Assembly: GCF_003254745.1 (NCBI RefSeq)
Contig: NZ_QKXH01000008.1
Location: 62,001 to 126,000, forward strand
Source of the DNA: Flavobacterium aquariorum
GTDB lineage: Bacteria > Bacteroidota > Bacteroidia > Flavobacteriales > Flavobacteriaceae
Length of the DNA: 64,000 nt
Direction: 5' to 3'
Below, one piece after another: positions 1 through 64,000 of this stretch. A model generated the notes under the pieces. That model did no database searches. It was not told where the DNA came from and saw only the letters and a program-made list of their open reading frames with translations. Positions within the stretch are counted from its first letter, which is position 1, and each line of letters starts with the position of its first letter. The position numbers were made by a program, and so were the translations under genes.

Positions 1-162
1 AATAATCATGACAATGCATCTTTTTTTCAATACCAGCCAACATTCAATCCTTTAGATAAATTGGTTGATGCTTATGAAGAAAACAAAAAACTATACGAAC
101 GATTAGTTCAAGCCGAGAAAGAAAAAGTCGAATATTTGGAAAAATTACTAAAAGGAAAATAA
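1..162 (+). CDS. C-terminal end of an XRE-type helix-turn-helix regulator (partial)
   Basis: Frame 1 is open from the window edge and ends in TAA at 160-162, leaving 53 residues. The tail is charged and helical and ends in EKVEYLEKLLKGK, with DAYEENKKLYERLVQAEKE before it. Such a coiled-coil tail is typical of XRE-family regulators of Flavobacteria, which carry their DNA-binding HTH at the N-terminus, here outside the window. The family call rests on the tail alone. It lies just upstream of a palindrome and two transposase genes. Confidence 0.5.
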   Translation, partial: NNHDNASFFQYQPTFNPLDKLVDAYEENKKLYERLVQAEKEKVEYLEKLLKGK

Positions 163-178
163 CCTTTATATAAATAAT

Positions 179-215
179 AAAAGATAATGATATACCCAGT
201 ATACCATTATCTTTT
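179..215. repeat. Palindrome, copy 1, left of the transposase pair
   Basis: Arms 179-195 and 199-215 (17 nt each, one mismatch) flank a 3-nt loop. The core reads gataatgatatac, then cagtatacc, then attatc. It follows the stop at 162 by 16 nt and ends in a T-run, so it could terminate the preceding gene. Further complementarity between 170-180 and 222-236 gives a larger alternative fold. Nearly the same core recurs at 2797-2833, on the other side of the two transposase genes. Confidence 0.65.
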
Positions 216-366
216 ATTTATCTTTTATTATTTATAATACGAGTTAGTTATTCAATTCATTAAAGTTTATGCATTCACTACACATTAAATAAACTACAAA
301 TTATTTATGTATCTATGTGATTTATATTTTTTAAATTCACTTAAAAGAGAATCTGAACTTTAAGAA

Positions 367-1544
367 ATGGAGAAACGTAAAATTTATGACCGTAATTTTA
401 AAGTAAAAGCAATCCAATTGGGTTCCGAAAGAGGTGTGAGAAAAGCTTCCAGAGAACTTGATATAGCGCCTTCACTTATAACTATATGGCGACAGGAGCT
501 GCTTAAATATGGCACTGCGAGTTTTTGCGGAATTGGAAAGTCGAGATTAACCCCTGAAGAAAAAATATTTTCCAAACAAAAAATAAAACTTAAAAGAGAG
601 CTTAAACAATCAGAACTTAAAATTGAAATTTTTAAAAATGGGAGTAAATATGTTTCTCAAGGGAAACTAATGACTTATCATTTTATTGAAAATAATGTAG
701 AAAAATATACACTTGGAAAAATATGCAAAGTTTTTGGAGTAAATAGAAACGCATATATTAAATGGAAAAAGCAAGTAATTTCCCCAACACAACGTCGAAC
801 AAATTTATTAAAAGAAGAAATAACTTCCATATTCTTTGAATACAAAGAAATATATGGCAGTGCAAGAATTGCTGCAGAATTACAAAGTCGAGGCTTTACG
901 ACAAAACAACGACAAGTTGCTAAGTATATGAAAGAACTAGGTCTCGTTAGCAAGATAAGAAGAAATTATAAAATCAAAACTGTTTCACGTTATAATCGTT
1001 GTGCTTTTCCTAATATTTTAAATCAACAATTTACGGTTGAAGAACCTTCTAAAGCTTGGGTCTCAGGGATAACTCGCATCCAAACGAAGAAAAGAGTTTT
1101 ATTTTTAACCATTATTATGGATTTATTTGACAGGAAAATCATCGGGTGGAGCCTAAGCAATGGATTAACCGTTAAAGAAACTACAATACCAGCTTGGGAA
1201 ATGGCTGTTCAAAATCGTAAAACAAAAACAGGTTTAATATTTCATTCTGATAGAGGAATTCAGTATTCTAACAATATGCTTTCCAGTAAAATAGACTCTT
1301 ATAAGTTTATTAGACGAAGTATGAATCGAAAAGGAAATCATTCTGACAATTCTATCTGTGAAAGCTTTTTTACTTCCCTTAAATCTGAACTAGTCGATTT
1401 AAATATACTTCTTCCTAAAGAACAAATGGAACAAAAAATATTTGAATATCTTGGAAATCTACATTAAAAAGACATTCTACTATAGATTATCAAACTTCAG
1501 ACTATGAAAAATTACGAGCCTTCTTTCAAAGAGAATGTAGTTAA
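367..1544 (+). pseudogene. IS3-family (IS150-like) transposase, inactivated
   Basis: The readable frame (367-1467, 366 aa) has an N-terminal HTH of OrfA type (residues about 1-55) and an OrfB-type integrase core in one frame. Two defects are visible against the sister gene at 1504. The first DDE aspartate is lost: WVSGIT here, WVSDIT there. The C-terminus is also frameshifted near 1455-1462: after YLGN the frame stops, while the neighbouring frame continues with KRHSTIDYQTSDYEK, the usual end of this family, to a stop at 1542-1544. The other catalytic region, HSDRGIQYS, is kept. It is clearly a dead copy, about half identical to its neighbour by eye. Confidence 0.85.
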
Positions 1545-2661
1545 ATTAAGTTATGAGCGAGGCAAGGGGCAAATTGCAAGTTTTGCAAGAGAATTGGGAA
1601 TAGCTCCAGATTTCTTGTACAAATGGCGACAAGACTTTGAAAAATTTGGAACAGGGAGTTTTTGCGGATCTGGTCACGTAAAATTAACTCCTGAGCAGGC
1701 TGTAATTTTTAACCTTGAAAAGAAAATTAAAGATTCAAAAATTACGCTGGAAATTTTAAAAAAAGGAACCAAATATGTTTCGCAAGGAAAAATAATGACT
1801 AAACAATTCATTGAGAACAATAAATCTGAATTTTCGATTCAAAAAATATGTGCCGTATTAGAAGTATCGGAAACTACATATTATAGAAGAAAAAAACAAG
1901 AGCTTACAGATACAGAATCTCGAATGATTTTATTAAAACAAGAAATTACATCCATATTTTATGAATTTAAGCAAAGATATGGATGCACCAAAATTACAAA
2001 AGAACTTCAAAGCAGAGGATTTAAAATAAAAAACTCGTCAGTAAAATTTTATATGAGAATGTTGGGTTTACGTAGCAAAGTTAAAAGAAATTATAAGGTA
2101 ACAACTGACTCACATCATAATCACTATGTAGTTCCAAATGTTTTAAATAGAGGATTTACAGTTAATGAGCCTGCTAAAACTTGGGTTTCAGACATAACAT
2201 ATATCCAAACAACCAAAGGCTTTTTATATCTTACCATTGTTATGGATTTATTTGACAGGAAAATCATAGGATGGAGTTTAAGTACCAAAATGAGCACTAA
2301 AGCAACAACTTTGCCCGCTTGGGAAATGGCAGTAAATAACAGGAAAATCACTAAAGATTTAATCTTCCATTCTGATAGAGGTATTCAATATGCTAATAAA
2401 ATTTTCACTAATACATTAGACTCTTATAAGTGTGTTAGACGCAGTATGAGCCGTAAACAAAATCATACTGACAATGCCGTTTCCGAAAGCTTTTTCAGCT
2501 CTTTTAAAAAAGAATTAATTAATCGAAACAAACTTCTGCCGAGAAAACAGATGAGAGCCGACGTATACGAATACATTGAAAATTGGTATAATAAAAAGAG
2601 AAGACATTCATTTTTAGGTTATAAGACAATCGAAGAATTTGATAAAATTAATTTAATTTGA
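1504..2661 (+). CDS. IS3-family (IS150-like) transposase, apparently intact
   Basis: This 385-aa single-frame transposase starts with an HTH domain (residues 1-55) and has an rve/DDE integrase core. The catalytic triad is visible as D in WVSDITYIQ, D in HSDRGIQYA and E in VSESFFSSFKKEL. The C-terminus is complete (RRHSFLGYKTIEEFDK). Most IS3 elements split this into orfA and orfB joined by frameshifting; here both parts are in one frame. The ATG lies inside the degraded tail of the previous copy. I could not find terminal inverted repeats, so the ends of the element are undefined. Confidence 0.88.
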   Translation: MKNYEPSFKENVVKLSYERGKGQIASFARELGIAPDFLYKWRQDFEKFGTGSFCGSGHVKLTPEQAVIFNLEKKIKDSKITLEILKKGTKYVSQGKIMTKQFIENNKSEFSIQKICAVLEVSETTYYRRKKQELTDTESRMILLKQEITSIFYEFKQRYGCTKITKELQSRGFKIKNSSVKFYMRMLGLRSKVKRNYKVTTDSHHNHYVVPNVLNRGFTVNEPAKTWVSDITYIQTTKGFLYLTIVMDLFDRKIIGWSLSTKMSTKATTLPAWEMAVNNRKITKDLIFHSDRGIQYANKIFTNTLDSYKCVRRSMSRKQNHTDNAVSESFFSSFKKELINRNKLLPRKQMRADVYEYIENWYNKKRRHSFLGYKTIEEFDKINLI

Positions 2662-2796
2662 AAATTTAACATTACTGAAAGTACTACAGCAAAAAATCTT
2701 TAATTCTTGTATGATGAATATCTTTGCCAAGTAGATATTTACAACGAAGCTCTTCTAGTGTTACAGTGAATATTTGTTTAATTATATATAAACTAT

Positions 2797-2833
2797 GATA
2801 ATGATATACTCAGTATACCAGTATACCATTATC
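2797..2833. repeat. Palindrome, copy 2, right of the transposase pair
   Basis: Arms 2797-2809 (gataatgatatac) and 2821-2833 (gtataccattatc) match the core of the palindrome at 179-215. This copy carries a tandem duplication of gtatacca (2813-2820 and 2821-2828). It lies 135 nt downstream of the second transposase. The surrounding stretch 2662-2924 holds nothing else that I can name apart from a short hairpin, agagactc/gggtctct, near 2851-2870. Confidence 0.6.
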
Positions 2834-2924
2834 TAAATTAATTCAGAAAAAGAGACTCTACAGGGTCTCTTTCTTGTTTAGGAATGTTTTTGATTTATGG
2901 TGCACAATAATAAAAACCTACAAA

Positions 2925-3182
2925 ATGAACAAGACTATTAAACTCCGTGTAAAAAAGGAAATTGGCAATAGTGATGAGCTTAAAGTATTAAAATTAAAAG
3001 GTGCATTAATTGCCAAAAAGTACACTGAAATTATTCACATTATTGATGAAAATGATGACTTTTACCTTAATTCATTTTCTTCTTCACCAGCCCACAAAAA
3101 GGAGGCGGAAGATTTTATACTAGATTATATTTCAAATAATAATCTTACAGGTACTATTACTTTAGTTAGCACAAAGAATTAA
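2925..3182 (+). CDS. Small hypothetical protein
   Basis: An 85-aa product beginning MNKTIKLRVKKEIGNSDELK. A longer reading from 2874 exists, but its extra 17 residues are not protein-like and the start at 2925 follows an A-rich leader. It is lysine-rich at the N-terminus and mixed alpha/beta in character, with no membrane segment and no recognised motif. It sits between the transposase pair and the mobilisation region and may be cargo of the mobile element. No function can be given. Confidence 0.5.
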   Translation: MNKTIKLRVKKEIGNSDELKVLKLKGALIAKKYTEIIHIIDENDDFYLNSFSSSPAHKKEAEDFILDYISNNNLTGTITLVSTKN

Positions 3183-3270
3183 ATTGTTTTTGACTACCAT
3201 AATTCCCCCAAGATATCCACAAAAATCTTCCTAAAAGCAGTCAGAATTTTATGGATTTTAAAAGTATATT

Positions 3271-3341
3271 GTTTTGAAAAAGTACGCTTCTTTTTTTCTA
3301 TTATTTTTCATTTGCTTTTAAGAAGTGTACACTTTCAAAAG
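3271..3341. repeat. Imperfect inverted repeat in the mobilisation leader
   Basis: Left arm 3271-3292 (gttttgaaaaagtacgcttct) pairs with right arm 3320-3341 (agaagtgtacactttcaaaag) with a few mismatches across a 27-nt AT-rich loop. It belongs to the 640-nt gene-free stretch 3183-3821 in front of the mobilisation genes. Such long structured leaders often hold oriT and its accessory binding sites. It could also be a terminator for the upstream small gene. Confidence 0.5.
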
Positions 3342-3712
3342 ACATTAGAGAATAACTATTTGAGCTTTTTAAAAGTTTAAATAATTCTCTACCCAAAGGA
3401 GAAAAAATCAGCCAAGGTATTGGACATCGGCAACTACGTGCGCATAATGACAATCCTCGTTCCTCGTCCTGTCACCCTTCGGGACTTATAGCACTCCGTT
3501 TACCTAACTGTCCAATTTCAAATCTGCTTTCTTTTTTTCCTTTTTCTTTGGGAAAGTGATTTAGGCTGTAGCGGTTTTGACTACTTCTTTCCATAAAACA
3601 CAACTCCTTCAATCCTAGTAGAAATTTAACTACGATAGGATATATCTTTTTTTCATTTATAAATTAGTGTCAGACTTTTAAAAATCTCAAAGATTGCCAC
3701 GTTCCTGCAATC

Positions 3713-3751
3713 GGCAAGATGAACGGTTGTTAAACAACCGCCTATCTTGCC
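3713..3751. other. Perfect double-arm hairpin, candidate oriT
   Basis: Outer arms ggcaagat (3713-3720) and atcttgcc (3744-3751) and inner arms cggttgtt (3724-3731) and aacaaccg (3733-3740) are perfect, joined by symmetrical 3-nt spacers. It lies 71 nt before a relaxosome accessory gene and a relaxase gene, which is the usual place of an oriT. Further short complementarity (ccacc/ggtgg) follows at about 3751-3777. The nick site cannot be identified from sequence alone. The rest of 3183-3821 has no ORF that I trust. Confidence 0.55.
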
Positions 3752-3821
3752 ACCTATTACCTCGGAACTCGGTGGTGGTGACACTAAAAGGAAGAGAGTT
3801 TGAAAACAATAAAAATGAAAG

Positions 3822-4217
3822 ATGATGAAAAGAGAAAATTCAAACAGAACACGCATTGTTGGGTTAAGGTTTACACCCGAAGAATATGCACAGATTGAGC
3901 GCAAATTTAGAGCAAGTACCTGCCGAAAATTAAGTGACCATATCAGAAGGCACTTATTTAACAAACCTATTGTGACCACTTATCGAAATCAGTCGTTAGA
4001 CGATTTTATTGAAGAAACAATTACGCTTACCAATGAACTAAATTCTATTGGAAACAACATTAATCAAATTGCTAAAAAGGTTAATACATTAAAACAAATT
4101 CCGGAATTTAAGGAACAGTTACTTCGCTTCGAATTTGAGAAAAAAATACTCTTTAATAAAATGGATGAAGTTAGAAACCATACTCAAAAAATATCAGAGT
4201 CATGGTTACAATTATAA
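3822..4217 (+). CDS. mobC: Plasmid mobilisation relaxosome accessory protein (MobC type)
   Basis: A 131-aa basic protein. The N-terminus RTRIVGLRFTPEEYAQIERKF (about residues 9-29) is the ribbon-helix-helix entry typical of MobC-like relaxosome proteins, followed by SDHIRRHLFNKP. The centre, LNSIGNNINQIAKKVN, is the signature helix of Bacteroidota mobilisation proteins. It should bind oriT and help the relaxase open the strand. Its end overlaps the relaxase start by 16 nt, so the two are translated together. ATG codons at 3822 and 3825 are equally possible starts. Confidence 0.85.
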   Translation: MMKRENSNRTRIVGLRFTPEEYAQIERKFRASTCRKLSDHIRRHLFNKPIVTTYRNQSLDDFIEETITLTNELNSIGNNINQIAKKVNTLKQIPEFKEQLLRFEFEKKILFNKMDEVRNHTQKISESWLQL

Positions 4218-5476
4218 AAACAAGTCATTCTATACACAGCATTCTAAATTACAACGAAAACAAAGTTAAAGCAGGAGTTGCTCAATGTATCAGTGCAGTA
4301 AATTATCCATTAGAATTAGAAAAATTGAACTTTACGTTAAAACTAAATAGGTTTTTAAAACTGGCAGAACTTAATGAAAATGCAAAACGAAACAGCGTGC
4401 ATATTTCACTGAATTTTGACCCCTCAGAAAATCATTCTAAAGAAAGACTAATGGCAATTACTGATACCTATATGGAGAAAATAGGCTTCGGAAAACAACC
4501 TTATTTGGTGTACCAACATCACGATGCGGGACATCCGCACGTTCATGTGGTTTCAATAAATATCGAAAGGGATGGCAAACGAATTGATCTCCATCATTTA
4601 GGAATACGAAAATCAGAACCCGCTAGAAAAGAAATTGAAGAACTCTTTGGACTGGTAAAAGCGGAAGGACGAAAAAAGAAAGAGGAATTTAATTTGAAAC
4701 CAATTTCAATGGGAAAAGTTCAGTATGGAAAAATTGAGTCAAAAAAAGCCTTAACCAATGTTTTAAACCAGGTGCTCAATGAGTATAAATATTCAAGTCT
4801 TCCCGAACTGAATGCGGTGCTGAAACAATATAATATTTTGGCAGATAGTGGTAGTGAGAATTCAAAAATATTTTTGGCAAATGGATTAGTGTACCGAATA
4901 CTAAACGAACAGGGCAAACCCATTGGCGTTCCAATTAAAGCAAGTGATTTATATTTTAAACCAACTTTGAAGTTTTTAGAGGGAAAATTTAAAGGAAACG
5001 AAATTAGAAAAGTATCAGAGAAAACACGAGCAAAAAATGCCATTGATAAGGTTCTGCTAAAAGATCGGGAGATATCCATAAAGGAATTGGCAAAGTTATT
5101 GGAAAAAGAAGGCATTCATACTGTCTTTAGAAAAAGTGTCGAAGGTCAATTATATGGCATAACGTATGTTGATCATACTACAAAAAACGTTTTTAATGGC
5201 AGTAGCTTAGGTAAACAATACAGTGGAAAAGCCATTGAAGAACGTTGTGGATTAAAAATTGCTGATGAAGAAAAAAGGAATCAGATGTATAAAAAACTTC
5301 CTCCTAAAGAATCGTTGATTGATATTCTTCAACATCAAAAAGATACACTTACTATTCAAGATTTGGTAAAAGTACTGGATATGCTCTTGCATACTGAATA
5401 CTCTTCTGATTACTTACCATACCAATTGAAAAACAAAAAGAGGGGAAAAAGGAGAAAAGGATTGTCGAATAAATAA
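4202..5476 (+). CDS. Relaxase / mobilisation nuclease
   Basis: A 424-aa protein with a relaxase domain in the first 200 residues. The metal-binding three-histidine motif HHDAGHPHVHVVS lies near residues 103-115, and the N-terminal SIHSILNYNENKV holds the region where the nicking tyrosine is expected. Relaxases nick oriT and stay bound to the transferred strand. The C-terminal half is lysine-rich with no domain that I recognise, and it ends in a strongly basic tail. Together with the upstream gene it makes a mobilisable unit; no type IV secretion genes are in the window, so transfer would need a helper. The gap 5477-5700 has no gene. Confidence 0.88.
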   Translation: MVTIIKTSHSIHSILNYNENKVKAGVAQCISAVNYPLELEKLNFTLKLNRFLKLAELNENAKRNSVHISLNFDPSENHSKERLMAITDTYMEKIGFGKQPYLVYQHHDAGHPHVHVVSINIERDGKRIDLHHLGIRKSEPARKEIEELFGLVKAEGRKKKEEFNLKPISMGKVQYGKIESKKALTNVLNQVLNEYKYSSLPELNAVLKQYNILADSGSENSKIFLANGLVYRILNEQGKPIGVPIKASDLYFKPTLKFLEGKFKGNEIRKVSEKTRAKNAIDKVLLKDREISIKELAKLLEKEGIHTVFRKSVEGQLYGITYVDHTTKNVFNGSSLGKQYSGKAIEERCGLKIADEEKRNQMYKKLPPKESLIDILQHQKDTLTIQDLVKVLDMLLHTEYSSDYLPYQLKNKKRGKRRKGLSNK

Positions 5477-5700
5477 CATCAAATTAATAAAACGCTTGTT
5501 ATTTCAATCAAAAACAATTGTTTTGTACATAATAACAAACATATTTGAACTCTTGACCTTGAAGCTAACATATTAACTTCTACAATAGGACTAAAAAAGG
5601 GAAAATTATTCTCATTTTATGGTTTACCACATTTTTAAAATTATTTTTTTAGATACCTTAGCAAAGAATAAAATCTTACCCTAATAGTTATCATAGAATA

Positions 5701-7269
5701 ATGGCCAAACAAGTTAAAGCAAAGAAAGAAAAAAGCATTGAAGAAACACTTTGGGAATCCGCCAATAAATTAAGAGGAACAGTAGAATCATCTGAATATA
5801 AACACGTTGTTTTAGGATTGATTTTCCTAAAATTTGCCAGTGACAAGTTTGAAGAAAGAAGACAAGAATTGATTGCAGAAGGAAAAGAAAAATACCTTGA
5901 AATAAAGGAATTCTACAATATGTCGAATATTTTCTTTTTGCCTGAAGAATCCCGTTGGTCGTTTATTATTGCCAATTCCAAACAAAATGATATTGCATTA
6001 AAAATTGACACTGCCTTACATACTGTCGAAAAAAACAATCCTGCTCTTAAAGGAGCTTTGCCTGATAATTACTTTTCACGCCTGAATATGGACGTGAGTA
6101 AACTGGCAGCTTTATTAGATACCATAAACAATATTGATACTATAAAAGACAAACAGCAAGATATTGTAGGTCGTGTGTATGAATATTTCCTGAGCAAGTT
6201 TGCCTTAGCCGAAGGAAAAGGAAAAGGAGAATTCTATACCCCAAAAAGTATTGTTAACTTGATTGCCGAAATGATAGAACCTTACAAAGGCGTGATTTAT
6301 GATCCTGCTTGTGGTTCAGGTGGTATGTTTGTACAGTCTATTAAATTTATAGAAAACCACCACGGGAACAAAAAAGAAATTTCCATCTACGGACAAGAAT
6401 ACACGGCTACGACTTATAAGCTTGCCAAAATGAACCTTGCCATTCGCGGTATTGCAGCTAATTTGGGCGATGTTCCTGCGGATACCTTTGGACGTGACCA
6501 ACATCCCGATTTAAAAGCTGATTACATAATGGCTAATCCTCCTTTTAACCAAAAAGATTGGAGAGCCAGTGATGAATTAGTAGATGATCCTCGCTGGAAA
6601 GGCTACGATGTGCCAGCAACAAGCAATGCTAATTACGGTTGGATTTTGAATATGGTTGCCAAACTTTCAGATAATGGCGTAGCAGGTTTTATCTTAGCCA
6701 ATGGCGCACTCTCGGGTGGTGGTGAAGAATATAAAATTCGTAGAAAATTGATCGAAAATGATATTGTAGAGGCTATTGTGATTTTGCCACAAAATATGTT
6801 TTACACCACAAATATTAGTGTGACACTTTGGATTTTGAATAAAAACAAAAAAGCCAGAACAGTGCAATTACCTGATGCTACACGAAAGTATCGCAATAGA
6901 GAAAGCGAAATTTTGTTTTTAGACTTACGTGAAAAAGGAATTCCTTTTGAAAAGAAATTTACGCAATTTTCAGAAGAGAATATTCTTGAAATTACAGAAG
7001 CCTACCACAATTGGCAGACCGATTTATCTGTTTATGAAAATGTTCCTGAGTTCTCTTACTCTGCGACTTTGACAGACCTAATTGCCAAAGATTTTTCTTT
7101 AGTGCCGAGTAAATACATCACTTTTGTCAATCGTGATGAAAATATTGATTTTGAAGATAAAATGAAAGACTTACAAAGTGAATTTTCGGAATTATTAAAA
7201 GCCGAAGAACAGTCTAAAACCGATTTATTAACCGTATTTGAAGAGTTAGGTTATGGGATCGAATTATAA
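5701..7269 (+). CDS. hsdM: Type I restriction-modification system, methyltransferase subunit HsdM
   Basis: A 522-aa N6-adenine methyltransferase. The N-terminal helical HsdM domain (about residues 10-150) begins with IEETLWESANKLRGTVESSE. The SAM-binding motif DPACGSGGM is near residue 201 and the catalytic motif NPPF near residue 280. HsdM works in a complex with HsdS, which supplies sequence specificity, and with HsdR for cleavage. The last 17 nt overlap hsdS. The matching hsdR is far downstream at 18146, with an array of other defence genes in between. Length and motifs are complete, so it is probably active if an HsdS is made. Confidence 0.96.
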   Translation: MAKQVKAKKEKSIEETLWESANKLRGTVESSEYKHVVLGLIFLKFASDKFEERRQELIAEGKEKYLEIKEFYNMSNIFFLPEESRWSFIIANSKQNDIALKIDTALHTVEKNNPALKGALPDNYFSRLNMDVSKLAALLDTINNIDTIKDKQQDIVGRVYEYFLSKFALAEGKGKGEFYTPKSIVNLIAEMIEPYKGVIYDPACGSGGMFVQSIKFIENHHGNKKEISIYGQEYTATTYKLAKMNLAIRGIAANLGDVPADTFGRDQHPDLKADYIMANPPFNQKDWRASDELVDDPRWKGYDVPATSNANYGWILNMVAKLSDNGVAGFILANGALSGGGEEYKIRRKLIENDIVEAIVILPQNMFYTTNISVTLWILNKNKKARTVQLPDATRKYRNRESEILFLDLREKGIPFEKKFTQFSEENILEITEAYHNWQTDLSVYENVPEFSYSATLTDLIAKDFSLVPSKYITFVNRDENIDFEDKMKDLQSEFSELLKAEEQSKTDLLTVFEELGYGIEL

Positions 7270-8520
7270 ACCTATTGGGGATTATATCCAATTAGTGGAT
7301 GAACGCAACAAAGGATTAAAAATAACTTCATTATTGGGACTTAGTATTTCTAAACAATTCATAAAATCAGTTGCGAATACTATTGGCACTGATATGGAGA
7401 ATTACAAAATTATCCGTAAAAATCACTTTGCTTGTAATACAATGCAAGTTCGTCGTGATAAAAAAATGCCTGTAGCTTTATATTTAGAAGATGCACCTGC
7501 AATTATTTCACAAGCGTATCCGATTTTTGAAATCATAAATACAAAAGAATTGCTACCTGAATATTTAATGATGTGGTTTACTCGTTCTGAATTTGACCGT
7601 GAAGCTTGCTTTCATGCCGTTGGTGGTGTGAGAGGAAGCTTAGAATGGGAAGATTTCTGTGGAATGAAATTGTGCCTATCCCTTCAGTTGATAAACAACA
7701 AGAAATTGTTCGAGAATACAACATCATTCAAAACCGTATTGCCTTAAACAAACAACTCATCACTACACTAGAAGAAACTGCTCAGACTATTTACAAACAA
7801 TGGTTTGTGGATTTTGAATTTCCTGATGAAAAGGGAAAACCTTATAAAAGTAATGGAGGGAAAATGATTTGGTGCGAAGAATTGGAGAAGGAGATTCCCG
7901 TAGGATGGGAATATAACTACTTTGGTAATCTAATAGAAACAATTAATGGATATGCTTTCAAAAGTGAAGATTTTGATCTGAAAGGAATTTACCCAATAAT
8001 AAAAATTAAAAATATAAAAGCACCATATGTTTATATTCAAAGTGACACACAGTATTATAATAACAAAATTTCTGCCAATCTTCGAAAGCTAACTGCAAAT
8101 AAAGGAGACATTCTAATTTCGATGACTGGATCGGGAGCAAATCAATTAAATTCAGCAGTAGGTCAAGTCGGTAAGTATTATTATAAAGTAAAAGCATTAA
8201 TTAATCAAAGGGTTTGTAAGATACTACCAAAGCAAGATTTTTATAATGAATTTATTTTTCAATTTATTTCATCTCAAGACATCCAAACGGAATTATTAAA
8301 TGGTTCAACAGGTAGTGCTAATCAAGCTAATATTTCTCCTAACCAAATAAAAGATTTAAAAGTTTTGATACCAGATGAAAATACATTGAAAATTTATTCA
8401 AAAACAGCATCATCAATTGATAATTTTAAAAGTCTAGAAATGATAGATAAACTAGAAGAATTGAATATCTTATTACTTGCGAAAATGACAAAAGTTGAAA
8501 CTAAAATAGAGACAGTTTAA
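7253..8520 (+). pseudogene. hsdS: Type I specificity subunit HsdS, frameshifted
   Basis: Two overlapping frames make one HsdS. The first (from 7253) gives the N-terminal target-recognition domain up to EDFCGMKL. The second gives PIPSVDKQQEIV, the central conserved helix (LEETAQTIYKQWFVDFEF) and the second recognition domain starting IPVGWEYNYFG. The switch falls at TGTG (7671-7674): removing two bases (7673-7674) fuses the frames into a normal 421-aa HsdS. The ATG overlaps hsdM by 17 nt. It may be an inactivating indel, a phase-variable site or a sequencing error. The downstream half could still act as a half-subunit if it is translated. Confidence 0.85.
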
Positions 8521-9266
8521 TGAATGATGAATTAAAATATATTGATTCGTTAACTGATTTTGAACTAGTACAATACTTTCAAGATCATTTAATTTTACGT
8601 TCTACTGGAGGTGGTTTTAACGAAGATGCTTTTGTGAAGAGTAGAGATTTATTGATTTCAAATAAATCGATTTCTCATTTATTACCTAAGTGGTTAACAG
8701 TAAATAGAACAACGGATCAATTTTGGATGTTTATAAAAGCTCGTTATAGTACCTATCAGGAAAGAAGAGAATTTATTTGGGAAGAATTTAATTCTTTGCT
8801 TTCTTATCTTGAAACGGATAAAATATCACCATTAAATGAAACAATCGTTTTTAATGAATCCTATATTCATGCTTTATGGGAAAAAGCCATCGAAAGAAAA
8901 GAAAGTGATCCAGAAGGAGCTATTACTGCTGCTAGAACTTTGATTGAAAGTGTACTGAAATATATTCTTGATGAGCAATCAATTTCATACAACGATGGAG
9001 CGGATCTACCTGTATTGTATAAAGAAGTTGCAAAATCGTTAAATCTTGCCCCTGAACTTCATAACGAAGGTATCTTTAAACAAATTTTAGGTGGTATTAG
9101 TAGTGTTGTTACTGGCTTAGGAGCATTGCGAAATAAATTGGGTGACGCACATGGGAAAAGCAAAACGAATGTAAAACCGAGCGTAAGGCATGGTGAACTT
9201 GCTGTAAATTTAGCTGGTTCAATGGCGGTTTTTTTGTTTAAGAGTTATAAAGAAAAAAAAGAGTAA
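8520..9266 (+). CDS. Abortive infection family protein (Abi_C domain)
   Basis: A 248-aa cytoplasmic protein. The C-terminal half (about residues 125-245) matches the abortive-infection C-terminal family: AARTLIESVLKYILDE, then LPVLYKEVAKSLNLAPE, then FKQILGGISSVVTGLGALRNKLGDAHGK and HGELAVNLAG. The N-terminal half is unassigned. The family is linked with growth arrest after phage infection; its mechanism is not settled to my knowledge. The ATG shares one base with the hsdS stop (TAATG), so translation is coupled to hsdS. This suggests it acts as a guard of the restriction system. Confidence 0.85.
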   Translation: MNDELKYIDSLTDFELVQYFQDHLILRSTGGGFNEDAFVKSRDLLISNKSISHLLPKWLTVNRTTDQFWMFIKARYSTYQERREFIWEEFNSLLSYLETDKISPLNETIVFNESYIHALWEKAIERKESDPEGAITAARTLIESVLKYILDEQSISYNDGADLPVLYKEVAKSLNLAPELHNEGIFKQILGGISSVVTGLGALRNKLGDAHGKSKTNVKPSVRHGELAVNLAGSMAVFLFKSYKEKKE

Positions 9267-9312
9267 TTTTTTAATTAATTATAAATATTATTAAATTAGA
9301 AATTAAAAATAT

Positions 9313-10476
9313 ATGAAATATAAGTACCAATTAATATTACTAGCCGATAATGAAGCATTATTTGATAAAATTATAGCTTCATTAGCTACGAGGTTTGATG
9401 AGTTAAAACTTATTGGTGATCTATTAAAAATTATCACTATGGATAATATCACTGAATATTCAGGTGGTCAACCTGCCTATGTAATATATTCAGGCAATAA
9501 AAACAATTTAGATGATGGTGCTTTAGAGGCGCTTAAAAAGCAAAAAATTGATGGAAACACAATTCTTCCACTTTTTATAAATTCATTCGGTGACGAAATG
9601 CCTGATGAGTTAAGAAATCAAAATGGATTGCAATTCGATAATAACATAAATAGAATTTGTAATCTTGTTTTAGAAGGATTTGAATTGTTACGAAAGAACA
9701 GGAAAATTTTCATTTCATACAAACGAACGGAATCAAGTAATGTCGCAATTCAATTATATGAAGCTTTAGAAAAAAATAATTTTGATGTCTTTCTAGATAC
9801 TCATTCTATAGATAAAGGAGAAGAATTTCAAGAAGAATTATGGCATAGAATGACAGATTGTGATGTAATTTTAATGTTGAATACAAAGGATTTTTTGGAA
9901 AGTGAATGGTGTGGATATGAACTAGAAAAAGCCCATCTTAAAAGAATTGGAATCGTTCATTTAATTTGGCCCGATAATGATTTTCAGAATTTTGCGCAAT
10001 TAGCACATTCAATAAAATTAACGAACAGTGATTTTGACAAACCACTCTTTAGTGATTTAGCTAAAGGTAGACTAGAAATTGGAAAAGTAACGGAAACAAT
10101 AGATCTTATAGAAAGTGTTCGAGCGAGAAACTTAGCAGCAAGACAAGATGCTTTAATAACAGAATTTATCGAAGCTGCTAATTATAACAATATTGAAGTA
10201 AATTTACAATTTAGTCGATATATTACTGAAAATTTATCAGATGGAAAAAGACGAATTTATATTCCTACTATAGGAGTTCCTCAATCAATTAATTGTTTCA
10301 ATTCCGAAAAATTAATAGCAAAGATAGAAAAAGGAGAAATCGATTCTATCCATTTAATTTACGATGAAATGTCAATTAGAGACTATTGGCTAGAACATTT
10401 AGATTGGCTTAATAAATATCTAAAAATACAAACTATTAAGAAACTGAATTTTAATAAATGGTTTTCTACATTATGA
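9313..10476 (+). CDS. TIR domain protein with flanking unassigned domains
   Basis: A 387-aa protein. A TIR domain spans about residues 131-250: KIFISYKR (strand A), VFLDTHSIDKGEEFQEEL (BB-loop region) and SEWCGYELEKA, where E203 is the putative NADase glutamate. The first 130 residues form a separate alpha/beta domain and the last 130 are unassigned; either may sense a trigger. Bacterial TIR domains cleave NAD+ or make cyclic ADP-ribose signals. It opens the TIR/SLOG cluster, 46 nt after the Abi gene, and its stop overlaps the SLOG start in ATGA. Confidence 0.87.
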   Translation: MKYKYQLILLADNEALFDKIIASLATRFDELKLIGDLLKIITMDNITEYSGGQPAYVIYSGNKNNLDDGALEALKKQKIDGNTILPLFINSFGDEMPDELRNQNGLQFDNNINRICNLVLEGFELLRKNRKIFISYKRTESSNVAIQLYEALEKNNFDVFLDTHSIDKGEEFQEELWHRMTDCDVILMLNTKDFLESEWCGYELEKAHLKRIGIVHLIWPDNDFQNFAQLAHSIKLTNSDFDKPLFSDLAKGRLEIGKVTETIDLIESVRARNLAARQDALITEFIEAANYNNIEVNLQFSRYITENLSDGKRRIYIPTIGVPQSINCFNSEKLIAKIEKGEIDSIHLIYDEMSIRDYWLEHLDWLNKYLKIQTIKKLNFNKWFSTL

Positions 10477-11054
10477 AAAATATATTTTTATCAGCGAGTA
10501 TACCGTTGCCTGAAAGACATGCGAAGTATTATGAAACAGCCGACATTATCGCAATTAGAGAATCCCTAATTGCATTAACATCAATAGTTTTACCACATCA
10601 TAGAATCATATGGGGAGGACATCCTTCAATTACTCCCCTAGTTAATTATGTAATGGAAAAAATGAATTTAAATATCCAAGAACATGTAAAACTTTATCAA
10701 TCTTTATTTTTCAAAGATATTTTCCCAACAGACAATAACAAATTTGAAAATATTGAATTCACAGAAAACATGGGTGATATACATTCGAGTATTCAACGAA
10801 TGCGAGAACGAATGTTTTCTGAAAATGAATTTGCAGCAGCTGTTTTTATTGGAGGTATGGATGGAATCGAAGTTGAATATAAAATGTTTAAAGAGTTACA
10901 TCCGGAAGCTTTACTTTTACCTATCGCAAGTACTGGAGCAGCAACAAAAATTGTTTATGATAGTTTACTACCTGAACAATTCAAGGAAGAAAGGCTTCTC
11001 AATGATTATGGTTACACTAGTTTATTTCAAAAGTTATTAATTGATAAAATATAG
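10473..11054 (+). CDS. Stand-alone SLOG-superfamily protein
   Basis: A 193-aa protein beginning MKNIFLSASIPLPERHAKYYE. The pattern FLSAS, ETADIIAIRESLIALTSIVLP, IWGGHPSITPLV and AAVFIGGMDGIEVEYKMF is that of the SLOG cluster seen beside TIR genes, a Rossmann-like fold that binds nucleotide-derived ligands. In Thoeris ThsA a SLOG domain senses the TIR-made cyclic ADP-ribose isomer; here the domain stands alone with no SIR2 partner. I chose the start at 10473 because it overlaps the TIR stop (ATGA); a start at 10458 would only add five residues. A ligand-sensor role is inference. Confidence 0.8.
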   Translation: MKNIFLSASIPLPERHAKYYETADIIAIRESLIALTSIVLPHHRIIWGGHPSITPLVNYVMEKMNLNIQEHVKLYQSLFFKDIFPTDNNKFENIEFTENMGDIHSSIQRMRERMFSENEFAAAVFIGGMDGIEVEYKMFKELHPEALLLPIASTGAATKIVYDSLLPEQFKEERLLNDYGYTSLFQKLLIDKI

Positions 11055-11057
11055 ATT

Positions 11058-11519
11058 ATGCCTCGAAAAGTATTTTATAGCTTCCATTTTGACAATGATA
11101 ATTGGAGGGCTGGTCAAATTAGAAACATTGGTTCAGTTGAAGGCGACAAGCCAGTAAACGGAAATAAATGGGAAGAAGTAAAAAGTAAGAGTGATTCAAT
11201 TATTCAAGCGTGGATAGATGAGAATCTGAAAGACAAATCCTGTCTAGTTGTTCTAATTGGAGAAAAAACTAGTGAACGTAAATGGGTAAATTATGAAATC
11301 AAGAAAGCTTGGGAGTTAGGAAAAGCGGTCTGTGGAATTTATATTCACAAGTTAGAAGACTCTAACGGAAAACAATCTACAAAAGGAAAGAGATTATTAG
11401 CAAGCCATATTCCGGTTTTTGAATCAGAGTATTCTTCAAGTAGCTATGTATATGACGACATTAAAAATAATATAACAAATTTGGTTGAAAAAGCGATAAC
11501 AATTAGAAATCAATATTGA
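11058..11519 (+). CDS. ThsB-like TIR protein (DUF1863/MTH538 type)
   Basis: A 153-aa single-domain protein. The N-terminus RKVFYSFHFDNDNWRAGQIRN and the region KDKSCLVVLIGEKTSERKWVNYEI are characteristic of the small TIR proteins that include Thoeris ThsB. E80 in WVNYE fits the catalytic glutamate. Proteins of this group synthesise cyclic ADP-ribose-type messengers when phage is sensed. The gene follows the SLOG gene by 3 nt and its end overlaps the next frame, so it is part of one translated array. Confidence 0.85.
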   Translation: MPRKVFYSFHFDNDNWRAGQIRNIGSVEGDKPVNGNKWEEVKSKSDSIIQAWIDENLKDKSCLVVLIGEKTSERKWVNYEIKKAWELGKAVCGIYIHKLEDSNGKQSTKGKRLLASHIPVFESEYSSSSYVYDDIKNNITNLVEKAITIRNQY

Positions 11520-11524
11520 GAAGT

Positions 11525-12220
11525 ATGGGGAAAAATATTTTTGTTTCTTATAAATATGCAGATACTTTGGTTAATTCTTTAAGAAAAAGAGAATTTGCTT
11601 ACGTCAATGGACAGTTCATTACTAGAGATCGGTTAACTAGAGTAAGAGATTATGTTGATGAACTTCAATCTATTTTAGACGATGAAGATCATATTAATCT
11701 AGGAGAAAAGGATGGTGAAAGTTTAAAGGATTTCTCGGAAGGTTATATTCAATCCAGTTTAAAAGACAAAATATATAGAAGTTCTATAACCATCGTTATG
11801 ATTTCTAAAGGAATGGTAGAAAGATATTCTCCTGAAAAAGATCAATGGATACCTTGGGAAATTTCATATTCCCTTAAAGAAGTTACTAGAAATGATAGAA
11901 CAAGTCGAATGAATGCAGTTTTAGGAATTGTGCTACCCGATGAAAATAATTCCTATGAATGGTATTATACTGAAAATCCAGCATGCAATTGCACCTCACA
12001 TCATACCGATAAACTTTTTAATATTTTAAGTAGAAATATGTTTAACATGAAGAATCCAACAGAGTCTTCATGTAATGGCTTGATAATTCATCATGGAGAT
12101 TTCTCATTTATTAAAACAGTCAAATGGAGTGATTTCAAAAGCTACCCTAACACCTATTTGAACAAAGCTATTGAAATAAGAGAAGCAAAAGATAATTACA
12201 ATATAACCAAAACTGTATAA
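11525..12220 (+). CDS. TIR-like protein (DUF1863/MTH538 type)
   Basis: About 231 aa from MGKNIFVSYKYADTLV. An upstream ATG at 11516 would add MRS and overlap the previous gene; both are possible. The TIR-like fold shows as NIFVSYKY, SSITIVMISKGMVERYSPEKDQ and WIPWEISYSLKEVTR, with E112 (from this start) as putative catalytic residue. It has a longer insertion between strand A and the middle strand than the smaller neighbour, and a cysteine pair (ACNC) near residue 156. It is the third TIR gene of the cluster, 5 nt before the fourth. Confidence 0.78.
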   Translation: MGKNIFVSYKYADTLVNSLRKREFAYVNGQFITRDRLTRVRDYVDELQSILDDEDHINLGEKDGESLKDFSEGYIQSSLKDKIYRSSITIVMISKGMVERYSPEKDQWIPWEISYSLKEVTRNDRTSRMNAVLGIVLPDENNSYEWYYTENPACNCTSHHTDKLFNILSRNMFNMKNPTESSCNGLIIHHGDFSFIKTVKWSDFKSYPNTYLNKAIEIREAKDNYNITKTV

Positions 12221-12225
12221 TAAAA

Positions 12226-12807
12226 ATGAGTTACATAAACGAAAATCAACTTTCTCAATATAGAAATAGAACTAAAACATTCTCTGCTGATAATATTGTA
12301 AACTTAAATGAAAACGTATCTAGAGATAAAACAAAACCAATGATTTTTTTGTCTCATAAACATGATGAATTTTCTATGTTACAAGATGTTATAGCTTTTC
12401 TCAAACAAGAAGGAGTTGATGTATATGTAGATTGGATGGATAATGATATGCCCGCATATACTAATGGAGCAACCGCAGTTAGATTAAAAAATAAAATAAA
12501 ATCTGCCGATAAATTTATTTTAGTTGCAACTCCAGATGCCATTAACTCAAAATGGTGTAATTGGGAATTAGGTTTGGGCGATGCAGCTAAGTATATTGAA
12601 AGCATTGCATTATTCCCTATCAATAAAGCATCACAATCATTTAGAGGAGCAGAATATTTAAGAATTTATCCTTATATTGATTTTGAAGACGGAAGCAATA
12701 CATACAAAAATGGTCGTTATATCCCCAAAGGTTACTACGTAAAAACTCCAATTGATGCCGATACTGAAAATGTTTTACCTTTAAAAGAGTGGTTAAAAAG
12801 AAAATAA
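12226..12807 (+). CDS. TIR domain protein
   Basis: A 193-aa protein. After about 37 unassigned residues the TIR domain reads PMIFLSHKHDE, then LKQEGVDVYVDWMDNDMP, then KSADKFILVATPDAINS and KWCNWELGLGD, with E114 as the putative NAD+-cleaving glutamate. The WCNWE form is close to that of the first TIR gene of this cluster, while the second and third are of the ThsB type. It lies 5 nt after the previous gene and 1 nt before the membrane protein gene. Confidence 0.85.
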   Translation: MSYINENQLSQYRNRTKTFSADNIVNLNENVSRDKTKPMIFLSHKHDEFSMLQDVIAFLKQEGVDVYVDWMDNDMPAYTNGATAVRLKNKIKSADKFILVATPDAINSKWCNWELGLGDAAKYIESIALFPINKASQSFRGAEYLRIYPYIDFEDGSNTYKNGRYIPKGYYVKTPIDADTENVLPLKEWLKRK

Positions 12808-12808
12808 T

Positions 12809-13492
12809 ATGGACGATAAAACATTGAAACATTTAGAATTTATACAAAATACGATTAATCGTATGAGTACAAATTCATTTATAATAAAAGGTTGGGCAAT
12901 CACATTAGTAGGTATCATTTTAGGTTTAAATAAGCTTGAAGGAAATTATATATTTAAAAAATCATTCTATAATTTCCCTATAGAAATGGTAATTGTACTT
13001 TTAATCATATTCTTATTTTGGTTTATCAATGCTTATTTTTTACAGCAAGAAAGAAGGTATATATACATTTATTCTAAAACTATAGAACCATTTAATCCAA
13101 ATTCCCCAGGTTCTAATAATACTTTGATACTTGATATGAATTATAAGAATTACGATACGTCGCCGTCTATTTCAAGTAAACTTTATTATTGTATTTCAGC
13201 AGTTAGTGTTTTATGTGCACTTGTATCGTATTTTTTCTTTGATCAGGTAGTATTCAAAATCATTTTTACTGTCGTATTTGTATTAATTTCCTTATTTAAT
13301 ATAACGTATACTTTGCATAATAAATATTTATGTAATTATTGGGCTTGTTTTATGGGACGAACTTTAATTTCAGTTTATGGGACTATGATTGTTTTATTAC
13401 TATTGGCTAACCATTCAATGTTTAATATCGAATCAAAAATAAAATCTGAAAAAACTGAATGTGAGTGTGTTATTAAAAACAACAGTAAATAA
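12809..13492 (+). CDS. Multi-pass membrane protein embedded in the TIR cluster
   Basis: A 227-aa inner-membrane protein. A conserved cytoplasmic start, KHLEFIQNTINRMSTNSFIIKGW, leads into the first membrane segment (about 25-43). Further segments lie at about 54-76, at 128-170 (two in tandem) and at 188-205; the tail is hydrophilic. Proteins with this N-terminal pattern are common small conserved membrane proteins, and I know no assigned function. Being fixed between TIR genes at 1-2 nt spacing, it could be the membrane-damaging effector of the cluster. That is inference; no enzymatic motif is visible. Confidence 0.65.
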   Translation: MDDKTLKHLEFIQNTINRMSTNSFIIKGWAITLVGIILGLNKLEGNYIFKKSFYNFPIEMVIVLLIIFLFWFINAYFLQQERRYIYIYSKTIEPFNPNSPGSNNTLILDMNYKNYDTSPSISSKLYYCISAVSVLCALVSYFFFDQVVFKIIFTVVFVLISLFNITYTLHNKYLCNYWACFMGRTLISVYGTMIVLLLLANHSMFNIESKIKSEKTECECVIKNNSK

Positions 13493-13494
13493 AT

Positions 13495-14256
13495 ATGTTT
13501 ATAGGTTTTGAATTAAAAAATTTAAAAGAAGATAGTTTCAAAGGCTCTTTTAAAAAATATCTACAAATAGGTAAAAAAGATTTTGATGAGTATGAGTTAG
13601 AAATAAGTGAAACAATTAAAGAGTTCAGTGATACCGATGGAAGTATTGACGGAAATAAAATGCAATCTGCTTGGTTTCCTAAAATTGATGCTGATATTTT
13701 TCTATCGCACTCACATGCTGATAAAGACTTGGTTATTGCATTTGCGGGTTGGTTAAAAAATGTTTTTGATTTAAAAGTATTCGTTGACTCATGCATTTGG
13801 GGATATTCCAAAGTTTTGCAAAATATCATCGATGAAAAATACAGCAGAATTGCAGATGGGAAATATCATTATGATAAAGTTCTATACGCTTCTAGTCATG
13901 TTCACATGATGCTTAATACGGCATTAATGCAAATGATTGATAATTGCGAATGTATCATATTTCTAAATACACCCAATTCAGTTAAACCGAAAGAAGTTAT
14001 AAGTAAAGTCATTTCTCCTTGGATTTACTCAGAAATTGGAATGACAAAGCTAATAAAAAGAAAAAAAATCGACGAACATAGAATTAAAAAATTATTTGAA
14101 GGAACTAAAACATTCTCACATTTTGAGATTGAATATAATTTAGACACAGACCATTTAACGCAATTAACAATAACTGATTTAAATAATTGGAGAAAAAATT
14201 ATGCTGGAGCATCAGACAATGCTTTAGATTATTTATATCAATTAAAAATCACCTGA
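13495..14256 (+). CDS. TIR-like protein, fifth of the cluster
   Basis: A 253-aa protein. The fold starts at about residue 66: ADIFLSHSHADKDLVIAFAG, then LKVFVDSCIWG, then CECIIFLNTPNSV and SPWIYSEIGMTKL, with E180 in the W-x3-E position shared with the other four TIR proteins of the cluster. The N-terminal 60 residues and the 70-residue tail are unassigned. It has an unusually long insertion between the BB-loop strand and the central strand (about residues 103-150). It starts 2 nt after the membrane protein gene; the next gene follows after 87 nt. Confidence 0.75.
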   Translation: MFIGFELKNLKEDSFKGSFKKYLQIGKKDFDEYELEISETIKEFSDTDGSIDGNKMQSAWFPKIDADIFLSHSHADKDLVIAFAGWLKNVFDLKVFVDSCIWGYSKVLQNIIDEKYSRIADGKYHYDKVLYASSHVHMMLNTALMQMIDNCECIIFLNTPNSVKPKEVISKVISPWIYSEIGMTKLIKRKKIDEHRIKKLFEGTKTFSHFEIEYNLDTDHLTQLTITDLNNWRKNYAGASDNALDYLYQLKIT

Positions 14257-14343
14257 TCTAAGTTAAATCTTGAAATTAATAAAATTCACAGAAGTATAAC
14301 TAGAGAAAACATTTGGCGTTCCTAATTTAAATTAAAACAATTA

Positions 14344-16134
14344 ATGGCAAAATACAGCGTTCATCAACAACCAGTAGAAACTTTATTAAGTTGGATCAAA
14401 TCTGGCGACATTGCAATTCCTGAAATTCAGCGTCCATTTGTATGGAACAGCACTAAGGTTAGAGATTTAATTGATTCATTATATCAAGGTTATCCTGTTG
14501 GCTACATTATCACTTGGCGTAATCCGGACGTTAAATTAAAAAACGGGCAACTTTCTGCTGGAAAAAGAGTTTTGATTGATGGTCAACAGCGTATTACTGC
14601 TCTTACTGCTGCTATTGTAGGTCAGCGAGTATTGGATAAAAACTATAAAGAAACTACTATCCGAATTGCTTTTAATCCCATTGACGAAAAATTTGAAGTT
14701 TTGAATAAGGCAATCGAAAAAAGCTCCGAATGGATAGATAATATCAACCCAATTGTAAATGATGAAGTATCAATTTCGAAAGCTATTAAAAAATACATTG
14801 CCGATAATCCTAAAGCCAATGAGGATTTAGTTGAAGAACGGATAGAAAACTTAAAGCGTATCAAAACGAAACAAGTTGGAATTATTGAGTTAGATGCTGG
14901 TCTGGATATTGATACCGTAACTGAGATTTTTATCCGTATCAATCAGAAAGGAGTTGTACTAAGTAATGCAGATTTTGTTATGTCTAAAATTGCTTCAGAT
15001 GAAAAATTTGGAGGAAATACAATGCGCAAAATGATTGATTATTTCTGCCGATTATTAGTTGATAAAGGATTCAATAAACACATTCTAGATAACGACAGTA
15101 CATTTAGCCAATCCGATTTTTATAAGGAAATAAAATGGATGGCGACAAGTAGTGATGATTTATATGTTCCCGATTACATTGACATGTTGCGTGTGGCTTT
15201 CACTTTTAAATTTAGCCGTGGCAAATTCAGTGATTTAGTTGCCTTATTATCTGGGCGTAATTTTGAAAGTCGTTCCTATGATATTGAAATCGCAGAAGAA
15301 AGTTATGTCAAACTCTCAGAAGGATTATCCGCTTTTGTGAATCAAACCAATTACCAGCGATTTGTTATGATTATTAAATCGACAGGTTTAATTAGTAAGA
15401 AATTAATATCCTCCCAAAACAGTTTAAATTTTGCCTATGCCTTGTATTTAAAATTGCGTGAAGACGGCATGGGTGAAGCAGAATCACAAGGTTACGTAAA
15501 ACGTTGGTTGGTTATGAGTATGTTTATCGGTCGCTATTCGGGTTCTGCTGAATCACGAATAGATGAAGATATTAAGCAAATTAACGAAAAAGGTATAGTA
15601 GCTTATTTAACTCAAATGGAACAAGCTCATTTAGGTGCCGGATTTTGGGATTTCGGAATCATAAACGATTTAGAAACATCCAGTGTAAACAACAATGCTT
15701 ACAACTTATATTTAGCGGCACAAGTAAATAACAATACAGTGGCTTTTTTATCTAAAAGCATGAAAATTAGTAGTTTAATTGAACAACGAGGTGATGTACA
15801 TCATATTTTTCCAAAAAAATACTTGATGAACAATGGCTATCCTCAAAAGGCATACAACCAAGTTGCTAATTTTGTTTTTACAGAACAAGCGACTAATATA
15901 AAAGTGGGTATGCTCACACCTAAAGATTATTTGGATAAGGTAAAAGCTCAAATACAAGCTGGAACAAATGAAATCAGCACTTTAGATTCTGAAAATAGCC
16001 TGAAAGAAAACTTGATTAATAATGATATTCCAAGCAGTATTGAGGAAGCAAATCACTTGGCATACGAAGGTTTTTTAGAAGAACGTAGAAGATTAATGTC
16101 TAATAAATTAAAAGTCTATTACGAAAGTTTATAA
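14344..16134 (+). CDS. DUF262 (GmrSD-like) nuclease-family protein
   Basis: A 596-aa protein. The DUF262 domain occupies the first 200 residues with IPEIQRPFVWNSTKVRDLIDSLYQGYPVG split by short turns and the diagnostic IDGQQRITAL near residue 78. The C-terminal region holds a His-Me finger candidate, VHHIFPKKYL near residue 484, followed by ANFVFTEQATN. The layout resembles single-chain GmrSD type IV enzymes, which use NTP and cut modified DNA. Which modification it would recognise cannot be told. It sits between the TIR cluster and abiE in the same orientation. Confidence 0.82.
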   Translation: MAKYSVHQQPVETLLSWIKSGDIAIPEIQRPFVWNSTKVRDLIDSLYQGYPVGYIITWRNPDVKLKNGQLSAGKRVLIDGQQRITALTAAIVGQRVLDKNYKETTIRIAFNPIDEKFEVLNKAIEKSSEWIDNINPIVNDEVSISKAIKKYIADNPKANEDLVEERIENLKRIKTKQVGIIELDAGLDIDTVTEIFIRINQKGVVLSNADFVMSKIASDEKFGGNTMRKMIDYFCRLLVDKGFNKHILDNDSTFSQSDFYKEIKWMATSSDDLYVPDYIDMLRVAFTFKFSRGKFSDLVALLSGRNFESRSYDIEIAEESYVKLSEGLSAFVNQTNYQRFVMIIKSTGLISKKLISSQNSLNFAYALYLKLREDGMGEAESQGYVKRWLVMSMFIGRYSGSAESRIDEDIKQINEKGIVAYLTQMEQAHLGAGFWDFGIINDLETSSVNNNAYNLYLAAQVNNNTVAFLSKSMKISSLIEQRGDVHHIFPKKYLMNNGYPQKAYNQVANFVFTEQATNIKVGMLTPKDYLDKVKAQIQAGTNEISTLDSENSLKENLINNDIPSSIEEANHLAYEGFLEERRRLMSNKLKVYYESL

Positions 16135-16405
16135 AAATAAATATCAAGTTTCCTACTCCAAAAACTTGACAAAACAATTTCAAACACAAAATACCCAGTT
16201 TATTATACAAAAAACTTGACATTTTTATATCATTTAAAAGAATGGTATTGCGTTAAAATTGTTGTCTTTATCTTAGCGAGCTTCTATGAATATGTTTTCA
16301 CCTATATTGAGTTTGTTATGGAGGTGAGTAAAAAGTAAGTTATTAAAAAGCTTTGAACCGTATGTGGTTTTGGTAACCAATAAACATATAATACGTCTAA
16401 TGATA

Positions 16406-16446
16406 GTAATGCTTTAACTTTGACTATGTCAAAGTTAAAGCATTAC
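16406..16446. repeat. Perfect 19-bp palindrome upstream of abiE
   Basis: The arms gtaatgctttaactttgac (16406-16424) and its exact complement (16428-16446) are separated by three bases. There is no T-run, so it is a poor terminator. It lies 75 nt upstream of the abiEi GTG and 22 nt from a second palindrome, in the gene-free stretch 16135-16520. Its likely role is as a regulator binding site for the AbiEi autorepressor or a second regulator. The same gap also holds a repeated caaaaaacttgaca at about 16157 and 16208. Confidence 0.7.
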
Positions 16447-16468
16447 ATCGATTAATCAAAATAAAATT

Positions 16469-16505
16469 ATTATGTCACAAATATTTACTAAATTTGTGAC
16501 ATAAT
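16469..16505. promoter_or_regulatory. Perfect palindrome, candidate AbiEi operator
   Basis: The arms attatgtcacaaat (16469-16482) and atttgtgacataat (16492-16505) are exact, with a 9-nt centre, and end 15 nt before the abiEi start. AbiEi antitoxins of type IV systems repress their own promoter by binding inverted repeats in this position. Binding here is inference from place and symmetry. Confidence 0.65.
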
Positions 16506-16520
16506 TCTAAACAACAAACC

Positions 16521-17117
16521 GTGCAATCCTCACATAATCAAATAGAATTAAAGATTAAAAAATCATCTAAGGGTAAAATATTTTTCGCAGATGATTTTGT
16601 AAAATTCGGCTCGCCAGAGAATATTCGAAAGGTATTGTCACGTTTAGAAAAAGAAGGTTTGTTGGAGCGTTTGACCCACGGCATTTACTTAGTGCCTAAA
16701 AAAGATGAACTGCTAGGTACATTATATCCCACAACAGAGGAAATTGCGGTAGAGATTGCCAAGCGAGACAAAACACGTATTACCCCAACAGGAGCGTTGG
16801 CTTTATACCAATTGGGGTTATCAACTCAAATTCCGCTAAAAGCGGTTTATTTAACAGATGGAGCGCAAAGAATTATCGAAATTGGCAATCGTTCTATTCA
16901 ATTTAAAAAAACAGTTCCTCGCAATTTAGCCATTAAGGATCATTTATTGATGTTAATTGTTCAGGCTCTAAAAGAAATTGGTCAGCATAAAATTAATGAA
17001 AGCGATTTAGAAAAACTAAAGCCTTTTGCTTTGCAAGTAGATGGAGAGATCCTAAAATCTCAAAGTAAGTTTGCGCCAGTTTGGATACAAAAAATAATTA
17101 CAGAACTAAGAAATTAA
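16521..17117 (+). CDS. abiEi: Type IV toxin-antitoxin, antitoxin AbiEi
   Basis: A 198-aa protein with an N-terminal winged helix (IFFADDFVKFGSPENIRKVLSRLEKEGLLERLTHGIYLVPK split at its turn) and a C-terminal antitoxin domain (ITPTGALALYQLGLSTQIP, then YLTDGAQRII). This is the usual AbiEi layout. The protein represses its operon and counters the nucleotidyltransferase toxin without direct binding. The start is GTG at 16521, directly behind a palindromic operator candidate; no ATG lies at a sensible place. The toxin gene follows after 3 nt. Confidence 0.92.
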   Translation: MQSSHNQIELKIKKSSKGKIFFADDFVKFGSPENIRKVLSRLEKEGLLERLTHGIYLVPKKDELLGTLYPTTEEIAVEIAKRDKTRITPTGALALYQLGLSTQIPLKAVYLTDGAQRIIEIGNRSIQFKKTVPRNLAIKDHLLMLIVQALKEIGQHKINESDLEKLKPFALQVDGEILKSQSKFAPVWIQKIITELRN

Positions 17118-17120
17118 GCT

Positions 17121-18116
17121 ATGTGGGTACACCTTACGAAAGAGCAAAAACAAAATCTAATCAGACAAACAGCTGTAAAAACGGGTTTGCCTGATTATGC
17201 GGTTGAGAAGGATGCTTGGGTTTGTATTATATTGCAAGCTGTTTTTCAATCAAAATATGCTCCTCATATTATTTTTAAAGGAGGAACTTCCCTTAGTAAG
17301 GCTTACCAAATCATCAATCGTTTCTCTGAAGATATTGATTTAATAATTGATAAAAGTTTATTAGGTTTTGCAGCATTACCATCAAAAATGGCAATAAAGA
17401 GATTAAGAACAGCTTCGGGATCTTTTATTATAAACGAATTCCGAGAAGAGTTGATAAATCAATTAACACAATTAGGAATTGCATCGGAAACTTACACTAT
17501 CAAATACAACGACAAAGTAGATGACACCAGTGATCCCAATACATTAGAATTTTATTATGAGCCTTTAATAGAGAGTAATAATGCCTATATTCTGCCAAGA
17601 GTATTAATTGAAATGGGCGCTCGTTCTTTGACTGAACCTGCTGAGGAACGAGAAGTAATCTCATTTATAGACAGCGAATACGCACACCTTCCTTTTGCGA
17701 AAAAAGCAACAAAGGTAAATGTGGTCGTGCCAACACGGACTTTTATAGAAAAAGTGTTGTTGCTGCATGAAGAATTTTTAAAACCAATCAATCAAATACG
17801 AAGCGATCGTTTATCTCGTCATTTGTACGATATAGATAAGTTAGTAGATTCTGAATACGCAAAAATAGCGTATGAAGATCATTCTCTTTTTGAACAAATT
17901 GTAGCGCACAGAAAAGCCTTAACCCCATTACGTAACATAAGTTATGAATTTCACAAAAAGGATACTTTGCAAATAATTCCGCCTAATGAAATACTGAATG
18001 AGTGGGAGCAAGATTATAAAGCGATGCAGGAAAATATGATTATTGGAGATTCTAAATCTTTTCCTGATCTTTTAGAGAGAATGAAAGAAGTAATGAGAAA
18101 TTTTAAAACGAATTAA
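17121..18116 (+). CDS. abiEii: Type IV toxin-antitoxin, nucleotidyltransferase toxin AbiEii
   Basis: A 331-aa member of the AbiEii/AbiGii toxin family. The nucleotidyltransferase motif is clear: FKGGTSLSKAYQIINRFSED (about 52-71), followed by the metal-binding IDLII. A second conserved region, PRVLIEMGARSL, lies near residue 155, and RTFIEKVLLLHEE near 205. Relatives block growth by adding nucleotides to tRNA ends. All core motifs are kept, so the toxin is probably functional. hsdR begins 29 nt downstream, which suggests joint transcription. Confidence 0.93.
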   Translation: MWVHLTKEQKQNLIRQTAVKTGLPDYAVEKDAWVCIILQAVFQSKYAPHIIFKGGTSLSKAYQIINRFSEDIDLIIDKSLLGFAALPSKMAIKRLRTASGSFIINEFREELINQLTQLGIASETYTIKYNDKVDDTSDPNTLEFYYEPLIESNNAYILPRVLIEMGARSLTEPAEEREVISFIDSEYAHLPFAKKATKVNVVVPTRTFIEKVLLLHEEFLKPINQIRSDRLSRHLYDIDKLVDSEYAKIAYEDHSLFEQIVAHRKALTPLRNISYEFHKKDTLQIIPPNEILNEWEQDYKAMQENMIIGDSKSFPDLLERMKEVMRNFKTN

Positions 18117-18145
18117 TTTAACCTAAGTTATGGTAATTTAAATAA

Positions 18146-21100
18146 ATGAAATTTACCGAAGCACAACTAGAACAAGCCTTTATCAGTTTACTGCAAGATG
18201 AGAAAATGACTCATCGAGTAGGCGGTGAAGTACGTAAAACAGAATATAACGGCGTAACTGAGCCACCAACGGTTTACGGTCATGTTGTTAGTGAACAAGT
18301 ATTGCTAACAGAAGATTTGAAAAACTATTTACGAACTGTCTATGCAGCTGAAAACATCACTGAAAATGAGATTGAATCTATCGTTAGAGATTTGGATCGT
18401 TTGCCTTCATCCGATTTATACGAAAGCAATAAAACCATTATGAAAATGGTGAGTGATGGTTTTCTTTTAAAGCGAGAGGATAGAAGCCAAAAAGATTTTT
18501 ATGTTCAACTAATTGATTATTCGGAAAACGATAATAATACGTATAAAATTGTCAATCAATTAGCTATTAAAGGATATGAAATGCGCATTCCTGATTTGAT
18601 TTTATACATCAACGGATTGCCTTTGGTCGTTTTTGAATTTAAAACGGCCATTCAAGAAAACACAACCCTACATGATGCTTATATACAAATAACCACTCGA
18701 TACAAAAGAGATATTCCAGAATTATTCAAATACAATGCTTTTTGTGTGATTAGTGACGGTGCCAATACCAAAGCAGGATCATTTTTTGCTCCTTATGAAT
18801 TCTTTTATGCTTGGAGAAAGATTGAAGGCATGATAAAAGAAGTCGATGGTATAGATGCAATGTTTACACTTATTCAAGGGATGTTTAATCGCAAAAGACT
18901 TCGTGAAATTATTCAAAACTTCATTTTTTTACCTGATAGTTCCAAGAAGGATGATAAGATTGTTTGCCGTTATCCTCAGTATTACGCAGCAACGAAACTT
19001 TTTGAAAATATCAAACAACATCAAAAACCATTGGGTGATGGTAAAGGAGGAACTTATTTTGGGACTACTGGTTGCGGAAAGAGTTATACGATGTTGTATC
19101 TGACTCGTTTGCTTATGCGAAGCAAATATTTTGCGAGTCCAACTATTGTTATTATCACTGATAGAACAGACTTAGACGATCAATTGTCAGGACAGTTTAC
19201 CAATGCGAAAGGATTTGTGGGTGATGAATCGATAATTAGTGTGGAAAGCCGTTCTAATTTAAGAGAACTATTGCAAGGCAGAAATAGTGGCGGGGTGTTT
19301 TTGACCACCATTCATAAATTTACAGAAGACACCAAATTATTAACGGATAGAACCAATGTAATTTGTATTTCAGATGAGGCGCACAGAAGCCAAACGAATC
19401 TAGATCAAAAAGTAAAAGTTACAGAGACTGGGGTTAAAAAATCTTTTGGGTTTGCCAAACATTTACACGATTCTTTACCCAATGCTACTTATGTAGGTTT
19501 TACGGGAACTCCTATAGATGCTACGATTGATGTTTTTGGAGAAATAGTAGATGCTTACACCATGACCGAATCGGTTGCAGATGAAATTACCGTTCGCATT
19601 GTGTATGAAGGACGAGCAGCCAAAGTATTGTTGAATAATCAAAAACTTGCCGAAATCGAAGCCTATTACAATCAATGTGCTGAAGAAGGAAGTAATGAAA
19701 ATCAAATAGAGGAAAGTAAAAAAGCCATGTCGCAAATGAATGCGATTATTGGTGATCCTACTCGTTTAAAAACGGTTGCCCAAGATTTTGTCACGCACTA
19801 TGAAAATAGAATTGCAGAAGGTTCAACGGTAAGAGGGAAAGCCATGTTTGTGTGTAGCAATAGACCCATTGCTTATGAATTATATAAAAACATCTTGGAA
19901 CTAAGACCCGAATGGGGACAAATAAAAGTCGCAGCAGACGATATTGTGTTGTCAGACAAAGACAAAAAGGAAATCAAACCGATGGAGCAAATCAAAATGG
20001 TCATGACTCGTGGGAAAGATGATCCTGAAACACTTTATCATTTGTTAGGAACTAAGGACGATCGTAAAGAGCTAGATCGTCAGTTCAAAAATGAAAAATC
20101 AAATTTCAAAATTGCTATAGTAGTTGATATGTGGTTGACAGGTTTTGATGTTCCTTTCTTGGATACCATGTATATTGATAAACCGATTCAACGTCATAAT
20201 TTAATTCAAACGATTTCTAGAGTAAATAGAAAATTTGAAGGAAAACAAAAAGGATTAGTTGTAGACTATATTGGCATCAAAAAACAAATGAACATGGCTT
20301 TGGCCTTATACAGCAATGCCGATAACGAAAACATTGAAGATATTGAGCAATCTATTGTCGTAGTAAAAGACCAGTTGGATTTATTAAGCAGATTGTTTTA
20401 CAAATTTGATAAGTCGGGTTATTTCAGTGGTACGCCATTAGAGCAATTAAAAACGCTCAATCAGGCTTCTGAATTTATTCAACTCACTCAAGAACTTGAA
20501 AAGCGTTTTATGTACATCGTGAAAAGATTAAAATCAGCTTACGATATTTGTTCAGGTTCAGGAATCTTTTCTGAAGAGCAACGAGATGAAATTCATTTTT
20601 ACTTGGCTGTTCGTTCTATTATTTTTAAATTGACCAAAGGTGTTGCGCCTGATACCGCTCAAATGAATAATAGAGTAAAGCAAATGCTGCAAGATGCAAT
20701 TGAAAGTGATGGTATTGAAGAGATATTCAAATTAGGAGACGAAGGGCAAACCGAAGTCGATATTTTCTCGGATGATTATATGGCTAAAATTGATAAAATT
20801 AAACTGCCAAATACTAAAATTAAATTACTACAAAAATTACTAGCCAAAGCAATTGATGATGTAAAAAGAATAAACAAAATTACTGGTATAGATTTTTCTA
20901 AACGATTGCAGTTTATTGTTGATAAATACAATGAACGCAAGGAAGATGATGTATTGCAAAGTCGTGTATTGGAAGATTTCACAGATGAAATCATAGATTT
21001 GTATTATGCTCTCAAAAAAGAAAAGGAATCGTTTAAAGATTTAGGTATTGATTTTGAAGAAAAAGCATTTTACGACATTCTAAAAGCTTTAGCACATAAA

Positions 21101-21337
21101 TACGACTTCAATTATCCTGAAGATAAATTAATCATCTTAGCGCAAAAGGTAAAGCTCGTAGTGGATGACAAAGCAAAGTACACTGATTGGAGTAAGAGAG
21201 ACGATATAAAGGCAGAGCTAAAAGTTGATCTAATTATCTTGTTAGCAGAAAGTGGCTATCCACCAGTGGATCGTGATGAAATTTATAAAGAGATTTTTGA
21301 ACAAGCTGAGAATTTTAAGAAGTTTAATAATAAATAA
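18146..21337 (+). CDS. hsdR: Type I restriction enzyme, nuclease-motor subunit HsdR
   Basis: A 1063-aa protein of usual length. The N-terminal PD-(D/E)xK nuclease shows IPDLILYINGLPLVVFEFKT (about 147-166). The motor follows: Walker A GTTGCGKS near residue 305, the DEAH-like SDEAHRSQTN near 409, FTGTPID near 452, and the second helicase half with WLTGFDVPFLD and IQTISRVNRKF. HsdR translocates DNA and cuts it away from the site when the complex meets unmethylated targets. It is separated from hsdM/hsdS by about 9.6 kb holding the TIR cluster, DUF262 and abiE genes. It appears intact, which matters given the broken hsdS. Confidence 0.95.
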   Translation: MKFTEAQLEQAFISLLQDEKMTHRVGGEVRKTEYNGVTEPPTVYGHVVSEQVLLTEDLKNYLRTVYAAENITENEIESIVRDLDRLPSSDLYESNKTIMKMVSDGFLLKREDRSQKDFYVQLIDYSENDNNTYKIVNQLAIKGYEMRIPDLILYINGLPLVVFEFKTAIQENTTLHDAYIQITTRYKRDIPELFKYNAFCVISDGANTKAGSFFAPYEFFYAWRKIEGMIKEVDGIDAMFTLIQGMFNRKRLREIIQNFIFLPDSSKKDDKIVCRYPQYYAATKLFENIKQHQKPLGDGKGGTYFGTTGCGKSYTMLYLTRLLMRSKYFASPTIVIITDRTDLDDQLSGQFTNAKGFVGDESIISVESRSNLRELLQGRNSGGVFLTTIHKFTEDTKLLTDRTNVICISDEAHRSQTNLDQKVKVTETGVKKSFGFAKHLHDSLPNATYVGFTGTPIDATIDVFGEIVDAYTMTESVADEITVRIVYEGRAAKVLLNNQKLAEIEAYYNQCAEEGSNENQIEESKKAMSQMNAIIGDPTRLKTVAQDFVTHYENRIAEGSTVRGKAMFVCSNRPIAYELYKNILELRPEWGQIKVAADDIVLSDKDKKEIKPMEQIKMVMTRGKDDPETLYHLLGTKDDRKELDRQFKNEKSNFKIAIVVDMWLTGFDVPFLDTMYIDKPIQRHNLIQTISRVNRKFEGKQKGLVVDYIGIKKQMNMALALYSNADNENIEDIEQSIVVVKDQLDLLSRLFYKFDKSGYFSGTPLEQLKTLNQASEFIQLTQELEKRFMYIVKRLKSAYDICSGSGIFSEEQRDEIHFYLAVRSIIFKLTKGVAPDTAQMNNRVKQMLQDAIESDGIEEIFKLGDEGQTEVDIFSDDYMAKIDKIKLPNTKIKLLQKLLAKAIDDVKRINKITGIDFSKRLQFIVDKYNERKEDDVLQSRVLEDFTDEIIDLYYALKKEKESFKDLGIDFEEKAFYDILKALAHKYDFNYPEDKLIILAQKVKLVVDDKAKYTDWSKRDDIKAELKVDLIILLAESGYPPVDRDEIYKEIFEQAENFKKFNNK

Positions 21338-21359
21338 ATTTTTACACAAGTTAAAATCC

Positions 21360-21367
21360 TATATTTG
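21360..21367 (+). promoter_or_regulatory. Candidate -7 element for the deazaguanine operon
   Basis: TATATTTG at 21360-21367 matches the Bacteroidota -7 consensus TAnnTTTG, 40 nt before the first ATG of the four-gene operon. A T-run (ttttta) lies about 20 nt upstream where the -33 box belongs, but it is not a clear TTTG. It suggests transcription independent of hsdR. Confidence 0.35.
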
Positions 21368-21407
21368 AGTTAATTGTAAAAAAAAAAACATTTAAAAAAC
21401 AAAACAG

Positions 21408-21773
21408 ATGGGAAGTACAGGTTCGGGAAATTTTTCAGATTATAAAAGGAATATTGGTAATGCTGACCAAGGTGGTGATAGCGGTCAAGATAGATGTTCA
21501 AAAGCATTTAATTCTTCTCTTGAAGAAGTACAGACCTGTCAATATTTTACTAATCATGGTATAGTTCCTCCAATTGGAACGGAAGTTCATGTTAATTTCA
21601 TACGACCAAGACTTGCGGTTACTGATTCTAATGGCTTTTGTATTGGATATTTACCTACTAGTTTTAATTATTTAAAAGCATGTATGGACGATAATTTTAA
21701 TTACGAAGGAATTGTATCAAGTTCCTCAAATAATCCTTTACCATTTGTTTCCGTCGATATAGTACATATTTAG
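21408..21773 (+). CDS. Small protein with MGSTGSG N-terminus, first gene of the QueC-like operon
   Basis: A 121-aa protein with no family that I can name with certainty. It begins MGSTGSGNFSDYK, so Met removal would expose Gly2 on a flexible Gly/Ser tail. The body has GGDSGQDRCSKAF, a probable beta-rich part (GTEVHVNFIRPRLAVTD) and GYLPTSFNYLKACM. There is no signal peptide and no membrane segment. It is directly followed (0 nt) by the kinase-transferase gene. Its form recalls the glycine-starting partner proteins of QueC-like enzymes in other immune systems, which suggests it may be the substrate or carrier modified here. That is inference. Confidence 0.7.
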   Translation: MGSTGSGNFSDYKRNIGNADQGGDSGQDRCSKAFNSSLEEVQTCQYFTNHGIVPPIGTEVHVNFIRPRLAVTDSNGFCIGYLPTSFNYLKACMDDNFNYEGIVSSSSNNPLPFVSVDIVHI

Positions 21774-23096
21774 ATGGAAAAATTATGCATTATTGGTGAC
21801 ATTATAGTTGATGTTTCTTTAGGAGATAAAAACTCTGCTTTAAAAATGAGATTAGGTGGGATTATTCATTGTGCTAGAGCTTTGTGGGCTTCTGGTACTG
21901 AATATTCTTTAGCATATTTCGCACCAAAATATCTTAAAAGTCATATTGAGATTTTTTTAAAAGAATTAGGAGATCCAGAGCTTATTTATTTAGGAGAGGT
22001 TGAAAGCTCTCCATACGTAATGTTAATTAATGAGGTGAAGGAAATTGGTGATCAAGGATATGAATTCTTACTAAGAGAAAATTTAAAAATAAGTTATAAT
22101 GAAGGTTTGTTTAATGAACTCGATAAATTTTCAGAAATCCTAATCATATCAGGAAGTTACGATTTGCAAAAAGTTTTAAATTTATTAAGTTTAGATTGCC
22201 AAATCAGCATTGATTTTGCAAACAATATTGATAAATTAGAAGAAATTAGTGGCAAACATATTTATGAAACAATTTTTATATCTACATCTTCAAATTATTT
22301 TAAAAATTATTATAAAAACACAGGCTTATTTGAAATTTTAGATTTTTTCAATGATTTGAAACCAGTAACAAAAAAAGTAGTCCTTAAAGAAAATAGGGGT
22401 GGTAGTAGAGCATTAGAATTTTCGGCAGGTCAATTAATTTATATACCTTCGCAGACTCAACCAATAAATCATTCAGTTGGTGTTGGGGATGTTTACAATA
22501 GCATTTTTTTAAATCAGTCAAAAAAGTTTTCATTTGAAGAGAGCCTTAATTATGCTTCATGGATAGCAACAGAATATGCATTAACAACTTTTCCTGAAGA
22601 TTTTAAAAGAATGACTCAAAGAACTTTGAAAAGTCCTATTCAAGATTTAATGGCATTAGGAGGGCTCAAGCTTCCTTGGGAAAAGAGAAGCGAAATTAAT
22701 ATTTATATTGCTGCTCCTGATTTTGACTTTGAAGATACTAGCCTAATAGATTTATTAGACAATAATTTGAAATATCATAATTTTTGTCCTAGACGTCCTA
22801 TTAAGGAAAATGGACAGATGGAGAAAGATGCATCTTCTAATAGAAAGAATGAATTATTTCATAACGATATGGTTTTACTTAATCAATGTAAAATATTAAT
22901 TGCAGTACTTCTTTATAATGACCCTGGTACATTAATTGAAATTGGTTTAGCAGTAGAAAGAGGAATTCCAACTTTAGTATATGACCCCTATAAAATTGCC
23001 ACTAACTGCATGCTAACTCAAATTCCAGATTTATTATCATCTAGCTTGGATGAAATTATTTGTAAAACATTTGAAGTCTCACAAAAAATTATATGA
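21774..23096 (+). CDS. PfkB-family kinase fused to nucleoside 2-deoxyribosyltransferase domain
   Basis: A 440-aa two-domain protein. Residues 1 to about 290 are a PfkB/ribokinase fold: LCIIGDIIVDVSL, RLGGIIHCARALWASG, and SVGVGDVYNSIF, where D239 is the expected catalytic base. Residues about 308-440 are a nucleoside 2-deoxyribosyltransferase fold: NIYIAAPDFDFED, NRKNELFHNDMVLLNQCKIL and NDPGTLIEIGLA, with D365, D383 and E389 in the usual places. Together they suggest handling of a nucleoside or free base: exchange of the glycosidic bond plus sugar or nucleoside phosphorylation. The substrate is unknown. It overlaps the QueC-like gene by 4 nt. Confidence 0.85.
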   Translation: MEKLCIIGDIIVDVSLGDKNSALKMRLGGIIHCARALWASGTEYSLAYFAPKYLKSHIEIFLKELGDPELIYLGEVESSPYVMLINEVKEIGDQGYEFLLRENLKISYNEGLFNELDKFSEILIISGSYDLQKVLNLLSLDCQISIDFANNIDKLEEISGKHIYETIFISTSSNYFKNYYKNTGLFEILDFFNDLKPVTKKVVLKENRGGSRALEFSAGQLIYIPSQTQPINHSVGVGDVYNSIFLNQSKKFSFEESLNYASWIATEYALTTFPEDFKRMTQRTLKSPIQDLMALGGLKLPWEKRSEINIYIAAPDFDFEDTSLIDLLDNNLKYHNFCPRRPIKENGQMEKDASSNRKNELFHNDMVLLNQCKILIAVLLYNDPGTLIEIGLAVERGIPTLVYDPYKIATNCMLTQIPDLLSSSLDEIICKTFEVSQKII

Positions 23097-23737
23097 TAGA
23101 CATAAATATAGAAAAAGGGGTAATTTTAATGTCAGGAGGACTAGACTCTACCACTCTAGCCTATTATTTTATTAAAAATGAAATAGAATTTATACCACTA
23201 ATAATAAACTATGGTCAACATTGTTTTGAAACAGAATTAAATCGCTTAAAACAAGTTTTGCCTGTTGAATACATTGGAAAAATAGAAATTATTGACGTTT
23301 CTGACATTTATAAATATTCAACATCAAAATTTATAAAAGCTCCCGATTTGTGGAATGAAGAAGTTAATGCTGACGATTTATATATCCCCTATAGAAATGT
23401 TCTATTACTAACTATTGGGGCATCCTTTGCGAGGACAATGGGGATGGATAAAGTTTACTCGGCTTTTATAAATAGTAATCATGCAAAAGAAATCGATTGC
23501 TCCTCGAATTTTTTTGATAGTTTAGACGTTTTATTAGAAGAATATGGAGCTGTAAAAATTCTCATGCCATTTAGAAACTTTTCAAAATATGAAGTAGCTA
23601 AACTAGGAATTGATTTAAATGCTCCCATAGGAATAACATTTTCATGCCAAGCATCTCCAAATATACCATGTGGTGCATGCCCAAATTGTGTTGATAGACT
23701 AGATGCTTTGAAGCAAATCGAAAAAGAAAACATTTAA
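23093..23737 (+). CDS. QueC-like 7-cyano-7-deazaguanine synthase family protein
   Basis: A 214-aa member of the QueC branch of PP-loop ATP pyrophosphatases. The PP-loop LMSGGLDSTTLAYYF begins near residue 12. The zinc site is complete: C185, C193, C196 and C199 in CQASPNIPCGACPNC. YIPYRNVLLLTIGASFA and FINSNHAKEIDCSSNFF match conserved QueC blocks. Canonical QueC turns carboxy-deazaguanine into preQ0 using ATP and ammonia; QueC-like enzymes also occur in type IV CBASS and Qat immunity. No queD, queE or queF is in the window, so a dedicated immune or modification role is more likely than tRNA queuosine. The start overlaps the previous gene (ATGA). Confidence 0.9.
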   Translation: MIDINIEKGVILMSGGLDSTTLAYYFIKNEIEFIPLIINYGQHCFETELNRLKQVLPVEYIGKIEIIDVSDIYKYSTSKFIKAPDLWNEEVNADDLYIPYRNVLLLTIGASFARTMGMDKVYSAFINSNHAKEIDCSSNFFDSLDVLLEEYGAVKILMPFRNFSKYEVAKLGIDLNAPIGITFSCQASPNIPCGACPNCVDRLDALKQIEKENI

Positions 23738-23741
23738 TGTT

Positions 23742-24395
23742 ATGAATATTGAGAAACTAATTCACGCTAGAAAGCTTATAGATTTTATAGAAAATGAAAT
23801 TAATTTAGAGTTAATTCCATCAAATAATTGCCCATATGACAACCACATAGGTGCACTATTTACGGATATAATATTACAAGCAGGACTAAATTATAAACAT
23901 ATTGTATCTCCCAGAGTTAATAGCGTTTATCATAATTACCCTGAAGCCAATACAGTTAAAAACTTTTTCAACCTTATAGAAGCAGATGGTTTAGAGAATA
24001 TTATACAATGGAAACATGAAATCAAATTAAAAAGAATAATCGATTTAATAAATTTTTGTTTGAAAAATGAGATTGACTCTACTGAGGAACTGAAATTTTT
24101 TTTACTACAAGAAGACAATAAAAAAGAATTCTTATCTATTAATGGAATTGGTAGCAAAACTTATGACTATCTCCTTAAATTAATGAATGTTGATACAATT
24201 GCAGTTGATAGACATATATTCTCTTTTCTAGAAAAAGCAGGAATTGAAGCTAGAGATTATCATTTTTCAAAAGGAATAGTTGAATTTGCAGCTGACATAA
24301 TGAATGTTTCTAGACGTTCAATTGATTATAGTATTTGGACATATATGGCTTATACTGAAAAAAAAGGATCAAATCAAACCGTTTTGGAATTTTAA
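23742..24395 (+). CDS. HhH-GPD (OGG/EndoIII-like) protein
   Basis: A 217-aa protein. The helix-hairpin-helix FLSINGIGSKTYDYLLKL lies at about 130-147 and is followed by DTIAVDRHIFSFL. K139 and D156 fall where EndoIII and OGG1 have their catalytic lysine and aspartate, so a glycosylase/lyase reaction is possible. The four-cysteine iron-sulphur loop of EndoIII is absent, as in OGG proteins. Small HhH-GPD proteins of this kind accompany QueC-like genes in type IV CBASS. It is the last gene of the operon, 4 nt after the QueC-like gene. Removal of a modified base, or recognition of one, is inference. Confidence 0.78.
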   Translation: MNIEKLIHARKLIDFIENEINLELIPSNNCPYDNHIGALFTDIILQAGLNYKHIVSPRVNSVYHNYPEANTVKNFFNLIEADGLENIIQWKHEIKLKRIIDLINFCLKNEIDSTEELKFFLLQEDNKKEFLSINGIGSKTYDYLLKLMNVDTIAVDRHIFSFLEKAGIEARDYHFSKGIVEFAADIMNVSRRSIDYSIWTYMAYTEKKGSNQTVLEF

Positions 24396-24675
24396 GATCT
24401 TCTTGAATCATTTCCTCATATATTTTTGGTTGTTTGGTCTGCTTAAGATTACCCAAACGTTCGGGTTTGGGACTAAATTAAGCCAATTATTATTATTTGC
24501 CAAATCATCTAACATACAAAACTAACTTCCCATTAAGCCAATTGTCCAAATCCGTTGCAGTACCTGTTAGCTGTAGTCCAGTTCTTTTTTTAACAAGTGA
24601 AAGATTTATAATAATAGCGAATAATTTAAATGTTTTTTTTTATATATTTGTGTCAGGTGTTTTGGTACGCCGGCT

Positions 24676-24799
24676 CGTTCGTGCAAAGATTTCATCAACC
24701 AATAGCTAGATAATATAACCTCCAGAGCTTATTATCCGACTAAAGTTTACGAACGCAATATTTCAGGATAATAATCTTTGAACTAAAGGATTATATTAT
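24676..24799 (+). promoter_or_regulatory. Structured leader before the gene at 24798
   Basis: Three complementary pairs lie in the leader: cgttcgt (24676-24682) with acgaacg (24749-24755), ttattatcc (24729-24737) with ggataataa (24766-24774), and ataatataacct (24710-24721) with aggattatattat (24787-24799, one bulge). The last arm runs into the start codon at 24798. The first pair crosses the others, so two folds or a pseudoknot are possible. A TATATTTG -7 box lies at 24643-24650. The rest of 24396-24675 holds a small hairpin (cccaaac/gtttggg near 24452-24470), a repeated ttaagccaatt and no gene. Confidence 0.4.
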
Positions 24800-25253
24800 G
24801 AATACTATTGACTACTTCAAACTTCAAGCAAAAAATCTGCACAGAGATTTCAAGACAAAAATTCTTGATTTTGACAAGGAACTTAATCGTTTTGCTTATG
24901 TATACACCCCGAAATATTTCGCTATAGACGCAATTGCTTCGGACTTTGATATCGACGAGGAAAATTTTACCCTCATGAACGCACAACATATAATCGCCAA
25001 TATAGCAGGCTTTGATAAGTGGGGTACACTGATAAAAGTATCGGAGTCAGAGTTGGAACTTGCAAAATTATTATTTGAGCATCAAGATAAAATTGATTTG
25101 ATTTCATGGAATTTTTATATTGCCGACGCACAATCAATGAATGAAGAAGAACTCGATGCAGAGATTCAAGTAGAAATATTCAAGCAAGTTGTTATTGAAG
25201 ATAATATTTTTGACATGATAATAGATAGTTATCTTATAAAGGATGAGTATTGA
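24798..25253 (+). CDS. Conserved hypothetical protein at the island edge
   Basis: A 151-aa acidic soluble protein beginning MNTIDYFKLQAKNLHRDFKTK. It contains YTPKYFAIDAIASDFDIDEENFTLMNAQHIIANIAGFDKW split over a short turn, then SELELAKLLFEHQDKIDLISWNFYI. No signal peptide, membrane segment or catalytic pattern is visible. The MNAQHIIA...GFxKW block reads like a helical domain that I have seen in Bacteroidota hypotheticals beside mobile DNA, but I cannot name it. It has its own structured leader and is the last gene of the accessory island. Confidence 0.65.
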   Translation: MNTIDYFKLQAKNLHRDFKTKILDFDKELNRFAYVYTPKYFAIDAIASDFDIDEENFTLMNAQHIIANIAGFDKWGTLIKVSESELELAKLLFEHQDKIDLISWNFYIADAQSMNEEELDAEIQVEIFKQVVIEDNIFDMIIDSYLIKDEY

Positions 25254-25403
25254 TAATTGTTCCGATTTAATGATTTGTTTTAAATCATTAAATCGAATTC
25301 ATTAATCGATCGGGTTTATTTTCAAATCAATAGTGTTAAATCTCATTTAGAATTTTTAAATCTTCCAATAAAAGGTTCGAATTCTGTACCATCAGGGTCA
25401 CAA

Positions 25404-25464
25404 AAATCAAAAAGAGTATTAAAAAAGTAAACTTACATAGCTTTTTTAATACTCTTTTTGATTT
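25404..25464. terminator. Perfect 24-bp inverted repeat, probable bidirectional terminator
   Basis: The arms 25404-25427 and 25441-25464 are exact complements around a 13-nt loop; each ends in runs of A or T. It lies between the last island gene and the first core-genome gene, in the gene-free stretch 25254-25612. Just upstream, 25374-25384 (ggttcgaattc) resembles a tRNA T-arm, but no tRNA can be folded around it. Confidence 0.7.
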
Positions 25465-25612
25465 CAAGGTGGAATTTCATGGAAGTGCAAATCAATATTA
25501 GTGTAAATTTTTAATTAATATTTTTATTCAAGAACAATATTTGGTAAATAAAAACGTTAACTAACTTAATTTAAATATTTTAGCAATCCCTTTCTACCAA
25601 AAAAAATCGTCC

Positions 25613-25957
25613 ATGAAAAAAACTGTAAAACCATTAAAAATTAATCTTCCTCAGTTTTTAAGCTTTGCTTTTATTCTTTTGGCAATAACAAATGCTAATT
25701 CCCAAACTGTTCATTATGATTCTATAAATAAACAAAAATTCGTTCTTGTTGATGTAGAAAAAACGTATGAAAGAATTATAGCTAAAGGCTACGAATCTGT
25801 CGAGATATATGAGTCTCTAGGAAATTACTATTATGAAAATAAAAACTTCCTGAAATCAAGATTATATTTTGACAAACTATTTGGTAAATACAGTCTATCT
25901 CAAATTTCATCTAAAAGTAAAGAGCGATATCAATTAATAAGAAAATCGATTTATTAA
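25613..25957 (+). CDS. Small exported protein with TPR-like helices
   Basis: A 114-aa protein. An N-terminal signal peptide (about residues 1-31, FLSFAFILLAITNANSQ before the cut) is followed by VDVEKTYERIIAKGYESVEIYESLGNYYYENKN, which is like the first TPR-like helices of the large OmpA-family proteins of Flavobacteria. Those proteins are several hundred residues long, so this looks like a solo N-terminal module or a trimmed paralogue. It is periplasmic. A terminator follows at 25987. Confidence 0.65.
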   Translation: MKKTVKPLKINLPQFLSFAFILLAITNANSQTVHYDSINKQKFVLVDVEKTYERIIAKGYESVEIYESLGNYYYENKNFLKSRLYFDKLFGKYSLSQISSKSKERYQLIRKSIY

Positions 25958-25986
25958 AAATTAATTAAACCTCAACATAAGAAAGA

Positions 25987-26020
25987 GCAGTAGCTATTAT
26001 ATTATAGTTGCTGTTTTTTT
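25987..26020 (+). terminator. Rho-independent terminator
   Basis: The stem gcagtagctat (25987-25997) pairs with atagttgctgt (26004-26014), with two G-U pairs, followed by a T-run. It ends the small exported-protein gene and separates it from the molybdenum hydroxylase operon. Confidence 0.7.
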
Positions 26021-26120
26021 TATATTAAATTTAAACACATATCTTCTTTATAAAAAATTAAACACAAATTTTAAAAAAAGTTATAACTTTCAACTTCCTA
26101 ATTGCAAAATTGAAATTGAA

Positions 26121-26579
26121 ATGACGACACTACTCATAAACAAGAAGAAATACACTATCGATGTTGATCCAGAAATGCCATTACTTTGGGCTATTAGAGA
26201 CACCATCGGTCTTACAGGAACCAAATTTGGATGTGGTATTGGCGCTTGTGGCGCATGCAAAGTATTAGTTGATAATGTCGCTGCCTATTCGTGCTTGACT
26301 CCTGTTTCGACGGTTGTAGGCAAAAACATTACAACTATTGAGGGTACAACAGAAAATTTACAATTATTGCAAAAATCATGGGAAGAATTCAATGTACCAC
26401 AATGCGGCTATTGCCAACCTGGACAATTAATAACGGCCACTTCTCTACTCAATTCTAATAAAAATCCTTCGGATAATGATATAGACGATGCCATGAGTGG
26501 TAATATTTGCCGCTGTGGCACTTATCAACGTATCAAAAGTGCCATTAAACATACAGTAGAACTTAAAAAACAACGCTAA
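26121..26579 (+). CDS. iorA: Isoquinoline 1-oxidoreductase-type small subunit, two [2Fe-2S] clusters
   Basis: A 152-aa electron-transfer subunit of the xanthine oxidase family. The plant-type [2Fe-2S] site is CGIGACGACKVL (about residues 43-54) with a later cysteine in YSCLTP. The second, helical cluster domain has QCGYCQPG and GNICRCGTYQRI. It passes electrons from the molybdenum subunit encoded 2 nt downstream. The substrate cannot be told; iorAB names reflect the closest architecture only. Confidence 0.9.
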   Translation: MTTLLINKKKYTIDVDPEMPLLWAIRDTIGLTGTKFGCGIGACGACKVLVDNVAAYSCLTPVSTVVGKNITTIEGTTENLQLLQKSWEEFNVPQCGYCQPGQLITATSLLNSNKNPSDNDIDDAMSGNICRCGTYQRIKSAIKHTVELKKQR

Positions 26580-26581
26580 TC

Positions 26582-28765
26582 ATGAATGAAATTCAAAACA
26601 TAAGCCGCAGGGCTTTTATCAAGAACATGGGATTAGCGTCTGGTGGATTAATCTTAGCCTGTAATTACACTTTATTTTCTCAGGATACCGAATCTGGAAA
26701 TGTAACCGAATTTAATCCAAATCTGTTTGTGCAATTAAATTCAGATGGAAGTCTTATTATAATTGCTTCCCGCTCCGAAATGGGTAATGGAGTAAGAACT
26801 TCCTTAACCTCTGTCGTTGCAGATGAAATGGAAGCCGATTGGAATAGAGTATCAGTTAAACAAGCCACAGGAGACGCCAAATATGGTGATCAAAACACCG
26901 ATGGCTCCAGAAGTGTAGCCGATTTTTATGATACCATGCGAACAATGGGTGCCATGGCTCGAATGATGCTTATTACCGCAGCCGCAAAAAAATGGCAAGT
27001 TCCTGAAAGTGAATGTAAAGCCCAGAACCACTTTATCGTTCATTCCAGTGGAAAAAAATTAGGTTATGGAGAATTGGTAGATCTAGTAAAAACATTGCCA
27101 GTTCCAACAACCATTAGTTATAAAAACCCTAAAGATTTCAAATATATTGGTAAAACTCTAAAAAGTATTGACGTTAAAGATTTTGCAAACGGAAGTGCTA
27201 TTTATGGTATTGACAAACGCTTACCCAATATGAAGGTTGTCGCTATAGCAAGATGTCCCGTTACTTTTGGAACTGTAAAATCTTTTGACAAAACAGCAGC
27301 TATGAAAATTCGTGGCGTTATAGATGTAATCGAAATTCCAAGAATCGAAAAACCTTTCGGACCACTTGGTGGCGTTGCCGTTATTGCTTCAAACACCTGG
27401 GCAGCGTTTAAAGGGAAAGAAGCTCTTGAAATACAATGGAATTATGGCAAAAACGAAGGGTATGATTCCGAGAAATACATGGTTGAATTAACGGAAAGAG
27501 TTCATAAAGCAGGTAAAACCGAAAAAGCAATTGGCGATGTAAACAAAGCTTTTAGCGAAGCTGCTAAAGTTATCGAAAGCACTTTTCAATTACCTCACTT
27601 GGCGCATGCTCCAATGGAAGTTCCTAATGCAGTAGCTTGGGTTCAAGGGGACACTTGCGAAGTTTGGGCACCAACTCAATCTCCACAATCTGCCAGAGAA
27701 GAAGTTTCTAATTATTTAGGGACCGCTTTAGATAAAGTTACCATAAATGTCACTTTCCTTGGCGGTGGTTTTGGACGAAAATCAAAACCCGACTATATTG
27801 TAGAAGCTGCTATGATTTCCAAAGCCATTAATGCACCTGTGCAAGTGGTTTGGTCACGGGAAGACGACATAAAACACGGTTATTATCACACCGTAAGTTC
27901 GCAATACATGAAAGCCTCTCTGGATGAGCAAGGCAATGTTACGGGTTGGTTGCACCGGTCCGCATTTCCTTCGATCATGTCCACTTTTAAACCGGGCACC
28001 GATTATCCAGCAGGATGGGAAGCTTCTAGCGCAGCCGATGTGCCTTTTGCTATAAAAAATTTCAAAGTTGAATCTGGTCAAGCTCCTGCAATGGTTCGAA
28101 TTGGCTGGATGCGATCTGTAATCAATATTCTTCATGGATTTTCAATCAATGTTTTTGCCGATGAATTGGCGCATGCCGCCAAACAAGATCCTTTAGAATT
28201 TAGACTAAAATTAATTGGAGATGATCGAATAGAAGACACCAAAGACCCCATAAAATACAATACAGCTCGCCTCAAAAATGTTTTAAAAATGGCAACAAAA
28301 AATGCCAATTGGGGAAAACAATTACCCAAAGGACATGCCCACGGGATAGCAGTTCATTATAGTTTTTATTCCTATGTAGCTTCCGTAGTTGAACTTTCAA
28401 TGGTTGATGACAAAGTAAAAATACATAATGTTCATACTGTTATTGATTGCGGAATAGCTGTTAATAAAGACACCATAAAATCCCAAATGGAAGGTGCTGC
28501 TATTTTTGGGATGTCATTGGCCTATTACGGAAAAATAACAGCTAAGGATGGAGCAATTGAACAAAACAGCTACAGTGACTACCGAATGATTCGTATGAAT
28601 GAAATTCCGAAGGTTCATGTAGAAATTGTGGAAAGCTCAGAAAGACCTACAGGAGTTGGAGAACCTGGCGTTCCAGTAATTGCACCAGCCATAATCAATG
28701 CTATATTTAAACTAACAGGAAAACGATATTACAACTTGCCTTTAAGTGATTACGACCTTGTATAA
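26582..28765 (+). CDS. iorB: Isoquinoline 1-oxidoreductase-type molybdenum subunit
   Basis: A 727-aa molybdopterin-binding subunit. It starts ISRRAFIKNMGLASGGLILAC, a twin-arginine signal, so it is probably exported folded. MGNGVRTSLTSVVADEMEADW, the TFLGGGFGRKSKPDY region (residues about 390-405) and the final GVGEPGVPVIAPAIINAIF (catalytic glutamate region) are standard for IorB-type aldehyde/heterocycle hydroxylases with a cytosine dinucleotide cofactor. XdhC and MocA-like genes downstream fit such a cofactor. The natural substrate is unknown. Confidence 0.9.
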   Translation: MNEIQNISRRAFIKNMGLASGGLILACNYTLFSQDTESGNVTEFNPNLFVQLNSDGSLIIIASRSEMGNGVRTSLTSVVADEMEADWNRVSVKQATGDAKYGDQNTDGSRSVADFYDTMRTMGAMARMMLITAAAKKWQVPESECKAQNHFIVHSSGKKLGYGELVDLVKTLPVPTTISYKNPKDFKYIGKTLKSIDVKDFANGSAIYGIDKRLPNMKVVAIARCPVTFGTVKSFDKTAAMKIRGVIDVIEIPRIEKPFGPLGGVAVIASNTWAAFKGKEALEIQWNYGKNEGYDSEKYMVELTERVHKAGKTEKAIGDVNKAFSEAAKVIESTFQLPHLAHAPMEVPNAVAWVQGDTCEVWAPTQSPQSAREEVSNYLGTALDKVTINVTFLGGGFGRKSKPDYIVEAAMISKAINAPVQVVWSREDDIKHGYYHTVSSQYMKASLDEQGNVTGWLHRSAFPSIMSTFKPGTDYPAGWEASSAADVPFAIKNFKVESGQAPAMVRIGWMRSVINILHGFSINVFADELAHAAKQDPLEFRLKLIGDDRIEDTKDPIKYNTARLKNVLKMATKNANWGKQLPKGHAHGIAVHYSFYSYVASVVELSMVDDKVKIHNVHTVIDCGIAVNKDTIKSQMEGAAIFGMSLAYYGKITAKDGAIEQNSYSDYRMIRMNEIPKVHVEIVESSERPTGVGEPGVPVIAPAIINAIFKLTGKRYYNLPLSDYDLV

Positions 28766-28803
28766 CTGATTGACCAAAATACCCAACGAATACTTATTTT
28801 TTA

Positions 28804-29565
28804 ATGAACAATTGGATTGAACTATTACAAGATTTTAAAAACAAAAAAAGATCTGTAGCACTCGTTACTGTTACCAAAATTCTTGGTTCTGCGCCCTGCA
28901 GAGTAGCTTCAAAGATGATTGTAACGCCACAAAAAGAAATATATGGAACTATTGGGGGCGGAAAATTAGAGTTTCAGGTAATCGACGAAGCAGTTCGTGC
29001 CATTCAAGAAAATAAAATTTTAGAATGCACTTACACTTTAGGTCCCGAATTTGAACAATGTTGCGGAGGAAAAGTAGAATTAATTATTGAACCCATGAAT
29101 CAATCCCCAGAATTATACCTTTTTGGAGCTGGACATATAGGAGTTGCCATCTGTGATGTTTTAAAAGACACTCCTTTTGCCATAACGCTTTTGGACACTC
29201 GAGAAAACTGGAAAGACACTATCAAAATTGACCAAACGGTTACTTACAGTTCCGTTCCTTTTGACCTTTATAAACAATCCATTAACTGGGGACCAAACTG
29301 CTACGTTGTTATCTTGACTCACGATCACAAACTGGATTTTGAAATCACTGCTCTAGCATTACACCAACAAACTAAATATATTGGACTGATTGGTAGTAAA
29401 ACCAAGAAAAACAAATTCAATAACTTATTAATAAACGAATTGAACTTCAAACCAGGAATCACCCCTGTTCATTGCCCCATAGGATTGGATTTGGGTGGGA
29501 ATTCCCCAAAAGAAATTGCCATAAGTGTAGCCTCCGAATTACTGAAGGTCTATTATGAAAAATAA
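28804..29565 (+). CDS. xdhC: XdhC-family molybdenum cofactor insertion protein
   Basis: A 253-aa protein. The XdhC N-terminal domain (SVALVTVTKILGSAPCRVASKM, then GTIGGGKLE) is followed by a Rossmann domain (YLFGAGHIGVAICDVLK, near residue 99). Such proteins bind matured molybdopterin and hand it to the hydroxylase after sulphuration. The gene follows the molybdenum subunit by 38 nt and overlaps the nucleotidyltransferase by 11 nt, so all four form one functional operon. Confidence 0.9.
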   Translation: MNNWIELLQDFKNKKRSVALVTVTKILGSAPCRVASKMIVTPQKEIYGTIGGGKLEFQVIDEAVRAIQENKILECTYTLGPEFEQCCGGKVELIIEPMNQSPELYLFGAGHIGVAICDVLKDTPFAITLLDTRENWKDTIKIDQTVTYSSVPFDLYKQSINWGPNCYVVILTHDHKLDFEITALALHQQTKYIGLIGSKTKKNKFNNLLINELNFKPGITPVHCPIGLDLGGNSPKEIAISVASELLKVYYEK

Positions 29566-30190
29566 TATCGTATTTGTATTGTTGGCCGGAGGCAAATCCG
29601 AAAGGATGGGCGTTGCAAAAGGCTTGCTGGAATACCAAAATACGTATTGGATTTTGGAACAAATAAATCGCATCGCAACTTCAACAATAACCGAAATTTA
29701 TATTGGATTGGGTTATCATCACGAAGAATATACAAACAAAATTCCTTGGTTTAAAGAAGCACAATTGCATTCTGTTTTTTATAAAAATTTAAAAGTGAGA
29801 GTTGTCGTAAACCAAAATCCGCAACTTGGCTCTTTCTCAACACTTCAAACCATTCTGCAGCAAATTCCTAAAAACAAATCAGTATTGATTAACCCCATTG
29901 ACATTCCGATACTGAACACAACCGAACTACAAAACATTATTGAAGAACAAAACCAAATTGTACTTCCAAATTTTGAAGGTAAGAACGGTCATCCCATAAA
30001 GTTACATTCTGATTTTTGGGAATCGCTACTTTTACTCAATCCAGCCGATGAAAACAGTCGATTGGATTTAGAAATCAAAAAAACAATTCCTTCCAAAATA
30101 ACAACAATAACCGTAACCGATTCCTGTATTCTAAAAAACTTAAACACTCCAAACGATTGGGCAGAGTATTCAAATTCCAATCAGAAATAA
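29555..30190 (+). CDS. mocA: Molybdenum cofactor nucleotidyltransferase (MocA-like)
   Basis: A 211-aa NTP-transferase. The N-terminal nucleotide-binding motif LLAGGKSERMGVAKGLLEY is typical of MobA/MocA enzymes, with the metal-binding NPIDIP near residue 112 and GKNGHPIKL near residue 144. It probably adds CMP to molybdopterin for the upstream hydroxylase, since the IorB type uses the cytosine form. GMP transfer (MobA) is the alternative. Confidence 0.85.
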   Translation: MKNNIVFVLLAGGKSERMGVAKGLLEYQNTYWILEQINRIATSTITEIYIGLGYHHEEYTNKIPWFKEAQLHSVFYKNLKVRVVVNQNPQLGSFSTLQTILQQIPKNKSVLINPIDIPILNTTELQNIIEEQNQIVLPNFEGKNGHPIKLHSDFWESLLLLNPADENSRLDLEIKKTIPSKITTITVTDSCILKNLNTPNDWAEYSNSNQK

Positions 30191-30195
30191 GCACA

Positions 30196-30231
30196 AAAAA
30201 AGCGTTCCGAAATCTATCGAAACGCTTTTTT
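30196..30231. terminator. Bidirectional terminator
   Basis: The stem aaaaaagcgttccga (30196-30210) pairs with tcgaaacgctttttt (30217-30231) with one mismatch around a 6-nt loop. It lies between the convergent mocA and DUF4252 genes and has A- and T-runs for both directions. Confidence 0.85.
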
Positions 30232-30248
30232 CAAAATTAAATTCAACC

Positions 30249-30788
30249 TTATTTCTTAATTAATTCCTGCAACGGCTTTAATTGCTCCAAATCAATTTTC
30301 GATTCTTTCAAAACCGAAATCATATTCATAATATTCGTCGGATTCATGTCTTTTCCCAAAACTCTAATGACCGCAAAACCTGCATCGTTTTTATTGGCAA
30401 AAAAAACAAATTCATTGATATGGTCATCAGTTCCAACGTAGCTTACAGATGCACCTTGTTTGCCTGAACCAAACTTCATCAACTGTTGATATTTTGGATC
30501 TTTTAAAATTAAATTCACTTTAGCTCGCTCCGTTTCAAACTTTGCTTTGTTTTTATCATTCAATTTGAAAGCCAAAACATTCATTTTATCAAAAGAATGC
30601 AAAGCTTCACTTTGAGCAACAGTCAATTTTGTTTTATCAACATTCAAAATGTTTGATGAAATATCCAAAGCAATAAAATCTTTATTTTCTGTATTTTCAA
30701 CAAAATATTTTTGCAAAGTAGGCTCTGAGTTACAGCTTCCAAAAACCAAACTCATAAGCAACGTGATTACAAATAGTATGGCTTTCAT
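30249..30788 (-). CDS. DUF4252 lipoprotein
   Basis: A 179-aa protein with a lipoprotein signal (LLMSLVFGSC, cysteine at about residue 19). The body has the DUF4252 pattern ALHSFDKMNVLAFKLND and ASVSYVGTDDHINEFVFFA, ending with a charged helix. The family is restricted to Bacteroidota envelopes and has no known function to me. It is 1 nt downstream of a paralogue, and the sigma/anti-sigma pair lies just upstream on the same strand. Confidence 0.85.
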   Translation of the reverse strand: MKAILFVITLLMSLVFGSCNSEPTLQKYFVENTENKDFIALDISSNILNVDKTKLTVAQSEALHSFDKMNVLAFKLNDKNKAKFETERAKVNLILKDPKYQQLMKFGSGKQGASVSYVGTDDHINEFVFFANKNDAGFAVIRVLGKDMNPTNIMNMISVLKESKIDLEQLKPLQELIKK

Positions 30789-30789
30789 T

Positions 30790-31317
30790 TTACTTTTTAC
30801 CTTTTGTTGCTTTTTTCAAATCATCTCCGCCAGGAATTTTCATTTTGTCTGTCAAAACCGAAATCTCATCCAAATCAAAGTCTCCTGTCAATGACATCAA
30901 AACCGTATCTTCATCTTTTCCTCCTTCAACAAACATCAGTAACTCTTTAATTTGACTGTCTTTTGCTCCAGATTTAACCATGATTTTAATGTTTCTTCCT
31001 TTGTCATTTACACGCATCAATTCTTCCAAACCAGCAGTTTTAATATATTTGTCCGCACTAGCTTTCATTTCCCCTTCTACCCTCGTACTCTGAGTGGTAA
31101 ACACTTTCAAATTATCTAATTTCTTGATCAGGTTCATATATTGCTGCGCCTCTTTATCGGAGGTGTCCACTTTCACCTTACTCATCAATTCAAACATCTT
31201 CTTATTGACAACAATCGATGTTACATCGTCTTGGCCGTCAAATTTATCGAATGCTCCTTGAGCAAAAAACGGGCTTGATACTAATACTACTACTAATGTG
31301 ATTATTAACTTCTTCAT
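30790..31317 (-). CDS. DUF4252 periplasmic protein
   Basis: A 175-aa protein with a cleavable signal (ITLVVVLVSSPFFAQG) rather than a lipobox. The DUF4252 core shows LDNLKVFTTQSTRVEGEMKAS and VMLSL-type strands (TVLMSLTGDFDLDEISVL), with a basic tail. It is a paralogue of the next gene, from which it is separated by 1 nt, so they are co-transcribed and may pair in the periplasm. The 270-nt upstream gap holds a dispersed repeat at 31443-31562. Confidence 0.85.
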   Translation of the reverse strand: MKKLIITLVVVLVSSPFFAQGAFDKFDGQDDVTSIVVNKKMFELMSKVKVDTSDKEAQQYMNLIKKLDNLKVFTTQSTRVEGEMKASADKYIKTAGLEELMRVNDKGRNIKIMVKSGAKDSQIKELLMFVEGGKDEDTVLMSLTGDFDLDEISVLTDKMKIPGGDDLKKATKGKK

Positions 31318-31442
31318 TTTATTTTGATTTAATGATTATTATTATTATTTAAAATTTAAATTCAACTATTGGGCTTGAATGCTCTAGAATCACTCTCGCT
31401 TTATTTTTAATACTTGTTTTCTTCAACTAATTTTTTAAAATA

Positions 31443-31562
31443 TTTTGGGCGTGTCCCTTCGCAAAAACTGCGGGTCGTGCTGTACGTTCCCGTTTTTTTT
31501 TGAGAGACAAAAAAAGTCTCTCAAAAAAAGAACTCCACTTCCATCACTCACGCAAAAAAAAC
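31443..31562 (+). repeat. Dispersed intergenic repeat, copy A
   Basis: It begins ttttgggcgtgtccc, continues with gggtcgtgct and cgttcccg, then a hairpin (tgagagac / gtctctca with an A7 loop), and ends acttccatcactcacgca with an A-run. The same order of blocks occurs in opposite orientation at 40521-40613 with a different but still paired hairpin stem. It lies between a DUF4252 gene and the anti-sigma gene. From memory, such blocks are frequent between Flavobacterium genes; I cannot verify this here. Confidence 0.7.
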
Positions 31563-31587
31563 TGCTTTATTCTGAAATTCATTCCAT

Positions 31588-32037
31588 TTATTCAACAAAT
31601 ACTTTCTCTTTCGTTACTTCATACACCTGAAGATATTGCACCCCTTCAATTCCAACATTTACATTATCAGATAACATGGCCAATGCTTTTTGGGTCGCTA
31701 CAAAAGCTTCCTTAGGATCGTCATATGTTCCCAATTCTTTACTTTCTTTTACTGTATCTGTATTAAAATAAGCGTATGTCCCTGCTCCCATCAAAACTAA
31801 AATCGAGGCAGCTATCGACAACCATGCTATTTTTCTTTTTTTAGAAACTAAAAATACATCATTCGCAGGCTTTTGTTGTTTTGCTTCAGTAAAATATCCA
31901 AATAGCGGTCGGTATTGTTCTAAATGTGGCGCTACATTTGAAGAAGAAAAATAGTTTTTCAACTCATTTTCTTCGGCAATACTCGTCTCTCCTTCAAAGT
32001 ATTTTTCTAAAAGTGCTTCCATTTTATTGAACTCCAT
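31588..32037 (-). CDS. Probable anti-sigma factor, single-pass membrane protein
   Basis: A 149-aa protein. The cytoplasmic part (MEALLEKYFEGETSIAEENELKNYF) resembles the sigma-binding start of Bacteroidota anti-sigma factors; one membrane helix (IAWLSIAASILVLMGAGTYAYF) lies at about 69-90, followed by a short periplasmic part. It overlaps the upstream sigma gene by 14 nt, the standard pairing. It probably holds the sigma factor at the membrane until an envelope signal comes. Confidence 0.8.
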   Translation of the reverse strand: MEFNKMEALLEKYFEGETSIAEENELKNYFSSSNVAPHLEQYRPLFGYFTEAKQQKPANDVFLVSKKRKIAWLSIAASILVLMGAGTYAYFNTDTVKESKELGTYDDPKEAFVATQKALAMLSDNVNVGIEGVQYLQVYEVTKEKVFVE

Positions 32038-32533
32038 AACTGTGTGTTTTTAACATATATTCTCTAATTGTTTTTCTTGCTCTTGAAAGTGCCACTCTCA
32101 CGGCAGTTTCATTCATCTCTATTATTTTTGCGATTTCCGAAAATTCGCATTGCTCTACATCCCGCAACTGAATAATCAATCGTTGCTGTTCCGGCAATTG
32201 GTTTATAATTTTTTCAACCCAATTTAAACTATCGTTATCCTCGACTTTTTTATCTAAGCTTGGTTCTCTATCTGCATAATTATTGTGTACAATTTTAAGA
32301 TTACCCGCCCTTTTCGATTTTAACTGATCCAAACAGTAATTTTTGGTCATTGTCATTGCCATTGCCTCAACACTGTTATACGAATCTAAATTTCCATTTT
32401 TACTCCATAATTTTACCAAAATTTCTTGAGTAGCATCTTCTGCTTCCTCTGTGCTTACGAGTAATCGCTTAGCCAATCGAAAAAGTTTATCTTTGAATGG
32501 ATTGATTAAAAGCACAAATTCATTTTGGTTCAT
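32024..32533 (-). CDS. ECF RNA polymerase sigma factor
   Basis: A 169-aa sigma-70 factor. Region 2 is TEEAEDATQEILVKLWSK (about residues 28-45). Region 4 is LPEQQRLIIQLRDVEQCEFSEIAKI with the HTH MNETAVRVALSRARKTIREY. It probably directs its own operon with the anti-sigma gene and perhaps the two DUF4252 genes. It is divergent from the S41 peptidase gene across 124 nt. Confidence 0.92.
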   Translation of the reverse strand: MNQNEFVLLINPFKDKLFRLAKRLLVSTEEAEDATQEILVKLWSKNGNLDSYNSVEAMAMTMTKNYCLDQLKSKRAGNLKIVHNNYADREPSLDKKVEDNDSLNWVEKIINQLPEQQRLIIQLRDVEQCEFSEIAKIIEMNETAVRVALSRARKTIREYMLKTHSYGVQ

Positions 32534-32657
32534 AAAATGGCTATATTAATTCGGTTATATAATCAAGACGATTAACAATTATATTTGTTACAAAAAAAAT
32601 TTAATTTAAACTAAAGTTAGTATTTTTGCGTTCTATACCTACAAATAAATTCTTAAC

Positions 32658-34106
32658 ATGAAGGCATCTTTCAAAATTACACTTTTATTATTCATAGCCC
32701 TTCTTACTTTTCAGAGTTGCGAAGACATGGACGATGTTGCCGCTCCAGAGTATTTGGAGGTAAATGATTTTATATGGAAAGGTCTCAATTTATATTATTT
32801 ATGGCAAGCCGATGTTCCTAATTTAGCTGATACCCGATTTGCCAATCAAGGCGATTTAAATACATTCTTAAAAGGATATCCGGAACCGGAAACTTTATTT
32901 GACGCACTAAGAGTTGATAAATCGATAGATCGCTTCAGTTGGATTGTAAGCGATTATCGAGAATTAGAAGGAATGCTGCAAGGAACTACCAAAAATGACG
33001 GTGTTGATTTTGGTCTTTACCGTAAAGCTTCAGATTCTAATGATATATTTGGTTGGGTACGATATATCATACCCAATTCTGATGCTTCAACAAAAGATAT
33101 TAAGCGTGGTGCTATTTTTTATGGTGTAAATGGAACTCAACTTACAGTAAGTAATTACCAAACCTTACTATTAAATGCAGAAAACTACACTTTAAATTTA
33201 GCCGATTACAATAATGGTCAAATTACACCTAACGGAAAATCGGTAACATTAACAAAAACAGAACTTTCCGAAAATCCAATTTTAATAAACAATGTAATTG
33301 AAACTGGAGCTCATAAAATTGGATATCTTATGTACAATGGATTTTATCCAAACTATGACTCACAATTAAATGACGCTTTTGGTTCATTAAAATCACAAGG
33401 TATTACCGACTTAGTTTTAGATTTAAGATACAACGGTGGTGGGTCTGTACAAACAGCAACACGCTTGGCCAGCATGATAACAGGACAATTTACCGACAAA
33501 GTATTTTCTAAACAAAGATGGAATGACAAAATCAATGCTTATTTCGAATCCGAAGATCCAAGCGCATTGAATAATTTATTTACAAGTACTATTGAAGGAA
33601 CAACAGTGAACAGCTTAAACCTTACCAAAGTTTATATCTTAACAACAAAAAGCACTGCTTCTGCAAGTGAACTGGTAATAAATGGGTTAAAACCCTATAT
33701 CGATGTGGTTCAAATTGGGGATATAACTACAGGAAAAAATGTAGGATCTATAACCATTTATGACTCCCCTACTTTTGGCAAAGAAAACAGAAATCCACAT
33801 CACCGTTACGCAATGCAGCCTATTGTTCTAAAAATTGTAAACGCAAATGATTTTGGCGATTACTTTAATGGTTTGGAACCTACCTATTCCTTAAAAGAAA
33901 ATATAACTAACTTGGGAGTTTTGGGTACCACGTCAGAGCCTTTGCTAAGTACGGCCATTGGAAAAATTACTGGAACTGCCAAAATGGTTAAAAAAACTAC
34001 AGGAAAACAATTCCCTTATTTTGAAGATTCAAAATCAATTAATGGAGTACAAAATCAAATGTATGTTGACAAAGTTCCAGCTGGATTGTTAAGATCTTTG
34101 GAATAG
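32658..34106 (+). CDS. S41-family C-terminal processing peptidase, lipoprotein
   Basis: A 482-aa lipoprotein (LLTFQSCEDMDD, cysteine near residue 21). A PDZ-like region is followed by the S41 protease core: DLVLDLRYNGGGSVQTATRLA (about residues 249-269) and YILTTKSTASASELVINGL with the catalytic serine in TASASE. It would cut exported proteins near their C-termini in the envelope. The upstream region has a TATTTTTG -7 box at 32621-32628. It is a monocistronic gene ended by a strong terminator. Confidence 0.9.
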   Translation: MKASFKITLLLFIALLTFQSCEDMDDVAAPEYLEVNDFIWKGLNLYYLWQADVPNLADTRFANQGDLNTFLKGYPEPETLFDALRVDKSIDRFSWIVSDYRELEGMLQGTTKNDGVDFGLYRKASDSNDIFGWVRYIIPNSDASTKDIKRGAIFYGVNGTQLTVSNYQTLLLNAENYTLNLADYNNGQITPNGKSVTLTKTELSENPILINNVIETGAHKIGYLMYNGFYPNYDSQLNDAFGSLKSQGITDLVLDLRYNGGGSVQTATRLASMITGQFTDKVFSKQRWNDKINAYFESEDPSALNNLFTSTIEGTTVNSLNLTKVYILTTKSTASASELVINGLKPYIDVVQIGDITTGKNVGSITIYDSPTFGKENRNPHHRYAMQPIVLKIVNANDFGDYFNGLEPTYSLKENITNLGVLGTTSEPLLSTAIGKITGTAKMVKKTTGKQFPYFEDSKSINGVQNQMYVDKVPAGLLRSLE

Positions 34107-34168
34107 ACAAAGTACTGTTAAATTATTATCATTTCTATACAAATTAAAACAAACAACTCAATCAAAAA

Positions 34169-34199
34169 AGGCTTTCATTACTGAAAGCCTCTTTTTTTT
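34169..34199. terminator. Bidirectional terminator
   Basis: The stem aggctttca (34169-34177) pairs with tgaaagcct (34182-34190), with an A-run before and a T-run after. It lies between the convergent peptidase and BtuG-like genes. Confidence 0.9.
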
Positions 34200-34219
34200 C
34201 AAAAACAAATACCTAACAA

Positions 34220-35317
34220 TTAATCATTAAAATAGAAACCCGCTGGAATAACTCCAACCGAGAACGTTTTTTCCAATGTACCAATTGATGGTGAGCTTAA
34301 TGCATAAACATATACTTTCCCATTGTGTGTGTAATCTCCAGCGTCACCAACATAAATATGATTTCCGTGAACTGCAAAACTATACACCCCGTAAACACCC
34401 TGCGCTGTAGTACTAAACACTGAAGTTGCCGGCAATGCAGTTGCAGATGCACTCATTTTATAAATATCAGAATCGATAGTATAATAGACATCTTGTCCGT
34501 TCAATACCAAATTCGATAAATGCTTAGTCGCATTCGAATAGCCAATTGTGCTTGATACTTTATTTGTCGATAGATTTACTTTAACAATTTGACCAGCTGT
34601 TTCTGCCAAAGGAGCACTTACATAACTTGGATTTCCGGCACACGATACCCACAAAGTTCCGTCTTTTATTTCCATATTTTCGGGAACATCTCCAACAGTT
34701 ATTGTAGTGGAAACAGCATTTGTAGCGGCATCAATAACCGAAATTTTATTACCATAACTATACCCCCCTTTATGGGCTACATATAATTTTCCCGAATTCG
34801 CTATAACTTTTTCAGGTCCTTCTACAACCGGAATAGAGCTTGATACTTTATTTGTGGTCAAATCGATTACGGCTACATAATCATCTGTTGCAACGCTTCC
34901 GTCACCCCAATTGGTAACATACCCTTTACCATTTGCAAAACCAATATATCTTGGATTCTTCAATCCAGAATTGATACTTCCAACACTCTTTAAAGTATAG
35001 CGATTTACAATTTCTATTTTGTTGCTTGCATTCAGAACGATATAAGCCAAATCATTATTAAAACCAACGTCCTGTCCTGTATCTCCCAAAGTAACTGTTG
35101 GATTTACTACCGAAAAAATATCATTTTGTGCAGTAGCAAAATCTGAAGAAACATAAGAAACCGAAGCATCATTATGACCAAATCCGCCTTGGTTCAAAAT
35201 CAAAAAACCATTATCATAACTCCCTAGTGGAGCATCATTATTATTGTCATCATTGGTACACGAAACAAAAAAAATGGAGAACGTTACCATTACTAAAACT
35301 AGTTTACTGAAATTCAT
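34220..35317 (-). CDS. BtuG-like surface beta-propeller lipoprotein
   Basis: A 365-aa lipoprotein (SIFFVSCTNDDNNND, cysteine near residue 20, with an acidic stretch typical of surface export). The rest consists of repeated YVTN-type propeller blades such as YIGFANGKGYVTNWGD and KVIANSGKLYVAHKG. It sits 5 nt downstream of a TonB receptor under a cobalamin riboswitch. BtuG of Bacteroides is such a propeller that captures B12 and covers BtuB, so the same role is likely here. That is a context-based inference; generic YncE-like function is the alternative. Confidence 0.8.
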   Translation of the reverse strand: MNFSKLVLVMVTFSIFFVSCTNDDNNNDAPLGSYDNGFLILNQGGFGHNDASVSYVSSDFATAQNDIFSVVNPTVTLGDTGQDVGFNNDLAYIVLNASNKIEIVNRYTLKSVGSINSGLKNPRYIGFANGKGYVTNWGDGSVATDDYVAVIDLTTNKVSSSIPVVEGPEKVIANSGKLYVAHKGGYSYGNKISVIDAATNAVSTTITVGDVPENMEIKDGTLWVSCAGNPSYVSAPLAETAGQIVKVNLSTNKVSSTIGYSNATKHLSNLVLNGQDVYYTIDSDIYKMSASATALPATSVFSTTAQGVYGVYSFAVHGNHIYVGDAGDYTHNGKVYVYALSSPSIGTLEKTFSVGVIPAGFYFND

Positions 35318-35322
35318 TTTTA

Positions 35323-37170
35323 TTAAAATTTAAAAGTTAGGTTGATTAAAAAATTTCGTCCCGGCATATAGTGCTGGGAAATGCTTTGGTAATTTTGATT
35401 AAAAAGGTTCAATGCCTGCAAACCAATTTTACATGTATTTTTGTTTCCAAAATCATAGTAAACGCCCAAATTGGAAACCCAATATTCTTTGACCAAATTG
35501 TATTTCTGCGAAGGAGTCGTAACCGCTCCATTAAACAAAAATTGATACGTAGCTACTATTTTTTTATAAGAATAGGAAACATTCGAATTGAATTTATGAT
35601 ACGGAACATAGATCAATTGCTCCCCCGTTTCAACATTTTCTGAAACAGTGTAAGCGTAGCTTGCGTTTAGTGCCAAATTATTTTTCCCGTACGAATTGGA
35701 CCAACCCAAATTCGTTTCGGAACCATAACTATTGACACGGTCAATATTTTCTGGTGTCCAATTGCTACCATCCAAAGGAGCCCAACGAATCAAGTCGCTT
35801 ATTTTTATAAAATAAATCGTTTCTGATAATGTGAATTTTTTATAGGTAAAAATATTACCAACCTCAGCCTGGTAGGAGCTCTCTGGGTTCAAATTAGGAT
35901 TACCGCCTGTTTCCCAATACAAATCATTGAAAGTTGGAATCCTGAAATTTCTGGAAACATTGATTTTTAAATTATAAAGTGCACTAAACTTATAGGAAGA
36001 ACCCAACGAGAACAAAAATGGACTATCGTAATCCGAACTCGCTTCTTTCCTGAACCCCAATTCGTTTTGCCATTTTTCGTTGTGTTGTTCTACCACTTTT
36101 ATCGCAATCGCACCAATTTGTCTGATATTATTCCCAAAACTAGTACCGTAACCCTTGGTTCGATTGTAATCCAGAATTCCATTCAATTTAATGGACTCCG
36201 TCACTTTGTAACCCAAATCTATTTTTGCGATAAATGATTCGGATTTTCCAAAACTAAAATCATCGTTTTCGATATTCTCAAAATATTGATATTGCTCTGT
36301 GAGATACGCCACTTTATAATTACTGCTGAAACGATCTTTTGCTGTTGAATATTCCAAAAGGTTACGGCTAAAAGTATTCACGTATTTAGTTTTCGAATCC
36401 GATTCGGATATCAAAGCAAGATTTCTATCCGTATTTGAAGACTGACTGTAAAAAGTAATGATAGAATTGGGTTTTATTTTGTAACCGACATTGGCAAACA
36501 AATTGGTTGTAGAATATTGACCATTTTCATTTTTCCGTTGAATTCCGTCCCAAGTATATTGGTTGATGTAGGGATAATCATTATCTGAGCTATTTCTGGA
36601 AAAGCCAACTTGAGTACTCCATTTTTTATTCGAAAAAATCATTTTATAATTGGCGCTAATGGTATTGAAGTTTCCATAATCCAATCGTAAATCATTTTCG
36701 AATTTGCTCTTGAAAACCAATTCATTGCTTAAATGAACAGTTCCTCCTATGGCTCCACTTCCATAACTAACACTTCCTCCACCCGCTTTTATACTTATCG
36801 AATTAAAATCGGGAGCTGTGAATGTGTTGAAATCGGCGCTTCCGTTGAGTTGAGAATTGACATTTATTCCATTCCAAATTACGGCCGTTTGAGAAGCAGT
36901 CGTTCCTCTAAAAGAAACTGTTGACAGCATTCCGCGCCCGTATTCCTTGAAATACAACACGCTGTTATAATTTAATAAATTGGAAAGGGAAGATTGATTT
37001 TTATTAATAACCGAATCATTAAGAATCTGAATGGTTTGTGATTTATTGCTAGAATACAAAGTACGGTCTGAGACTACAACTTCTTTCAAATTGGTTATAG
37101 AATCATTTTGCGCCGAAATTAATTGGCACATTAACACAAAAAGGGCTAATATTAGTTTTCTTAAAGTCAT
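35323..37170 (-). CDS. btuB: TonB-dependent vitamin B12 receptor (BtuB-like)
   Basis: About 615 aa from MTLRKLILALFVLMCQLISAQ, a signal peptide. The plug domain follows (SQTIQILNDSVINKN, GTTASQTAVIWNGINVNSQL, SYGSGAIGGTVHLSNE), then a 22-strand-type barrel ending in ...FLINLTFKF. A longer reading from 37251 exists, but its first 27 codons translate the 3' end of the riboswitch, so the start at 37170 is right. The protein takes up corrinoids across the outer membrane with energy from TonB. Regulation by the riboswitch directly upstream makes the B12 assignment strong. Confidence 0.92.
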   Translation of the reverse strand: MTLRKLILALFVLMCQLISAQNDSITNLKEVVVSDRTLYSSNKSQTIQILNDSVINKNQSSLSNLLNYNSVLYFKEYGRGMLSTVSFRGTTASQTAVIWNGINVNSQLNGSADFNTFTAPDFNSISIKAGGGSVSYGSGAIGGTVHLSNELVFKSKFENDLRLDYGNFNTISANYKMIFSNKKWSTQVGFSRNSSDNDYPYINQYTWDGIQRKNENGQYSTTNLFANVGYKIKPNSIITFYSQSSNTDRNLALISESDSKTKYVNTFSRNLLEYSTAKDRFSSNYKVAYLTEQYQYFENIENDDFSFGKSESFIAKIDLGYKVTESIKLNGILDYNRTKGYGTSFGNNIRQIGAIAIKVVEQHNEKWQNELGFRKEASSDYDSPFLFSLGSSYKFSALYNLKINVSRNFRIPTFNDLYWETGGNPNLNPESSYQAEVGNIFTYKKFTLSETIYFIKISDLIRWAPLDGSNWTPENIDRVNSYGSETNLGWSNSYGKNNLALNASYAYTVSENVETGEQLIYVPYHKFNSNVSYSYKKIVATYQFLFNGAVTTPSQKYNLVKEYWVSNLGVYYDFGNKNTCKIGLQALNLFNQNYQSISQHYMPGRNFLINLTFKF

Positions 37171-37213
37171 AATTTCTGAACCTTTTTTCCCGAAAGTTCG
37201 ATATTCGTTAAGA

Positions 37214-37392
37214 AAAAAGGCAGGTCTCCTGGCTTGCGTCTTGTTGTTCACCTTCCCATCACGTTTTTAGAACGAGACAGTGGCATTGTAGATAACAACA
37301 AGCTAAATAGCTTACAGTTGCGGGAACAGCTTAGGTTTTGAACCTAATTCCCTTTTAATGTGTTTTCGTAAAATGTAAAACACAACCTTAAT
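37214..37392 (-). ncRNA. Cobalamin riboswitch
   Basis: Reading the minus strand, the consensus blocks appear in order: aagggaattaggt, gctgttcccgcaactgtaa, the stem ending in ccactg, gggaaggtg and aagccaggagacctgcc. This is the B12-element core. It lies in the leader of the btuB-like gene and should switch it off when adenosylcobalamin is plentiful. The 5' boundary is approximate. The remaining leader 37171-37213 and the upstream gap to 37508 hold nothing else that I can name. Confidence 0.95.
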
Positions 37393-37508
37393 TCGGGTGC
37401 AAATATAAAGTTAAAAACATTGAAAACTAAAATTAATGACCCATTTTAATTTCATTACAAATATAAAAAATTGTTTATCAGTGTTTTAAAATTAAAAATG
37501 GACCGATT

Positions 37509-38045
37509 TCACATTTCTAATTTAATAACAACCCCATAATCCAGTGGCGCATTAAAAGCTTCCTGCAGGGGAAGATTATTTATTTTGCACAAAATACTTC
37601 GGATAATTCCGGAATGCGCCACAATTATAATCGGCTTTAAATGTGTTTCCGAGATCTCATTATCCAAAAATTCCTGGACTCTATAATCCAAATCCACAAA
37701 CGATTCTCCATTAGGCACATTTACGGTAACAAAATCTTCCATCCAAGGGTCTAAAACTTCTCTAGGAATAGCATCCCACCTTTTTAATTCCCAATCACCG
37801 AAATTCATTTCCATTAATCTTGTATCTTCAATAATGGATTCGATTTTAGTGTTTTCTTTGATGTGATTAGCCAAAATAACACAGCGTTGCAACGGACTGG
37901 AATACAAAATAGCGTCTGATGGCAATTGATTTAGAATAGATTCAAAAACAGTATCGTAAGGTTCACGAATTCCAACATCACTCTGGCCATAGCAGATTCC
38001 CTTTTCACAAACTGTTTCGGTATGACGAACTAAATAAACTTCCAT
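37509..38045 (-). CDS. cobC: Alpha-ribazole phosphatase (histidine phosphatase family)
   Basis: A 178-aa histidine phosphatase. The catalytic start VYLVRHTETVCEKGICYGQSD and the late histidine in IIVAHSGIIRSIL are present, with SSPLQRC in between. It removes the 5'-phosphate of alpha-ribazole or adenosylcobalamin phosphate, the last step of nucleotide-loop assembly. Its start overlaps cobS by 16 nt. Confidence 0.92.
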   Translation of the reverse strand: MEVYLVRHTETVCEKGICYGQSDVGIREPYDTVFESILNQLPSDAILYSSPLQRCVILANHIKENTKIESIIEDTRLMEMNFGDWELKRWDAIPREVLDPWMEDFVTVNVPNGESFVDLDYRVQEFLDNEISETHLKPIIIVAHSGIIRSILCKINNLPLQEAFNAPLDYGVVIKLEM

Positions 38046-38827
38046 ATCCCAATAATTGACAGATAAAAAACCACTTCACAGACCTGTTGCGTTGCTCCTA
38101 AACAATCTCCTGTATAACCGTCAATCCATTTCTCAAAATAACGAACAAGAAAAAATCGAGCAAGAAAAACAGGCACTAAAGCCAACAATAATTGCCATTG
38201 AAAAAACGACAAAATCACAAGAGGCAATAAACCAAAAAACAAGGCTCCAATTACTTCTTTCCTAGTAAAATTTTGGGCAATTGGTTTGCTTTTGCTCGAT
38301 GCATCTTCCCTTGAATATTGGTGGGTAAAAACTATAGAGACAGCCGCTAGACGACTTACTGAATGGGCAGAAACAAAGAGTAAAAGGTTGCAGACTGCAG
38401 ATTGCAGATTAACGATTTCTGATTTGGAAACTAGGCTGATAACAACTTCAAATTTCAGCAAAAAAAGCAAAACTAAACCAACAGTTCCATAGGCTCCAAT
38501 GGCACTATCCTTCATTATCAAAAGGATTTTCTCTTTGGTCCAACCTCCGCCAAAACCATCACAAACATCGGCAAAACCGTCTTCGTGAAAAGCACCTGTC
38601 GTCAGTATCCCTGCAATTATCGAAAATATCAAAGCAATTTCGACAGAAAACACAAACGAAGCCAAATAATACATTCCAAAGCATACTCCTCCAACTATCC
38701 AGCCAATTAAAGGGAAATAGCGTGATGCCTTGTTTAAATAATCTGGATCGTGGTCGATATTTTTGGGGCACGGAATTCGAGTATAAAACATCAAAGCCGT
38801 GAAAAATATATGGATTTCTTTTTTCAT
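38030..38827 (-). CDS. cobS: Adenosylcobinamide-GDP ribazoletransferase
   Basis: A 265-aa multi-pass membrane enzyme. FMYTRIPCPK-type start (ALMFYTRIPCPKN), HEDGFADVCDGFGGGWTKEK with the metal-binding aspartates near residues 88-94, and DGYTGDCLGATQQ near the end are diagnostic. It joins alpha-ribazole to GDP-cobinamide. An unusual segment, KSEIVNLQSAVCNL (about residues 136-149), is coded by a short heptamer repeat (38388-38412). It is followed by cobC with overlap. Confidence 0.93.
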   Translation of the reverse strand: MKKEIHIFFTALMFYTRIPCPKNIDHDPDYLNKASRYFPLIGWIVGGVCFGMYYLASFVFSVEIALIFSIIAGILTTGAFHEDGFADVCDGFGGGWTKEKILLIMKDSAIGAYGTVGLVLLFLLKFEVVISLVSKSEIVNLQSAVCNLLLFVSAHSVSRLAAVSIVFTHQYSREDASSKSKPIAQNFTRKEVIGALFFGLLPLVILSFFQWQLLLALVPVFLARFFLVRYFEKWIDGYTGDCLGATQQVCEVVFYLSIIGIWKFI

Positions 38828-38833
38828 TTTTAT

Positions 38834-40510
38834 TTATTTTTTACTGATACCAGCAGATTCAAAACTGGCCATTTCATTCAAGAAACAAACAGCCGATTGG
38901 ATAATTGGAAATGCAACAGCGCAACCTGTACCTTCTCCTAATCGCAAATCAAGTTGCAACAACGGCTGAACATTTAGATAATCCAATATTTTTTGATGTC
39001 CTTTCTCTGCCGATGAATGACAGAATATGGCGTTTTCTTTTACTGACGGATTCATTTTATAGGCTATTAAAAAAGCGACTGTGCAAATAAAACCATCCAC
39101 CAAAATGAGCATATTATTTTCTTTCGCCTGTAGCATTCCACCTGTCATTTGCATAATCTCGAATCCTCCAAAATAAGCCAACTTGCTTTGTAAATCGTCT
39201 GACCCTCTATAATTCCCAAGGGCATTTTTCAAAATATTTTGTTTCTGAATCAGCTTTTCGTCATTAGCGCCTGTGCCCTTTCCGATGCAATCTTCAATAG
39301 GCAATTGCAAGAGGATGCTCATCAAAATTGAAGCCGTAGAAGTATTCCCTATCCCCATTTCGCCAAAACCGATACAATTGCAACCTGTTTCAAAAATAGA
39401 ATTCACGATTGCTGCCCCTTTGACAAAACACAAATCCAGTTCGGTTTGACTCATTGCCGGACCGTGCAAAAACGACTGTGTACCTTTACCTATTTTGGCC
39501 GAAACCAGATTGATATTTGTCGGAAAATCATAATTTACACCAGCATCCACAATGGTTAATTCAATATTGTTTTGTCTACAAAAAACATTTATTGCAGCAC
39601 CTCCTTCCAGAAAATTATTCACCATTTGTCGGGTAACATCCTGCGGATAGGCGCTTACACCGTGATTGGCAATTCCGTGATCCGCAGCAAAAACAACTAT
39701 ATTGGGTTTTGTTATTTTGGGTTCCAATGTTTGGAAAACAATTCCTATTTGTTTCGCCAAACTTTCCAAAACACCAAGAGAACCCAAAGGCTTGGTTTTA
39801 TTGTCTATTTCTTGTTGAAGTGCTTCGCTTATAGCGGAATCATCGGTATGTAATTGCGTCGTTACTCGCAAAGAATCAGGAACCGAGACGGGAGTTGAAA
39901 ACAAAATCTCCTCAACATGTGGGTTCTCTTGTTTTTGCTTCCAATTCAGCTGTTGCAGCATAGGCTGGTTGTTGTAATTGGTTGCGGGTTTGCCTACGCA
40001 AAAATACCCCAACGGCTCTATATTTTCGGGTAAACCCAGAAGCAGTTTGAACTGGTAATAGTTTATAATTGACACCCAGCCCATCGAATAGCCTTGCTCC
40101 GTCAATGAAAGCCAAATATTCTGGGCCGCACAAACTGCGCTAAATTTAATGGCTTCGTTACTGCCTACAGTTCCAATCGTAAAATTATTCAAAACAGAAC
40201 GGTCGTAACAAATCACCAATCCGAGTGGTGCTTCCTCAATCGCTTCCAGTTTTAAGGCTTTATATTGTGTTTTTTGAAGTTCATCGTCCGTTAAGTTTGA
40301 TGCCTTATGATCATAGTCCAAAAAAAGTTCTTTTACGGCTTTTTTGATTTCAGCCGATTTGATCAAATAATATTTGGTGGCATCAGTCAGGCCAACCGAT
40401 GGGGCACAATGTCCTGCTTGCAACGCTTTTTGAATCACTTCATCCGGTATGGTATCGTTTGTAAAATGACGGGTGTCGCGACGGGATTTTATAATTTCAT
40501 CTAAGGTCAT
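38834..40510 (-). CDS. BluB-CobT fusion: DMB synthase and DMB phosphoribosyltransferase
   Basis: A 558-aa two-domain protein. Residues 1 to about 210 are a BluB-type flavin enzyme (EIIKSRRDTRHFTND, CAPSVGLTDATKYYLI), which makes 5,6-dimethylbenzimidazole from FMN. Residues about 225-558 are CobT (LGSLGVLESLAKQIG, VVFAADHGIANHGVSAYPQ, GFGEMGIGNTSTASIL with the catalytic glutamate), which attaches phosphoribose to that base. The fusion would pass the lower ligand directly. It lies 6 nt before cobS. Lengths match two complete enzymes. Confidence 0.93.
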   Translation of the reverse strand: MTLDEIIKSRRDTRHFTNDTIPDEVIQKALQAGHCAPSVGLTDATKYYLIKSAEIKKAVKELFLDYDHKASNLTDDELQKTQYKALKLEAIEEAPLGLVICYDRSVLNNFTIGTVGSNEAIKFSAVCAAQNIWLSLTEQGYSMGWVSIINYYQFKLLLGLPENIEPLGYFCVGKPATNYNNQPMLQQLNWKQKQENPHVEEILFSTPVSVPDSLRVTTQLHTDDSAISEALQQEIDNKTKPLGSLGVLESLAKQIGIVFQTLEPKITKPNIVVFAADHGIANHGVSAYPQDVTRQMVNNFLEGGAAINVFCRQNNIELTIVDAGVNYDFPTNINLVSAKIGKGTQSFLHGPAMSQTELDLCFVKGAAIVNSIFETGCNCIGFGEMGIGNTSTASILMSILLQLPIEDCIGKGTGANDEKLIQKQNILKNALGNYRGSDDLQSKLAYFGGFEIMQMTGGMLQAKENNMLILVDGFICTVAFLIAYKMNPSVKENAIFCHSSAEKGHQKILDYLNVQPLLQLDLRLGEGTGCAVAFPIIQSAVCFLNEMASFESAGISKK

Positions 40511-40520
40511 TATGTCTAGT

Positions 40521-40613
40521 ATTTTTTTTGCGTTAGGGATTGAAGTGAAAATCCTCCCGATTTTTTTTCGGGAGATTGTAACGAAAAGCCCGACCCTTGG
40601 GGAACGCCCAAAT
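40521..40613 (-). repeat. Dispersed intergenic repeat, copy B
   Basis: On the minus strand it reads ttgggcgttcccc, gggtcgggct, cgttacaat, a hairpin (ctcccga / tcgggag with an A-rich loop), then cacttcaatccctaacgca and an A-run. Block order is the same as in copy A at 31443-31562, but the hairpin stem has changed on both sides and stays paired. It lies between cobU and the bluB-cobT fusion. Confidence 0.7.
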
Positions 40614-40622
40614 TTATAAAAT

Positions 40623-41132
40623 CTATCCTTTTATTTTTACAGGAATTCCTGAAACCATCAATACGACAGTTTCAGCTTTTTGAGCTATGTATTGATTCAT
40701 CCAACCTTGTAATTCAGTGAATTTTCTGCCAATATGGGTATCTGCGTGGACTCCCATTCCTATTTCGTTGGTAACGATAATTATCGTACTATTTTCTTGC
40801 TGTGCGATGGCATCCAATTCGGCTTTGGCCTGTTCCAAACTTAAGGCAACATCGTTTTTTGTATCCACAAAAAAATTAGTTAACCAAAGCGTCACGCAAT
40901 CTACAATAGCCACTTTTCCAGAGAAATCAATTTCACTAAGATGCTTTTCCTTTTCTATGTTTATCCAACGCTCATCACGGTCTTTTTGATGGCGGTCAAT
41001 GCGTTTCTGGAAATCTTCATCCCATTTTCTGGCTGTCGCCACATACATTGGTTTTTCGGATAATTCTTTGGCTAAATTTTCGGCATAACTGCTCTTTCCG
41101 GAACGTTCTCCACCTGTAATTAAATAAATCAT
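40623..41132 (-). CDS. cobU: Adenosylcobinamide kinase / guanylyltransferase
   Basis: A 169-aa P-loop enzyme. Walker A ITGGERSGKSSYAE is at residues 5-18, YVATARKWDEDFQKRIDRHQ follows with the guanylylated histidine, and VDCVTLWLTNFF and TNEIGMGVHADTHIGR are typical. It phosphorylates adenosylcobinamide and turns it into the GDP-activated form used by CobS. The gene set covers nucleotide-loop assembly only, fitting corrinoid salvage and not de novo synthesis. Confidence 0.95.
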   Translation of the reverse strand: MIYLITGGERSGKSSYAENLAKELSEKPMYVATARKWDEDFQKRIDRHQKDRDERWINIEKEKHLSEIDFSGKVAIVDCVTLWLTNFFVDTKNDVALSLEQAKAELDAIAQQENSTIIIVTNEIGMGVHADTHIGRKFTELQGWMNQYIAQKAETVVLMVSGIPVKIKG

Positions 41133-41164
41133 TTTTGGGTATATTGTGTTTTGTAACTATTTTT

Positions 41165-41527
41165 TTAATAAGGACAATGTGTGCAATCACTTTTGCAACA
41201 ATATCCGCGTTTGAGATGAAACCAGGGTTTGAAAACATAGTTGCCATCTTCAAAATAATAATCAATTCCTTCTATAATTTGTGCGGTTTCGGGCAAAAGA
41301 GAAGCTTTGTTTCCAACCGCCGTTTCGGGAGTTATGGTGGCAACAAATTCGTCTATTTTAGTAGAACAAGCGTTCGTAAAGCAAGTTGGACAAAGACAAT
41401 CTGCAATATCTAAAGGATTAAAAATAGGAGGAAAATCATTGCACCAACATTTCTCTCCTTGTACCGTATCTCCACAATCAAAAGGCATTTTACAAGCCGA
41501 ACAATGTTTTACTTTTATTATATTCAT
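41165..41527 (-). CDS. Cysteine-rich CWC-family protein with DUF5522 tail
   Basis: A 120-aa protein with eleven or more cysteines. The N-terminal CWC part (HCSACKMPFDCGD, KCWCNDFP, CLCPTCF) and the C-terminal DUF5522-like part (YYFEDGNYVFKPWFHLKRGYCC, then DCTHCPY) are two usually separate small domains joined here. Metal binding is likely. Function is unknown to me. It is the first gene on the minus strand of the cobalamin set, 32 nt before cobU; the link with B12 is by position only. Confidence 0.85.
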   Translation of the reverse strand: MNIIKVKHCSACKMPFDCGDTVQGEKCWCNDFPPIFNPLDIADCLCPTCFTNACSTKIDEFVATITPETAVGNKASLLPETAQIIEGIDYYFEDGNYVFKPWFHLKRGYCCKSDCTHCPY

Positions 41528-41623
41528 TTGGTAAAGATAACGTTTGTTATATTTTTTACTCCAAAAACTAAACAGGAAATTTGTAAATTAATCTACCTTT
41601 GCTCTTATTGAAAAATATAAAAC

Positions 41624-42766
41624 ATGCGATTTTCATTCTACAAAGTTATTTTATTAACCATTCTTTTTTCATTTATCGGATGCAAAAAAAATGAAAAAAA
41701 CGACACTCTAACTGATGTCAAAACTACGAACAGTATTCATTATGCTAAAAATTTAGCCATTTACAAGCATGAAGGCTATACGGTTATAGAGGTTTCAAAT
41801 CCTTGGCCGGATGCAGTGAAAGATTTCACTTATGTTCTAAAAGAAAAAAACGGAATTGTCCCGGACAGCTTAAAAAAATACACTGAAATTTCCGTTCCAT
41901 TGCAATCTATTGTTGTGACTTCGACCACAAATATTCCCTTTCTTGAAATGCTCGGTGTCGAAAAATCGCTTGTTGGTTTCCCTCATACCGATTATATCTC
42001 ATCCGAAAAAACGAGAGCCCTAATTGATGCTGGTTCAGTAAAAAATGTTGGACAAAACGAAAAACTCAACATCGAACAGCTTATCGAATTGGCACCGGAA
42101 CTCATCGTAACTTTTGGGATTGACAATAACAATCCCTCTATTGAAAATTTACAAAAAAGTGGCTTAAAAGTACTCATTCAAGCCGATTGGATGGAGCAAT
42201 CTCCTCTTGGAAAAGCAGAATGGCTAAAACTTTACGGAGCCTTATTTGGAAAGGAAAAAGAAGCTGACGTTCTGTTTGAAAACATCGTAAAAGAATACAA
42301 CAACGCCCTTGCATTGGTTGCTGACAAAAAACCAACATCGACTGTTTTGTATGGTTCTATGTACCAAGACCAATGGTTTGTGGCCAAAGGCAGCAGCTGG
42401 GTTGCGCAATTTATGAAAGATGCCAAAGCCGATTATCTTTGGAAAGACCTCGAAGGTACCGGAAGTCTTGGGTTGTCTTTTGAAAACATATTGGACAAAG
42501 CAAAAACTGCTAATTTTTGGATCGCAACTGGTTCGTTCAAATCATTGTCTGAATTGGAAAAAGCCAATCCTCATTACAGTCAGTTTGATGCTTTTACAAA
42601 TAAAACCATTTATACTTTCGAAGGAAAAATGGGAGCCACTGGAGGTACTATTTTTTATGAATTGTCACCATCAAGACCTGATTTGGTATTGAAAGATTAC
42701 ATTAAAATTTTTCATCCTGAATTGCTTCCCGATTATGCTTTTACTTTTGCTACTAAATTGAATTAG
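41624..42766 (+). CDS. btuF: Corrinoid ABC transporter, substrate-binding lipoprotein (BtuF-like)
   Basis: A 380-aa lipoprotein (ILFSFIGCKKNEK, cysteine near residue 21). The periplasmic binding fold shows TTNIPFLEMLGVEKSLVGF and QLIELAPELIVTFG. It hands corrinoid to the permease encoded 7 nt downstream. Siderophore-binding relatives look alike, but the location in a B12 locus favours B12. It is divergent from the CWC gene; a TACCTTTG -7-like box lies at 41594-41601. Confidence 0.85.
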   Translation: MRFSFYKVILLTILFSFIGCKKNEKNDTLTDVKTTNSIHYAKNLAIYKHEGYTVIEVSNPWPDAVKDFTYVLKEKNGIVPDSLKKYTEISVPLQSIVVTSTTNIPFLEMLGVEKSLVGFPHTDYISSEKTRALIDAGSVKNVGQNEKLNIEQLIELAPELIVTFGIDNNNPSIENLQKSGLKVLIQADWMEQSPLGKAEWLKLYGALFGKEKEADVLFENIVKEYNNALALVADKKPTSTVLYGSMYQDQWFVAKGSSWVAQFMKDAKADYLWKDLEGTGSLGLSFENILDKAKTANFWIATGSFKSLSELEKANPHYSQFDAFTNKTIYTFEGKMGATGGTIFYELSPSRPDLVLKDYIKIFHPELLPDYAFTFATKLN

Positions 42767-42773
42767 ATACAAA

Positions 42774-43802
42774 TTGAACAATCAAAAAAGAAATACAATC
42801 TTATTCTCATTCCTTTTTTTAGGGCTCATTGTGCTGTTTTTTGTGAACATCAGTTTGGGGTCGATTACTATCCCTTTCAAGGAAGTTTATACCTGTTTGA
42901 CAGGAGGCCAATCCAGTAAATCGACTTGGGAATACATCATCATTAATTACCGTTTGCCCAAAGCGATTACGGCTGTTTTGGTTGGAATGGGATTGTCTAT
43001 CAGCGGATTGCTGATGCAAACTTTATTTCGAAATCCGCTTGCTGGACCTTATGTTTTGGGACTCAGTTCGGGGGCCAGTTTGGGGGTTGCCTTTGTAATA
43101 TTGGGAGCCAGTGTATTGCCTTCTTTTTTGAGTGGCATTTTATTATCTCCTTACGGAATTGTTTTGGCTTCAACTCTAGGTAGTACCTCTGTTTTATTAT
43201 TGGTTTTATTGGTTTCACAACGCTTGCGTGACACTATGGCAATTTTGATAGTTGGACTTATGTTTGGCAGTTTCACCAGTGCTGTTGTGGGGGTTTTAAC
43301 GTATTTCAGTTCTGCAGAGCAATTGCAAAAATTTACTTTTTGGTCGATGGGAAATCTTGGCAATTTGTCCTGGACATCCATCCTCATTTTGACGATTTGC
43401 GTATTATTAGGATTATTCCTCAGCCTACTCAGTATCAAACCCTTGAATGCATTGCTCCTTGGTGAAAATTACGCCAAAAGCATGGGATTAAATTTCAACA
43501 GAGCCCGACTTATTATCATATTAGCAACGAGTATTTTGGCAGGAAGCATAACGGCTTATGCAGGCCCAATAGCCTTTATTGGATTGGCGGTTCCCCATAT
43601 TGCCAAGTTAGTATTTCAAACCAGTAATCATACCGTTTTATTCTGGAGTACTTTGCTTTTTGGAGCAGCTATAATGTTGGTTTGCGATGTGGTTTCCCAA
43701 ATGCCGGGAATGGAAATTACCTTGCCAATTAATGCTATTACTTCAATATTGGGCGCGCCTGTGGTCATTTGGCTGTTGATTCGAAAGAGGAATTTTAAAT
43801 AA
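42774..43802 (+). CDS. btuC: Corrinoid ABC transporter permease (BtuC/FecCD family)
   Basis: A 342-aa inner-membrane protein with 9-10 helices. RLPKAITAVLVGMGLSISGLLMQTLFRNPLAGPYVLG is split over the conserved turn of the family, and AGPIAFIGLAVPHIAKL is the coupling region. The start is TTG at 42774; the next internal ATG would remove the first helix, so TTG is preferred. The partner ATPase is separated from it by an inserted GxxExxY cassette. Confidence 0.92.
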   Translation: MNNQKRNTILFSFLFLGLIVLFFVNISLGSITIPFKEVYTCLTGGQSSKSTWEYIIINYRLPKAITAVLVGMGLSISGLLMQTLFRNPLAGPYVLGLSSGASLGVAFVILGASVLPSFLSGILLSPYGIVLASTLGSTSVLLLVLLVSQRLRDTMAILIVGLMFGSFTSAVVGVLTYFSSAEQLQKFTFWSMGNLGNLSWTSILILTICVLLGLFLSLLSIKPLNALLLGENYAKSMGLNFNRARLIIILATSILAGSITAYAGPIAFIGLAVPHIAKLVFQTSNHTVLFWSTLLFGAAIMLVCDVVSQMPGMEITLPINAITSILGAPVVIWLLIRKRNFK

Positions 43803-43806
43803 AGTT

Positions 43807-44384
43807 TTTAAACACATAGAGACATAGAATTTATAGCTATTAGTAAGAGTTAGATAGTCGTAATACTTTCACATAGCCAAATCTAAGTGTTAAATAATAA
43901 TTTTGAATTACACTTTAAGCCTATTAATATCATAAACAAAATCAAATGATTACTCAAAAATATTTAGACGAACTAACATATGAAATCATTGGTTCAGCCA
44001 TTGAGGTTCACAAAATTATTGGCAAAGGATTACTTGAGAGTGTGTATCATCACTGTATGATGGAAGAACTATCTCAGAGGAAAATAAATTTTCACACAGA
44101 GATGAATGTCCCAATAATTTATAAAACAAAAGAATTAACAACTAATTTCAGATGTGATTTATTCATTGAAAATTGTGTTGTCGTAGAATTAAAATCTGTA
44201 TTAGAAATGAATTCTATATTTGAAGCGCAGCTTCTAACCTATATGCAACTCTTAAAAGCACCCAAAGGAATAATCATAAATTTTAATTGTTATAATATTT
44301 TCAAAGAAGGACAAAAAACATTTGTAAATGATTTTTTTAAACTTCTACCCAAACAATAATTACCTATGTTTCTATGTGTTTAAA
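43807..44384. mobile_element. Inverted-repeat-bounded cassette carrying a GxxExxY gene
   Basis: A 21-nt sequence at 43807-43827 (tttaaacacatagagacata plus one base) recurs as its reverse complement at 44364-44384 with a single mismatch. Between them lie only a 118-nt leader and the GxxExxY gene. The unit separates btuC from btuD, which normally adjoin. No target-site duplication was seen and no transposase is encoded, so it would be mobilised in trans if at all. Related ctatgtgttt pieces occur near 46987. Confidence 0.55.
43946..44359 (+). CDS. GxxExxY protein (PD-(D/E)xK-like)
   Basis: A 137-aa protein. The naming motif GKGLLESVYHHCMMEEL is at about residues 28-44. FRCDLFIENCVVVELKSV (about 74-91) gives the D...ExK arrangement of a PD-(D/E)xK nuclease fold. 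The tail NFFxxx-like KGIIINFNCYNIF is typical. The family is widespread and often multicopy; its function is not established. It interrupts the btuC-btuD order and lies inside the inverted-repeat cassette, so it is probably an insertion. Confidence 0.88.
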   Translation: MITQKYLDELTYEIIGSAIEVHKIIGKGLLESVYHHCMMEELSQRKINFHTEMNVPIIYKTKELTTNFRCDLFIENCVVVELKSVLEMNSIFEAQLLTYMQLLKAPKGIIINFNCYNIFKEGQKTFVNDFFKLLPKQ

Positions 44385-44419
44385 TTCATTTTCACGAGTT
44401 CATAATTTTTAATAAAAAA

Positions 44420-45199
44420 ATGGCAAACAATATCCTCACCACAGAACATTTAAGCATTGGGTACACTTCCAAAAAAGAAACTGTGACCATCGCCGAAAAC
44501 CTCAACCTGAACTTACAAGCTGGCAAGCTGATTGCTTTAATTGGAGCAAATGGTATTGGAAAATCTACTTTGCTGCGCACGATTACGGGGATTCAAAAAC
44601 CTTTGCAGGGAACTGTTTTTTTGAACAATAAGAAAATAACCAGTTACGAACCATTGGCATTAGCCCAAAATTTAAGCATGGTTTTGACCGAAAAATTGCC
44701 TCCCAGTAATTTAACCGTTTTTGAACTGGTGGCACTGGGACGTCAGCCGTACACCAATTGGATTGGAACGTTATCAGATGCAGACGTTCAAATCGTTCAA
44801 GACGCAATTGAACTAACGCAAATTGGTCATTTGTCCCAAAAAAAACATTACGAAATAAGTGATGGTCAGCTGCAAAAGGTTTTGATTGCAAGAGCATTGG
44901 CACAGGACACTCCCTTGATTATTCTGGATGAGCCTACAACACATTTGGATTTATTACACAAAGTTTCGCTGCTAAAACTCCTGAAAAAACTAACCCACGA
45001 AACTGGAAAATGCATTTTATTTTCGACCCATGACATCGATATGGCCATACAATTAAGTGACGAGATGATTATCATGACACCCGAAACTGTGGTACAAGAC
45101 GACCCTTGCAACTTAATCACTAAAGGAAGTTTTAATACTTTATTCAAAGACGAACATATCGTTTTTGACAGCGAAAAAGGCAAATTTGTTATTACTTAG
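44420..45199 (+). CDS. btuD: Corrinoid ABC transporter ATPase (BtuD-like)
   Basis: A 259-aa ABC ATPase. Walker A is GANGIGKSTLL (residues about 42-52), the signature is EISDGQLQKVLIARAL (SDGQ in place of SGGQ) and Walker B is LIILDEPTTHLD. It powers the BtuF/BtuC importer. It lies 617 nt after the permease, with the GxxExxY cassette in between, and may therefore depend on its own promoter or on read-through. Confidence 0.9.
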   Translation: MANNILTTEHLSIGYTSKKETVTIAENLNLNLQAGKLIALIGANGIGKSTLLRTITGIQKPLQGTVFLNNKKITSYEPLALAQNLSMVLTEKLPPSNLTVFELVALGRQPYTNWIGTLSDADVQIVQDAIELTQIGHLSQKKHYEISDGQLQKVLIARALAQDTPLIILDEPTTHLDLLHKVSLLKLLKKLTHETGKCILFSTHDIDMAIQLSDEMIIMTPETVVQDDPCNLITKGSFNTLFKDEHIVFDSEKGKFVIT

Positions 45200-45263
45200 A
45201 ATTATGAGTTTTGGGTTTACTGCACAAGACTGAAATCTGTAAACTGAAATCTGCAAACTTTTT

Positions 45264-46895
45264 TTAAATTCCTTTCAATAAATTAATACTTACCGTTGCA
45301 ATTTCTGAATCTGGGAATTTTTTAAAATAATTGGGGTCTGGAAATAATCCTGCTTCGGCGGCAACTTTATGCAGAACATCAATCTCAACTATAAATTGAT
45401 CCGAAAAACCGTGTGTGGCATCATAGGCCGTCGCAGCTGTTTTTCCCAAATTTGCAGCTGTTAAATGAGGTGAAACAGTATGCAATTCGATAATGAGCAA
45501 TCCAAATTTATGAACATAAGGCGACCATTTTTTGAAGTGTTCGAACAAATTATCTTCCACTAAATTATTACTGATTCTAATACCTCTATGCGCAAATGCA
45601 CCAGTCGAAGTACTTATTCTTCCTTTTGTAATTTGTTTTGGCATTTCCCAAATTCGATTGTGATCCAGAAAAGTTCTAACGTTCAACAAATCTTTTAAAT
45701 CGATATTATAATTCTCTCGTAAATCTTCTGCCAACAAATCCGGCCGACCAATATCTCCCCAAATGACTTTGGCCCAAATATCGGCTTTGATCAAATTGGC
45801 TCGCGTTACTTTGAGGGCAGCCTGGTTATAATCGGCACCCACTAAAAATAAGGGATGTGTGTCCAGCATTTTTCCTCTCAAAGTTTGACGTTCAATCACA
45901 TCAAAAATATGTTCCAGAAAAGCACCATTTCCACAGCCCATATCCAGTATTCCTTTTGGTTGTTTAGCAATTGGCAAATTGAATAATTTGATGATAATTT
46001 CGTCAACTACCTTAAAATAAGTATCGTGCGCACCACCGCTTCCCCACACATTCATTTCTCGATCGACGTGAATTTCATCATCCCCATCTCCAACGATTCT
46101 TAAAACAGAAGGATCACCAAAAATCAATTCATCCATTTTACTAAAAGTAGGCAAATACGAAACTGTCACACCATAGGCAGAAGCCCTTTTGGCGAAAAAT
46201 AAACCTGTTTCGGTAAACTGATAATTACCTTTTTTTTGGGTGAACCATTCCAAATCAACCAAAAAGTCAAGGATTATTTTGAAATTTTCGGGTGATTTAT
46301 GAAACTCTTCAGGTCGGAAAGATATTTCCATAAAATATTTATGAAACATACCACTCATACCAAGATGCACTACGGTTGGGCCAACCAAAAAGCCTTCAAT
46401 ATGCTTTAAAATTTGATGTTGAATGGTATTGGTTAAAGAATCCGAAGAGAACGAAATTCCATAATTATCTTTATACTTATCGAAAATAGATTTTAAGCGT
46501 TCAAAAGGAGCTTCTTCAAATAATCTGGGATGAAAATCCATTGAATATTGCAATAAATCTACAACATCTTTGTACAATGGAAACAGAGAAAAAGCAATCT
46601 CACTTTTTTCATTAATACGAAAAGCAATCAAATCTGTTTTGTTGTTTACGTAATAATCAAGAAAACCTTGTGATGCCAAAACCCGTAAAGCAACATTTAG
46701 GTAGCCCTCATTGGTTTTAAACTTTGCGGAAAGTTCAGAGAGACATATTTCTTTTCTCTCTAAAATATAAGCTAAGACTCCTTTTTTATACAAACAAAAA
46801 GCTACCGGAGCAGTTACTAAACCGTCGAGATGTCTAAAAATAGTACTTCGTAAGGAAACGTTATCTATCATAAAAAGAGATTTAAGACCTAACAT
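45264..46895 (-). CDS. Class I SAM-dependent methyltransferase with winged-helix N-terminus
   Basis: A 543-aa protein. The N-terminal part (SLRSTIFRHLDGLVTAPVAF, EICLSELSAKFKTNEGYLNVA) is a winged helix of the dimerisation type found in O-methyltransferases. The SAM motif ILDMGCGNGAFLEHIF lies near residue 312, followed by FLVGADYNQAALKVTRANL. The length is well above simple methyltransferases. The substrate is unknown. A start at 46871 (MIDNVSLRS) is equally possible. It is convergent to btuD; the gap contains two near-repeats of actgaaatctg. Confidence 0.75.
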   Translation of the reverse strand: MLGLKSLFMIDNVSLRSTIFRHLDGLVTAPVAFCLYKKGVLAYILERKEICLSELSAKFKTNEGYLNVALRVLASQGFLDYYVNNKTDLIAFRINEKSEIAFSLFPLYKDVVDLLQYSMDFHPRLFEEAPFERLKSIFDKYKDNYGISFSSDSLTNTIQHQILKHIEGFLVGPTVVHLGMSGMFHKYFMEISFRPEEFHKSPENFKIILDFLVDLEWFTQKKGNYQFTETGLFFAKRASAYGVTVSYLPTFSKMDELIFGDPSVLRIVGDGDDEIHVDREMNVWGSGGAHDTYFKVVDEIIIKLFNLPIAKQPKGILDMGCGNGAFLEHIFDVIERQTLRGKMLDTHPLFLVGADYNQAALKVTRANLIKADIWAKVIWGDIGRPDLLAEDLRENYNIDLKDLLNVRTFLDHNRIWEMPKQITKGRISTSTGAFAHRGIRISNNLVEDNLFEHFKKWSPYVHKFGLLIIELHTVSPHLTAANLGKTAATAYDATHGFSDQFIVEIDVLHKVAAEAGLFPDPNYFKKFPDSEIATVSINLLKGI

Positions 46896-47006
46896 TGTCT
46901 ATCTCAAATATATGAAATTTCCTTTAAAAAAACAGATTTCCATATAGCCAATAGATTTTAAACTCCTCACCCTAAATACATAATCCTATGTGTTCTTTGT
47001 CTATCT

Positions 47007-47031
47007 CAACTGAATTAGCAATATTAAAACT
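47007..47031. repeat. 25-nt exact direct repeat of the trmL 3' end (second copy 47709-47733)
   Basis: The 25 bases at 47007-47031 are identical to 47709-47733, which lie in the conserved motif-3 codons of trmL (minus strand). Weaker similarity continues for about 40 nt to the right in both. Read on the minus strand this copy still gives LIISFNIANSVE against LIRSFNIANSVA in TrmL. It is a remnant of the trmL end, 702 nt away, with one complete plus-strand gene lying between the two copies. Confidence 0.8.
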
Positions 47032-47180
47032 GATGATTAATAGCTTCATTAGGAATGATAAAATAGTTTTTGATATTATATTTAGAAATGAAAATCTTTT
47101 TTCAAAAGGGAAAAAGGAAAATTTACTTTCAAAAACCTACCATTGTTGTTTATCTTTGTAAGAGTCGTAAAAACCTAGAG

Positions 47181-47678
47181 ATGAAACACTTTCTTAAAAT
47201 AACCTTGTTTTTTTGGATTGTCGCAAGCTCGGCACAGACAAAGTTGGAAATGACCCCCAAAGGATTTGCCCCTTTGGAAATAGATATGCCCAATCAACCC
47301 ATTACTAATTTAATAGAGCAATCCAAAGAATGGGCACGGTATTACAATGAAAAAGGTTCTGATGTTTTTGATGTTTCTAAAAATTCCTTAACCATCGAAG
47401 CTCGCTATGAAAATGCTTATTACTACTGGAATTTAGCCGTAAAATACAATTTTGACATCAAATACAGTCTTAAAATTGTGTTTGGAGAAAATCAAAAATA
47501 TACCCTTACATTTACTGTAAAAGAAATTTATACGGATAGGGTTCTTATGAAGACTACGGTAGCGGATTTTTTTACTTCCGACGGTAAACTCAAGGAAGAT
47601 TTCAAAGATGTAAAACCGTCATTGGAAAGCACGGTAAATAGAATTATAAAATCTTATATTAATTTCATCGCCCGGTAA
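47181..47678 (+). CDS. Exported hypothetical protein
   Basis: A 165-aa product from MKHFLKITLFFWIVASSAQTK, a clear signal peptide. A frame extending upstream to 47070 would put 37 residues before the signal and is rejected. The body (NSLTIEARYENAYYYWNLAVKYNFDIKYSLKIVF, in two strands, and a C-terminal helix) resembles the DUF4468 type of periplasmic domain, though I am unsure. The last 14 nt overlap the trmL stop on the other strand. The segment is flanked by copies of the trmL end, so it may be an insertion. Confidence 0.7.
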   Translation: MKHFLKITLFFWIVASSAQTKLEMTPKGFAPLEIDMPNQPITNLIEQSKEWARYYNEKGSDVFDVSKNSLTIEARYENAYYYWNLAVKYNFDIKYSLKIVFGENQKYTLTFTVKEIYTDRVLMKTTVADFFTSDGKLKEDFKDVKPSLESTVNRIIKSYINFIAR

Positions 47679-48117
47679 TCTGTCTCTTTGCTTCACCCAC
47701 CACAAAAGCAACTGAATTAGCAATATTAAAACTTCTAATTAATGGAGACATGGGAATAGTCAGATGGTTTTCGAACAAAGCTAAAACTTCTGCGTTCAAA
47801 CCAACGCTTTCCTTTCCAAAAACTAACCAGTCACCATCATGGAATTGATTTTCCAAATAGGACTTTTCAGCATGTGAACTCATCAGAAAAACTCTGGATA
47901 AGTCTGGAATTTGAGACATCCATTCAGCTACATTTTGGTATTCGGTTACATCAAGGTGTACCCAATAATCAAGCCCGGAACGCTTTAGGTTTTTATCATT
48001 GATTACGAATCCAAAAGGATGAATTAAGTGCAAACGGCTTTCGGTACCTACGCACAAACGACCAATATTTCCGGTATTGTTAGGTATTTCAGGTTCTACA
48101 AGAACAATGTTTAGCAT
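47665..48117 (-). CDS. trmL: tRNA (cytidine(34)-2'-O)-methyltransferase
   Basis: A 150-aa SPOUT enzyme of usual length. Motif 1 is VLVEPEIPNNTGNIGRLC (residues 5-22), GLDYWVHLDV and WLVFGKESVGL form motif 2, and IPMSPLIRSFNIANSVAFVV is the knot motif 3. It methylates the wobble nucleotide of certain tRNA-Leu. A degraded copy of its end lies at about 47007-47060. Confidence 0.93.
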   Translation of the reverse strand: MLNIVLVEPEIPNNTGNIGRLCVGTESRLHLIHPFGFVINDKNLKRSGLDYWVHLDVTEYQNVAEWMSQIPDLSRVFLMSSHAEKSYLENQFHDGDWLVFGKESVGLNAEVLALFENHLTIPMSPLIRSFNIANSVAFVVGEAKRQITGR

Positions 48118-48142
48118 ATATATTTCTTTAATTGGTAATTTT

Positions 48143-48718
48143 TTAATCGTTTAATTGGAAATTGGAAACCTCCAAAACCTCACCGGCTTGCAAGTCATTC
48201 AAAAGTACGTTTCCTATTCGGACTCTTACCAATCTTAAAGTTGGAAAACCAACAGCTGCGGTCATTTTCCGCACTTGTCTAAACTTCCCTTCATTCACAG
48301 TTATAGAAGCCCAAGAAGTAGGACCATGGCGTTCATCCCGAATCTTTTTCCCTCTTGCTCCAAAATTAGGAATTTCATTTACAATAAATGATTCACAGGG
48401 TTTAGTGATGTACTTTGTGCCATTAAAACCAATTTCGACACCACTTTTCAATTGTTCAATGGCTTCGGGAGTGATGATACCATCAACTTGAACATAGTAT
48501 TGTTTATCGACTTTTTTGCTCCGAATAATTTCACTCATTTTCCCATCAGTCGTCAGTAAAAGTAAACCTTCAGAATCTTCATCAAGCCTACCAATAGCCA
48601 TTGTTCCAATTGGAAAATTATATAACTCACCCAAGAGTTTTTTCTTGCGCTTCAATTCATAAATAAATTGACTTAAATAACCATAGGGTTTGTGAAGGAC
48701 GAAATGATGGTGGGACAT
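48143..48718 (-). CDS. rluE: rRNA pseudouridine synthase (RluE-like)
   Basis: About 191 aa from MSHHHFVLHKPYGYLSQF. A longer reading from 48742 adds eight unlikely residues. The catalytic loop GRLDEDSEGLLLLT (aspartate in RLDEDSEG) and the end motif EGKFRQVRKMTAAVGFPTLRLVRVRIG are those of the RsuA/RluB/E/F group. The small size without an S4 domain favours RluE (23S rRNA position 2457). It is co-oriented with trmL, 25 nt upstream of it. Confidence 0.88.
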   Translation of the reverse strand: MSHHHFVLHKPYGYLSQFIYELKRKKKLLGELYNFPIGTMAIGRLDEDSEGLLLLTTDGKMSEIIRSKKVDKQYYVQVDGIITPEAIEQLKSGVEIGFNGTKYITKPCESFIVNEIPNFGARGKKIRDERHGPTSWASITVNEGKFRQVRKMTAAVGFPTLRLVRVRIGNVLLNDLQAGEVLEVSNFQLND

Positions 48719-48885
48719 TCTAGACTTGTTTTGTGAGTACAAAGATAGATTTGTTTTTTCAGTTTAAAAAAAGACCACTGCACATTTCACTCTTCAAACC
48801 CAATGCTATGTTAATTGATTGAATTGCTGCAGATAAAAAGCGTATCATTATAGTAATTTATAGTATTAACATAAAATTTAGCGAT

Positions 48886-49251
48886 ATGGAAAATAATAAT
48901 CTAGGTTCTAAAAAAACCAATAACAAACAAAATTCTGACACCGAGTCCATCAGTAAAAACTTGAATCCAGAAATATCAAAACTTAAGGAAGAAATAGAAA
49001 TTGATAGTCATGGAAATGAAAAAATAGTCCAAAGAGCTCGTAATATTGAAGGAACCACTCCAGATCTTCCAGAAGAAATCGATAAAGATCAACTAGAAAA
49101 AGAAGGTTTGAACCGTGGAGTTTTAACGGAAAAAGACACGGAAAAAACACTAGAAAATAGAGATCGAAATTCTGACATAACCCCCAATCGCTATCCAAAC
49201 TCAAATCCAGACAATCATATAGACAGAGGAAACCAAAAATTGGATGAGTAA
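48886..49251 (+). CDS. Hydrophilic, probably disordered protein
   Basis: A 121-aa protein very rich in N, E, K and D with almost no hydrophobic residues. It has no signal or membrane segment. NPEISKLKEEIEIDSHGNEKIVQRARNI could form one helix; the rest should be unfolded. It is monocistronic and ends at a hairpin terminator. No family recognised. Stress-related hydrophilin-type roles are conceivable but unsupported. Confidence 0.65.
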   Translation: MENNNLGSKKTNNKQNSDTESISKNLNPEISKLKEEIEIDSHGNEKIVQRARNIEGTTPDLPEEIDKDQLEKEGLNRGVLTEKDTEKTLENRDRNSDITPNRYPNSNPDNHIDRGNQKLDE

Positions 49252-49284
49252 AATTTATTCGTTTTAAAATTAATTTAAAAATAC

Positions 49285-49320
49285 AAAATGCTAGATTCTC
49301 TACGGAGCATCCAGCATTTT
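49285..49320. terminator. Bidirectional terminator
   Basis: The stem aaaatgctagat (49285-49296) pairs with atccagcatttt (49309-49320) with one wobble, with a 12-nt loop. It lies between the convergent hydrophilic-protein and barrel-protein genes. Confidence 0.75.
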
Positions 49321-49366
49321 ATATTAATCATATTAAAAAATAGTGCCAAAGAATTAATTTTTCCAA

Positions 49367-50980
49367 TTAAAATGTAACATTTAACCCCACATTAAACATC
49401 CATTGAAATTGATTGAATGATTGATTTTCTAACGGATTGATGTAATAATTCATTCCAGGTTCAATGAAAAATTTAGTCTTTTTAAAGAGTTCATACTGCA
49501 GAGTACTACTCAATAAAGTTCCGTAAACAAATTCATTTACATTTTTGTTTTCCCCTATTGAATTTCCATTCAAAGCAATATCATTAGAAATTAACTTCCC
49601 GACAAAACCGCCCGTGTTCATGCTAATATTGGTTTTCTTTTTACTCAAAATAGCATACGAAACCTCCAATGGCATTTCGAAATACTTCAAGTTTTGTGTT
49701 ACATCTCCTTTTTCAAGACCACTTTCATTTTTTGAATTGGAAGAAAATAAATATTCTTCATTTTTTGAAATGGAAACAAATTGATAATTGGTTGATGAAT
49801 TAGGCACATAATTATCATTGGTAAGTGGAAGTGAACCGGAAACAGCCCCATATAAGTTTTGCTTATCATAATAAGAAACCCCAGCTATCTTTTGCCCTAG
49901 TTCGTTAATTTTGAAACCGGAACTTACACCCCATTTTTTGTTCAGTTTATAATTCGTCTTCACACCATAACCATTAGACTGTTTTGAAGCCACAGTATTT
50001 CCGAGCGCTTTTTCATTACTATAATTTTGAGAACTCATAACACCCGCAAAAACTTGAAGCGACCATTTATCTATGCTTTCTGAAACCTTTTTTTTCTTTG
50101 ATTTGCCTTTATCTAGTTCCACTAAAGCCTGCTCTAATTGCTCAACTTCTAATTTTATTTTGTTTAAAGTATCTTTTGAACTTGTTTTTTCTGTAAGTCC
50201 TTTATCGTTGTTCAATCCCAAAATTTCATTATTTTGATTACTTACAATAGATTTGTTATTGGCATTTGTTTGTTTTACTTGAACCGATTTATCAATTACT
50301 ATCTCTGATTTTGAAATGGTATTTTCTGCAATTGTCTTGTTCTTATTTTCTTCTGAAATACTATTGCCTTGATTTCTTACTATTCCATTTTTGTTTGAAT
50401 TTGAATTACCAACTTGAGCTGATTTGGCAATTGGAATTTCAGATTGAAGAATAACAGGAGTCGCATTTTGATTTGAAACTATCACATTCGATTGTGATTC
50501 ATTCTTAACAATTTGGATCTTTCCTTTCTTTCTCCACTGACTCAAATTATTAAATTTTGCAGAATCTTTTGTTTTGGAAAAAACACCTGAAACTGTCGTT
50601 GTGACAACTTGATTGTTATTTAAATCATCATTTTTAATTCCTCTATCATTGCGATTGAGATTACTATTCTCATTTTTATTCTTATTCCCATCATGAGTAC
50701 TCTTGCTTTTCAAATTCGAGTCCTTTTGCAAAACAACTTTATTCACATTATTTTCCACATTTATTTCAAGACCATTTCCTTGATTGGCATTAAAATACAA
50801 AATAGTTGGAACTGAAAGTCCAACTACTAAACTGGCGGCAATCGACCACCAAATAATGGCACGATTCTTCTTTTTAGGTTCATCTAGTTGCGCTTCAATT
50901 TTTTCCCACAATTCGGGAGGCGGTATACTGGAGAAGTTTTCCAATGAAGAAAAAATAGATTTTGCTTCTTTATTTTTCAT
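49367..50980 (-). CDS. Membrane-anchored protein with long linker and outer-membrane-type barrel
   Basis: A 537-aa protein of unusual layout. The N-terminus (FSSIPPPELWEKIEAQLDEPKKK) is like an anti-sigma start, then one membrane helix (AIIWWSIAASLVVGLSVPTILYF, about 40-62). Residues about 65-260 are a low-complexity N/K/S-rich linker, 262-290 a probable coiled coil (LEQALVELDKGKSKKKK), and 300-537 a beta-rich region like small outer-membrane barrels, ending in a strand (MFNVGLNVTF). It may link inner and outer membrane. It lies 30 nt after an ECF sigma gene, so it may control that factor. Confidence 0.75.
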   Translation of the reverse strand: MKNKEAKSIFSSLENFSSIPPPELWEKIEAQLDEPKKKNRAIIWWSIAASLVVGLSVPTILYFNANQGNGLEINVENNVNKVVLQKDSNLKSKSTHDGNKNKNENSNLNRNDRGIKNDDLNNNQVVTTTVSGVFSKTKDSAKFNNLSQWRKKGKIQIVKNESQSNVIVSNQNATPVILQSEIPIAKSAQVGNSNSNKNGIVRNQGNSISEENKNKTIAENTISKSEIVIDKSVQVKQTNANNKSIVSNQNNEILGLNNDKGLTEKTSSKDTLNKIKLEVEQLEQALVELDKGKSKKKKVSESIDKWSLQVFAGVMSSQNYSNEKALGNTVASKQSNGYGVKTNYKLNKKWGVSSGFKINELGQKIAGVSYYDKQNLYGAVSGSLPLTNDNYVPNSSTNYQFVSISKNEEYLFSSNSKNESGLEKGDVTQNLKYFEMPLEVSYAILSKKKTNISMNTGGFVGKLISNDIALNGNSIGENKNVNEFVYGTLLSSTLQYELFKKTKFFIEPGMNYYINPLENQSFNQFQWMFNVGLNVTF

Positions 50981-51010
50981 GCCTTGCTTATTTACTTTTA
51001 TGGTATTTTG

Positions 51011-51556
51011 TTATGCTGTTTTACAATTTAATACGGCCAAAATTCTTTTTTTCAAAATACTCTTGGCTCTATTCAGATTCGATTTCGATGTGCCTTCTGA
51101 AATCTCAAGCAACTTTGCAATCTCTTTGTGCTTCATTTTTTCGAAAACAAACAAGTTGAAAACCATTCGGTACTGGTCTGGTAATTCTTGAATGTATTCT
51201 AATAATTTTTCTTGCTCAATTGAAGCCAATTCTAATTCTTCGTCCTCAATTATATCGGTATCAAAAACATCCAGGAAGAGTACATCCTTTTTCTTTTTCT
51301 TTAGTGTTTCCAGTAATTTATTGATAAAGATTCTTTTGATCCAACCTTCAAAACTTCCTTCAAATTTGTATTGCCCCATTTTTTGAAAAGCAATTACAAA
51401 AGCCTCCTGAAAAACATCTTTGGCATCATCTTCATTTCGCATGTATTTAAGACATAGCCCATATAAAACAGGAGAAAACAACTGATAAATTTTCAGTTGT
51501 GCTTCCCGGTCGTTTTCGACACATTTTTTTATATATAGTTCTATGTTTTCTTTCAA
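51011..51556 (-). CDS. ECF RNA polymerase sigma factor
   Basis: A 181-aa sigma-70 factor. Region 2 is DDAKDVFQEAFVIAFQKMGQY with FEGWIKRIFINKLLE; region 4 is LPDQYRMVFNLFVFEKMKHKEIAKLL plus the HTH SEGTSKSNLNRAKSILKKRI. It is upstream of the anchored barrel protein and probably co-transcribed with it. It belongs to the common Bacteroidota ECF type that controls envelope genes. Confidence 0.92.
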   Translation of the reverse strand: MKENIELYIKKCVENDREAQLKIYQLFSPVLYGLCLKYMRNEDDAKDVFQEAFVIAFQKMGQYKFEGSFEGWIKRIFINKLLETLKKKKKDVLFLDVFDTDIIEDEELELASIEQEKLLEYIQELPDQYRMVFNLFVFEKMKHKEIAKLLEISEGTSKSNLNRAKSILKKRILAVLNCKTA

Positions 51557-51574
51557 GAAATAAGTTTTAACTCG

Positions 51575-51898
51575 TTAGTTTTTTCTTTTAGTTAAATTAA
51601 AATTGGTAAAAGCAATGGGATCATTGAACGATTCTTTTTGATTATTCAAAAACAAATCTTCATTACTGTAAATTTCCAAAACATCTTCTACAAAAATAGG
51701 GCTTACTTTTGTAGTATTATCAATTTTATTTTTGGCTGTCTCAACAGGCGTAAATTCTCCTTCATCTGTAAAAATAAAAATTTTCCATGCCCAACTCTCC
51801 ACTATTTTCTTTTTGGAATTTGAATCAAAACCAGCATCATCATTGGCACACGAACAAAAAGTAAGTCCAATAAAAATTATAAAAATTAATTTTCCCAT
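51575..51898 (-). CDS. Small hypothetical lipoprotein
   Basis: A 107-aa protein with a lipoprotein signal (FIIFIGLTFCSCANDDAGFD, cysteine near residue 18). The acidic residues directly after the cysteine fit surface export in Bacteroidota. The rest (KKKIVESWAWKIFIFTDEGEFTPVE) resembles a short lipocalin-like start but is too short for a full fold. No function can be given. It is on the same strand as the sigma gene, 18 nt upstream of it. Confidence 0.6.
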   Translation of the reverse strand: MGKLIFIIFIGLTFCSCANDDAGFDSNSKKKIVESWAWKIFIFTDEGEFTPVETAKNKIDNTTKVSPIFVEDVLEIYSNEDLFLNNQKESFNDPIAFTNFNLTKRKN

Positions 51899-51986
51899 TT
51901 TGCAAGTATTAAATATTGATACTGGTTTTCATCTTCAATTCCGATTCATTATCCGAAAATCATCATTTACGTTTAGTGGATTTTTT

Positions 51987-52853
51987 TTATGATTTAGTTT
52001 TTAATTCCGCTATTTTATCTTGAATAACTTTCTTAAAGAGAATAATATTTTGCGTTTGGTCTGTTGAATTATCGGTATCTAAATATATTTTAGTCACAGT
52101 ACCAGCTTGACTCCATTCAAAATAAACACCACCTTGATCGTGGGAATCAGGTGAACCAAATGTTTTTGTTTTCCCTTTCAAATCTTTAATTTCAGTTGGG
52201 ATTTTCAAAAGAAAAGCTGCAAAATCATCTTTAAAACCTAACGCTTTATAACTATAATGATTAAAATCATATGAACCATAACCTACTTTTAGATAATGAA
52301 GAACTTTCGCATTTTCCATTCTAAAAAATTGTTGACAATCATTCCCAGTACAGTTACCAAAATAAGTTCCCATAACTACATAATCATTAATTTGATTTGC
52401 TTTCTTAAATAAAATAGGTTTGTTAGATTTTGGAAGTATCACATAATCTGCCGGGTAAGTTATAGCAGTAGTTACAACCTCATCCTTTGTTGGTTCTTTT
52501 TCAAAATACTCAACAACTATTTGGCAATCATCTTCAACCACCGCTTGAATTTTTATAGCATATCCGCTTGTTGGTTTTGGGCCAGCATAAATTCCTAATA
52601 TCCTTTTCTGAGTAAAATCTGGTAGCGCAACATCGACAGTTTGACAAGTTGTAAATATTTTTTGCACCTCTTCGTTTGAGTTTAAAATCACAAAAGAATA
52701 TTGTTTTGGGTTTTCTTTCAAAACCCCGCAATAACTAAAACTCTCATAAACTACATTGGTAATACTGCCGCAATTTTGTGCATTATCATCGGATAGATCA
52801 TTACACGAATAAAAGCTTAAGGCGACAAACAAGATTGAAATTAAATTCTTCAT
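51987..52853 (-). CDS. Hypothetical lipoprotein
   Basis: A 288-aa protein. The signal and lipobox are LISILFVALSFYSCNDLSDD (cysteine near residue 18), with acidic residues following. The body is beta-rich, with IYAGPKPTSGYAIKIQAVVEDD, which looks like a protease-complex inhibitor-type (PrcB-like) strand pattern; I am not certain. Eight cysteines may give disulphides. It is divergent from rmuC across 179 nt. Confidence 0.65.
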   Translation of the reverse strand: MKNLISILFVALSFYSCNDLSDDNAQNCGSITNVVYESFSYCGVLKENPKQYSFVILNSNEEVQKIFTTCQTVDVALPDFTQKRILGIYAGPKPTSGYAIKIQAVVEDDCQIVVEYFEKEPTKDEVVTTAITYPADYVILPKSNKPILFKKANQINDYVVMGTYFGNCTGNDCQQFFRMENAKVLHYLKVGYGSYDFNHYSYKALGFKDDFAAFLLKIPTEIKDLKGKTKTFGSPDSHDQGGVYFEWSQAGTVTKIYLDTDNSTDQTQNIILFKKVIQDKIAELKTKS

Positions 52854-53032
52854 ATTATATTTTAATTGGTTATATAGTAAAGATGACTTTCCAATAAAAA
52901 GGTTGCGTTTCGATTTAAAAAAAATAAAATTGTTCGTTTAGCATTAGATTTAGAATAATTCGTGAAATTTCATTTTTTAAAATTAAGTACTACGTATTAA
53001 TGCGTACTTTTACTTTTTTAAAATGAAATTCT

Positions 53033-54406
53033 ATGTTAACAACTCTTCCTTTATTATTGGTTTTTATTATTGCCCTTGCAATCGGTATCTTTATTGGTAA
53101 ACTCATTTTTTCGGCACGATTCCAGTCGGAAAAAGTAAGTCTAGAAGAGAAATTAATCGCACTGAATTCACAATTCAACCAGCAAAAAGAACAATTTCTA
53201 TTAGATAAAACCGCTTTTGAAAAACAACTGGAATTATCAAATTCCGAAAAAGAAAACATTCGAAACGAGAAAGACAGTCTGGCCATCCAACTTTCCAAAA
53301 AAGAAGTTGATTTTGAAAATCTTTGGCAACGCAACAAGGAACAAAAAGAGGAAGTCGAGAAACTTCAGGAAAAATTCACTAAAGAATTTGAGAATCTTGC
53401 CAATAAAATATTGGAAGAAAAATCAAATAAGTTTACCGAGCAAAACAAGGAAAATATGAAAAATATCTTGTCTCCGCTGCAAGATAAAATTCAGCTTTTC
53501 GAAAAGAAAGTCGAAGACACGCATAAAGAAAGCATTGATTATCATGCCGCTTTACGCCAACAAATATTGGGTTTACGTGAAATGAATATTCAAATGAGCA
53601 AGGAAACCATCAACTTGACCAAAGCCTTGAAAGGTGACAGCAAAATGCAAGGAAACTGGGGCGAACTAGTACTGGAACGTGTACTTGAAAAATCGGGATT
53701 GGAAAAAGGACGCGAATACGAAGTACAACAAAGCCATATCACCGAAGATGGAAATCGTGTATTTCCAGACGTTGTCATCAATTTGCCCGACGGAAAAAAG
53801 ATGGTTGTCGATTCTAAAGTTTCGTTGACTGCCTATGAAAAATATATCAACGAAGATGATGACGAAGCAACAAAAACCCGTTATTTAAAAGAACATGTCA
53901 ATTCGATAAAACTTCACGTAGAACAATTAGGAAATAAAAATTATCAGGATCTGTATCAAATAGAAAGCCCAGATTTTGTTTTGTTATTTATTCCTATGGA
54001 ACCTGCATTTGCTATAGCCCTTAACGAAGACACAACCTTATACAACAAAGCATTCGAAAAAAACATCGTAATTGTTACACCATCTACTTTGTTGGCTACT
54101 TTACGCACCATTGACAGTATGTGGGCCAACCAAAAACAGCAAGAAAATGCTTTTGAAATTGCGAGACAAGCTGGTGCATTGTATGATAAATTTGAAGGTT
54201 TTGTTGCCGATTTAATAAAAATTGGAAAAAAAATAGACGAAAGCAAAGTAGAATACCAAGGTGCCATGAACAAATTGGTGGATGGAAAAGGAAACCTCAT
54301 CACCAGCGTTGAAAAGCTAAAAAAAATGGGAGCTAAAGCTAAAAAAGCTCTTCCGGACAATATTTTGAAAAGAGCTGAAGCCGATGAAAATTCACTTTTA
54401 AATTAA
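53033..54406 (+). CDS. rmuC: DNA recombination protein RmuC
   Basis: A 457-aa protein. An N-terminal membrane helix (LLLVFIIALAIGIFIGKLIF) is followed by a long coiled coil (about residues 30-190) and the RmuC nuclease-like domain: MQGNWGELVLERVLEKSGLEKGREY, then FPDVVINLPDGKKMVVDSKVSL and YLKEHVNSIKLHVEQLGNKNY in conserved order. It limits inversions and rearrangements at short repeats; the catalytic centre is of the PD-(D/E)xK type. Length is normal. Confidence 0.95.
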   Translation: MLTTLPLLLVFIIALAIGIFIGKLIFSARFQSEKVSLEEKLIALNSQFNQQKEQFLLDKTAFEKQLELSNSEKENIRNEKDSLAIQLSKKEVDFENLWQRNKEQKEEVEKLQEKFTKEFENLANKILEEKSNKFTEQNKENMKNILSPLQDKIQLFEKKVEDTHKESIDYHAALRQQILGLREMNIQMSKETINLTKALKGDSKMQGNWGELVLERVLEKSGLEKGREYEVQQSHITEDGNRVFPDVVINLPDGKKMVVDSKVSLTAYEKYINEDDDEATKTRYLKEHVNSIKLHVEQLGNKNYQDLYQIESPDFVLLFIPMEPAFAIALNEDTTLYNKAFEKNIVIVTPSTLLATLRTIDSMWANQKQQENAFEIARQAGALYDKFEGFVADLIKIGKKIDESKVEYQGAMNKLVDGKGNLITSVEKLKKMGAKAKKALPDNILKRAEADENSLLN

Positions 54407-54412
54407 GACAAA

Positions 54413-54778
54413 ATGAAAAAAGTCCTTGCCTTTATTACAATCGTAATTACGGTTGGTTTTCTAAGCTATTTTGCGTTCATCTATTACGTTCCTGTTAGCG
54501 AAGGAATTCGATCTGGTGAATTAATTCGATTGAGCCATAAAGGCATTGTCATAAAAACATGGGAAGGCGAATTGAGCCAGGGAATTTCTGGAGCCCAAAT
54601 TTTCAAGTTTTCAGTTTTGGATAGTGACAAAGAAGTGATTGAACAAATGAAGACTTTACAGGGGCAATATGTCAAACTTACTTATATAGAAAAATACAGA
54701 ACCTTTTTCTGGTGGGGAGAAACCAGATATTTTATAAAAACAATACAAAAAGAAAAATCCCCTTTTAACCAAAACTAA
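54413..54778 (+). CDS. Conserved single-pass membrane protein
   Basis: A 121-aa protein with one N-terminal helix (VLAFITIVITVGFLSYFAFIYYV) and a periplasmic part containing GIRSGELIRLSHKGIVIKTWEGEL, QIFKFSVLDSD and LQGQYVKLTYIEKYRTFFWWGET. Relatives in Flavobacteria carry a misleading 6-phosphogluconate dehydrogenase label, but nothing of that enzyme is visible. It lies 6 nt after rmuC and 4 nt before the thioesterase, so it is part of one operon. Function unknown. Confidence 0.75.
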   Translation: MKKVLAFITIVITVGFLSYFAFIYYVPVSEGIRSGELIRLSHKGIVIKTWEGELSQGISGAQIFKFSVLDSDKEVIEQMKTLQGQYVKLTYIEKYRTFFWWGETRYFIKTIQKEKSPFNQN

Positions 54779-54782
54779 ACCT

Positions 54783-55331
54783 ATGGAGAAAATATACAAA
54801 ACAGTTGCTTCATCCCATGTCAGCATTTCGGTATTAATGTTGCCCTCACATACCAATTTTAGCGGAAAAATTCACGGTGGTTATATATTATCCCTTCTGG
54901 ATCAAATAGCCTTTGCCTGTGGATCAAAATTTTCCGGAAATTATTGTGTTACAGCCTCGGTAGATACTGTCAATTTCTTGAAACCTATCGAAGTGGGAGA
55001 ACTCGTAACGATGAAAGCCTCTGTTAATTATGTGGGAAAAAGTTCAATGATTGTGGGAATTCGGGTAGAAGCCGAGAATATTCAGACTGGTTATAAAAAA
55101 CATTGCAATTCTTCCTATTTCACTATGGTTGCCAAAGATAATGAAGGCAATAGTGTGGCAGTTCCAGGTTTAATACTGTCGAATTTTGAAGATGTAAAAC
55201 GTTTTTGCAACTCATTGAAACAAATCGCACTAAAAAAAGAACGTGACTTACACGAAGAAGTATTCAATTATACCTCAAAAGAAACATTAGAGGGACTAAA
55301 AAAATACAATATTCAAATCAATTTGGATTAA
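54783..55331 (+). CDS. Acyl-CoA thioesterase (hotdog fold)
   Basis: A 182-aa single hotdog protein. NFSGKIHGGYILSLLDQIAFACGSKFSG (with the helix over the active site) and TASVDTVNFLKPIEVGELVTMKASVNYVGKSSM are, over their turns, typical of the YciA/BACH group. It hydrolyses acyl-CoA to free acid and CoA in the cytoplasm. Chain-length preference is unknown. A strong terminator follows. Confidence 0.88.
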   Translation: MEKIYKTVASSHVSISVLMLPSHTNFSGKIHGGYILSLLDQIAFACGSKFSGNYCVTASVDTVNFLKPIEVGELVTMKASVNYVGKSSMIVGIRVEAENIQTGYKKHCNSSYFTMVAKDNEGNSVAVPGLILSNFEDVKRFCNSLKQIALKKERDLHEEVFNYTSKETLEGLKKYNIQINLD

Positions 55332-55372
55332 TTTTCTTCTCAAAGATCCTAATACCTACTGAAAAACTACTT

Positions 55373-55422
55373 AAAGGAGCCAATATCAAAAAATCGATTC
55401 TTTTGATATTGGCTCCTTTTTT
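55373..55422 (+). terminator. Strong rho-independent terminator
   Basis: The perfect 19-bp stem 55373-55391 with 55401-55419 (aaaggagccaatatcaaaa and its complement) is followed by a T-run. It ends the rmuC-thioesterase operon. Confidence 0.92.
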
Positions 55423-55491
55423 GGCGTAATTTTAAGAGTATTGTCACAAAAAAAAGCGTAACTTTAAAATACACCTTTAATAGAAAGAATT

Positions 55492-56031
55492 ATGAAAAAA
55501 ATTACTCTATTAGCTTTGTTTTTTGTCTTACATCCCATATTTGCCCAAAAAAAATTAAGCACTTCAAAATGCAGCATTTATTTTGAAGCATCTGTGCCTT
55601 TATTTGAAGCAGTTGAGGCCAAAAACGATATAGTGAATTGTATTTTAATTCCTGAGAAAAGTCAAATAAGCTTTACTGCTGTCATAAAAAATTTCCAATT
55701 CAAAAGAGATTTAATGAGAGAGCATTTTAATAGTAATTACATGGAAAGTGATCGTTATCCCAAAGCAACTTTTAAAGGACTTATCGAAAAATTTGACTTA
55801 AAAATTGTAACTGATGTAGAGAAAGATTTTATAATAAAAGGAAAATTAACAATCCACGGACAATCCAGAATGATTTCTGTAAATGCCAAGATAAAAAAAG
55901 TGGTTAATGGCATTCATATAACCTCTTATTTCACATTAAACACAGACGACTTTAACATCCAAATTCCGAGCATGGTCATTGCTAAAATTTCCAAAAATGT
56001 GAATACTCAAATCGATTGTGTTCTAAACTAA
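55492..56031 (+). CDS. YceI-family periplasmic protein
   Basis: A 179-aa protein with a signal peptide (LLALFFVLHPIFAQKK). The YceI lipocalin-like barrel follows: ISFTAVIKNFQFKRDLMREHF, then YPKATFKGLIEKFD and DFIIKGKLTIHGQSRMISVNA. The family binds polyisoprenoid-like lipids in the periplasm. The gene is alone between two terminators or convergent genes. Confidence 0.9.
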   Translation: MKKITLLALFFVLHPIFAQKKLSTSKCSIYFEASVPLFEAVEAKNDIVNCILIPEKSQISFTAVIKNFQFKRDLMREHFNSNYMESDRYPKATFKGLIEKFDLKIVTDVEKDFIIKGKLTIHGQSRMISVNAKIKKVVNGIHITSYFTLNTDDFNIQIPSMVIAKISKNVNTQIDCVLN

Positions 56032-56081
56032 GTGAGCAGTTATTTAGTGATTGGCTTTCAAAAAGATACATTCCTAAAAAT

Positions 56082-56993
56082 CTATTTCAAACAGTCTTTC
56101 AATGCCTTTGTAAGATTTTTAAATTGAAATCGAAACCCTAAACTTTTTACTTTATCCGAAGATACTCTTCTTCCTGACAAAACAATTGAAGCCATTTCCC
56201 CCATTGCCAATCGAATTAAAAAGGCCGGAACATTTGGTAACCAAATCGAATAGCCAAAAGAATTTGCCAATTCTTTAGAAAAAGTTAAGTTGGTAGTGCT
56301 GTCATTGATAGTAGCGTTGTAAGCCCCTGTCATTTTTTCGTTTTCAATAGCTTCAATATACATCATGCATAAATCCTGTATATGAATCCAGGGCATATAT
56401 TGTTTCCCGGATCCCAAAGCACTACCCAAGCCCCGTTTAAAAATTGGAGTAAGTTTTTTTAATATGCCTTCATCTTTACCCAAAACTAAGCCGGTTCGAA
56501 TTTTTACGGTTCGAATACCTAAACCTGCCATCAAATCAGCTGATTTTTCCCATTCTTGACAAGTCGTTCCAATAAAGTCATTGGCAGGCAAAGTGTTTTC
56601 GGTACATATGCCTTCTCCATTAATCGCGCCATAAAAACCTATTCCTGAAGCCGAAACAAAGGCTTCAATCCTTTTATTGTGCTTTTTCAAAACGTTATAA
56701 ATCAATTGGGCCGATTGTGTTCTACTCTCTCTGATTTCAGCTTTTCTCTTGGCAGTCCATTTTTGCTCGGCGATATTCTCTCCTGCCAAATGAATGATAT
56801 AATCTGCCTTGAGTACTGCAGCCTCCTCAATATTCTGACTAGATACATCCCAAATATAATAAGTTACTCCCTCTGTATTTGGTTTACTATTTCGGGTAAG
56901 TATTGAAACAGAATAGCCTCTTTCCAACAATATTTTGGTTAATTTCTTACCAATAAATCCGGTACCTCCCGTTATTAAAACATTTTGCTTCAT
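56082..56993 (-). CDS. TIGR01777-family NAD(P)-dependent epimerase
   Basis: About 303 aa from MKQNVLITGGTGFIGKKL; an upstream start at 57014 adds seven residues without support. The Rossmann motif TGGTGFIG, IIHLAGENIAEQKWTAKRK and SGIGFYG, followed by WEKSADLMAGLGIRTVKIRTGLVLG, are family signatures. The C-terminal domain has FPxx-like NVPAFLIRLAMGEMA and SLGFRFQFKNL. Its substrate is unknown. It is divergent from a TetR gene. Confidence 0.9.
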   Translation of the reverse strand: MKQNVLITGGTGFIGKKLTKILLERGYSVSILTRNSKPNTEGVTYYIWDVSSQNIEEAAVLKADYIIHLAGENIAEQKWTAKRKAEIRESRTQSAQLIYNVLKKHNKRIEAFVSASGIGFYGAINGEGICTENTLPANDFIGTTCQEWEKSADLMAGLGIRTVKIRTGLVLGKDEGILKKLTPIFKRGLGSALGSGKQYMPWIHIQDLCMMYIEAIENEKMTGAYNATINDSTTNLTFSKELANSFGYSIWLPNVPAFLIRLAMGEMASIVLSGRRVSSDKVKSLGFRFQFKNLTKALKDCLK

Positions 56994-57049
56994 TACTTTA
57001 TAATTTAGGGGCAATCAATTAAAACTATACAAATATAAGTTAATGTTTT

Positions 57050-57077
57050 GTTTAGCATTATTAATAATAAGTTAAAC
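57050..57077. promoter_or_regulatory. Candidate TetR operator between divergent genes
   Basis: gtttagc (57050-57056) and gttaaac (57071-57077) form an inverted repeat with one mismatch across 14 nt, whose centre is the palindrome attattaataat. It lies 36 nt before the TetR start and 57 nt from the divergent epimerase start, where an autoregulatory operator would be expected. Confidence 0.4.
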
Positions 57078-57112
57078 ATTATTACCTTTATACACAAATA
57101 AAACTTAAAAAC

Positions 57113-57772
57113 ATGGCAACTAAAAAAATAACATTATCCAAAGACCTTATTGTGTCAATGTATATGAACTATACTTTGGAACATAATGAAAAACCGAAGT
57201 CCGTATTTCATTTTTCCAAAGTGAATGGTTTCACAGAATCCGAATTTTATACTTTTTTCGGTACGCTGGAAAGTATCGAAAAAGAAATATTCAACATCTT
57301 TTTTGACAAAACAATCGAACTATTACAGAAAGATGATAATTACGAAAGTTACGATATGAAAACTAAACTCTTAAGTTTTTACTTTACTTTCTTCGAATTA
57401 ATTACCGCCAATAGAAGTTACGTAGTGATGACTTTGAAGCAGCATCAAAATCAATTGAAAAACCTAATGATCTTATCCGAGTTTAGAAATAAATTCAAAG
57501 ATTATATCTCCGAAATAATTACTGATGATTTTAGAATTAAAATTGAAAAGTTACAGCAATATCAAGAAAAAGTATTAGCCGAATCATTTTGGATTCAATT
57601 TCTGTTAACCTTGAAATTTTGGATGGAAGATGCATCACCTTCGTTTGAGAAAACGGATATCTACATCGAAAAATCCGTAAAAGTTTCCTTCGAATTAATA
57701 GACGTTACACCAATAGAGAGCTTGATTGATTTTGGAAAATTCATTTTCAAAGAAAAAATAAACAACAAATAA
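57113..57772 (+). CDS. TetR/AcrR-family transcriptional regulator
   Basis: A 219-aa protein. The N-terminal part (SKDLIVSMYMNYTLEHNEKPKSVFHFSKVNGFTESEFYTFFGT, in HTH form over residues 6-48) has the TetR layout with the recognition helix ending in FYTFFGTLE. The rest is an all-helical ligand domain. It overlaps the ABC1 kinase start by 1 nt (TAATG), so the two are coupled, and it probably controls that gene and perhaps the divergent epimerase. The ligand is unknown. Confidence 0.85.
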   Translation: MATKKITLSKDLIVSMYMNYTLEHNEKPKSVFHFSKVNGFTESEFYTFFGTLESIEKEIFNIFFDKTIELLQKDDNYESYDMKTKLLSFYFTFFELITANRSYVVMTLKQHQNQLKNLMILSEFRNKFKDYISEIITDDFRIKIEKLQQYQEKVLAESFWIQFLLTLKFWMEDASPSFEKTDIYIEKSVKVSFELIDVTPIESLIDFGKFIFKEKINNK

Positions 57773-59079
57773 TGAAAACGATAGACTACATACCAACTTC
57801 CAAAATCGAAAGAGCTTCAAAACTTGTACAAACCGGCGCCAAAGTAGGTGTGAACTATTTGAAGTATTATGGAGAAAAAATGGTCAATTCTGATTTGACT
57901 CGTGACAAACTCAACGAAAATAATGCCGAAGATATTTATGATGGCCTGAAAAGTTTAAAAGGGAGCGCGCTCAAAGTGGCTCAAATGCTGAGCATGGATA
58001 AAAGTTTCTTACCACAAGCGTACGTGGAGAAATTTTCGTTGTCGCAGTTTTCGGTGCCGCCACTTTCGGCTCCATTGGTTTTAAAAACCTTTAAGAGCAA
58101 CTTAGGAAAAACGCCCTATGAAATTTTTGACGAATTCAATGCTAATTCGGTTAATGCTGCTAGTATTGGTCAAGTACATATTGCCATGAAAAACGGTAAA
58201 AAACTGGCAGTAAAAATTCAATACCCAGGCGTTGCCAACAGTATTTCTTCGGATTTGGCCTTGGTAAAACCCATTGCGATCCGAATGTTTAATCTGCAAG
58301 GAAAAGACTCCGATAAATATTTCAAGGAAGTCGAAGATAAATTGATTGAAGAAACCAATTATCTATTGGAACTTGAACAAAGTCAAGAAGTGGTTGCCGC
58401 TTGCAAAAAAATTGAGCATTTAGTTTTCCCCGAATATTATCCCGAGTTCTCTTCTGAGAAAATCATTACTATGGATTGGATGACAGGAATTCATCTTTCT
58501 GAATTTACTGCCAAAAACGAAAATCAAGCATTGGGCAACCAACTGGGACAAGCATTATGGGATTTTTATATGTATCAAATTCATATTTTGAGAAAAGTAC
58601 ATGCCGACCCGCATCCCGGTAATTTTTTGGTTAACGATGACAATCAATTGGTAGCTTTGGATTTTGGCTGTATGAAAAAAATTCCGAACGCTTTTTACAT
58701 TCCGTATTTTGAATTGGTTAATCCAAAAATACTCGACAATCCAAAATTATTCAATGCCAAACTTTTTGAATTGGAAATTCTAAGAACTGATGATTCTACA
58801 GAAGAAATTGTCTATTTCACCCAAATGTTTTATGATTTATTATCCCTTTTTACTCAGCCGTTTCAAGGAGAAACATTTGATTTTTCGGATGCTGAATTCT
58901 TTGGAAATATTGCACAACTGGGAGAACGATTTTCGAAAGACACCAACTTAAAAAAAATGAATGGTAATCGAGGATCCAAACATTTTATCTATATGAACCG
59001 GACCTTTTTTGGACTCTACAATTTGTTATTTGATTTGAAAGCCAATATTATGGTGAATCAATATAAAAAATACGAATAG
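57772..59079 (+). CDS. ABC1/AarF/UbiB-family atypical kinase
   Basis: A 435-aa protein. Family motifs are present: GSALKVAQMLSMDKSFLP (in place of KxGQ), NAASIGQVHIA, LAVKIQYPGVANS, VHADPHPGNFLV and VALDFGCMKK. These atypical kinases have ATPase activity and support isoprenoid-quinone or lipid metabolism. The KVAQ variant of KxGQ is usual for this Bacteroidota subgroup as far as I recall. Translation is coupled to the TetR gene. Confidence 0.92.
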   Translation: MKTIDYIPTSKIERASKLVQTGAKVGVNYLKYYGEKMVNSDLTRDKLNENNAEDIYDGLKSLKGSALKVAQMLSMDKSFLPQAYVEKFSLSQFSVPPLSAPLVLKTFKSNLGKTPYEIFDEFNANSVNAASIGQVHIAMKNGKKLAVKIQYPGVANSISSDLALVKPIAIRMFNLQGKDSDKYFKEVEDKLIEETNYLLELEQSQEVVAACKKIEHLVFPEYYPEFSSEKIITMDWMTGIHLSEFTAKNENQALGNQLGQALWDFYMYQIHILRKVHADPHPGNFLVNDDNQLVALDFGCMKKIPNAFYIPYFELVNPKILDNPKLFNAKLFELEILRTDDSTEEIVYFTQMFYDLLSLFTQPFQGETFDFSDAEFFGNIAQLGERFSKDTNLKKMNGNRGSKHFIYMNRTFFGLYNLLFDLKANIMVNQYKKYE

Positions 59080-59083
59080 CAAT

Positions 59084-59218
59084 TTGAAAAAATCACAGTT
59101 GCCATCAAAAATATGTTTGTTGTGCAAACGTCCCTTTAATTGGCGAAAAAAATGGGCAGCTGTTTGGAATGACGTAAAATATTGCAGTGAAAAATGCAGA
59201 AGAAATAAAAGCCATTAG
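59084..59218 (+). CDS. DUF2256 zinc-ribbon-like mini-protein
   Basis: A 44-aa protein from a TTG start (59084), 4 nt after the kinase stop. It reads [17 protein letters not shown], then [22 protein letters not shown] and ends NKSH. Two cysteine pairs (CLLC and CSEKC) can hold one zinc. This is the DUF2256 pattern, whose members are typically encoded beside photolyases; the photolyase gene starts 5 nt downstream. Function unknown. Confidence 0.85.
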
Positions 59219-59223
59219 GAAAA

Positions 59224-60708
59224 ATGAATACTAATAAAAATCATATCAATATCGTCTGGTTCAAAAGAGATCTTCGTTTGCAAGACAACGAAGCTCTTTT
59301 CAATGCCATTCAGACTAATAAACCAACTTTGTTGTTATATGTTTTTGAAAATTCATTACAAAATGATGGCCATTATAGCGAGAGACATTGGAACTTTATC
59401 AAGCAATCTATTCAGGACATCAACCAACAACTTGTCCCTTTCAATACAAAAATCCTAAGCGTTTCTGGCGAAGTGATTTCAGTTATTAATTCGATACAAG
59501 AAATTTACAAAATAGACACTGTATTTTCTCATCAGGAGACCGGCATCAAAATCACTTACGAAAGAGACAAGTCCTTTAAACGCTTTTGCAAAAACAATGT
59601 CATCCAATGGAAAGAAAATATCAATAATGGCATTTTTAGAGGATTAGAAAACAGAAAAAATTGGATAAGTCTTTGGGAAGATTACATGAATTCCAAACAA
59701 TTTTCCTTCGAAGCGACACCGAAAAATTTCTTAGACCTTGACAACATTCAATTTTTAGAAAACAGTTTCGAAACTGTTCCATTGGAAACCATCCCAAATG
59801 ATAATTTCCAAAAAGGAGGAAGTACTATGGCCAATAAATATTTAGAAAGCTTTTTTGCAAATCGGTATTTGGACTACAACCGCAATATTTCAAAACCTTT
59901 ATTAGCCAGAAAAAGCTGCAGCCGTTTATCGCCTTATATTGCTTGGGGAAATTTATCCTCAAGACAGGTTTTACAAAAAGCTGCCAATTTTCGATTCATC
60001 AGTACTGACAAAAAACAAATTGACTCTTTTGTCTCCAGATTAACATGGCAGGCCCATTTCATACAAAAATTTGAAATGGAAGAAATCATGGAATTTGAAA
60101 GTGTCAACAAAGGATATCATACTTTAAAAAAGAAAATAAACGATTCTTATATACAAGCTTGGCAAGCGGGACAAACAGGATTCCCAATAATAGACGCTTG
60201 TATGCGTTGCCTGAACGAAACAGGCTATTTGAATTTTAGGATGCGAGCTATGGTAGTTTCTTTTTTTACCCATAATCTTTGGCAACCATGGCAGGAAGCA
60301 ACCCAACATTTATCCCGAATGTTTCTGGATTTTGAACCTGGCATTCATTTTCCACAATTGCAAATGCAAGCCGGAGAAACCGGAATCAATATGCTACGCA
60401 TTTACAATCCCTTAAAAAATAGTTTAGAACACGATCCTAATGGAGAGTTTATAAAAAAATGGGTTCCTGAGCTACAAAATCTGCCTATCCCATTTATTCA
60501 CAATCCTTCTAAAATGACTTTTTTGGACCAAAAATTTAGCAATTTTGATTTAGGAGTTGATTATCCAAAACCAATAATTAATATAGAAAGAACTAGAAAA
60601 CACGCGAGCGATTTTTTGTGGAACATGAAAAAAAATCCTCTTGTAAAAGAAGAAAACAATAGAATTTTAAAACTACACACTATGGCTGATGTTGGAGATA
60701 GTGACTAA
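59224..60708 (+). CDS. Photolyase/cryptochrome family protein
   Basis: A 494-aa flavoprotein. The N-terminal alpha/beta antenna domain begins [20 protein letters not shown]. The FAD domain has [52 protein letters not shown] and INMLRIYNP. It should repair UV photoproducts or sense blue light. No iron-sulphur cysteine set is visible at the C-terminus, so it is not the FeS-BCP type. The cluster with DUF2256, TIGR03643, an SDR and FolE is a recurring one and suggests a shared pterin antenna supply. Confidence 0.92.
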
Positions 60709-60738
60709 AAATTCACAACATCAATAATATCGATTTAT

Positions 60739-61023
60739 ATGAACTCTAAAACTAATTTAACTCCAGTAGAAATCGACCGGATTATAGAAATGGCCTGGGA
60801 AGACCGAACCACTTTTGATGCAATTCATATACAATTTGGATTAAAAGAACAAGAAGTAATCAACCTCATGCGTACCGAAATGAAGCCTTCCAGTTTCAAA
60901 ATGTGGCGCGAACGCGTGCAAGGCCGAAAAACAAAACACGAGAAATTAAGAAACTTCCTTGAAGGCCGCTTCAAATGTTCAAGACAAAGGCAAATTAATG
61001 GTAATAAAATATCAAAAAGATAA
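60739..61023 (+). CDS. TIGR03643 / DUF2805 family protein
   Basis: A 94-aa basic protein. LTPVEIDRIIEMAWEDRTTFDAIHIQFGLKEQEVINLMR, in two helices, and SFKMWRERVQGRKTKH are the family pattern, which looks like a small HTH-like helical domain. It is regularly found beside photolyase genes; its role is unknown. It lies 30 nt after the photolyase. Its last codons overlap an open upstream extension of the SDR frame, which I do not regard as coding. Confidence 0.88.
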   Translation: MNSKTNLTPVEIDRIIEMAWEDRTTFDAIHIQFGLKEQEVINLMRTEMKPSSFKMWRERVQGRKTKHEKLRNFLEGRFKCSRQRQINGNKISKR

Positions 61024-61036
61024 TTTTAAAAAAAAT

Positions 61037-61720
61037 ATGCGAAACATAGTAATCATAGGTGGAAGCAAAGGAATTGGAAGCGCGATCCTATTGCAGCAAT
61101 TGGAAAATAACAAAGTGTACAACATCAGTCGGACCGCTCCTGACATAACGCATCCCAACTTAATACATTATCCCCTTTCTATTATTGAAGATGATCTACC
61201 CGAAATTGAAGCCGTAGATGTTCTCATTTATTGTCCAGGTTCAATTACCCTAAAACCCATTTTGAGTTTGAATCTAGACGATTTTAGAAATGATTTTGAA
61301 ATCAATGTAATTGGTGCTGTAAAAGCGATTCAAAAATATTTGCCTGCCCTTAAAAAAGGGAACAATCCTTCGATTGTATTATTCAGCACTGTTGCAGCTA
61401 AATTGGGAATGCCTTTTCACGCCAGTATCGCTACCGCAAAAGCAGGAATCGAAGGATTGGTAAAATCCCTTGGTGCCGAATTGGCTTCGGTGGTTCGTGT
61501 AAATGCCATCGCTCCAACCATTACCGAAACTTCGCTTTCGGCAAATATCCTTAGAAACGATCGCATGAAAGAAAACATGATGGAGCGCCACCCAATGAAA
61601 AGTTATTTAAAACCCAATGAAGTGGCCGAAATGGCGAATTACCTAATCTCAGAAAATGCCAAATCCATTTCGGGACAAGTTTTTGAAATGGATTATGGAA
61701 TCGTAAGTTTTAAAATTTAA
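61037..61720 (+). CDS. Short-chain dehydrogenase/reductase
   Basis: A 227-aa SDR from [20 protein letters not shown], 13 nt after the previous stop; 26 further upstream codons overlap the neighbouring gene and are rejected. The cofactor motif GGSKGIG is at residues 8-14. The serine of VLFSTVAAK and the lysine of [13 protein letters not shown] stand in the catalytic positions, but the usual tyrosine is replaced ([10 protein letters not shown], with no Y four residues before K). It may be a reduced-activity or pterin-type SDR. It sits next to folE. Confidence 0.85.
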
Positions 61721-61736
61721 TAAAAAAGCAAAAAAA

Positions 61737-62348
61737 ATGATAAAAGAAATGAGAAGTTACGAGAAAATCGAACAATACGACACCGAAACAACAGAACTAC
61801 TAGCCCAAAACTACAAAAAAATTATTGGTGATTTAGGCGAGGATGTAACAAGAGAAGGACTCGAAAAAACACCCGAAAGAGTAGCAAAAGCGATGCAATA
61901 TTTAACACACGGCTATGAATTAGATCCGTTAAAAATATTAAAATCGGCATTGTTTTCTGAAGACCACAAGCAAATGATTGTAGTCAAAGATATAGAAGTA
62001 TATTCAATGTGCGAACACCACATGCTACCCTTTTTTGGCAAAGCACATGTTGCTTACATCCCCAACGGAAAGATTGTTGGATTAAGTAAAATCCCCAGAA
62101 TTGTCGATGCTTTTGCCAGAAGAATGCAAGTGCAAGAGCGATTGACCGACCAAATCAAAAATTGCATACAAGAAGCATTGAATCCGCTAGGTGTAGCCGT
62201 TGTTATCGAAGCACAACACATGTGCATGCAAATGCGTGGAATTCAAAAACAAAATTCGGTAACAACAACTTCTTCTTTTACAGGCGCATTCGAAAAAGAC
62301 AAAACCAGAAAAGAATTTATAAGTCTCGTTTCGAACAAATTGAGCTAA
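61737..62348 (+). CDS. folE: GTP cyclohydrolase I
   Basis: A 203-aa enzyme. [27 protein letters not shown] gives, over its length, the zinc cysteine and histidines; [20 protein letters not shown] and [16 protein letters not shown] with the second zinc cysteine follow. It converts GTP to dihydroneopterin triphosphate, first step of folate or pterin synthesis. Its place beside a photolyase suggests a supply of pterin or methenyl-folate antenna. A start at 61749 is also possible. Confidence 0.96.
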
Positions 62349-62468
62349 ATTATAGAACAAAAACAACATAACCTTCTATACTACATACCAAATTTATTTT
62401 CTGATAATCCGCTCGTAGACCAATTTCTGACAGTCATATAAACGGAATCAGCAAGAAGAAGAATATCC

Positions 62469-62514
62469 GCCACGAGTTTTGCTCCTAATTCGTAAAATTC
62501 GTGGCTCATTTTTT
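62469..62514 (+). terminator. Rho-independent terminator after folE
   Basis: The stem gccacgagtttt (62469-62480) pairs with aaaattcgtggc (62494-62505) with one mismatch, followed by a T-run. It separates the photolyase-folE group from the last gene. Confidence 0.8.
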
Positions 62515-62564
62515 ATAAGATATTATTAAACGCTAAGTTCCAAATAAATTAAAATCGATAAACC

Positions 62565-63983
62565 ATGAAAATTCTTTTAACAGGCGCAACAGGATATGTA
62601 GGCAAGAGGCTTTTACCGATTTTGATCGAACAAGGCCATGACGTTATTTGTTGTGTCCGGGACAAACAGCGTTTTTTTTGTCCAATTGAATTTGAAAAAA
62701 AGGTAAAAATCATCGAAGTTGATTTCTTAAAAAAAGAAACTTTAGAAAATATCCCCAAAAACATAGATGCCGCTTATTATTTAATCCATTCCATGTCGGG
62801 TTCGGCTAGTAATTATGATGAATTGGAGCGAATTTCGGCTTTAAATTTTGTTGAGCGAATCAATCTGACGAATGTCAAACAAGTCATTTATTTAAGTGGA
62901 ATTGTCAATGACCAATCACTTTCCAAGCATCTTTCATCACGAAAAGCGGTTGAAGAAGTTTTGAATACAGGAAACTTTGCTACGACCACATTGAGAGCTG
63001 GAATTATAGTGGGTTCCGGTAGTGCATCCTTTGAAATCATTCGGGATTTAGTTCAAAAGTTACCTATAATGGTTACTCCAAAATGGCTAAATACCAAATG
63101 CCAGCCCATCGCTATTGGTGATGTTTTGGAATTTTTGACAAAATCACTTTTAAATCCATCAACATACAACCAAAGTTTCGACATTGGTGGCCCGGACATT
63201 CTTACTTACAAAGAAATGCTTTTGGGATTTGCGAAAGCAATTCACCTCAAAAGATACATTTACACCGTGCCGGTAATGACACCCAAATTATCGTCATACT
63301 GGCTGTACTTTGTAACCTCGACCTCTTATAAATTAGCATCGGCATTGGTGAGCAGTATGAAAGTCGAAGTCATTTGCCGGGACAACAGCATCAATTCAAT
63401 TCTGAATATTACGCCTATGCCTTATGATCTGGCATTATCTAAAGCCTTAGTCAAAATTGACAATGATGCTATTGCTTCGAGTTGGAAAGACGCCATGATT
63501 AGTGGGCAATTTGTGGGTAACGTAAGTGATTATCTCAAAGTCCCCAAGAAAGACTGCTTTATCGACCGAAGAAAAATGGAAATCCAAAACCGTGAATTTA
63601 CCGTTAACCAAATTTGGTCCATTGGTGGTGAAACCGGCTGGTATTACGGTGACTGGTTATGGAATTTACGCGGATTTATTGATAAACTTTTTGGAGGTGT
63701 AGGCTCACGAAGAGGCCGCACCAACAAACACGACATCCACGCCGGTGATGCGTTAGACTTTTGGCGGGTTTTATATGCCAACAAAGACGAAGGCAAACTC
63801 ATTCTCTATGCCGAAATGAAACTACCTGGCGAAGCCTGGCTCGAATTCAAAATCATCAACAACACTTTGTACCAATCAGCTACTTTTAAACCCGAAGGTA
63901 TTTGGGGCAAATTATATTGGTATTCTGTTTTGCCTTTTCACGGGTTTATTTTTAATGGAATGCTTCATAGGTTGATTAGGTAA
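62565..63983 (+). CDS. SDR/NAD(P)-binding protein with DUF2867 C-terminus
   Basis: A 472-aa protein that ends just before the window edge. The Rossmann start MKILLTGATGYVGKRLLPIL is followed by an atypical SDR domain (AAYYLIHSMSGS, VIYLSGIVND, TLRAGIIVGSGSASFEIIRDL) and a C-terminal DUF2867 domain (IWSIGGETGWYYGDWLWNLRG, then AGDALDFWRVLYA and KLILYAEMKLPGEAWLEF). The family is widespread, often near photolyase clusters; its substrate is unknown. Confidence 0.9.
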   Translation: MKILLTGATGYVGKRLLPILIEQGHDVICCVRDKQRFFCPIEFEKKVKIIEVDFLKKETLENIPKNIDAAYYLIHSMSGSASNYDELERISALNFVERINLTNVKQVIYLSGIVNDQSLSKHLSSRKAVEEVLNTGNFATTTLRAGIIVGSGSASFEIIRDLVQKLPIMVTPKWLNTKCQPIAIGDVLEFLTKSLLNPSTYNQSFDIGGPDILTYKEMLLGFAKAIHLKRYIYTVPVMTPKLSSYWLYFVTSTSYKLASALVSSMKVEVICRDNSINSILNITPMPYDLALSKALVKIDNDAIASSWKDAMISGQFVGNVSDYLKVPKKDCFIDRRKMEIQNREFTVNQIWSIGGETGWYYGDWLWNLRGFIDKLFGGVGSRRGRTNKHDIHAGDALDFWRVLYANKDEGKLILYAEMKLPGEAWLEFKIINNTLYQSATFKPEGIWGKLYWYSVLPFHGFIFNGMLHRLIR

Positions 63984-64000
63984 TCACTTCAAAATCCCTG

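Follow-up and report, generated by a model that had tools for sequence, protein, structure and literature searches.

What function can be served by four tightly packed genes, all on the + strand, that encode a small glycine-start protein, a PfkB-type kinase fused to a nucleoside 2'-deoxyribosyltransferase (NDT), a QueC-like enzyme and an OGG-like HhH-GPD protein? The window in which we analyzed them is a 64,000-nt stretch of Flavobacterium aquariorum (GCF_003254745.1, contig NZ_QKXH01000008.1, positions 62,001 to 126,000, forward strand), and the set spans 21408-24395 of it (Table 1). By analogy with known systems, we consider the chances evenly balanced that the operon joins type IV CBASS (Cap9) and Qat as a third defence system built on QueC-dependent tagging of a protein N-terminus, in which a modified base would probably be attached to the first amino acid of the small protein, whose predicted fold is that of a HIRAN domain; a putative defence role as such is likely.

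Table 1 Features of the four-gene operon, in window positions
Feature	Position	Strand	Basis
Possible Bacteroidota -7 promoter element TATATTTG	21360..21367	+	String search; 40 nt ahead of the first start codon; weak, -7 element only
Small HIRAN-fold protein, 121 aa, N-terminal tail MGSTGSGNFSDY; proposed conjugation substrate (Gly2)	21408..21773	+	Met-Gly-Ser/Thr start, HLTF HIRAN match
Codons 1-12 of the small protein: disordered, best-conserved tail tip	21408..21443	+	pLDDT and column entropy
PfkB-type kinase fused to NDT, 440 aa	21774..23096	+	Pfam, predicted structure, invariant residues
QueC-like PP-loop enzyme, 214 aa; proposed N-terminal ligase	23093..23737	+	PF06508, invariant motifs, own clade
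HhH-GPD (OGG-like) protein, 217 aa, Lys139/Asp156 pair	23742..24395	+	PADLOC OGG, alignment to solved OGG/AP lyases

ORF calls and PADLOC agree with an earlier note on this DNA that had described a four-gene operon after hsdR in a defence island: hsdR ends at 21337, 70 nt away, and the PADLOC neighbourhood comprises hsdR, AbiE, TIR/ThsB and AbiJ. The note had the genes abutting or overlapping by 0-4 nt, which is correct for the first two junctions (0 nt, then a 4-nt overlap) but not for the last, a 4-nt gap before the HhH gene. The candidate promoter element was called against TAnnTTTG, which we take to be the Bacteroidota -7 consensus. As the note had also stated, no CD-NTase, TGT, QatA-type ATPase or TatD was named among the 19 window proteins scanned (the four operon genes and 15 proteins of the upstream island, less hsdS and the leading transposase-like ORFs, and nothing past 24395), which holds insofar as the PADLOC library models each of them.

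The four genes are a genuine unit. They occur together and in order at 65 of 70 PfkB-NDT loci (64 of 69 if L004 and L013, which are one genome, are counted once), and a gene order kept throughout 65 complete loci shows that the set is not a product of chance. The incomplete loci lie at contig ends (L056, L067, L068) or have an interrupted PfkB-NDT gene (L057, in which the reading frame gives way to other sequence at about residue 347 and neither QueC nor HhH was found, and L077, whose small protein is cut by the contig end); L062, a chance match of 72 residues, was dropped. Median intergenic gaps in complete loci, taken from script-selected start codons, are -4, -4 and 0 nt. Across 37 loci the distances of the genes are correlated (r 0.66-0.94, a level reached in 0 of 999 permutations); they agree less within the 12 Bacteroidota loci (r 0.44-0.70). 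Searches of viral contigs that began from QueC, the small protein or HhH found 17, 16 and 16 contigs, respectively, with one lone gene where the sequence continues; within the 3-kb flanks used, L125/L137, L132/L139, L134/L153, L145, L150 and L152 end before a partner. Gene-neighbourhood analysis, the check proposed in the earlier note, found the four families together in Bacteroidota and Pseudomonadota, and two outcomes that the note had named against itself, families that do not co-occur and an everyday operon for queuosine or salvage, were not what we found.

The set is present in Bacteroidota, Pseudomonadota and viral contigs as well as on plasmids and in defence islands; copies include those of Cupriavidus necator pENH92 and Tistrella mobilis. 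The viral contigs may include prophages that belong to genomes of the list (L065 has the small protein of L036), and sampling of the Alphaproteobacteria was built around a known carrier genome. It is rare, being found in 2 of 395 Bacteroidota genomes, the window genome included, and none of 40 other sampled genomes of the window genus gave a full-length QueC match. Annotated phages gave no PfkB-NDT match. PADLOC matched 178 families among 132 flanking ORFs (the nearest two per side) and 29 among 132 control ORFs, a comparison in which family counts overlap heavily, at most 600 residues per ORF were used, and the selection rule differed a little for the controls (132 of 136 ORFs of 20 PTPS regions, Dpd genes being present in one region). 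At other loci, 2 of the 132 flanking ORFs matched Cyclase, and portal-protein genes neighbour the operon in viral contigs.

The complete PP-loop and four-cysteine zinc site noticed earlier in the QueC-like enzyme are both there. The window protein matches Pfam PF06508 (5e-34) and the PADLOC QueC model (7e-28) and contains an SGGLDS loop and C185/C193/C196/C199; the S14-S19 loop, E133, D135 and the four Cys are invariant (37/37), and the signature C(x)7CxxCxxC is found in 68 of 69 QueC-like proteins of the loci (204-216 aa, starts chosen by script). Its best PDB relative is Cap9 (9NTO, 1.9e-16), with canonical QueC practically level (5.6e-16 and 2.1e-13). D135 falls opposite Asp117 of Cap9, a residue that reads the edge of the base according to the available text of PMC13279940. 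The base-stacking Tyr of the YPDC motif in QueC and Cap9 is replaced by Glu133 (37/37), which lies opposite that Tyr in the alignments to 2PG3 and 3BL5; the Cap9 alignment begins one residue past it. The canonical-QueC cut-off of TIGR00364 was missed (97.2 vs 150.3 bits). In a QueC tree that includes only four canonical QueCs and 12 of 13 loci of a sister set (L090 was removed by the motif filter), without Cap9 and QatC, the operon enzymes form their own clade (support 100/98) and the sister set another (99/96).

The small protein is a HIRAN fold behind a disordered tail. Its predicted structure matched the HLTF HIRAN domain in Foldseek (E 4e-4, prob 1.0) and by VIA (Z 9.5, rmsd 1.9, 83 residues), and block pLDDT over residues 1-30 is 52, 47 and 57. 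The window protein missed the cut-off of Pfam HIRAN PF08797 (12.5 vs 24.7 bits), and the family was listed at E up to 0.5 for 2 of 50 members. HIRAN domains bind DNA 3' ends. The most conserved part is the tail tip, MGS(T/S)GSGxFSDY, with a mean column entropy of 0.59 bit for codons 1-12 vs 1.83 for residues 31-121 (48 sequences). As expected of a substrate of QueC-dependent N-terminal conjugation, a conserved Gly2 sits on a flexible tail (pLDDT about 50, residues 1-30): a Met-Gly start is present in 68 of 69 profile matches, the remaining one being cut by a contig end, and Gly2 is kept in all 37 proteins below 75% identity. Starts were picked by a pattern (Gly2, Ser/Thr3 and Asp-Tyr within 14 residues), which is not circular because 69 loci had a profile match and the sole one without such a start is the one truncated at a contig end. 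Not every tail has Asp-Tyr at 11-12: two more divergent contigs found later, L149 and L150, have a Met-Gly-Ser start without the Asp, the residues there being Asn-Tyr and Thr-Tyr. By analogy, the acceptor of the proposed tag is most likely this N-terminal glycine: the conserved, disordered Gly2 tail parallels the starts of QatB (MGTS) and CD-NTase (MGGS), in which a G2D mutation blocks defence, as stated in the accessible part of PMC13279940.

Kinase and deoxyribosyltransferase do share one chain, as first read from the sequence. The NDT half of the window protein matches Pfam PF05014 (2.6e-11). The kinase half has no Pfam match, PfkB being matched in 10 of 41 rows of the aligned PfkB-NDT set (four sister rows included), and its predicted structure superimposes on E. 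coli ribokinase (Z 25.6, rmsd 3.0, 273 residues). K205, G236, G238, D239, Y311, D365, D383, E389 and N411 are invariant (35/35). The window HhH-GPD protein likewise has no Pfam match and only a weak one to PADLOC OGG (E 5e-4), a model that matches 29 of 37 members (best 2.6e-8). The Lys/Asp pair previously pointed out in it is present in all members as K139 and D156 (37/37), so that both catalytic residues of a bifunctional glycosylase/lyase are found; in alignments to solved OGG/AP lyases the catalytic Asp matches, and the Lys does too in 9O00.

Type IV CBASS resembles the operon in its Met-Gly partner with a flexible N-terminus, its PADLOC-OGG-matched HhH protein, its defence context and its QueC-like enzyme, the operon's being about as near Cap9 as canonical QueC among solved structures. 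The partner, however, is a HIRAN-fold protein rather than a CD-NTase, NDT-PfkB occupies the slot of the TGT-like Cap10, Glu stands in for the stacking Tyr, and the four genes include no cyclic-nucleotide machinery; membership was rejected on the lack of CD-NTase and Cap10 among the 19 window proteins scanned, although a Cap9-like QueC and OGG are present. With qatABCD the operon shares a Gly-start protein with a disordered tail adjoining a QueC-like enzyme, and base-pocket residues are changed in QatC as well (PMC13279940, in the text available). It differs in having a 214-aa QueC without the long N- and C-terminal extensions of QatC (about 400 aa), a HIRAN rather than a helical substrate body, and NDT-PfkB and HhH; with QatA NTPase and QatD TatD nuclease missing from both the operon and the 19 scanned window proteins, membership in Qat was rejected too. 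The operon enzyme shares with canonical QueC the PP-loop, the four-Cys zinc site and the Asp of YPDC, in contrast to the Tyr and to queD and queE, which are lacking.

A further likeness is to the sister set, which matches the published QueC cluster 4, with a PfkB-NDT neighbour read as purine salvage in the portion of PMC13329287 that is available. Most of its loci have a Gly/Ser-start small protein, PfkB-NDT, a QueC-like enzyme and HhH/OGG. Unlike the operon, it belongs to a separate QueC clade, its PfkB-NDT is only 18-21% identical, it has mostly Ser2, Tyr or His is often retained before the base-motif Asp, and nitroreductase and Dam methylase are often present. Its signature CH(x)5CxxCxGCxK, found in sister loci such as L006, L007 and L087 (L005 and L008 deviate), does not fit the operon QueC. 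Within the limited coverage of the literature searched, the available parts of PMC13279940, PMC13329287, PMC11996544 and PMC9503650 describe neither a HIRAN small protein nor such a four-gene set; PMC10002423 and PMC7699616 are reviews that mention QueC in the text available.

From the gene set, its order and conservation, the folds, the catalytic residues and the defence and mobile context, all of which the analysis shows, we infer the reactions of a four-step mechanism. Met1 would be removed from the small protein, exposing Gly2 on the flexible tail. The QueC-like enzyme with ATP would then activate a nucleobase, guanine-like on its Watson-Crick face, at its carboxylate and join it to the Gly2 amine, a step that we regard as likely by analogy with the N-terminal conjugation described for Cap9 and QatC (PMC13279940, PMC11996544, both as available in part). 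NDT would add deoxyribose to the base and PfkB would phosphorylate it, leaving a small protein that ends in a nucleoside or nucleotide; whether the pair acts on the conjugate or its base in this way we judge about equally probable either way. Lastly, and tentatively, the HIRAN body might bind DNA ends and the HhH-GPD protein recognize or excise the tag, so directing or reporting an attack on invading DNA. If true, this suggests that nucleobase-protein conjugation is an immune strategy wider than the two published cases, with a HIRAN-fold protein as a new proposed type of acceptor and NDT plus PfkB as two paired activities by which the base could be processed before or after conjugation.

CDG, which cells form on the way to queuosine, is the Cap9 substrate in the QueC protein-modification papers, as far as their text is available. 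We surveyed the hosts of 42 of the 50 genome loci and the window genome, and 13 of these 43 had no detectable PTPS/QueD, convincing QueE or canonical QueC, five of the 13 being MAGs or uncultured. The QueE model misses some QueEs, since hosts G420, G422 and G433 encode PTPS as well as canonical QueC, yet gave nothing below 1e-10 with that model; two PTPS and a QueE-like protein (4.8e-20) were matched in the window genome. Of 61 genomes in the family to which one of the 13 hosts belongs, 7 have any PTPS, so the operon is seemingly not tied to PTPS. The altered base pocket is identical in hosts with and without the queuosine pathway. Because the route is undetected in 13 of 43 hosts, host CDG is unlikely as a general substrate, being possible in some hosts and contradicted in those 13; we doubt that CDG itself is the base, and the genes of the hosts suggest a base that may not be CDG of the host's own making. 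Plain "deazaguanylation" is complicated by these hosts and by the Glu-for-Tyr exchange. The earlier note had the operon making a deazaguanine-type base; that part is unsupported in this form, given the pocket, the hosts and an operon without QueD and QueE genes of its own. What finds support is a set of widely co-occurring families, among defence genes and mobile elements, with a Gly-start protein that fits Cap9/QatC logic.

A bolder, rather unlikely form of the tagging reading is that the operon builds a protein with a nucleotide N-terminus (base on Gly2, deoxyribose and phosphate, the base being other than host CDG), which HIRAN would hold at DNA ends for ligation into, capping or marking of invading DNA and which HhH-GPD would remove or read; this would be a new protein-nucleic-acid hybrid, distinct from protein-primed replication and CBASS deazaguanylation. 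The same host data, the unchanging pocket and the Lys/Asp pair of HhH would also suit base sensing, in which the glycosylase and then NDT/PfkB free or convert an unusual base of phage DNA or nucleotides, QueC loads it on the HIRAN protein as an alarm, and host synthesis is unneeded; we think this unlikely, as CDG is the substrate named for Cap9 in the literature available, the base or DNA substrate is putative and HhH could be a mere binder.

NDT and PfkB could deplete or corrupt deoxynucleosides in a starvation or toxin-antitoxin device switched on by the tag. At 7 of 38 non-redundant loci a dGTPase gene is found no more than about 1 kb from the operon, and dGTPase yields deoxyguanosine, a possible sugar donor for NDT; however, dGTPases are frequent among defence genes, three of these loci (L027, L034, L060) come from a single lineage, and orientation and side vary, which makes such a device very unlikely. 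That the QueC-like enzyme, in the manner of its canonical counterpart, produces an unattached base or nucleotide for NDT/PfkB to turn into a nucleotide for DNA or a toxin, with the small protein only a DNA-binding subunit, accords with the core QueC motifs and the usual base-to-nucleotide logic of NDT plus kinase, but it leaves the conserved Gly2 and tail tip unexplained and conflicts with the lost Tyr and the TIGR00364 score, and seems quite improbable. An ordinary queuosine operon was rejected on the survey of 40 other genomes of the genus together with that score and that Tyr. Purine or queuosine salvage, which the published reading of QueC and PfkB-NDT (PMC13329287, available in part) would favour, is extremely improbable in view of the rarity of the set, its location in defence islands, plasmids and viral contigs, the sub-threshold QueC score, and the Gly-start HIRAN protein and HhH at every complete locus. 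N-terminal tagging would amount to a testable correction to the "purine salvage" label of QueC cluster 4. Blastn ("distant") with the Proteus operon against an E. coli collection returned no homologue of the exact set; some E. coli, however, are natural carriers of the sister set, so both sets are testable in laboratory strains.

The four families form a real, conserved system. Scans for the PfkB-NDT fusion yielded 51 loci when run on species genomes and a further 15 when run on viral contigs, and tblastn found full-length relatives on plasmids of Proteus, Neotabrizicola, and Cupriavidus; L062, one of the scanned loci, was a chance match. A profile search in all frames placed the fusion in 70 loci including the window and the plasmid loci (one genome being entered twice, as L004 and L013). 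All four genes were present in 65 of the 70, with the small-protein gene always first, followed by PfkB-NDT, QueC, and HhH, and with median gaps of -4, -4, and 0 nt, which bears out the co-occurrence that the earlier note had proposed to look for. The window's four ORFs and their spacing match that note's description, save at the last junction, where 4 nt separate the genes instead of the claimed abutment or overlap. Redundancy was reduced to 50 loci at <90% identity and 37 at <75%. Across 37 loci, pairwise distances of the four genes were correlated at r = 0.66-0.94, a level that none of 999 permutations reached; the correlation was weaker within the 12 Bacteroidota loci (r = 0.44-0.70). When viral contigs were scanned reciprocally, 17 contigs were returned with the QueC query and 16 each with the small protein and HhH, with partners present wherever the fetched sequence continues, barring L158, whose lone HhH gene could have an unrelated role or be a phage counter-measure. 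The operon is rare, occurring in 2 of 395 Bacteroidota genomes (the window's own counted) and in 2 of 385 Alphaproteobacteria, where the sampling was centred on one of the two carriers; a same-genus relative, Flavobacterium sp. HBTb2-11-1, also carries it.

The small-protein profile matched in 69 loci: 67 start Met-Gly-Ser and one Met-Gly-Thr, giving 68 Met-Gly starts, and the remaining one is truncated by a contig end; since some loci have in-frame starts further upstream, the start assignment rests on conservation. Mean column entropy in 48 sequences was 0.59 bit at residues 1-12 vs. 1.83 in the folded part, and the predicted structure has this tip disordered (pLDDT about 50) and is confident past residue 30. 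Asp11-Tyr12 is retained in 37/37 of the first set, with Asn-Tyr and Thr-Tyr instead in two divergent contigs found later. High conservation in a flexible terminus, together with a residue 2 that never changes, is as expected of a putative N-terminal acceptor. According to PMC13279940, the conserved N-terminal motif is MGTS in QatB of Qat and MGGS in the CD-NTase of type IV CBASS, and G2D blocks defence; the end of the operon's small protein parallels both. The folded part is predicted to be HIRAN-like: its top Foldseek match was the human HLTF HIRAN domain (E = 4e-4; Z = 9.5, rmsd 1.9, 83 residues), and Z was 11.5 for the structural-genomics protein 3K2Y and 7.5 for Hachiman HamB.

In a tree that also included four canonical QueCs and 12 sister proteins, but neither Cap9 nor QatC, the QueC-like proteins grouped as a separate clade (100/98). 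Against solved structures, their profile matched Cap9 best (1.9e-16), with canonical QueC practically level (5.6e-16, 2.1e-13). SGGLDS, Y40, Q42, R101, and the four cysteines show no variation across 37 aligned proteins, and N127, S128, N129, and H130 are likewise invariant, as is D135, which aligns with Cap9 Asp117, the residue that reads the base's Watson-Crick edge (PMC13279940). Aligned to 2PG3 and 3BL5, Glu133 replaces in 37/37 the stacking Tyr of Cap9 and canonical QueC. These residues predict a functional ligase of the carboxylate-activating type, altered in its base pocket.

That kinase and deoxyribosyltransferase share one chain was upheld by a confident predicted structure (pLDDT 94.8), in which residues 1-296 resemble sugar and nucleoside kinases of the ribokinase family (Z about 24-26), and by residues 308-433, whose best match among solved deoxyribosyltransferases is 6EVS (2.5e-8), the alignment covering the aspartate, glutamate, and Asn-x-Met positions. 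Key residues do not vary in 35/35, and we take E389 to be the nucleophile, by NDT chemistry. Joining an enzyme that turns a base into a nucleoside with a nucleoside kinase suggests that a single polypeptide takes the base through to the nucleotide. The Lys/Asp pair reported for the HhH-GPD protein is also borne out, K139 and D156 falling opposite the corresponding Lys and Asp residues in solved OGG/AP lyases; of 37 members, 29 are hit by the PADLOC OGG model (best 2.6e-8).

The most probable interpretation is that the operon is the third QueC-dependent defence system to conjugate a protein at its N-terminus, here with a HIRAN-fold acceptor and an NDT-kinase. Its mode of action would resemble that of Cap9 and QatC, yet it belongs to neither CBASS nor Qat. 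The earlier note had the operon make a deazaguanine-type base, a proposal that host gene content, our strongest result against plain 'deazaguanylation', does not favor. We surveyed 43 genomes (hosts of 42 of the 50 loci, plus the window's genome), finding PTPS/QueD in 29, canonical QueC above cut-off in 20, and a QueE match (E < 1e-10) in 25. In 13 of the 43, eight of whose records carry no MAG or uncultured label, searches returned neither PTPS nor canonical QueC and nothing better than 3e-5 for QueE, a search that is imperfect in that three hosts (G420, G422, G433) have PTPS and canonical QueC yet no convincing QueE. PTPS occurs in 7 of 61 genomes of the family to which one of these 13 hosts belongs, so the operon there shows no sign of needing the pathway. 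Among 40 other genomes sampled from the window's genus, PF06508 was absent or short and weak (best 6.5e-7). The two surveys together indicate that the operon is not part of the queuosine pathway in that genus, and they make host-made CDG, the queuosine-route intermediate, an unlikely general substrate. Several genomes (the window's and Bacteroidota hosts) have QueD- and QueE-like genes and no canonical QueC above cut-off.

Defence genes occur in the operon's flanks. For 132 flanking ORFs, 178 PADLOC families were matched; 132 control ORFs, taken near PTPS genes in other such hosts, matched 29. Given the overlap between PADLOC families and the presence of Dpd genes in one control region, this comparison is supportive rather than a rate. 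Among the matches listed at 1e-10 (25 of the 178 families) were dGTPase (7), AriA (6), AbiLi (3), PtuA (2), and PtuB (2). A dGTPase gene sits no more than about 1 kb from the operon in L018, L024, L027, L031, L034, L045, and L060, which represent several lineages, and such genes are also found near the E. coli/Citrobacter sister set (L092, L116); tblastn with one dGTPase query found none in 20 control regions. Deoxyguanosine from dGTPase could feed the NDT. In 12 viral contigs, near-identical ones included, six of 69 flanking ORFs matched portal proteins and two matched head-maturation proteases; such neighbours, within some of L063-L076, indicate carriage by prophage-like elements.

The window (genome: 4.38 Mb, 57 contigs) agrees with the defence-island setting described before: PADLOC identified type I restriction genes and AbiJ-, TIR/ThsB-, HEC-05-, and AbiE-type genes upstream of the operon, and downstream ORFs look ordinary by eye. 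Of the type I genes, hsdM and hsdR have open frames, but the specificity gene hsdS appears to be interrupted. A MobC/relaxase-like pair, with no PADLOC match for either gene and no PDB match for the second, suggests that the island was formerly mobilisable.

Features located in the window and in viral contig L158
Feature	Location	Remark
MobC/relaxase-like mobilisation pair (two genes)	window:3822-5476	by eye
hsdS	window:7241-8520	reading split over two different frames
Five TIR/ThsB-type genes among AbiJ-, HEC-05-, AbiEi/AbiEii-type genes	window:8520-18116	PADLOC
Lone HhH homologue with Lys/Asp pair	L158:2914-3588	viral contig; lysis-like genes nearby (by eye)

A parallel sister set came from four Bacteroidota loci, initially weak matches, with a Met-Gly/Met-Ser small protein, PfkB-NDT, QueC-like, and HhH genes, two of them with a nitroreductase-like gene; a second search of the 395 genomes gave six sister-set genomes, the first four included. 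In most sister loci (L005 and L008 deviate) the QueC Cys motif is that of 'cluster 4' in PMC13329287, whose authors noted the neighbouring PfkB-NDT gene and suggested purine salvage; HIRAN and OGG gave no match in a term search of its main text. Sister small proteins have mostly Ser2; L005 has Gly2 instead, and the archaeal L093, with no HhH gene seen, has Cys2. Those of L005-L008, L087-L095, and L116 are mostly Met-Ser-Gly-rich. The sister HhH of L088 matched PADLOC OGG at 5.5e-80. Sister-type PfkB-NDT occurs in 37 plasmid records, including Rhizobium, Pseudomonas, Synechocystis, and haloarchaea (neighbourhoods inspected in five), and in a collection of 5,426 E. coli genomes the Citrobacter set had matches in 22, with query coverage of 80% or more in 18. 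In the one E. coli locus inspected, the set lies beside a pair of ATP-dependent nuclease and UvrD genes and a dGTPase annotated as anti-phage. Sister-set replicons are from E. coli, Pseudomonas, Citrobacter, cyanobacteria, and haloarchaea, and the set is often accompanied by nitroreductase-like and Dam methylase genes.
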